From a virus, in the IMG/VR virus record IMGVR_UViG_3300047376_000209, positions 1-21,656 of that record: a DNA stretch of 21,656 nucleotides. One strand, 5' to 3'. This document shows positions 1 to 21,656 of the stretch, in pieces (the first letter of the stretch is position 1; each line of letters starts with the position of its first letter). Under the pieces are notes generated by a model. The model did no database searches. It saw only the letters and a program-made list of their open reading frames with translations, and was not told the origin of the DNA. Made by a program: the position numbers and the translations under genes.

Positions 1-210
1 ACGAGCTCAATTACTATCACTGTTGAATTTGTAGATGGAGGGAGCACTATAACGCACCTTGTTAAGGATGCTATTGTGCCCGTTGGCTCTTCTCTCGTGG
101 TTGCTGGTGGCGACCAAAAGATTGTTATGAACGCGACAGACATTCTGAAAGTATATGCTTCTCAGGATAATTCCTGTGATGCAGTATTAAGTGTTCTGGA
201 GATTACATAA
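1..210 (+). CDS. 3' end of a small phage virion protein (partial)
   Basis: The first base starts an open frame that stays open for 69 codons to TAA, whose last A is also the first base of the next ATG, so the two genes are probably translationally coupled. The visible product is beta-rich and alternates hydrophobic and Ser/Thr residues, ending in LSVLEIT. It resembles the C-terminal half of small phage head/tail decoration proteins that sit before fibre genes; the resemblance is from memory of the pattern (a 'PxGSSLVV' turn, then a 'KVYAS' strand). The start lies outside the window, so length and N-terminal domain are unknown. I do not assign a function beyond probable virion component. Confidence 0.8.
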   Translation, partial: TSSITITVEFVDGGSTITHLVKDAIVPVGSSLVVAGGDQKIVMNATDILKVYASQDNSCDAVLSVLEIT

Positions 211-695
211 TGCCATTAAGCACAATATCAAAGTCTATTTTGCCTACTGGTTCTGTGTTGCAGGTTAAATCAGTTAGTGACAATACTGAGTATGATATAA
301 CTAGCACAACTGGACAGGACATTGGACTATCTATAACCATAACTCCAACAAGTGCAACATCTGAGTTTTTACTTACAGGGTCTATTGGTATAAGTGGAGC
401 TAGTGGTAATTATTGTGGTATAAAACTTTTTAGAGACAGCACAGAGATAGGTGGTGGCTCTGGAAAGACTTATAATGGTTACAAAATATGGTATCCGAGC
501 GCACCTACAAATTTAGATAATAGGACTGTAGCTAGTTTAGCTATAAACTTTTTAGATGACCCTGACACAGCAAGCTCTATTACATACAAAGTACAAGCAT
601 GGGTTTCAGCTAGCACAGGCGGCATTAATCATAGAAATAGCTCTGATGATACAAATATGACATCACAGTTTACAGTCATGGAAATTGCAGGATAA
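210..695 (+). CDS. Fibre-like structural protein, 'MEI(A/G)' beta-domain family, copy 1
   Basis: This 161-residue protein has the layout shared by three genes here: an N-terminal 'GSVLQV' strand (residues 14-19), a central 'ITPTSATSEFLL' strand, a 'LFRDSTEIG' hairpin, a 'FLDDPDTASSITYKVQ' segment and a terminal 'VMEIAG'. The genes at 1571 and 4254 have the same order with divergent sequence, so they are paralogues. In marine phage genomes this family lies among tail fibre or appendage genes; receptor binding or decoration is inferred. The start codon overlaps the previous stop by one base and the stop overlaps the next ATG, so there is no room for an independent promoter. No enzyme motif is visible. 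Confidence 0.85.
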   Translation: MPLSTISKSILPTGSVLQVKSVSDNTEYDITSTTGQDIGLSITITPTSATSEFLLTGSIGISGASGNYCGIKLFRDSTEIGGGSGKTYNGYKIWYPSAPTNLDNRTVASLAINFLDDPDTASSITYKVQAWVSASTGGINHRNSSDDTNMTSQFTVMEIAG

Positions 696-1561
696 TGAGC
701 TATATAGGTTCTCCCCCAGCACAATCACCAGCCGTACCTACCAGCCAAAGCTTCAACGGTGACGGCTCTACAACTGTGTTTACGTTAAACAAGTCTGTAG
801 ATGTTAGTGAAGAGCTAGAGGTGTTTGTAAATAACGTCCAACAGGAACCCGGCTCTGGAAAAGCTTACACGGCTAGCGGCACAGCGCTGACTTTTTCTTC
901 TGCTCCTTCTTCTGGAACAGGAAACGTATACGTAATTTATCGCGGGTATGCCGAGCGCACTGTTAGAATTGAACTGGATAATACTCCTACAATAACTGCA
1001 AACACTCTTAACGTAGGGACAATTAAAGACAATAGCGGCACGAATAATGCCTTGGCAATTGATAGCAGTGGTAACGTAGCTTTATCCCAAGTAGGTACAG
1101 GCACATTTTATAGGACTGGTACATTTACCCCTGAATATTCATCAACTGCGGCAACAGACCCTACGGCAGGGATTTTAAGTGGTACTTATACAATTCAAAT
1201 AGGCCGATATATTAGAATAGGTGATTTAGTTCATATTGACATTACAATAGCTAGCCCCAGCACTATCACTTATACAAATGGTGGAGCAACAGGTCAAAAC
1301 GCAACTATAGTTGGACTCCCTTTTACTGTAAAAAATCTAACAGATTATAACTCAGCTATTTCGGTGGGTTATTTTACTGCTTGGAATTCTTGGACGTCTG
1401 GTTACACCCCTATGGGTTATGGTGGTTATAATACCAAAACAATTAACTTAGTTTATGCACACACTGGTAGTGTTCTTAATATTGGAACAAGTAATATATT
1501 TGGCACTACCAATATAGCAACAATCATTTTTAGCATGACTTATGAAACAGATGATGCATAA
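695..1561 (+). CDS. Fibre protein with 'GDGSTT' adaptor domain
   Basis: The product has 288 residues. Residues 20-86 form the adaptor module beginning 'FNGDGSTTVFTL' and continuing 'VFVNNVQQEPGSG', a beta-rich module found at the N termini of many phage fibres, probably for virion attachment. Residues 105-128 carry a second recurrent element, 'LNVGTI' followed by 'ALAIDSSGNV', which also starts the genes at 2125 and 3371. The remaining 150 residues are rich in Thr, Ile, Gly and Tyr with no domain I recognise, and are the likely exposed part. The start overlaps the upstream stop. It is related to the gene at 2635 through the adaptor module. Confidence 0.85.
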   Translation: MSYIGSPPAQSPAVPTSQSFNGDGSTTVFTLNKSVDVSEELEVFVNNVQQEPGSGKAYTASGTALTFSSAPSSGTGNVYVIYRGYAERTVRIELDNTPTITANTLNVGTIKDNSGTNNALAIDSSGNVALSQVGTGTFYRTGTFTPEYSSTAATDPTAGILSGTYTIQIGRYIRIGDLVHIDITIASPSTITYTNGGATGQNATIVGLPFTVKNLTDYNSAISVGYFTAWNSWTSGYTPMGYGGYNTKTINLVYAHTGSVLNIGTSNIFGTTNIATIIFSMTYETDDA

Positions 1562-1570
1562 GAGATAATT

Positions 1571-2128
1571 ATGTCAACATTATATGTAGATACAATAAAT
1601 GAGAAGACCGTAAATAACGGGGTGTATATTCCAGACCATGTATTACAGGTGGTTCAGGGCACTGTTGGCTCAACTACTTCAGGCGTTACAGCCAGCGGAG
1701 CTAATAGTTTCACTGACAGTGGGCTACAAGCGAACATTACACCTTCAAGCGCTTCTTCAAAAATTTTGATAAAATATGAAATTTTTTTAGGCAATAGTGC
1801 TTCTGGTTATCAGTCAAAATCAAGAATTGTGAGAGACTCTACTCCTATTGGAGTGGGAACTCAAGAAGGCACTAGAGGCGTTGCTTCAGCTGTTGCAAAA
1901 TCTTACTCTAATTATGCTTCTAATGGGCAATACCATACTTTTCAGCAAGGCATATGTTTTTTAGACGAGCCTGCTACTACAAGCCAGATTACATATAAAA
2001 TACAAGTTGCCGCATACAGCGCTCTAACTTGGTATTTAAACAGGGCCCAGACTTTTCAAGATGGCGGGGCAGGGGGCTATGATGCAATACCGTTGTCTGT
2101 TATTACATTAATGGAGATAGGTGCATGA
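1571..2128 (+). CDS. Fibre-like structural protein, 'MEI(A/G)' beta-domain family, copy 2
   Basis: This 185-residue protein is a paralogue of the genes at 210 and 4254. It has 'VLQVVQGTVGSTTS' near residue 24, then 'LQANITPSSASSKILIKYEI', 'RIVRDSTPIG', 'CFLDEPATTSQITYKIQ' and a terminal 'ITLMEIGA'. It is closest to the 4254 copy: both keep the 'SGLxAxITPSSxSSKILxxY' segment and a final 'GYD(A/T)IPLS' stretch. The stop overlaps the next start by four bases (ATGA). The ribosome site is weak (AGAGATAATT before ATG). Role in the tail fibre or appendage is inferred from family and position. Confidence 0.85.
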   Translation: MSTLYVDTINEKTVNNGVYIPDHVLQVVQGTVGSTTSGVTASGANSFTDSGLQANITPSSASSKILIKYEIFLGNSASGYQSKSRIVRDSTPIGVGTQEGTRGVASAVAKSYSNYASNGQYHTFQQGICFLDEPATTSQITYKIQVAAYSALTWYLNRAQTFQDGGAGGYDAIPLSVITLMEIGA

Positions 2129-2628
2129 CCAGTATATTAAAAGTCACCGAAATCCAAGACCCGACAAACAGCAACACCGCTTTGTCTATTGACACTAGTG
2201 GTATAGTTAGTCAAAGCAACCCTGTTATCATGTCAGGGCAAATAGGCACACAAGCAACTAGCCCATCCGCTGCACAAACCTTAAAGTTTAATGAATTTTT
2301 TGTAAATAAAGGGGGGATTACCCACGACACATCAAATGGTAAATTTACTGTTCCTGTAGCGGGTGTTTATCATATTACACTTACTGGTTTTAAAAATACA
2401 GGTGCAACGGGTACTAGAGTGTTAATAGGGCATAACGAGCTCACGCCTACTGCAACAAGCCACAAAGGTCATAGCTATTCTGATAATTCTGGTTATTCAA
2501 TGCTTCCTTTGTCCTCAATAATTGAGTGCGCGGCAAGTGACTTTATTGTTTTTTATTTATTGCAAGGAACACTGTATAATTTAAGCACGGATAAATTTAA
2601 TCAGTTTACAATAGCTAAGATAGCGTAG
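2125..2628 (+). CDS. C1q-like fibre tip protein, copy 1
   Basis: The protein has 167 residues. Residues 3-28 are the recurrent fibre element ('SILKVTEI', then 'TALSIDTSGIV'). Residues 35-167 read as a C1q/TNF-like jelly roll: 'FNEFFVNKGG', then 'NGKFTVPVAGVYHITLTG', which is the hallmark strand pair of C1q-like domains, and a final 'FNQFTIAKIA' strand. C1q-like domains in phages usually sit at trimeric fibre tips and bind host surface ligands; this is established for the fold and inferred here. It begins inside the preceding stop codon region and is followed six bases later by the next gene. The gene at 3371 has the same two-part architecture. Confidence 0.85.
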   Translation: MTSILKVTEIQDPTNSNTALSIDTSGIVSQSNPVIMSGQIGTQATSPSAAQTLKFNEFFVNKGGITHDTSNGKFTVPVAGVYHITLTGFKNTGATGTRVLIGHNELTPTATSHKGHSYSDNSGYSMLPLSSIIECAASDFIVFYLLQGTLYNLSTDKFNQFTIAKIA

Positions 2629-2634
2629 ATTAAA

Positions 2635-3363
2635 ATGGCATATATAGGAATTGACCCAAACGTAGGTGACATAACCTTCCAGACCTTTACTGGAGATGGA
2701 AGCACTACAGATTTTACACTAGCTCAATCGGTTGCTGGGGGAGAGGCAATTCTTGTCACTGTTGGTAACGTGGTTCAGGAGCCGGGTGCCGCTGCTTCTT
2801 ATGTTGCATATGCAACTACGCTGCAATTTGATGTTGCCCCCGCTACTGGCGATGTGATAACTGTTCGCTATTTTGGTCGGGCTATTGACCAGCCTCTGTC
2901 TTATGGAATGCAGCTATTTAAGTATGTAGCGACTGCCAGCCAGACGGTGTTTACTGGCGCAGACAATAACGGTGCTGTCTTGGCGTTTTCTGGTAATGAT
3001 ATAGATATCTATTTAAACGGGGTGCATCTTGATAGAACAGACTATACCCCGACTAATGGCGATACAATTACTTTAGCGACAGGCGCGTCTTTAAACGATG
3101 AATTAGTCATCAGAGCCTTTCGCGCATTTTCAGTAACTGATACAGTGAGCAAAGCCTCTGGAGGAGCGTTTGCTGCTGAGATTACTGCGCCGCAGTTTCA
3201 GACCACCAACACTACCGTTGATACAGCGGTGTTTCGCACAAATGGGCAGACAGTAGATGAGGACACGACTATTGCATCAACTAAAAATGCTTTGGCTATT
3301 GGCCCGTTAACTATTGATTCCTCAACCACAATTACGGTTGATGGCAATCTAACAATACTATGA
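2635..3363 (+). CDS. Fibre protein with two tandem adaptor domains
   Basis: This 242-residue protein contains the adaptor module twice. Residues 19-84 start 'TGDGSTTDFTLAQSV', as in the gene at 695. Residues 95-165 are a diverged copy ('FKYVATASQTVFTGAD', 'IDIYLNGVHLDRTDYTPT', 'DELVIRAFR'). The C-terminal 75 residues are a Thr/Ala/Ile-rich beta segment ending 'TIDSSTTITVDGNLTIL', a common ending for fibres that hand over to another subunit. It has no catalytic motif. It lies between the two C1q-like genes. Function as an attachment or connector subunit of the fibre is inferred. Confidence 0.85.
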   Translation: MAYIGIDPNVGDITFQTFTGDGSTTDFTLAQSVAGGEAILVTVGNVVQEPGAAASYVAYATTLQFDVAPATGDVITVRYFGRAIDQPLSYGMQLFKYVATASQTVFTGADNNGAVLAFSGNDIDIYLNGVHLDRTDYTPTNGDTITLATGASLNDELVIRAFRAFSVTDTVSKASGGAFAAEITAPQFQTTNTTVDTAVFRTNGQTVDEDTTIASTKNALAIGPLTIDSSTTITVDGNLTIL

Positions 3364-3370
3364 GGCAGGC

Positions 3371-3850
3371 ATGGCTTCGATATTAAATGTAGACCAGATT
3401 AATAACGCCGCAGGAACAACTGCTCTAAAGATTGATAGCGATGGAGTGGTGTACAACCCGCAAAAGCCTTTTGTTTCTGTCGAGTTTGACGGAACTCTTT
3501 CATATCTATCCCATGCCGCTGGTGATGCTCTAAAGTTTAGCGCAGTATACAGCGGAGATGCAACTTTATACAACACTACAACCTATAAGTTTACCTGTCC
3601 TGTAGACGGAATTTATTTAGCTACCTATCAACTTCTTATTGCATCCGCAACGGATTGGGGGATTTCTTTGTACAAAAATAGCACTCGAATCAACATTGGT
3701 TTCGAATCAGGTAGGGGTAATGGAAACACAGATGTAGTTTCGTGTTCTGCGGGGGATGAACTATATTGGGTAAGCTATAGCGCATTAGCTTACTATCAGG
3801 GCACAGGGGATTCTAGGTATTCTTGGGGAAGTTACGCTTTAATAGGTTAA
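3371..3850 (+). CDS. C1q-like fibre tip protein, copy 2
   Basis: The product has 159 residues, with the same plan as the gene at 2125: an N-terminal element 'ASILNVDQINNAAGTTALKI' and then a C1q-like jelly roll from about residue 33. Key strands are 'KFSAVYSGDATLYN', 'TYKFTCPVDGIYLATYQLLI', 'VSCSAGDELYWVSY' and a terminal 'YSWGSYALIG'. The aromatic-Tyr-rich 'YYQGTGDSRYSW' stretch before the last strand is typical of C1q-like phage domains. A GAGGCAGG stretch just upstream serves as ribosome site. Two C1q-like genes in one fibre bank suggest alternative or heteromeric tips; that is inference. Confidence 0.87.
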   Translation: MASILNVDQINNAAGTTALKIDSDGVVYNPQKPFVSVEFDGTLSYLSHAAGDALKFSAVYSGDATLYNTTTYKFTCPVDGIYLATYQLLIASATDWGISLYKNSTRINIGFESGRGNGNTDVVSCSAGDELYWVSYSALAYYQGTGDSRYSWGSYALIG

Positions 3851-3854
3851 GAAA

Positions 3855-4250
3855 ATGGCATCAGTATCAGACGCAATTACAGCATTAAATCCAGACCTTA
3901 GTTGGGTGCTTCGCGGGGAGCCAACCAATGCCGTTGAGTTCAACAATATGTTTTTTGCTATCGTTGGTGCAGATGAGCACGGCTCTTCCATTGAGTCCAG
4001 AGAGGTTAGCGATTGGCAAGGGATTACATGGAACGCGGTTGAAGAAAAATTAGAGGAGATTAGAGCGGCAGAGCCGTTAAAGCTACTGCGCGAAGAGCGT
4101 AATCGCCGCATTACTGAAACAGACTGGTGGGCTTCAGCAGATTTAACCATGACCGCAGAGCAAATTGCTTATCGTCAGGCGCTGCGGGATATTACAGACA
4201 GCTATACGTCCCTTGATGATGTTGTCTGGCCTATAAAGCCGCAGGAGTAG
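3855..4250 (+). CDS. Tail fibre assembly / tail assembly chaperone-like protein
   Basis: The product has 131 residues. The C-terminal half ('LLREERNRRITETDWWASAD', 'QIAYRQALRDI', 'VVWPIKP') matches the pattern I know for the Phage_tail_APC family (tail assembly chaperone): a basic helix starting with L-R-x-E-R-N, a T-D-W-W turn, and 'YRQALRDI' followed by a Pro-rich end. The N-terminal half (residues 1-60, with 'NPDLSWVLRGEPTNAVEFNNMF') is the variable part found in fibre assembly proteins. These proteins help fold or attach fibres and are commonly beside fibre genes, which fits the position. It is charged and helical, unlike its beta-rich neighbours. Confidence 0.8.
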   Translation: MASVSDAITALNPDLSWVLRGEPTNAVEFNNMFFAIVGADEHGSSIESREVSDWQGITWNAVEEKLEEIRAAEPLKLLREERNRRITETDWWASADLTMTAEQIAYRQALRDITDSYTSLDDVVWPIKPQE

Positions 4251-4253
4251 TCT

Positions 4254-4832
4254 ATGAGTAACGCCCGTATACTTGCCGACCTGATGGGAACAAGCACTAC
4301 CGTTCCTTCTTCAAAGCTGTCTCTGGCGGCGACTGACTTGCCTAGTGGCACTGTGTTGCAGGTTGTGCAAGGTGAGCTAGGTTCTACGGTAACTAAAGCT
4401 CCAGCTATCGGAAACGTACTTGATTCAGGGCTGGAGGCAACCATCACACCATCTAGTACAAGTTCTAAAATATTGGTTCAATATTCAATATATCTTGGGC
4501 AAATTGTTAGTTATAATGCTTGGACACGAATACTTAGGGGTTCAACAGAAATTGGAAACGCAACGGCAGAAGGAACACATAGGCCTGTTGGAAATGCTTG
4601 TGTGACGACATTTGGAAATTCGGCTGATGATGGGTATTCAATAATGTACGCTGGTAACTCTTTTTTAGATGAAACAATTAGCACAACTTCTGCGACTACA
4701 TATAAAATACAAATTGGGTCTTATGCTGGTGGCAATGTATATGTAAATCGCTCTAATAATTTCGAAGACAATGCAAATGGATATGACACTATTCCCTTAT
4801 CCACAATAACCTTAACAGAAATCTCAGGCTAA
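4254..4832 (+). CDS. Fibre-like structural protein, 'MEI(A/G)' beta-domain family, copy 3
   Basis: This 192-residue protein is the third paralogue of the genes at 210 and 1571. After a 30-residue N-terminal leader ('SNARILADLMG') come 'GTVLQVVQGELGSTVT', 'GLEATITPSSTSSKILVQYS', 'RILRGSTEIG', 'NSFLDETISTTSATTYKIQI' and a terminal 'ITLTEISG'. The 'NARILADLMG' leader is a frequent start of marine phage fibre proteins. GGAG eight bases before ATG supports this start. The stop overlaps the ATG of the next gene. Receptor-facing fibre subunit is inferred. Confidence 0.85.
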   Translation: MSNARILADLMGTSTTVPSSKLSLAATDLPSGTVLQVVQGELGSTVTKAPAIGNVLDSGLEATITPSSTSSKILVQYSIYLGQIVSYNAWTRILRGSTEIGNATAEGTHRPVGNACVTTFGNSADDGYSIMYAGNSFLDETISTTSATTYKIQIGSYAGGNVYVNRSNNFEDNANGYDTIPLSTITLTEISG

Positions 4833-5614
4833 TGTTCGGTGAACTTGCATTATCTGAAAGAGCTATAGCGGCGCATGGTATTATTGTGTTCGGCGCGTCT
4901 ACGGCTGATGCAAACTTTCAAGCAGTAAACACCGCTACGTTGGTAGCGGACGGCGCGGCAGAGATGTCCGCTATTGCGATTAAGCTAAATGTTGGCGTTA
5001 ATGTTCTGGTTGGCCTAATTGAGGCTTCTGCAAACTTTACTCTAAGTTCTGAGCTAACACGGTTCGCAACAGGCATATCAGCTCAAGTAATAAGCACCAC
5101 ACAAAGCACAACGGCAAACAATGTTTTCTCTGGTGTGTCAGAGCAGGACTTTAATTTCACGCAATCTACAGCCGCTGCCATACTGATAAGCGGCGTTTCG
5201 CAGATAGATTTTGACACAATCCAATCCGCTTTAGCTAACGCTATTCTTGCAGGCGTATCTGAACAAAGCTTTGAGTTTATACAATCTGCTCTAGGCTCTA
5301 TATTGGTAGACGGCGCTAGTGAGTTAAGTTTCTCCTTTATAGCTAACATAGCTTCAAGCGCCATACTTATTTCTGGCGAAACAGAGATTGTATCTTTATT
5401 TGTACAAAGCACGTTTGGTGAGTTATTATGGGTAAAAATTGACCCGAACTCAGGAATTATTGAGTCCTGGACGCCAATTGTTCATACTGGCGATACATGG
5501 GTTGCCATGACACATAGCGGCGATACATGGGTTCCAATTACTCATAGCGGCGATTCATGGACAGAAATCAATGCAGATGTTAATATAGAGTCATGGACAA
5601 ATAAGGTGGTTTAA
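4832..5614 (+). CDS. Repeat-built structural protein (about 21-aa repeats plus three 10-aa repeats)
   Basis: The product has 260 residues. Residues about 80-190 are built from imperfect repeats of roughly 20-22 residues of the form I-L-x-x-G-x-S-(E/Q)-x-x-F-x-F-(I/T)-Q-S-A ('ILISGVSQIDFDTIQSAL', 'ILAGVSEQSFEFIQSAL', 'ILVDGASELSFSFI'). Near the C terminus are three 10-residue units, 'TPIVHTGDTW', 'VAMTHSGDTW' and 'VPITHSGDSW', encoded by three 30-bp units. I do not recognise the family; the repeats suggest a beta-solenoid-like or elongated appendage protein. It abuts the large S74 fibre gene with no gap, so the two probably act in the same appendage. Confidence 0.8.
   Translation: MFGELALSERAIAAHGIIVFGASTADANFQAVNTATLVADGAAEMSAIAIKLNVGVNVLVGLIEASANFTLSSELTRFATGISAQVISTTQSTTANNVFSGVSEQDFNFTQSTAAAILISGVSQIDFDTIQSALANAILAGVSEQSFEFIQSALGSILVDGASELSFSFIANIASSAILISGETEIVSLFVQSTFGELLWVKIDPNSGIIESWTPIVHTGDTWVAMTHSGDTWVPITHSGDSWTEINADVNIESWTNKVV
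5471..5560 (+). repeat. Three tandem 30-bp coding repeats
   Basis: Units at 5471-5500, 5501-5530 and 5531-5560 share the core GGCGATACATGG (third copy GGCGATTCATGG). They encode the (V/T)-x-(M/I)-x-H-(S/T)-G-D-(T/S)-W decapeptides. The second and third units share CATAGCGGCGAT exactly. Confidence 0.9.
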
Positions 5615-7342
5615 ATGGCTAGTACATATACAGCTAATTCTGGTATCGAATTAATAACTCAAGGCGAGCAGTCAGGCACTTGGGGTTCGACAACTAACAA
5701 TAATTTCAACATCATTGACCGCAGTATTAACCAGCATTTAAACATAGACTTATCTATCTATGGCGGCGCTACTTACACATTAACCACAACGGATGGCGCT
5801 CTTTCAGAGGGTCAGTACTCCTTGCTGTCTTTAGAGGGTTCCCCTTCAAGCGCTGCAACAATAGACATTGACCCAGACGGTCAGCAGAAAATATTTTTTG
5901 TTACAAACAGCTCTGGTCAAACAGTGACCTTCCAACAAGGAAATGGAACAGGTGGCACAAGTAGTGTGGCGGACAGCGAATCTGCTATAGTATATAGTGA
6001 TGGAGCAGGACTTGGTGCTCAAGTGTTTAAAATAGGTTTTTCAACTTTACCTACTTTAAGTGTATCAGGTGCAGCTACTTTATCAGGCGCAACCACCATA
6101 TCAGGCGCAACCACCATATCAGGTGCTCTTACTGCGTCAGGCGACATCACCATAGACGGATATCACCCAACAGGAACCTCTAATATCGCTTGGGGTGCAA
6201 CCGCTTTAGACGCCATAATCTCTGGGGCAGAATATAATATCGCTTTAGGCTCTGGTTCCTTAACTGACCTGACTGATGGCGATTACAACATAGCTCTTGG
6301 CTACAACTCTGGTCAGAACCTAACAACTGGTACTGACAACATAGTTATGGGCAGAGCGGCTGGCGAAGATATAACAACTGGCGCTGACAACATAATCATG
6401 GGGCAAAACAGCGCTTTAAATATAGCAACGGACTCAACAAGCAATATTTCTTTTGGAAAGAATGCTTTGTCTGACGCAACGAACGCTGTTGATTATTGCG
6501 TTGCCGTAGGCGAACAAGCCCTAAAGAAAAACGAGGCCGATAATAATATTGGGATAGGTTATAAAGCGAACTTCTGCTACGGAGGTAGCACTTCTAGCTA
6601 TCAGCACAATATTGGAATTGGTGTTCAAAGTTTTGGCGGCGTATCCACCACCCTAAGTTCTGTAGTAAGCCAATCTGGAAATATCGCCATTGGCTACCAG
6701 GCTTTTGGTAAAATATATCAGGGTGATGATAACATTGCGATTGGCTACCAAGCTGGTCTTGGGGGAACGCAAGGGTTAAATGGCAACAATAATGTCTTTG
6801 TTGGTCGTAGGTCTGGCTATTCTATAGAAAACTTTTCCAGTAACAACACAGCGGTTGGCGCAGGGGCTTTAGAGGATGTAACTACTGGTGACAACAATGT
6901 TTGTATTGGCTACCAAGCTGGCACAAGCTCTTCACCATCAGGCTCACTGACAACAGACACTAATACTGTTTGTATAGGTAATAGCAGTATAACAGATGCC
7001 CATATTCAAGTGGCATGGACTGTTGCTTCAGACATTAGAGACAAAACAAATGTTGGTGAAGTTTCGCTTGGTTTGGAATTTTTGTCTCAAGTAAACCCCA
7101 TATCTTATCAGTTTAAGGAATCAAGAGATTCTGATGAGGCTGTAGGTAAAGTTATTTATGGATACAGCGCACAAGACATTTTGGCGGCTGAAGGCAGTGA
7201 ATCAGTTATTGTTGATGCGTCTGACTCAGAGCATTTGAAAATGACAAACGACAATCTAATACCTGTTTTGCATAATGCCATATTAGAATTAAAAGCTGAA
7301 AATGACGCATTAAAAGCTCGCTTAGATGCTGCTGGCCTTTAA
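5615..7342 (+). CDS. Tail fibre with YadA-head-like repeats and C-terminal peptidase S74 intramolecular chaperone
   Basis: The product has 575 residues. Residues 1-140 are an N-terminal attachment domain ('IELITQGEQSGTWGSTTNNN'). Residues 150-178 are short 'SGATTI' repeats. Residues about 186-458 are many copies of 'DNIAIGYQAG'-type units, the left-handed parallel beta-roll repeat known from YadA-like trimeric adhesin heads. Residues 472-575 are an S74 (endosialidase-type) chaperone domain: 'SDIRDK' supplies Ser472 and Lys477, the spacing of the self-cleavage dyad, and the end ('ELKAENDALKARLDAA') is a short trimeric coiled coil. In the family, the chaperone folds the trimer and then cuts itself off. 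An AAGGTGG ribosome site precedes ATG. Likely the main receptor-binding fibre. Confidence 0.92.
   Translation: MASTYTANSGIELITQGEQSGTWGSTTNNNFNIIDRSINQHLNIDLSIYGGATYTLTTTDGALSEGQYSLLSLEGSPSSAATIDIDPDGQQKIFFVTNSSGQTVTFQQGNGTGGTSSVADSESAIVYSDGAGLGAQVFKIGFSTLPTLSVSGAATLSGATTISGATTISGALTASGDITIDGYHPTGTSNIAWGATALDAIISGAEYNIALGSGSLTDLTDGDYNIALGYNSGQNLTTGTDNIVMGRAAGEDITTGADNIIMGQNSALNIATDSTSNISFGKNALSDATNAVDYCVAVGEQALKKNEADNNIGIGYKANFCYGGSTSSYQHNIGIGVQSFGGVSTTLSSVVSQSGNIAIGYQAFGKIYQGDDNIAIGYQAGLGGTQGLNGNNNVFVGRRSGYSIENFSSNNTAVGAGALEDVTTGDNNVCIGYQAGTSSSPSGSLTTDTNTVCIGNSSITDAHIQVAWTVASDIRDKTNVGEVSLGLEFLSQVNPISYQFKESRDSDEAVGKVIYGYSAQDILAAEGSESVIVDASDSEHLKMTNDNLIPVLHNAILELKAENDALKARLDAAGL
6083..6118 (+). 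repeat. Perfect 18-bp tandem duplication in fibre gene
   Basis: TCAGGCGCAACCACCATA occurs twice head to tail, giving two identical SGATTI hexapeptides. Diverged SGA units lie on both sides. A perfect repeat with no synonymous difference suggests a recent duplication, or slippage that could change length. Confidence 0.9.
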
Positions 7343-7361
7343 CTTTTAGGGGTGATTTTAC

Positions 7362-9500
7362 ATGCCATTAGCAAAGTTACAGTTTAAGCCAGGAATAAAC
7401 AGAGATGTAACCCCCTACTCCAATGAGGGTGGCTGGAGAGATTGTGACAAAGTTAGATTCCGCTTTGGGTTTCCTGAGAAAATAGGTGGCTGGGAAAAAT
7501 ATACGAACAACACTTATTTAGGCTCCGCTCGCGCACTCCATAACTGGATAGCCCTAGATGGGTCTAACTACTTAGGAATAGGAACACACTTAAAATATTA
7601 CATAGAAGAGGGAACCGCTTTAAGCGACATTACGCCCATTCGTTCAACCACTGCCGCAGGGGATGTGACCTTTTCGGCAACAACTGGCTCAACTACAGTC
7701 ACAGTTTTAGATACTCTTCATGGTGCAAATCAATTTGATTTTGTTACATTTTCTGGCTCTACTAGTCTTGGCGGTGACATTACCGATACCGTGCTAGACC
7801 AAGAATACCAAATACAAAGAGTAATTGACGCTAACACTTATGAAATCACAACCTCTGTTGCCGCTACCGCATCTGACACTGGCTCTGGTGGCCCAAACAC
7901 AGTTGGAACATACCAAATAAATGTTGGCCTCGATACAACAGTTGGAGGCACTGGATGGGGTGCTGGTTTGTGGGGTGGTAGAACAAATAGCGTTTTGCAA
8001 ACAACCCTAAATGAAGGCGCTCCATTAAGTGATACTGATACAGACATTACTGTTACTAGCGCCAGCGGTATTTCGGCAAGTGATGTAATTTTAATAAACA
8101 GTGAACTTGTACTTGTTGGAGCGGTTTCTTCAAACACCTTGACAGGGTGCACAAGAGGATATTCAGGAACAGCAGCGGATACTCATGCTGATGGTAGCGA
8201 TGTTTATCTAGCTGTCGGTAATGCCAATTCAGATGATGACTTTACTGGATGGGGTGACGCGGCAGCTGGTGGTGTGTCTGTAACAAGCCAAATAAGATTA
8301 TGGTCACATGATAACTTTGGGGAAAATTTGTTAATCAATCCAAGAGATGACCAAATTTACTATTGGGATAAATCTGACACTTTGTCTCAGAGGGCTATAC
8401 CACTAAACACCGAAACAGGAACAAAAAGAAGCATACCGACCAAATGCAAACAAATAATTGTTTCTGACAGAGATAGACATATTATTGCATTTGGAGCTGA
8501 CGGCATTGGCGCCTTATCCAGTGATGTAGACGGTGACGGTGTGCAAGACCCCCTTTTGATTAGATTTTCTAGTCAAGAGGATTTTTTAGATTGGTGGCCT
8601 GAATCAACAAACACGGCTGGTGATTTGCGTCTTGGTTCAGGTTCCACTTTTGTATCTGCAATAGAAACAAAAAGAGAAATACTTGTTTGGACTGACGCCT
8701 CATTAAGCTCTTTAAGATTTATAGGCGCACCATATACATTTGGGTTAACAGAATTAGCTACAAACATAACGATAATGGGGCCTAATTCTGTAATTGCGAC
8801 AGAAGATTTTGTGTTCTGGATGGGTATAGACACTTTCTATATTTACGCTGGTCAAACCCAAACCTTGCCGTGCTTGGTAAAATCTAAAGTTTTTTCTGAC
8901 TTTAACCTAGACCAAAGAGACAAGGTTTCTGGTGCGGTTAATTCAGAGTTTGGTGAAGTTACATGGTTCTACCCATCAGCAAACTCTAGCGACAATGACA
9001 GATATGTAACCTATAACTTTGTTGAAAAGGTTTGGACTTTTGGCTCGCTATCCAGAACAGCGTGGCTCGATAGAGGAACTCGCCTATATCCCATAGCTGT
9101 TAATGGCGGATATATATACAACCATGAAATAGGTTGCGATGATGATGGCAGCGCTATGGATGCGTTTATTGAGTCATCCCCAATGGATATGGGCGATGGT
9201 GATAAGTTTACCTATATTAGAAGAATTTTGCCTGACCTTACTTTTAACGGCTCCACTGGAGCAAGCCCACAGGCAACCTTTACGTTAAAAGCAAAGAATT
9301 ATCCGGGCGCCAACTTTGGTAATACAGACACTGGCTCCGCCACAAGAACAGCAACTAGCCCTGTAGAACAATTCACAAATCAATTAGATTTAAGGGTTAG
9401 AGGACGTTCTTTTGCAATTCGTGTAGAATCTAGCGCTTTAGGCTCTAGTTGGAAATTAGGAACGCCTAGAGTTGACATGAGGCAGGATGGAAGAAGATAA
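7362..9500 (+). CDS. Large neck/tail structural protein (possible DNA-stabilisation or tail-hub protein)
   Basis: The product has 712 residues. The N terminus ('LQFKPGINRDVTPYSNEGGW', then 'CDKVRFRFGFPEKIGGWEKY') is a conserved opening I associate with large virion proteins of marine podo- and siphophages. The middle (about residues 100-270) contains beta domains with 'HGANQFDFVTFSG' and 'CTRGYSGTAADTHADGS'. Residues about 300-600 have repeated aromatic blade-like segments ('IYYWDKSD', 'FVFWMGIDTFYIYAG', 'VTYNFVEKVWTFG'), consistent with a beta-propeller; this is inference. The C terminus reads 'SFAIRVESSALGSSWKLG'. A good AGGGGTGA ribosome site is present after the only small gap in this block. 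It sits between fibre and ejection-type genes, which fits a neck or tail-tube position. Confidence 0.82.
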   Translation: MPLAKLQFKPGINRDVTPYSNEGGWRDCDKVRFRFGFPEKIGGWEKYTNNTYLGSARALHNWIALDGSNYLGIGTHLKYYIEEGTALSDITPIRSTTAAGDVTFSATTGSTTVTVLDTLHGANQFDFVTFSGSTSLGGDITDTVLDQEYQIQRVIDANTYEITTSVAATASDTGSGGPNTVGTYQINVGLDTTVGGTGWGAGLWGGRTNSVLQTTLNEGAPLSDTDTDITVTSASGISASDVILINSELVLVGAVSSNTLTGCTRGYSGTAADTHADGSDVYLAVGNANSDDDFTGWGDAAAGGVSVTSQIRLWSHDNFGENLLINPRDDQIYYWDKSDTLSQRAIPLNTETGTKRSIPTKCKQIIVSDRDRHIIAFGADGIGALSSDVDGDGVQDPLLIRFSSQEDFLDWWPESTNTAGDLRLGSGSTFVSAIETKREILVWTDASLSSLRFIGAPYTFGLTELATNITIMGPNSVIATEDFVFWMGIDTFYIYAGQTQTLPCLVKSKVFSDFNLDQRDKVSGAVNSEFGEVTWFYPSANSSDNDRYVTYNFVEKVWTFGSLSRTAWLDRGTRLYPIAVNGGYIYNHEIGCDDDGSAMDAFIESSPMDMGDGDKFTYIRRILPDLTFNGSTGASPQATFTLKAKNYPGANFGNTDTGSATRTATSPVEQFTNQLDLRVRGRSFAIRVESSALGSSWKLGTPRVDMRQDGRR

Positions 9501-9823
9501 TGGTTTTTGAGCGTAAAAAAGCCCCAGCGCCTCCCAGATTTCCAGAGGCTCCAGCGGAATATAACGCACAGTTTATGTCTGATTTTACTAGGGCGGTAGA
9601 AGTCGCTTTTGCTCAATTGAGAAATCCTGGTGACGCAAGACATTCTACCATTTTCGTATCTGCTGACGATTCTGACAGTAGTGCAACAACGCAATCTCCA
9701 GACTTGTCACCTGGTCAATTGCAAGCATCCACAATGACTTTAACAGATTTACCCACATCCTCTGCTGGACTTAACACGGGAGATTTGTATAATGATAGTG
9801 GTACAGTAAAGGTAGCGCCATAA
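9500..9823 (+). CDS. Small virion-associated protein
   Basis: The product has 107 residues: a basic, Pro-rich start ('FERKKAPAPPRFPEAPAEY'), a short helix ('MSDFTRAVEVAFAQL') and a Ser/Thr/Asp-rich second half with 'LNTGDLYNDSGTVKVAP' at the end. The ending 'GxLYNDxGTVKV' is a frequent short motif of phage structural proteins. It is coupled by overlap to both neighbours (stop-start overlaps at each end). I cannot name a function; a minor neck or tail component is likely from position. Confidence 0.75.
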   Translation: MVFERKKAPAPPRFPEAPAEYNAQFMSDFTRAVEVAFAQLRNPGDARHSTIFVSADDSDSSATTQSPDLSPGQLQASTMTLTDLPTSSAGLNTGDLYNDSGTVKVAP

Positions 9824-10653
9824 TGAGTTTTTTAAAAGATTTAGCAAAAGCCGCACTTCCAGCTATTGCAGGGTCCTTTTTGGGGCCAGCTGCTGGTGGA
9901 TTATTTGGTAGTGCAGGAATTACAAGCCCATTCTTGCAGAGAGCGTTGACCTCTGGATTGGGAAGCGTGCTTATGGGCGGAAAGCCTAAAGATGCCATAC
10001 TGAGCGGGATTATGGGCGGTCTTGGCGGCGAGTTTATGGATAGACGCGGCGCGGCGGCGGCAATGCAAGGTGCTGGTGCATATGATGCAGGGCCAATGCA
10101 ATTACTAGCGGAGTCCAGAAAAACAGGCATCAAGCCCGGTGATTTAGCTAGAATAGCGTCTCAAAGACCTGGCGGAGCTGGTCTTGGTGTGTTTGCTGGC
10201 TCTGCTCCAAATAGAGAGGCAAAAACCTTATCTGGTGACTTGTTGAAGTCTCTTGGCTTTGCTGGAGAAGATGAAGGTAATCTGTTATTCAAAATAATGA
10301 ATAGCAAGCTTGGAGAAGGATTGGCCGCAGGGTTAGCGGCTCAACTGCTCGCTGGTGATGATGATGAAGCGCCAGTAGAAGACAAGGGCAGTAGAGCATT
10401 TGGCGCTGGTGGACCAGGTGGAAAGATTGGCGGCATAAAGTACGAGGATGGTGGCGTAGCCTACTTCCCACGCCGCAATGGTGGCATAGACCCGTCTGAA
10501 GGTACAGGCACAAAAGATGATGTTCCTGCTATGTTAACGGCTGGTGAGTTTGTAATGACCCGTGACGCAGTTAAGGGCGCTGGCAACGGCAGCTTAAACA
10601 AAGGCATCCAAAACATGTATAGCATGATGGATAATTTTGAGAGGATGGCGTAA
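9823..10653 (+). CDS. Probable internal virion protein, Gly/Ala-rich
   Basis: The product has 276 residues. The first 70 residues are Gly/Ala/Leu-rich and amphipathic ('AGSFLGPAAGGLFGSAG', 'SGIMGGLGG'), compatible with membrane interaction. The middle is charged, with 'LAGDDDEAP'. The C-terminal 50 residues, 'VPAMLTAGEFVMTRDAVKG' followed by a Gly-Asn-Gly turn and 'GIQNMYSMMDNFERMA', are a conserved C-terminal module I know from tail/ejection proteins of marine phages. It is overlapped on both sides by neighbouring genes. Role in the ejected core or tail interior is inferred from composition and order, not from a catalytic motif. Confidence 0.75.
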   Translation: MSFLKDLAKAALPAIAGSFLGPAAGGLFGSAGITSPFLQRALTSGLGSVLMGGKPKDAILSGIMGGLGGEFMDRRGAAAAMQGAGAYDAGPMQLLAESRKTGIKPGDLARIASQRPGGAGLGVFAGSAPNREAKTLSGDLLKSLGFAGEDEGNLLFKIMNSKLGEGLAAGLAAQLLAGDDDEAPVEDKGSRAFGAGGPGGKIGGIKYEDGGVAYFPRRNGGIDPSEGTGTKDDVPAMLTAGEFVMTRDAVKGAGNGSLNKGIQNMYSMMDNFERMA

Positions 10654-11525
10654 TGGCAACCCAGACCGTAGAACAGGTACAAAGGCTCACCCCCTATCTT
10701 GAGGGGCTAGAGAAGAGGCTCTTACAATCAGCGTTTGGTGAATTTGATGCCGCTGGCAATCAGACAACGCCCGGTTTGTTAGATACGCCATTAGGGTTGC
10801 CAACTTATGATGTTGCTAAATTAGACCCTCTGCAACTTGCTGCCGCACAACAGGCTCAACAACAGTTTGGTGTGTATCAGCCATATGTTCAGACAGCAGG
10901 GCAAATGGCGACTTCTGGCATTGCTAAAGGTCTTCAAATGCTTGACCCAAGCGTGGGCATTCAAGCTTACATGGACCCGTATGAGTCAGAGGTTATTGAT
11001 GAGATAAACCGTCAGGCCGCTATGGGGCAAAGAAAGCTTGCTGGGCAACAGGTTCAGCAGGGGGCGTATGGAGGAAGTCGCGGCGCGATTCAAGCGGCAG
11101 AGCAAGAAGGGCGTAGGCTTGGAGAAATTGGCAAGTATCTTTCTTCTGGATTCAAAGATGCTGTTACAGCTTCACAAAGAGCCGCTCAGTTATATGGCGG
11201 TTTAGGACAGGCAACTGGTACAATTGGTGATTTGGGCAGATTGCAGTCTGAGCTTGGAAGAGCAGATATTGGTATGCTGTCTCAGCTTGGTCAGGTTGGG
11301 CAGGCTCAAACACAGGCAGAGCTTGATGCACAAAGACAAAATTTAATGCAACAAATCACAGAGCCTTATCAAAGAATACAGATTGGCAGTGGACTTGTAA
11401 AAGGAACACCATCTGGAGATTTGTCATCAACATTCAAAAGCTTTACAGAGCCTTCTGCAAATCCATTCTTGCAGGGTGTTGGGGCGTACACCGCTCTTCA
11501 AGGCTCTGGTATGACATCCGCATAA
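10653..11525 (+). CDS. Probable internal virion protein, Gln/Ala-rich helical
   Basis: The product has 290 residues. It is strongly helical and rich in Gln and Ala ('LQLAAAQQAQQQFG', 'GQAQTQAELDAQRQNLMQQI'). A central segment, 'YMDPYESEVIDEINRQAAMG' and then 'QGAYGGSRGAIQAAEQ', is a conserved block I recognise from marine phage virion proteins without an assigned function. No signal peptide or enzyme motif is present. It lies between two other putative ejection proteins, so the three or four genes probably form the core that enters the cell with the DNA, analogous in layout to T7 gp14-16 or P22 gp7/gp20/gp16. Homology to those is not claimed. Confidence 0.75.
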   Translation: MATQTVEQVQRLTPYLEGLEKRLLQSAFGEFDAAGNQTTPGLLDTPLGLPTYDVAKLDPLQLAAAQQAQQQFGVYQPYVQTAGQMATSGIAKGLQMLDPSVGIQAYMDPYESEVIDEINRQAAMGQRKLAGQQVQQGAYGGSRGAIQAAEQEGRRLGEIGKYLSSGFKDAVTASQRAAQLYGGLGQATGTIGDLGRLQSELGRADIGMLSQLGQVGQAQTQAELDAQRQNLMQQITEPYQRIQIGSGLVKGTPSGDLSSTFKSFTEPSANPFLQGVGAYTALQGSGMTSA

Positions 11526-11535
11526 GGAGCTTCTT

Positions 11536-13452
11536 ATGGCTGTTTCTGGAGTAAAAGGCACTGGTATAGGTCAAGTAACTATGCCGAGTCGTGAAGATGT
11601 AGAGCAAATGATTCGCGGCAATCGAGAGGGTATTGGCGATATTGCGTCTTCTTATCTTCAGGGATTATTTTCAGGAACTGGCGAAAGAGCAAACAGATTT
11701 CTCCCTGTTCCTGATTTTGCCCCTGAACCTCAAACTAGAATTGGTCAATTACTTGACGTTCTTGGAATTGCGGAGAGCGCTGGCAAAGGTGGTAGAATTG
11801 TAAGTGGATTGCCAGTTGCTGTTGGTGGCACTATAGCAGAATCGCTTGGCCTTCCCTCCGAAGCTGGATTTGAGTCATCCATGCCAAATCTTATCAATGA
11901 AGAGATGGCAAGAATACAATCTGAAATTTCACCTTTTCAAGAAGAAATACGCAGACAAAAATCCGCCGCGCAAGCAGGCGTGCCTACAACTCCTGGTTTG
12001 GGTACATTTACAACGGCTGGCGGCGAAGAGGTTCGTCCTGGCGCATTGATGGCATTGGCTGATGAATTAGGTGCTATGGGGCCAGACGGCGCTCCTACAG
12101 ATGAAGGTGGAAAACCTGTATTAGACAGAAGTTCAGAAATGGACATTTCGTCTGAGCTAGGCGCAATGGGGCCAGACGGATTCACTGGCGCTGAAGAGAC
12201 TTCCAAGAAAGAAACTGGTGGCTACGATGAGGTTCCTACAAAGGGCAAGGAATCTACCAATGTTGCGGAGACAGGGTTTAGCTCTGGGATGAAAGCTTAT
12301 CTTGATGCTCTTACTGGTGCAGATACTGGCGTTAAAGACCTTGATGAATACAAAAAAGAATTTGCTGAAGCGACAGGAATAAACATTAGTGGCAAGCCTG
12401 ACAAATCTTCAGCTTTAATGGCTTTTGGTTTGGCTCTTATGCAAAATAAGGCAGGCAAGGGTTTTAATGTTGGTCGCATGTTAAGTTCTCTTGGTGAGGC
12501 TGGTGAAAAAGCTATGCCCGCATTTGAGAAGGCAAAAGCCGCAGCAAAAGCCGAACAATTGGCTGCTGGTAAGTATGCCCTTAATGCCAGAGGGGCGGCG
12601 CTTACTAAAGCGGCTTCTGCTCGTCAAGCCATTGCTGATAGAATTGCCGCACTATCTGATAAAGCCTATGACCGTGATACTCAGATGCAAGTTCAAAAAT
12701 TAAAGGGCGACCAAGAAATTACAAAACAAGAATTGATAGAACAATCATCCCTTTTAAAAGCGGAAGTTGAAGCTCAAGCCAAAGCTGGTGAACTTAGTGA
12801 ACCAAAAAAGATAAATTTAGGCGGTTCTGGTGATGAGGCTTTTGATATTCAAGTACAGCAACGAGGTAAGAGTGGAGAGTTTAAAATCATAGCCCCACAA
12901 GCCGCTATGAGTAGAATTGATAAAAAGATTCAAAGCGCTGACGCTGGTCTTAAAACTGTTAACAAGATGCAAGACCTGTCTTCTGGTGGGCAGACTGTTG
13001 GTTATCAAGGCATTTACACAAGAATGTCAGATGCGTTCAAAGGTCTGTTTTCAATTCCTGCCGTTGAAGAAGGTTCTAATGTCGAGCAATACAGAGCGGC
13101 AGTTGGAAAAATGCTTGTTCGTTACAGGAAGCTGTTGACGGGTGGTGAAGCTGGTAACGCTATCTCTGACAGAGATGTAGCTATCATTAGGCAAAATTTA
13201 GGACTGCCAGAAGGAGCGACAGAAGTAGCGTTTACTTCAGCGGCACAGGTTGGTGAATATTTATCTAGCCTTGAAGAACTGTTTACAGATAGAAAAGCTC
13301 TTTTTGTTGGTCAAAAAGGCGCCCTTGTTGAATTTGGACAATCCAGTGGATACTACTCAGAAGAAGCAAAAGATGATGATTATTCTGATGATTATATGGG
13401 CTATGTTCCACAAGTTGTTGGTGGTAAACTAAGGCTAACTCTTCCTAAGTAA
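11536..13452 (+). CDS. Probable internal virion protein with internal 'ELGAMGPDG' duplication
   Basis: The product has 638 residues. An AAGGAG ribosome site fixes the start. The first 100 residues are 'virion-like' Gly/Ser-rich. Residues 177-185 and 207-215 repeat ELGAMGPDG. A long Ala/Lys-rich helical or coiled-coil segment follows (about 320-430, 'AFEKAKAAAKAEQLAAGKYA', 'KQELIEQSSLLKAEVEAQAK'). The C-terminal 200 residues contain an alpha-helical domain ('VEQYRAAVGKMLVRYRKLLT', 'AISDRDVAIIRQNLGLPEGA') and an acidic, Tyr-rich tail. This C-terminal domain recurs in phage ejection-type proteins. Position between the Gln-rich protein and the 967-residue protein supports an internal core role; the family is not named with confidence. 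Confidence 0.75.
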   Translation: MAVSGVKGTGIGQVTMPSREDVEQMIRGNREGIGDIASSYLQGLFSGTGERANRFLPVPDFAPEPQTRIGQLLDVLGIAESAGKGGRIVSGLPVAVGGTIAESLGLPSEAGFESSMPNLINEEMARIQSEISPFQEEIRRQKSAAQAGVPTTPGLGTFTTAGGEEVRPGALMALADELGAMGPDGAPTDEGGKPVLDRSSEMDISSELGAMGPDGFTGAEETSKKETGGYDEVPTKGKESTNVAETGFSSGMKAYLDALTGADTGVKDLDEYKKEFAEATGINISGKPDKSSALMAFGLALMQNKAGKGFNVGRMLSSLGEAGEKAMPAFEKAKAAAKAEQLAAGKYALNARGAALTKAASARQAIADRIAALSDKAYDRDTQMQVQKLKGDQEITKQELIEQSSLLKAEVEAQAKAGELSEPKKINLGGSGDEAFDIQVQQRGKSGEFKIIAPQAAMSRIDKKIQSADAGLKTVNKMQDLSSGGQTVGYQGIYTRMSDAFKGLFSIPAVEEGSNVEQYRAAVGKMLVRYRKLLTGGEAGNAISDRDVAIIRQNLGLPEGATEVAFTSAAQVGEYLSSLEELFTDRKALFVGQKGALVEFGQSSGYYSEEAKDDDYSDDYMGYVPQVVGGKLRLTLPK

Positions 13453-13463
13453 AGGGGTATAAT

Positions 13464-16367
13464 ATGCCTTTTGTTGATGTTGAAGCTCCTGATGGGCAGC
13501 TAATCGAATTTGAAATTGTTGGTGAAAAACCTACATCACAAGAAATGCGTTCAATCAAGAATGTTATGGACAATCTTGACAAATATAATGTTCAAAAAAA
13601 ACCAGACGAACAAAAGTTCGATACTGAGTCAGGGATTAAAGACGCAACGCTTCGTGCCGTTCTTTCTGGCGCAGAGAATAATGCAGAAGAAGAGGCTATT
13701 CTTGGCAAGGCGGGATTTGGCGCTGAAGATTACACCCGTGATGCGAGAGGCAGATTAGCCTTAACGCCTTCAGGTGCGTCAAAGCTGGGCGTGCAGTCAG
13801 ACAAAAACATTCTTATAGATGAAGAGGGTTTTTCCCGTTACGACCTGGCTGACTTAGCAGGCATTGCGCCAGAACTCACTTTGGGTATAGCTGGCGCGGT
13901 AGGCGGTCAGGCCGCTATTCCTATTCCAGTTGTTGGCGCCGCTATCGGGGCGGCTGGGGGAGCCGCATCTGGTGCAGCATTAGAAGAGGCCATTGAAGGT
14001 TTAGCTGGCGTTTCCAAGCAGTCTGCTGGTGAAATAGCCAAAGATATAGTTACAGAAGGTTTGATAGCAGGAGCGGCGGAAACCGTTTTTGGCGTTCCTC
14101 TTCTTGCGTTTAAAACCCTTACTAGAGCAACGCCAGGAGCCGTCAAGGAAGGCGGGGAAGAACTTGTTCGCGCTGGTGAAGCAATGGAGCTAGGTTTCCA
14201 GCCTAGTCTTGGTCAAGTAGGCGCCTCTCCAATACCATCAAGACTACAAAAAATGTCTGAAAATGTTATTGGAACTTCTAGGCGCATGGAAAACAACCAG
14301 AGAGTTATGGGCGAGCTTGTTTCAAAGTATCGCTCAATGATATCTCAGTCTATGGATGAAGCTGGTGTTCTGGGAAGAAAGCTGTTGGATACAGCAAGCG
14401 CTGAATCTCAAGCGCTTAAAAACGCAGAACGAGAAGCTAACAAAGCTGTTCTTAGGTCTTTGAAAGACTCATCTGACTTAGCTGGCATTTCGGCAACAAA
14501 GAACTCTTTGCTTGACCAAGAGGTTTTGGGGCTTATTGAAAACTCAGCTAAAAGCTTTCTTGACCAAAGCGGAGCGGCTTACACAGCAATTGATGATGTT
14601 CTTGAAGCCTCGATTGGTAAAAGTAGTATTATACCAACAGACCCTATAAAGATATTAGCTAACTCTTTGAAAGACCAATATGGAGCAGGCTCTGTCATAG
14701 GGGAGTCACCTGTCAGAGATGTAGCCTTGCGTTTAGCTAGAGATATGGACGCTATGGGCGACACTGCTTCCTTCAGGTCTATCTATGACAGTATAGGCAA
14801 CATAACTAAAGAAATGGGTGAGTCTCAAGCCGCTTCAAGCTCAAAAGTTATGAATCTTCTAACAGATGTTCGTAATACGCTAGACAATATGCTGTCTGTT
14901 AATGCAATAGAAAACCTGGCTCCAGCTACAATACAGCGTCTTGGTGATGATGGTATGCGCTCTTTGAAGGAGGCATCTAAGCAAGTAAGGGCAGCTAGAG
15001 ATTTCTGGAAGTCTGGCCTCGATGATTTTGAAAAGATTGAAAACGCAATAGGAATAAAAAATATTGTTCGCCGCGTTAAAAACAATCAGCCGATTGAAGT
15101 TACAGAAGGTCTTGCCAGCAGGCTTATAAAAAACAACAAGCCACAAGCTCTAAAAGATTTAAAGTTTGCTGTTGGCGATGAGTATAACACCATACGCTCA
15201 AAGCTTTCCTCTCAGTTTATTTTTGACACTATGGAAAAATCTGGCCTGAACTCTTTAGACCCGACAAACTTTAGGGGCGCCTCATTTAAGAAAACAATAG
15301 ATGATTTGGGCGACACGGCAGACGAGCTATTTGGCGCTGATGTTGATGCTGTTAGAAGTCTGGCTAATCGCTTTGGTGCCATCGGCAACGGTTTGAAGAT
15401 TGAACAGAAAATTATAGATGATGCAATCGCCGCTGGCTTTGAAGAAACAGGCACAGTTGTTGGGGCTATGAGAAACGCTTTAAGAGCTGGTGAAGAAGCT
15501 ATGATAGCGAAGCGTAGCGGCATTTTAGAAAAAATGGCTTCTGGAAAAATGACAGTGGATGAGGCCGCTGAAGTAATGGCCTCGCCATCAACTAATGCGG
15601 CTGAGTTTAGCCGTATATTTAACAGCCTAGATGATTCTGGAAAAGATACTGTTCGTTCATACTATATGCAGAACATACTAGAAGATGTTGGCGCTACAAT
15701 TAATTCAGACCGAATGAAGCAGTTTGGAAACAGAATTATTGAGTCCAACAAAAATGGTAGACTTGCTCAATTGTATGGCGAGGAAACCTCAAAAGAAATG
15801 ATGAAGCTGGCTAGAGCAATGAAGTATTTGGCAGAAGATTCCAACGCTGGTAATCTTGTCGCGCAAGGTATTATGGCGAACTTCATTAAGAACATTCCTA
15901 CAATATTAAGGTTTGGCGCTTTGACCAGAGTGTTTACAGGTCAGGGGAGCCTTGAGGCTGTTAATAATGCATACAAAGCTTCTCGCGGCCTTCCAATAGA
16001 GCAGCGTGCAAGTATAGTTGCAAATGTGTTTAAGGGGCTTCTATCGCCAGTTCCACAGACAGCGGCTCAACTCACACAAGAAGGTGCAAGAGAAGCCGAA
16101 AGACAAGCAACATCTTTGATAAAAAACAAAATGCAAGAATATGACGTTAGCTTGCCAGACACGAACACTTTACAGCAGCTTATTGCAGAGCCGAACAAAA
16201 GTTCGTCTTTGTCTGCTGTAAGTCCAGTTGCGCCAGGAGCCGAACAATTCTACGGAATACCGCAACAGGCTTCTCAACCAAGTATTCGTCAACAAGCCGC
16301 TACCAATCCTGGCATAGCGCAGGCTTTGGGAATTCGCGGCGCAACCGCAGGATTGCTAAATAGATGA
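13464..16367 (+). CDS. Very large internal virion / DNA-ejection protein
   Basis: The product has 967 residues, preceded by AAGGGG. The N-terminal domain (1-50, 'DVEAPDGQLIEFEIVGEKPT') is a small beta domain common at the start of large phage virion proteins. Residues about 127-185 are very hydrophobic and Gly/Ala-rich ('GIAGAVGGQAAIPIPVVGAA', 'IGAAGGAASGAAL'), able to form membrane-spanning hairpins. The rest is almost entirely helical, with many Lys/Glu heptad-like stretches. The C terminus is Pro/Gln-rich ('AEQFYGIPQQASQPSI'). No lysozyme or transglycosylase motif is seen in it. Large size, membrane-active segment, helical body and place just before the lysozyme suggest the trans-envelope ejection conduit protein; this is inference. 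The stop codon overlaps the lysozyme start (ATGA). Confidence 0.8.
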   Translation: MPFVDVEAPDGQLIEFEIVGEKPTSQEMRSIKNVMDNLDKYNVQKKPDEQKFDTESGIKDATLRAVLSGAENNAEEEAILGKAGFGAEDYTRDARGRLALTPSGASKLGVQSDKNILIDEEGFSRYDLADLAGIAPELTLGIAGAVGGQAAIPIPVVGAAIGAAGGAASGAALEEAIEGLAGVSKQSAGEIAKDIVTEGLIAGAAETVFGVPLLAFKTLTRATPGAVKEGGEELVRAGEAMELGFQPSLGQVGASPIPSRLQKMSENVIGTSRRMENNQRVMGELVSKYRSMISQSMDEAGVLGRKLLDTASAESQALKNAEREANKAVLRSLKDSSDLAGISATKNSLLDQEVLGLIENSAKSFLDQSGAAYTAIDDVLEASIGKSSIIPTDPIKILANSLKDQYGAGSVIGESPVRDVALRLARDMDAMGDTASFRSIYDSIGNITKEMGESQAASSSKVMNLLTDVRNTLDNMLSVNAIENLAPATIQRLGDDGMRSLKEASKQVRAARDFWKSGLDDFEKIENAIGIKNIVRRVKNNQPIEVTEGLASRLIKNNKPQALKDLKFAVGDEYNTIRSKLSSQFIFDTMEKSGLNSLDPTNFRGASFKKTIDDLGDTADELFGADVDAVRSLANRFGAIGNGLKIEQKIIDDAIAAGFEETGTVVGAMRNALRAGEEAMIAKRSGILEKMASGKMTVDEAAEVMASPSTNAAEFSRIFNSLDDSGKDTVRSYYMQNILEDVGATINSDRMKQFGNRIIESNKNGRLAQLYGEETSKEMMKLARAMKYLAEDSNAGNLVAQGIMANFIKNIPTILRFGALTRVFTGQGSLEAVNNAYKASRGLPIEQRASIVANVFKGLLSPVPQTAAQLTQEGAREAERQATSLIKNKMQEYDVSLPDTNTLQQLIAEPNKSSSLSAVSPVAPGAEQFYGIPQQASQPSIRQQAATNPGIAQALGIRGATAGLLNR

Positions 16368-16831
16368 AATCAACAACAATAGACCAGCTGCGTCAGGAGC
16401 TTGCCTCCGATGAGGGCTGTAAGTACGAGATATATTTAGACCATTTAAATTTGCCGACCTTTGGAATTGGTCACTTGATTAAAAAGGACGACCCTGAGTA
16501 CGGTAAGCCTGTCGGCACTGTCATTGAACAAGAGCGAGTGGATAATGTGTTCAAGCTGGACATTGCAGTAACGCTAGAAGATTGTCATCGACTTTATCCA
16601 GATTGGAACGACTTGCCAGAAGAGTGTCAACTTATCATTGCGAACATGATGTTTAATTTAGGATATCCGCGCCTGTCTAAATTTGTTGGAATGAAGGCTG
16701 GTGTGGATGCACGGGATTGGAACGAAGCAGCCGACCAGATGGTAGATTCCAAGTGGTATACGCAAGTCCCGAACCGCGCACGGCGTTTAGTAACGCGCAT
16801 GAGAGCATTAGCAGATGATTCCGAAAATTAG
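16364..16831 (+). CDS. T4-type lysozyme (glycoside hydrolase family 24 endolysin)
   Basis: The product has 155 residues, close to the 164 of T4 lysozyme. The catalytic triad is present with the exact T4 spacing: Glu17 (in 'SDEG'), Asp26 (in 'IYLDH') and Thr32 (in 'LPTFGIGHLI'), matching T4 Glu11, Asp20 and Thr26. The C-terminal lobe also matches: 'NMMFNLGYPRLSKF', 'WNEAADQMVDSKWY' and 'VPNRARRLVTRMRAL' correspond to the T4 segments ending in 'TPNRAKRVITTFR'. It cleaves the beta-1,4 link between MurNAc and GlcNAc. There is no signal peptide or SAR helix, so a holin is expected, yet none is visible nearby. It overlaps the upstream stop by four bases and the next gene by seventeen. Confidence 0.95.
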   Translation: MKSTTIDQLRQELASDEGCKYEIYLDHLNLPTFGIGHLIKKDDPEYGKPVGTVIEQERVDNVFKLDIAVTLEDCHRLYPDWNDLPEECQLIIANMMFNLGYPRLSKFVGMKAGVDARDWNEAADQMVDSKWYTQVPNRARRLVTRMRALADDSEN

Positions 16832-17003
16832 TGCAACCACAGGCCCCGCGCCAATAAAAAAACACTGCCGCCGTTGCCCACGTTGTAGTGAGCCACTAAA
16901 GACAGTGTATGTGCATGGTCATACGCAGTGCGTTAATTGTGACTGCATTATAGATGATTGCTGCCAAGGCGAAACCTGTCAGGCCGCGCCGTCAGCATCA
17001 TAA
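16815..17003 (+). CDS. Small Cys-rich zinc-binding-like protein
   Basis: This 62-residue protein has nine cysteines. The order is C-x2-C-x2-C (residues 18-24, 'CRRCPRCSEPL'), then 'VHGHTQCVNCDCII', then 'DCCQGETCQ'. This gives two CxxC knuckles with a His pair between them, a treble-clef or zinc-ribbon-like layout. I know near-identical mini-proteins from marine phage genomes without assigned function. It starts inside the lysozyme gene in another frame, so it is expressed with the late genes. Its last 25 bases overlap the end of the minus-strand gene that converges on it. Nucleic-acid or protein binding is possible but not shown. Confidence 0.75.
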   Translation: MIPKISATTGPAPIKKHCRRCPRCSEPLKTVYVHGHTQCVNCDCIIDDCCQGETCQAAPSAS

Positions 17004-17200
17004 TCACACCGCCAGCTTTTAGCCTCATAAGGAAACCTATAGTCGCTAAAAATTTCAAGGCTCATCTTTGACATTTCAACCGTACGCGCCTTGCATTCCG
17101 ATAACAACATATACGGCCCCCAATTGTCTCTTAAATCAAAACAATGATTGCCGTAGCCACTACCAACAACAGCGCATACAACAATAACTGCTGTATACAT
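16979..17200 (-). CDS. Small secreted or membrane-anchored Cys protein, unknown function
   Basis: The minus-strand product has 73 residues. The N terminus, 'MYTAVIVVCAVVGSGYG', is a short hydrophobic segment able to act as a signal or anchor. It is followed by a small domain with Cys20, Cys36 and Cys65 and the phrase 'CFDLRDNWGPYMLLSECKAR', which has the rhythm of small exported phage proteins ('DNWGPY..L.EC'). Disulfides are plausible if exported. Its ATG lies three bases after the stop of the minus-strand gene upstream, so the two are one unit. It converges on the Cys-rich plus-strand gene with a 25-base overlap. A moron-type role at the envelope (for example exclusion) would be speculation. 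Confidence 0.6.
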   Translation of the reverse strand: MYTAVIVVCAVVGSGYGNHCFDLRDNWGPYMLLSECKARTVEMSKMSLEIFSDYRFPYEAKSWRCDYDADGAA

Positions 17201-17202
17201 AA

Positions 17203-17388
17203 CTATTCCAATTCTACCAAAATTTCCAATTCATTATGTCTTGGGGTTAGCATCTCCAGCTTGCATACAGAGCAAACCATAAAATCCTCTTCAAGACCGT
17301 CAGACTTAAAGTCCATTTCGCTTTCACACTTTGGGCACTGTCCATATGATATGAACCTTGCCATATTTCCGTCACCTTCTTGTATCAT
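17203..17388 (-). CDS. Zinc-ribbon mini-protein
   Basis: The minus-strand product has 61 residues from the ATG at 17388, which has GGGGAG seven bases upstream. An in-frame ATG at 17364, behind AAGGTGA, would give 53 residues, and I cannot choose firmly between them. The core is a two-knuckle zinc ribbon, 'CPKCESEMDF' (Cys18/Cys21) and 'VCSVCKLEM' (Cys39/Cys42), with an acidic linker between and an acidic tail ('NELEILVELE'). It is the first gene of a two-gene leftward unit that diverges from the PD-(D/E)XK nuclease gene. Function unknown; a small DNA- or RNA-polymerase-binding adaptor is possible but unproven. Confidence 0.65.
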   Translation of the reverse strand: MIQEGDGNMARFISYGQCPKCESEMDFKSDGLEEDFMVCSVCKLEMLTPRHNELEILVELE

Positions 17389-17407
17389 GGGATATCTCCC
17401 CAAAAAG

Positions 17408-17436
17408 TTGCCAAGTATTAATATTTAGGTCATACT
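17408..17436 (+). promoter_or_regulatory. Predicted sigma70-type promoter for the PD-(D/E)XK nuclease
   Basis: TTGCCA (5 of 6 to TTGACA) lies 17 bases before CATACT (4 of 6 to TATAAT). It points rightward into the nuclease gene whose ATG is about 50 bases downstream. The flanks are AT-rich. Its -10 lies inside the ATTTAG-N6-CTAAAT dyad. Confidence 0.55.
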
Positions 17437-17452
17437 AAATCTATATTGTCAA
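17422..17452 (-). promoter_or_regulatory. Possible leftward promoter for the minus-strand pair
   Basis: A perfect TTGACA on the minus strand (17452-17447) is followed by TAAATA at a 19-base spacing or CTAAAT at 18. The -10 match is poor, so this is tentative. It would serve the zinc-ribbon and secreted-protein genes. Confidence 0.35.
17423..17440. promoter_or_regulatory. Operator-like dyad in the divergent intergenic region
   Basis: ATTTAG, six bases (GTCATA), CTAAAT is a perfect 6-bp inverted repeat. It covers the rightward -10 and the possible leftward -10, so one bound protein could block both directions. The ribbon-helix-helix-like gene nearby is a candidate binder, by position only. Confidence 0.45.
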
Positions 17453-17484
17453 GAAATAAATTTCACACTTCCAACGGGGGGAAG

Positions 17485-17907
17485 ATGTTAAATTCTTTCG
17501 AGGCTGGCAAGCTAGGCGAACATATATGTATGGTTCGCTTGATGAAGCTTGGCTACTCTTGTCAAATAGTCAACCTAGATACGGTTGATATAATTATTAA
17601 TTGGCAAGATGTTTTTCTGCGCGTTCAAGTTAAATCTAGCATTTTAAAAGGCAGAGGCGGAGCACAAGCCTCGCATATGGGCTATCAGTTCGCCACATCT
17701 CATAGCGGCAAGAAAAAGCCACTAACAAAAAAACAATGCGATATAATAGCCTTTGTTGCGGTAGAGCCAGAGCGTGTTTTGTTTAAACCAGTAGAGTGCC
17801 TAAAAGGTCAGGTTACAAAACGCATATCGCCTGCAAAATTTATTAAAGATGATTTGGAGCAGCGGTCTTTGCAAAATTGCTTAGACCGCATTTTTTTGTC
17901 CAACTGA
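17485..17907 (+). CDS. PD-(D/E)XK-type endonuclease (Hjc-like / intron-endonuclease-like)
   Basis: The product has 140 residues from the ATG at 17485, which follows a G6 run. An in-frame TTG at 17446 would add 13 residues but falls at the predicted transcription start, so I prefer the ATG. The nuclease core is visible: 'FEAGKLGEHICMVRLMKLGY' supplies Glu12, 'DTVDIII' supplies Asp35, and 'VFLRVQVKSS' supplies Gln48-Val-Lys50, the Q-x-K form of the (D/E)xK motif found in this group. Such enzymes cut Holliday junctions or host-derived DNA. Its last 15 codons contain an intrinsic terminator, and its end overlaps the minus-strand ribbon-helix-helix gene by 27 bases. Confidence 0.8.
   Translation: MLNSFEAGKLGEHICMVRLMKLGYSCQIVNLDTVDIIINWQDVFLRVQVKSSILKGRGGAQASHMGYQFATSHSGKKKPLTKKQCDIIAFVAVEPERVLFKPVECLKGQVTKRISPAKFIKDDLEQRSLQNCLDRIFLSN
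17862..17897 (+). terminator. Strong intrinsic terminator inside the 3' end of the nuclease gene
   Basis: GCGGTCT (17862-17868) pairs perfectly with AGACCGC (17883-17889). The 14-base loop contains a nested GCAA/TTGC pair, and ATTTTTTT follows immediately (17890-17897). The T tract is on the plus strand only, so it stops rightward transcription. The nuclease stop codon lies eight to ten bases beyond the T tract. Confidence 0.85.
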
Positions 17908-18078
17908 GCCAATGCCCATAGTATCGTATTCTTTGCCGACTACTGATTTGTATTCTTGGTTAACCATTCTTGTTATTTGCTGGCGAATATTTCTATCTTC
18001 AGCATCACAAATCTTGCGTAATTTATTGTAGGTGCTAATGTCTATACCTACACTTTTCCATTTAGATGTGTCCGCCAT
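17881..18078 (-). CDS. Ribbon-helix-helix-like DNA-binding protein (probable repressor)
   Basis: The minus-strand product has 65 residues. The ATG at 18078 is chosen because GGAGG stands five bases upstream; the frame continues further up but without a ribosome site, and that part is not protein-like. The core 'WKSVGIDISTYNKLRKICDA' and then 'RNIRQQITRMVNQEY' has the ribbon-helix-helix rhythm: a short strand with alternating side chains, a helix starting at T-Y-x-x-L, a turn, and a second helix starting 'IRQQITRMV'. Such dimers bind dyads of the kind seen at 17423 and 18487. Its start and the DUF1064 start are divergent and only 24 bases apart, so its promoter must lie within the DUF1064 gene; TATTAT on the minus strand at 18115-18110 is a possible -10. 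Confidence 0.7.
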   Translation of the reverse strand: MADTSKWKSVGIDISTYNKLRKICDAEDRNIRQQITRMVNQEYKSVVGKEYDTMGIGSVGQKNAV

Positions 18079-18102
18079 ATCAACCTCCGAGGGAACCATA
18101 TA

Positions 18103-18456
18103 ATGCCATATAATAAGAGATTCTACCAGAAAAACAAGTTCGGCGCAAAAAAGACAGAGTTCATGGGAATGAAGTTTGACAGCAAGTGGGAAGCCGAAAG
18201 ATATGGTCAGTTGTGGAAGATGCAAGAGAATAACGAGATAAAAGACTTAGATAGACAGGTGCGCTTTAACATTGTTATTGATGGGCAAAAAATCTGCGCC
18301 TACATAGCTGACTACACCTACTACAAGCCAAATAAAGACGGTGCAGATGAATTTATTGTAGAAGATGCCAAGGGCGTAGAAACCGATGTTTTCCGCCTAA
18401 AAAAGAAACTAATGCTGGCAGTAAATGGCATTGATATAAAAATTTCTAAAAAATAA
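18103..18456 (+). CDS. DUF1064 family nuclease (PD-(D/E)XK fold)
   Basis: The product has 117 residues, the normal length for DUF1064. It opens 'NKFGAKKTEFMGMKFDSKWE', the family signature ('K(F/Y)xAKKt..dG..FDSk.EAxRY'), followed by 'AERYGQLWKMQ'. The PD-(D/E)XK core is Glu30/Glu32 in the first helix, Asp70 in 'AYIADYTYY' and Asp88-x-Lys90 in 'IVEDAKG'. Members are related to RecU-type Holliday junction nucleases and usually lie in phage replication or recombination modules. It comes 206 bases after a strong terminator, so it needs its own promoter, which would have to lie inside the antisense ribbon-helix-helix gene. The next operon begins 64 bases downstream behind its own promoter. Confidence 0.88.
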   Translation: MPYNKRFYQKNKFGAKKTEFMGMKFDSKWEAERYGQLWKMQENNEIKDLDRQVRFNIVIDGQKICAYIADYTYYKPNKDGADEFIVEDAKGVETDVFRLKKKLMLAVNGIDIKISKK

Positions 18457-18459
18457 TAC

Positions 18460-18488
18460 TTGCAATGCAGAAAAAGATTTCCTAGATT
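18460..18488 (+). promoter_or_regulatory. Predicted sigma70-type promoter of the recombination operon
   Basis: TTGCAA (18460-18465, 4 of 6) is followed after exactly 17 bases by TAGATT (18483-18488, 4 of 6). It is the only sizeable gap in this operon and leads to the gene at 18521, which has a full TAAGGAGGT ribosome site. Confidence 0.5.
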
Positions 18489-18506
18489 GTGTTTAACGAT
18501 ACACAA
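18487..18506. promoter_or_regulatory. Operator-like dyad at the predicted transcription start
   Basis: TTGTGT, eight bases (TTAACGAT), ACACAA is a perfect 6-bp inverted repeat. It begins in the last two bases of the -10 and covers the expected start site. It could be a repressor site or a short 5' hairpin in the mRNA just before the Shine-Dalgarno. Confidence 0.45.
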
Positions 18507-18520
18507 CTAAGGAGGTCATA

Positions 18521-18958
18521 ATGACTGATATGTTATCAGTGTCTTCCTCATCATTGTCTGAACTTGATATCTTTAAGCAAGAGCTTGAGAAGACAATTTT
18601 GGAAGCACAAGAAAAGGTTAAGCTCATTAAGAGCGAAATCGAATCAAGGTATCTTGAAAGGGCACAAGATAAGCTCCGCCAAGAAGGGAAAGACTTTGGC
18701 AGCGTCACTGTTAACGATGGTGAATACAGGGTCAAGGTTAATATCCGCAAGCGTGTAGAATGGGAGCCTGGTATGCTCATCAAAGTGCTTAACAGCATGG
18801 ATGAAGATACTGCGCGTCATTACGCACAAGTCAAATACACTGTCCCCGAAGCTAAATTCAATGCAGCACCGCCAGAGATTAAAGCCGCTCTGAGCGAGGC
18901 TCGTACTGTATTCTTGCAAGGCGTTAGTGTTGATTTAGAGAGGGATGATAATGCTTAA
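18521..18958 (+). CDS. Conserved-type phage protein with N-terminal coiled coil, function unknown
   Basis: The product has 145 residues. Residues 12-60 form a charged helix likely to be a coiled coil ('IFKQELEKTILEAQEKVKLI', 'SEIESRYLERAQDKLRQEG'). Residues 63-145 form a compact alpha/beta domain ('GSVTVNDGEYRVKVNIRKRV', 'WEPGMLIKVLNSMDED', 'YTVPEAKFNAAPPEIKAAL'). I know similar proteins next to Sak4/AAA_24 and ssDNA-binding genes in phages; they are uncharacterised. It is the first gene of the operon, with a consensus ribosome site. Its stop overlaps the start of the ATPase gene by 14 bases, implying coupled production. A recombination accessory role is inferred from context only. Confidence 0.82.
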   Translation: MTDMLSVSSSSLSELDIFKQELEKTILEAQEKVKLIKSEIESRYLERAQDKLRQEGKDFGSVTVNDGEYRVKVNIRKRVEWEPGMLIKVLNSMDEDTARHYAQVKYTVPEAKFNAAPPEIKAALSEARTVFLQGVSVDLERDDNA

Positions 18959-19817
18959 TATCATTACAGCCGAGCAAAGGCTCAAAGAAAAGAAAGGCCA
19001 CAAGATGGTTGTTTGTGGTCAATCAGGTGTGGGCAAGACTTCTCTTGCCCGTACCCTAGACCCATCCAAGACATTGTTTATGGACTTGGAAGCGGGGGAT
19101 GCGGCTATCGAAGGCGTAGCCATTGACGTTATCCGTCCGCGAACTTGGCAAGAGTGCCGCGACTTCGCAGTATTCTTAGGCGGTCCAAACCCATCATTGG
19201 GTGAAGAAGCCACATATAGTCAGGCACATTACGAATATGTTTGTCAGACATATGGCGACCCAACAGAGACATTATCTAAGTATGATACTATCTTTGTTGA
19301 CTCTATTACCGTGGCTGGACGCTTGTGTTTTACACATTGTCAGAACCAACCTGAGTGCAAATCAGAACGTACTGGCAAGCTAGACACTCGTTCAGCATAC
19401 GGTATGCAAGGCAGGGAGATGATGGGGTGGCTATCTCACCTTCAGCATATCCGTGACAAGAATGTTATCTTTGTGGGCATTCTTGACGAGAAGGTTGATG
19501 ATTACGGGCGGCAGACCTATGAGCTTCAGATTGAAGGCTCAAAGACAGGCCGTGAATTGCCCGGAATTGTCGATGAAGTTATTACGATGGCAATCATGCC
19601 TGATGATAACGGAACGCCTTATCGAGCCTTTGTTTGTCAGACTCTGAACCAGTGGGGATACCCTGCCAAGGACAGGTCTGGTAGACTAGACCTTTTAGAA
19701 GAGCCGCACCTAGGCAAGCTTCTAGAAAAAATGTCAGGCGGGAAGCCACAGGCTGAACGTCAGATGAATTTTGTAAATCCTAATGAAGTTAAAGTAGAGG
19801 ACGAAACCAATGCTTAA
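18945..19817 (+). CDS. RecA-fold ATPase, phage AAA_24 / Sak4-like recombinase
   Basis: The product has 290 residues. The Walker A motif is GQSGVGKTS (residues 25-33), with a following acidic strand 'TLFMDLEAGDAAI' (43-55). Walker B is 'TIFVDSIT' (115-122). 'MQGREMMGWLSHLQHI' and 'KNVIFVGILDEKVDD' fit the next helix and sensor strand. This is the layout of phage nucleotide-binding proteins of the AAA_24 type, several of which are Sak4-type single-strand annealing recombinases (RecA/Rad51-like core). The gene order ATPase then ssDNA-binding protein is characteristic of Sak4 systems. An in-frame ATG six bases later (18951) is an equally good start. The C-terminal 35 residues are acidic, polar and probably flexible. 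It overlaps the next gene by eight bases. Confidence 0.88.
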   Translation: MIMLNIITAEQRLKEKKGHKMVVCGQSGVGKTSLARTLDPSKTLFMDLEAGDAAIEGVAIDVIRPRTWQECRDFAVFLGGPNPSLGEEATYSQAHYEYVCQTYGDPTETLSKYDTIFVDSITVAGRLCFTHCQNQPECKSERTGKLDTRSAYGMQGREMMGWLSHLQHIRDKNVIFVGILDEKVDDYGRQTYELQIEGSKTGRELPGIVDEVITMAIMPDDNGTPYRAFVCQTLNQWGYPAKDRSGRLDLLEEPHLGKLLEKMSGGKPQAERQMNFVNPNEVKVEDETNA

Positions 19818-20463
19818 TCTAAATGAAGTACCCGTATCAAGCGGAAGCAACGAACCATTAACACTCATTCCAGATGGGACTATTGCGCGTGGCGTTTTAA
19901 TGTTCCAAGGCGGCGACCAAATGATGCCAGAGTTTTCACAGAGCGCGATGTTCTTTAAAAAGTCTGCACATACTAGCGCCGTGTGGATGCCAATCGAAAT
20001 GACTATTGTTGGCGGTCAGTATGACAAGCGCAAAGTATGGCAGAATATCTTTATTCATGGCGATGCTATTGACGAAGCTACTGGCGTGTCAAAAGCGCGG
20101 ATGATTGGTTTGGATACCATTAGAAAAATCCTTAACAGTGGTCACAATCTGGACGCAAATGACATGTCTCCAGAAGCGCAAGCAAAGCGTCAAATCAATG
20201 GCGTTGAAGAATTACAAGGCTTAGAAGTTTGCTTTGTAATCGGCATTGAAAAGAGCAATGACCCACAATATGCAGACAAGAACAGAATCAAAACTTTCTT
20301 GTCACCAGATAGTGGGGACTTCATTGCGCCAAATGGCTCTGGAGGCGCGTCAGCTGCCCCAGCATTGTCTCCTATGCCGCCACAGGTACAACAAGCTATG
20401 AACGCACAGATGCCAGCACAACAGGCTCAGAGCGGCGTTACACCAGCTTGGGCACAGAAATAG
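19810..20463 (+). CDS. DUF669-like ssDNA-binding protein
   Basis: The product has 217 residues. The pattern 'VWMPIEMTIVGGQYDKRKVW' and 'QNIFIHGD' (a beta-hairpin with Y-x-x-R-K-(V/I)-W-Q-N), then 'ARMIGLDTIRKILNSGHNL' and 'ELQGLEVCFVIGIEKS', matches phage DUF669-type proteins, which take the place of SSB. The last 45 residues are low-complexity Ala/Gln/Pro/Met ('PMPPQVQQAMNAQMPAQQ') and end 'TPAWAQK', like the flexible tail of an SSB but without the acidic tip. It presumably coats ssDNA for the ATPase encoded just upstream. It is the last gene before the structured gap. Confidence 0.82.
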   Translation: MLNLNEVPVSSGSNEPLTLIPDGTIARGVLMFQGGDQMMPEFSQSAMFFKKSAHTSAVWMPIEMTIVGGQYDKRKVWQNIFIHGDAIDEATGVSKARMIGLDTIRKILNSGHNLDANDMSPEAQAKRQINGVEELQGLEVCFVIGIEKSNDPQYADKNRIKTFLSPDSGDFIAPNGSGGASAAPALSPMPPQVQQAMNAQMPAQQAQSGVTPAWAQK

Positions 20464-20662
20464 TCGGTACTGTAGTTCAAGTATCTTGGACAGGTATTGA
20501 TTAGGGAAAGGTCTTGTAGTTCGCCATGTCGGTTGGGGGTCTTGGCTTTTCCCGAAATAATAAAGGCGTACTAACGGCATCCTTAGTTGGTCGTTAGCTG
20601 GTTTGGGTGGCACCAGTGCCGTAAAGCCACCCACCTTATTTAACGAAAGGAAGGGCAATAAA
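20464..20662 (+). other. Structured gene-free segment (candidate ncRNA or 5' regulatory leader)
   Basis: No convincing coding frame is present. Four consecutive local helices can be drawn: 20475-20481 with 20485-20491 (7 bp, 3-base loop), 20504-20511 with 20546-20553 (8 bp, one G-U), 20571-20578 with 20590-20597 (8 bp, one G-U) and 20604-20611 with 20626-20633 (8 bp perfect, TGGGTGGC/GCCACCCA). A competing pair GGCAC/GTGCC (20609-20613 with 20616-20620) overlaps the last helix, so it could switch. No clear T tract follows, so it does not look like a simple terminator. It leads directly to the ribosome site of a minicistron. I know no matching RNA family. Confidence 0.5.
20604..20633 (+). repeat. 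Perfect 8-bp inverted repeat with an alternative internal pairing
   Basis: TGGGTGGC and GCCACCCA enclose a 14-base loop. The 3' part of the left arm plus two loop bases (GGCAC) can instead pair with GTGCC inside the loop. The two helices exclude each other. The structure ends 12 bases before the minicistron's Shine-Dalgarno. Confidence 0.7.
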
Positions 20663-20731
20663 ATGCGTAATGCAAAGAAAATGATTGAAGATATTCGTGA
20701 GCGTCTACACGAATATCGGTTGGACAAGTAA
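20663..20731 (+). CDS. 22-residue minicistron leading into the methyltransferase
   Basis: An ATG with an excellent AAAGGAAGGG (20646-20655, seven bases upstream) opens a 22-codon frame encoding a highly charged helix ('NAKKMIEDIRERLHEYRLDK'). Its TAA shares its last A with the methyltransferase ATG. The methyltransferase has no ribosome site of its own, so ribosomes ending here probably restart there. The sequence is not low-complexity and may be functional, but the coupling role alone would explain it. Similar small leader frames are used for translational coupling in phages. Confidence 0.65.
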   Translation: MRNAKKMIEDIRERLHEYRLDK

Positions 20732-21656
20732 TGTTAAAGCATGTTGATTTATGCTCTGGAATCGGGGGCTTTGCCCTTGGTTTCAAATGGGCGGGTTTAT
20801 CAAAGCCCGTCCTTTTTTGTGACATCGAGCCGTGGTGCAGAAAGTTACTCGCACAGAACTTTCCTAATGTACCTATCGCTGATGATGTTAAGGAGATAGC
20901 AAATGAGCCAAGAAGATTTATTTCAGAACCCATTGGAATCCTCACCGCAGGATATCCCTGTCAGCCCTTCTCAGCCGCAGGGAAAAGGCGAGGCGAAGAA
21001 GACCCTCGCCACATCTTCCCGCACATCCTTAGAATTGTTGCACAAACAAGACCGACTTTTACCGTTTTCGAAAATGTTTATGGACACATCTCTATGGGCT
21101 TGGACAACGTACTCCATGCAATGGAAGGCGAAGGTTACACCGTCAAACCATTTGTTGTTCCAGCTAGTGGTGTCGGCGCCCGCCACAAACGCGACAGAGT
21201 CTGGATATTGGGCTACGCCGAACACGATGGACCACTTGCCGCAGAGGTCGCCAGAGGCTCTTTTAAAGCAGGCGACACAGGCGAGGAAGGGGCGTACCAG
21301 ACCAGCCAATCTGAGGGAACAGGTAGACCCGAATACGGTGAAAATGTGGCAACAGGCACAGGAGCCGAAAATGTGGGCGACACCGAGGACTTCAGACGGG
21401 ACGGGCGGTCCGAGGCAGTTGGACGAACAGGGTCGCAGGGTGAGCAAGACGAACCCCAACCTGAAGTTCGGGGCGAACCTAGCCGACCAAGTGAAGATGT
21501 GGCCTACACCCAGAGCATCGGAATACAAAGATACTGGCCCAGTGGGGAGCAAGTCGCATACTCACATGAAGGACAGAAAATATCTTTGTGCAGCGGTGAA
21601 AGAAACAGCGCAACCCAGTGGCAAGCTGAACCCTGCTTGGACAGAGTGGTTGATGG
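20731..21656 (+). CDS. C5-cytosine DNA methyltransferase (partial, runs off the window)
   Basis: The frame is open for 308 codons to the edge. It carries the C5-methyltransferase motifs in order: motif I 'DLCSGIGGFALGF' (residues 6-18, SAM binding), 'FCDIEPWCRKLL' (motif II), 'DDVKEI' (motif III), 'GYPCQPFSAAGKRRG' with catalytic Cys77 (motif IV), 'FENVYG' with Glu114 (motif VI) and 'RHKRDRVWILGY' (motif VIII, residues 151-162). A Gly/Glu/Arg/Gln-rich stretch of about 130 residues follows instead of an ordinary recognition domain. The visible end 'QWQAEPCLDRVVDG' resembles the segment just before motif X. Methylation may protect phage DNA from host restriction. From 20903 on, the DNA also encodes a second protein in the +1 frame. 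Confidence 0.92.
   Translation, partial: MLKHVDLCSGIGGFALGFKWAGLSKPVLFCDIEPWCRKLLAQNFPNVPIADDVKEIANEPRRFISEPIGILTAGYPCQPFSAAGKRRGEEDPRHIFPHILRIVAQTRPTFTVFENVYGHISMGLDNVLHAMEGEGYTVKPFVVPASGVGARHKRDRVWILGYAEHDGPLAAEVARGSFKAGDTGEEGAYQTSQSEGTGRPEYGENVATGTGAENVGDTEDFRRDGRSEAVGRTGSQGEQDEPQPEVRGEPSRPSEDVAYTQSIGIQRYWPSGEQVAYSHEGQKISLCSGERNSATQWQAEPCLDRVVD
20890..20895 (+). promoter_or_regulatory. Shine-Dalgarno inside the methyltransferase gene for the overlapping frame
   Basis: AAGGAG stands seven bases before the ATG at 20903. A TAG in the same frame (20897-20899) lies between them, so the overlapping frame cannot begin further upstream. In the methyltransferase frame these bases encode part of 'DVKEIA'. 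Confidence 0.75.
20903..21656 (+). CDS. Overlapping +1-frame gene within the methyltransferase gene (partial), W-(A/P)-T-P repeat protein
   Basis: From ATG with AAGGAG at ideal spacing, the frame is open for 251 codons to the edge. The product begins 'MSQEDLFQNPLES' and contains 'LLPFSKMFMDTSLWAWTTYS', 'MQWKAKVTPSNHLLFQLVVS', 'YWATPNTMDHLPQRSPEALL', 'QARKGRTRPANLREQVDP', 'KMWATPRTSD', 'KMWPTPRASEYKDTGP' and finally 'GKLNPAWTEWLMG'. I know these phrases ('LNPxWxEWLMGxP', 'xMxPTPxAS', 'MDTSLW') from phage proteins that follow or are annotated as cytosine methyltransferases, so the frame is not a chance opening. Function is unknown; a partner or recognition subunit of the methyltransferase is my inference. 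Trp and Thr-Pro repeats (Trp103, 158, 200) mark the middle. The end is outside the window. Confidence 0.78.
   Translation, partial: MSQEDLFQNPLESSPQDIPVSPSQPQGKGEAKKTLATSSRTSLELLHKQDRLLPFSKMFMDTSLWAWTTYSMQWKAKVTPSNHLLFQLVVSAPATNATESGYWATPNTMDHLPQRSPEALLKQATQARKGRTRPANLREQVDPNTVKMWQQAQEPKMWATPRTSDGTGGPRQLDEQGRRVSKTNPNLKFGANLADQVKMWPTPRASEYKDTGPVGSKSHTHMKDRKYLCAAVKETAQPSGKLNPAWTEWLM
21206..21514 (+). repeat. Three dispersed 18-bp units with meaning in both frames
   Basis: Units at 21206-21223, 21371-21388 and 21497-21514 are related DNA (pattern TGGGC-ACNCC). In the overlapping frame they read YWATPN, MWATPR and MWPTPR. In the methyltransferase frame the same bases give the LGYAE, VGDTE and VAYTQ stretches. 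Confidence 0.7.

Follow-up and report, generated by a model that had tools for sequence, protein, structure and literature searches.

Comparative evidence places positions 20566–20634 of the window, i.e., the whole 21,656-nt stretch analysed here (a 21.7-kb phage fragment from IMG/VR), in a previously unrecognised, phage-confined RNA family. This 69-nt plus-strand element is predicted to form a P1/P2 hairpin followed by an H-type pseudoknot made of P3 and P4. It lies in a 199-nt gap (20464–20662) bounded by the c1 open reading frame (ORF) and, downstream, by a 22-codon minicistron and then a C5 DNA methyltransferase gene. A sequence-only reading had described this gap as the only sizeable gene-free stretch of its region, which is roughly correct, other gaps of the region holding minus-strand ORFs. 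The gap is composed of two unrelated parts, a lineage-specific 5' module (20464–20553) and the widely conserved 3' element. The functional RNA proposed by that reading does sit in the gap, but its conserved part is only the 3' 69 nt.

The first helix, P1, pairs CUAAC (20571–20575) with GUUAG (20593–20597), all features of the element being on the plus strand. A GGC bulge (20576–20578) separates P1 from the P2 hairpin region (20579–20592), which varies in length and sequence and in which short pairings are kept as judged by eye. In the pseudoknot, P3 joins CUGGU (20598–20602) to ACCAG (20612–20616) and, after a loop 1 of two nucleotides, the 7-bp P4 joins GGGUGGC (20605–20611) to GCCACCC (20626–20632). 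Loop 3 (20618–20625) is GCCGUAAA in the window and GCC[GC][UC]AAA in the family, a conservation partly fixed by our search patterns. The GCC of this loop (20618–20620) could pair back to the GGC bulge. The three pairs of this contact are invariant in the tested set and hence show no covariation, partly because the search patterns fixed GCC; the flanking pair C20575–G20621 switches from CG to GC, with C20575 also pairing in P1. Since the bulge GGC is absent from L155 and the GCC from L202, we offer the contact as a proposal and not as a universal feature. All the helices reported from the sequence alone are present (H0 of 8 bp, the M1 stem of 8 bp, P1 and the 7-bp P4). The competing internal pairing reported with them, GGCAC/GTGCC, is present in the window, but divergent relatives do not retain it; there, the same loop bases make P3 and the GGC/GCC contact; the supposed mutually exclusive hairpins are therefore better read as a pseudoknot.

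Covariation supports this fold. Across 40 sequences, 97.4% of cells pair, compared with 36–48% in slid controls, and 97 cells are doubly changed, compared with 27.8 in shuffles. A tree-based null like that of R-scape, in which substitutions were re-dealt along branches, was applied to 22 unique rows and 1035 column pairs. The top five column pairs all fell on proposed pairs of P3 (E = 0 and 0.04) or P4 (E = 0.005, 0.095 and 0.31; all cells paired). Under the same null with 22 unique rows, neither P1 nor the GGC/GCC contact was significant. Support for P1 comes instead from comparison of sequences outside the covariation test: in L155 (GUUUCAAG/CUUGAAAC) and L202 (UUGCCGAG/CUCGGCAA), a different perfect helix takes the place of all of P1. 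Loss of conservation and of covariation among relatives, named beforehand as the outcome that would speak against a functional RNA, was looked for; P3 and P4 covary and the element is conserved. Judged by predicted folding energy alone, the whole gap is not exceptional (z of −1.5, with −0.8 for the 3' element and −3.05 for the 5' half), and it is the comparative evidence that makes the 3' element certain.

Selection on the element can be followed directly where it is translated. In three sub-lineages, the helix-turn-helix (HTH) gene c11 starts inside or next to the 3' end of c1, and the element is read as the N-terminal codons of c11. Pairwise comparison gives synonymous differences of 2.7, 0.5 and 0% in the element codons versus 42, 15.5 and 12.8% over the final 60 codons of these genes. 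In addition, compensating one-base changes between L044 and L043 shift the frame within the element, altering the peptide but preserving the RNA helices. As read from these substitution patterns, selection acts on the RNA and not on the protein, and a decayed-gene origin of the element is ruled out. The preference of the sequence-only reading for a functional structured RNA over a decayed gene is strongly supported. Persistence inside a reading frame with such sites is unusually direct evidence of RNA-level selection.

The extent of the family was established by collecting relatives of c1 and comparing the DNA 3' of their stop codons, and by two pattern scans of IMG/VR, which returned 97 and 76 stretches; a pairing filter discarded 2 chance matches from the first scan and 10 unpaired contexts from the second. 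The element recurs in phages whose c1 is only 41–50% identical. We estimate the family at about 160 IMG/VR contigs (not an exact count), with 52 distinct element sequences; matches to covariance models R1/R2 score 24–87 bits. Divergent forms found via c1 or a covariance model and not via the patterns (L155, L202 and L030/L031/L034) match as well. Exactly one copy was present in 12 of the 15 larger phage contigs searched whole, and near-complete genomes carry one each. Two copies on the 4.4-kb contig IMGVR_UViG_3300030103_002197 (L039, L059) reflect either a repeat or an assembly artefact. The result is a well-supported RNA family, absent from Rfam, in the replication region of diverse uncultured, mostly marine phages known from genome fragments.

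Searches of Rfam 15 at gathering and permissive thresholds, with the window and its variant types, gave no gathering-score match and only unrelated weak matches (E ≥ 2), in agreement with the earlier failure to assign a known RNA class. Covariance models of the SAM riboswitch classes likewise matched neither window nor variants, and the absence of a SAM-related signal noted before holds. No true copy was found in the cellular genomes searched: two matches from the pattern scan of cellular genome contigs were judged to be chance by their absent pairing, and all that a covariance model retrieved from 385 alphaproteobacterial genomes were tmRNA sites or weak matches lacking support. Cultured phages gave no DNA match, and the SSB-gene relatives of AcaML1, WO and Megaira lack the element. 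Full-text searches of open-access literature, judged by titles and abstracts, gave no description of the element; an earlier one may exist in subscription papers or preprints.

The 5' module, found only in close relatives of the window, comprises the H0 hairpin (20464–20500; stem 20464–20471/20493–20500) and the M1 stem-loop (20504–20553; stem 20504–20511/20546–20553), both on the plus strand. Both fold well (z of −3.05 in the window and −5.95 in L004), and in six sequences no cell is unpaired; each helix has one pair changed on both sides. M1 holds an extra GUGC/GCAC hairpin in relatives that the window does not have. Relatives (L006, L013, L158 and L163) carry between c1 and the element an extra module, TTTTCTGGAAGTTAGGATTACAGCGAAAGCTG..CTCCAGAAA, which is absent from the window, shows hairpins by eye and has no Rfam match. 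In the distant relatives L036 and L037, the same gap after the c1 homologue holds a different long hairpin (GGGCGTAGG...CCTACGCCC) matching neither R1 nor R2.

Upstream of the gap, c1 (19810–20463, plus strand; phrog_2300) found no sequence match among solved structures. Its AlphaFold2 model has good confidence except in the tail (mean pLDDT 77), and its best match is PrgE of pCF10 (Foldseek E = 1.5e-5, VIA Z 9.4), other OB-fold ssDNA-binding proteins also being matched. By this similarity of the modelled fold, c1 is best matched to the OB-fold ssDNA-binding type and is putatively SSB-like. Downstream, a Shine-Dalgarno region, AAAGGAAGGG (20646–20655, plus strand), precedes the minicistron MRNAKKMIEDIRERLHEYRLDK (20663–20731, plus strand). 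L054 carries an intact relative (MRNAKKMIEDIRDRL...RKRLHEYRLDK), and from this sequence comparison the minicistron is recognised as an internally deleted, in-frame remnant of a decayed HTH gene c11. At the deletion junction, a perfect 10-bp inverted repeat, GATATTCGTG/CACGAATATC, has arisen. The C5 cytosine DNA methyltransferase gene (PF00145; 20731–21654, plus strand), a lineage-specific neighbour, runs off the contig. Within its coding sequence, a strong intrinsic-terminator-like hairpin with TTTTTT (20789–20812) is also visible in the close relatives L010, L011 and L035. Elsewhere in the window, a small minus-strand ORF at about 17900–18079 (MADTSKWKSVGIDISTYNKLRK...; cluster c9), ribbon-helix-helix-like by eye, is kept in many relatives, opposite to the main gene direction.

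All the phages share the gene order ... c4, c7, c0 (Sak4-like), c1, [element], variable gene(s), c12, c2, c3. The gene before the element is almost always SSB-like, the element standing just after c1 or after one inserted gene (c24 in one group), and this synteny holds over lineages sharing 41–99% protein identity. From the upstream stop to the element start there are 11–21 nt in most lineages, with exceptions of 25–122 nt that include the window, and in most non-coding versions a linker of 18–34 nt with a Shine-Dalgarno sequence precedes the next start. In the c24 group (L040, L074, L077, L095), an inverted repeat, GCATC/GATGC, lies 3' of the element and takes in the start codon of the following gene. 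The following gene may encode an HTH protein, a C5 methyltransferase, a helicase, phrog_4652, phrog_13596 or others. This variation rules out a methyltransferase-specific leader, and the link with the methyltransferase drawn from the window alone is not supported: it is the upstream SSB-like gene that is near constant. The element is under strong selection and fixed at the boundary between SSB and replication genes, whatever gene comes next. Relatives in which c11, with its own Shine-Dalgarno sequence, follows c1 do not have the element. Comparison of six element-bearing with two element-free partial genomes singled out no partner gene; that c1 seems missing from the latter two is an artefact of ORF calling.

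From the fixed position we infer action in cis: the element would be part of a polycistronic early mRNA and work where the SSB-like gene gives way to the genes for replication. Tentatively, and by analogy with T4 gene 32, we favour an mRNA pseudoknot read by a protein that would control translation or access at this boundary, the first candidate reader being the OB-fold SSB encoded immediately upstream. Excess SSB would nucleate on the pseudoknot and spread over the short unstructured linker and the ribosome site of the next gene. This reading draws on the P3/P4 covariation, the RNA-level selection, the synteny with SSB and the single copy per genome, as well as on the OB fold of the upstream protein, the spacing to its stop, the Shine-Dalgarno-bearing linker and the T4/RB69 precedent. 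In T4 and RB69, a leader pseudoknot controls SSB, and one such pseudoknot overlaps the neighbouring reading frame (PMC535899). Against an SSB operator, the element follows the SSB gene instead of preceding it, some phages have c24 or as much as 122 nt in between, three sub-lineages carry the element inside an ORF and not in a leader, and the two element-free genomes compared point to no partner gene. If SSB does read the element, T4-style SSB feedback would have a counterpart far outside the T4-like phages.

The only cellular resemblance concerns tmRNA. Model R2 gave weak matches (24–28 bits) in 11 of the 385 alphaproteobacterial genomes, and at least five of these, each weak, lie at the 3' terminus of the tmRNA coding piece (G283, G059, G076, G098 and G033), where R2 scores 25–28 bits in several species; because these five share one homologous tmRNA, they count as one event. 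That 3' end consists of a hairpin followed by an H-type pseudoknot, and alphaproteobacterial tmRNA (RF01849) weakly resembles the element in this order, in a short loop 1, a P4 of 6–8 bp, an A-rich loop 3 and the AC that follows. The reciprocal tmRNA model R3 gave no significant match to the element (best E = 0.66), a weak negative since its P4 structure line was misregistered. Unlike tmRNA, the element has neither a tag reading frame nor a tRNA-like domain: inspection of the window and of the distinct element versions showed no tag ORF ending in a hairpin stop codon, and neither ARAGORN nor Rfam found a tRNA-like domain in the window. Homology to tmRNA is unlikely. There is a slim chance that phages carry, in the element, a mimic of the helix-5/pseudoknot domain of the host's two-piece tmRNA or a descendant of that domain, retained in their mRNA for action on the ribosome, tmRNA-binding proteins or tmRNA decay; descent from tmRNA, if true, would give phages a new means of engaging ribosome rescue.

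Nearly as likely as the SSB operator is a 3' boundary or stability element, in which the pseudoknot is a barrier to 3'-to-5' exonucleases or the mark of a processing site, such that upstream recombination/SSB messages outlast the downstream part. We regard it as possible. The position is tied to the upstream stop (11–21 nt in most lineages) even with c24 upstream or without a leader downstream, no expression platform was found, and the sole cellular look-alike is the pseudoknot ending the tmRNA coding piece; yet a generic stabiliser would have no need to conserve GCC[GC][UC]AAA or a set order of helices, ribosomes would unfold the pseudoknot where an ORF runs through it, and the spacing reaches 77–122 nt in L168 and the window's own lineage. 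Processing of the element out of the mRNA into a small RNA acting in trans, for example on host ribosomes or RNases, is rather doubtful: in its favour are the single copy per genome, the retention whatever the downstream gene (even inside an ORF) and the hairpin-then-pseudoknot order resembling the helix 5/pseudoknot region of tmRNA, but the genomic position is nearly fixed, no discrete transcript is known and no promoter-like site was found in the gap.

The sequence-only reading had suggested a riboswitch, an attenuator or a stable phage RNA. A structured functional RNA is upheld. Its observation that the gap (20464–20662) shows no obvious terminator was confirmed, no GC-rich hairpin with a U tract being present. 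Sequestration of the Shine-Dalgarno sequence is not general (mean of −5.5 versus −4.6 kcal/mol in shuffled sequences; none in the CUAGC/GUCGGU type), and a conserved anti-Shine-Dalgarno switch via the P4 3' strand, seen in some lineages, was rejected given its absence from that type. With neither signal, a riboswitch or attenuator is possible and not favoured. A metabolite riboswitch with an unusual output is improbable: the fold is compact and pseudoknotted, with highly conserved loops, and runs directly into the ribosome site in most non-coding versions, but the downstream genes have no common pathway, and Rfam gave no match. Least probable is a processive antitermination element like the put RNA of phage HK022. 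The element does stand within a long co-directional gene array, with the terminator-like hairpin and TTTTTT 155 nt downstream, but that hairpin lies in coding sequence and is seen only in close relatives of the window.

Among known systems, SAM-II and related H-type pseudoknot riboswitches also place a pseudoknot ahead of a ribosome site; unlike them, the element has no Rfam match, carries an embedded hairpin upstream and precedes genes outside sulfur metabolism. In the ZTP (pfl) riboswitch, bases of an internal loop in the first hairpin pair with those in the loop of a second. The proposed pairing of the bulge of the first hairpin with a later loop is similar, while the lack of an Rfam match, the extra P3 pairing and the unrelated downstream genes set the element apart. 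With the T4 gene 32 operator it shares an H-type pseudoknot, here by comparative evidence only, in phage mRNA beside a gene for a ssDNA-binding protein (here a PrgE/SSB-like OB-fold protein by model fold similarity), followed by a short, less structured ribosome site (PMC535899). It differs in lying 3' of the SSB gene and not in its leader, in its additional P1/P2 hairpin and possible third pairing, and in that SSB binding is only putative here.
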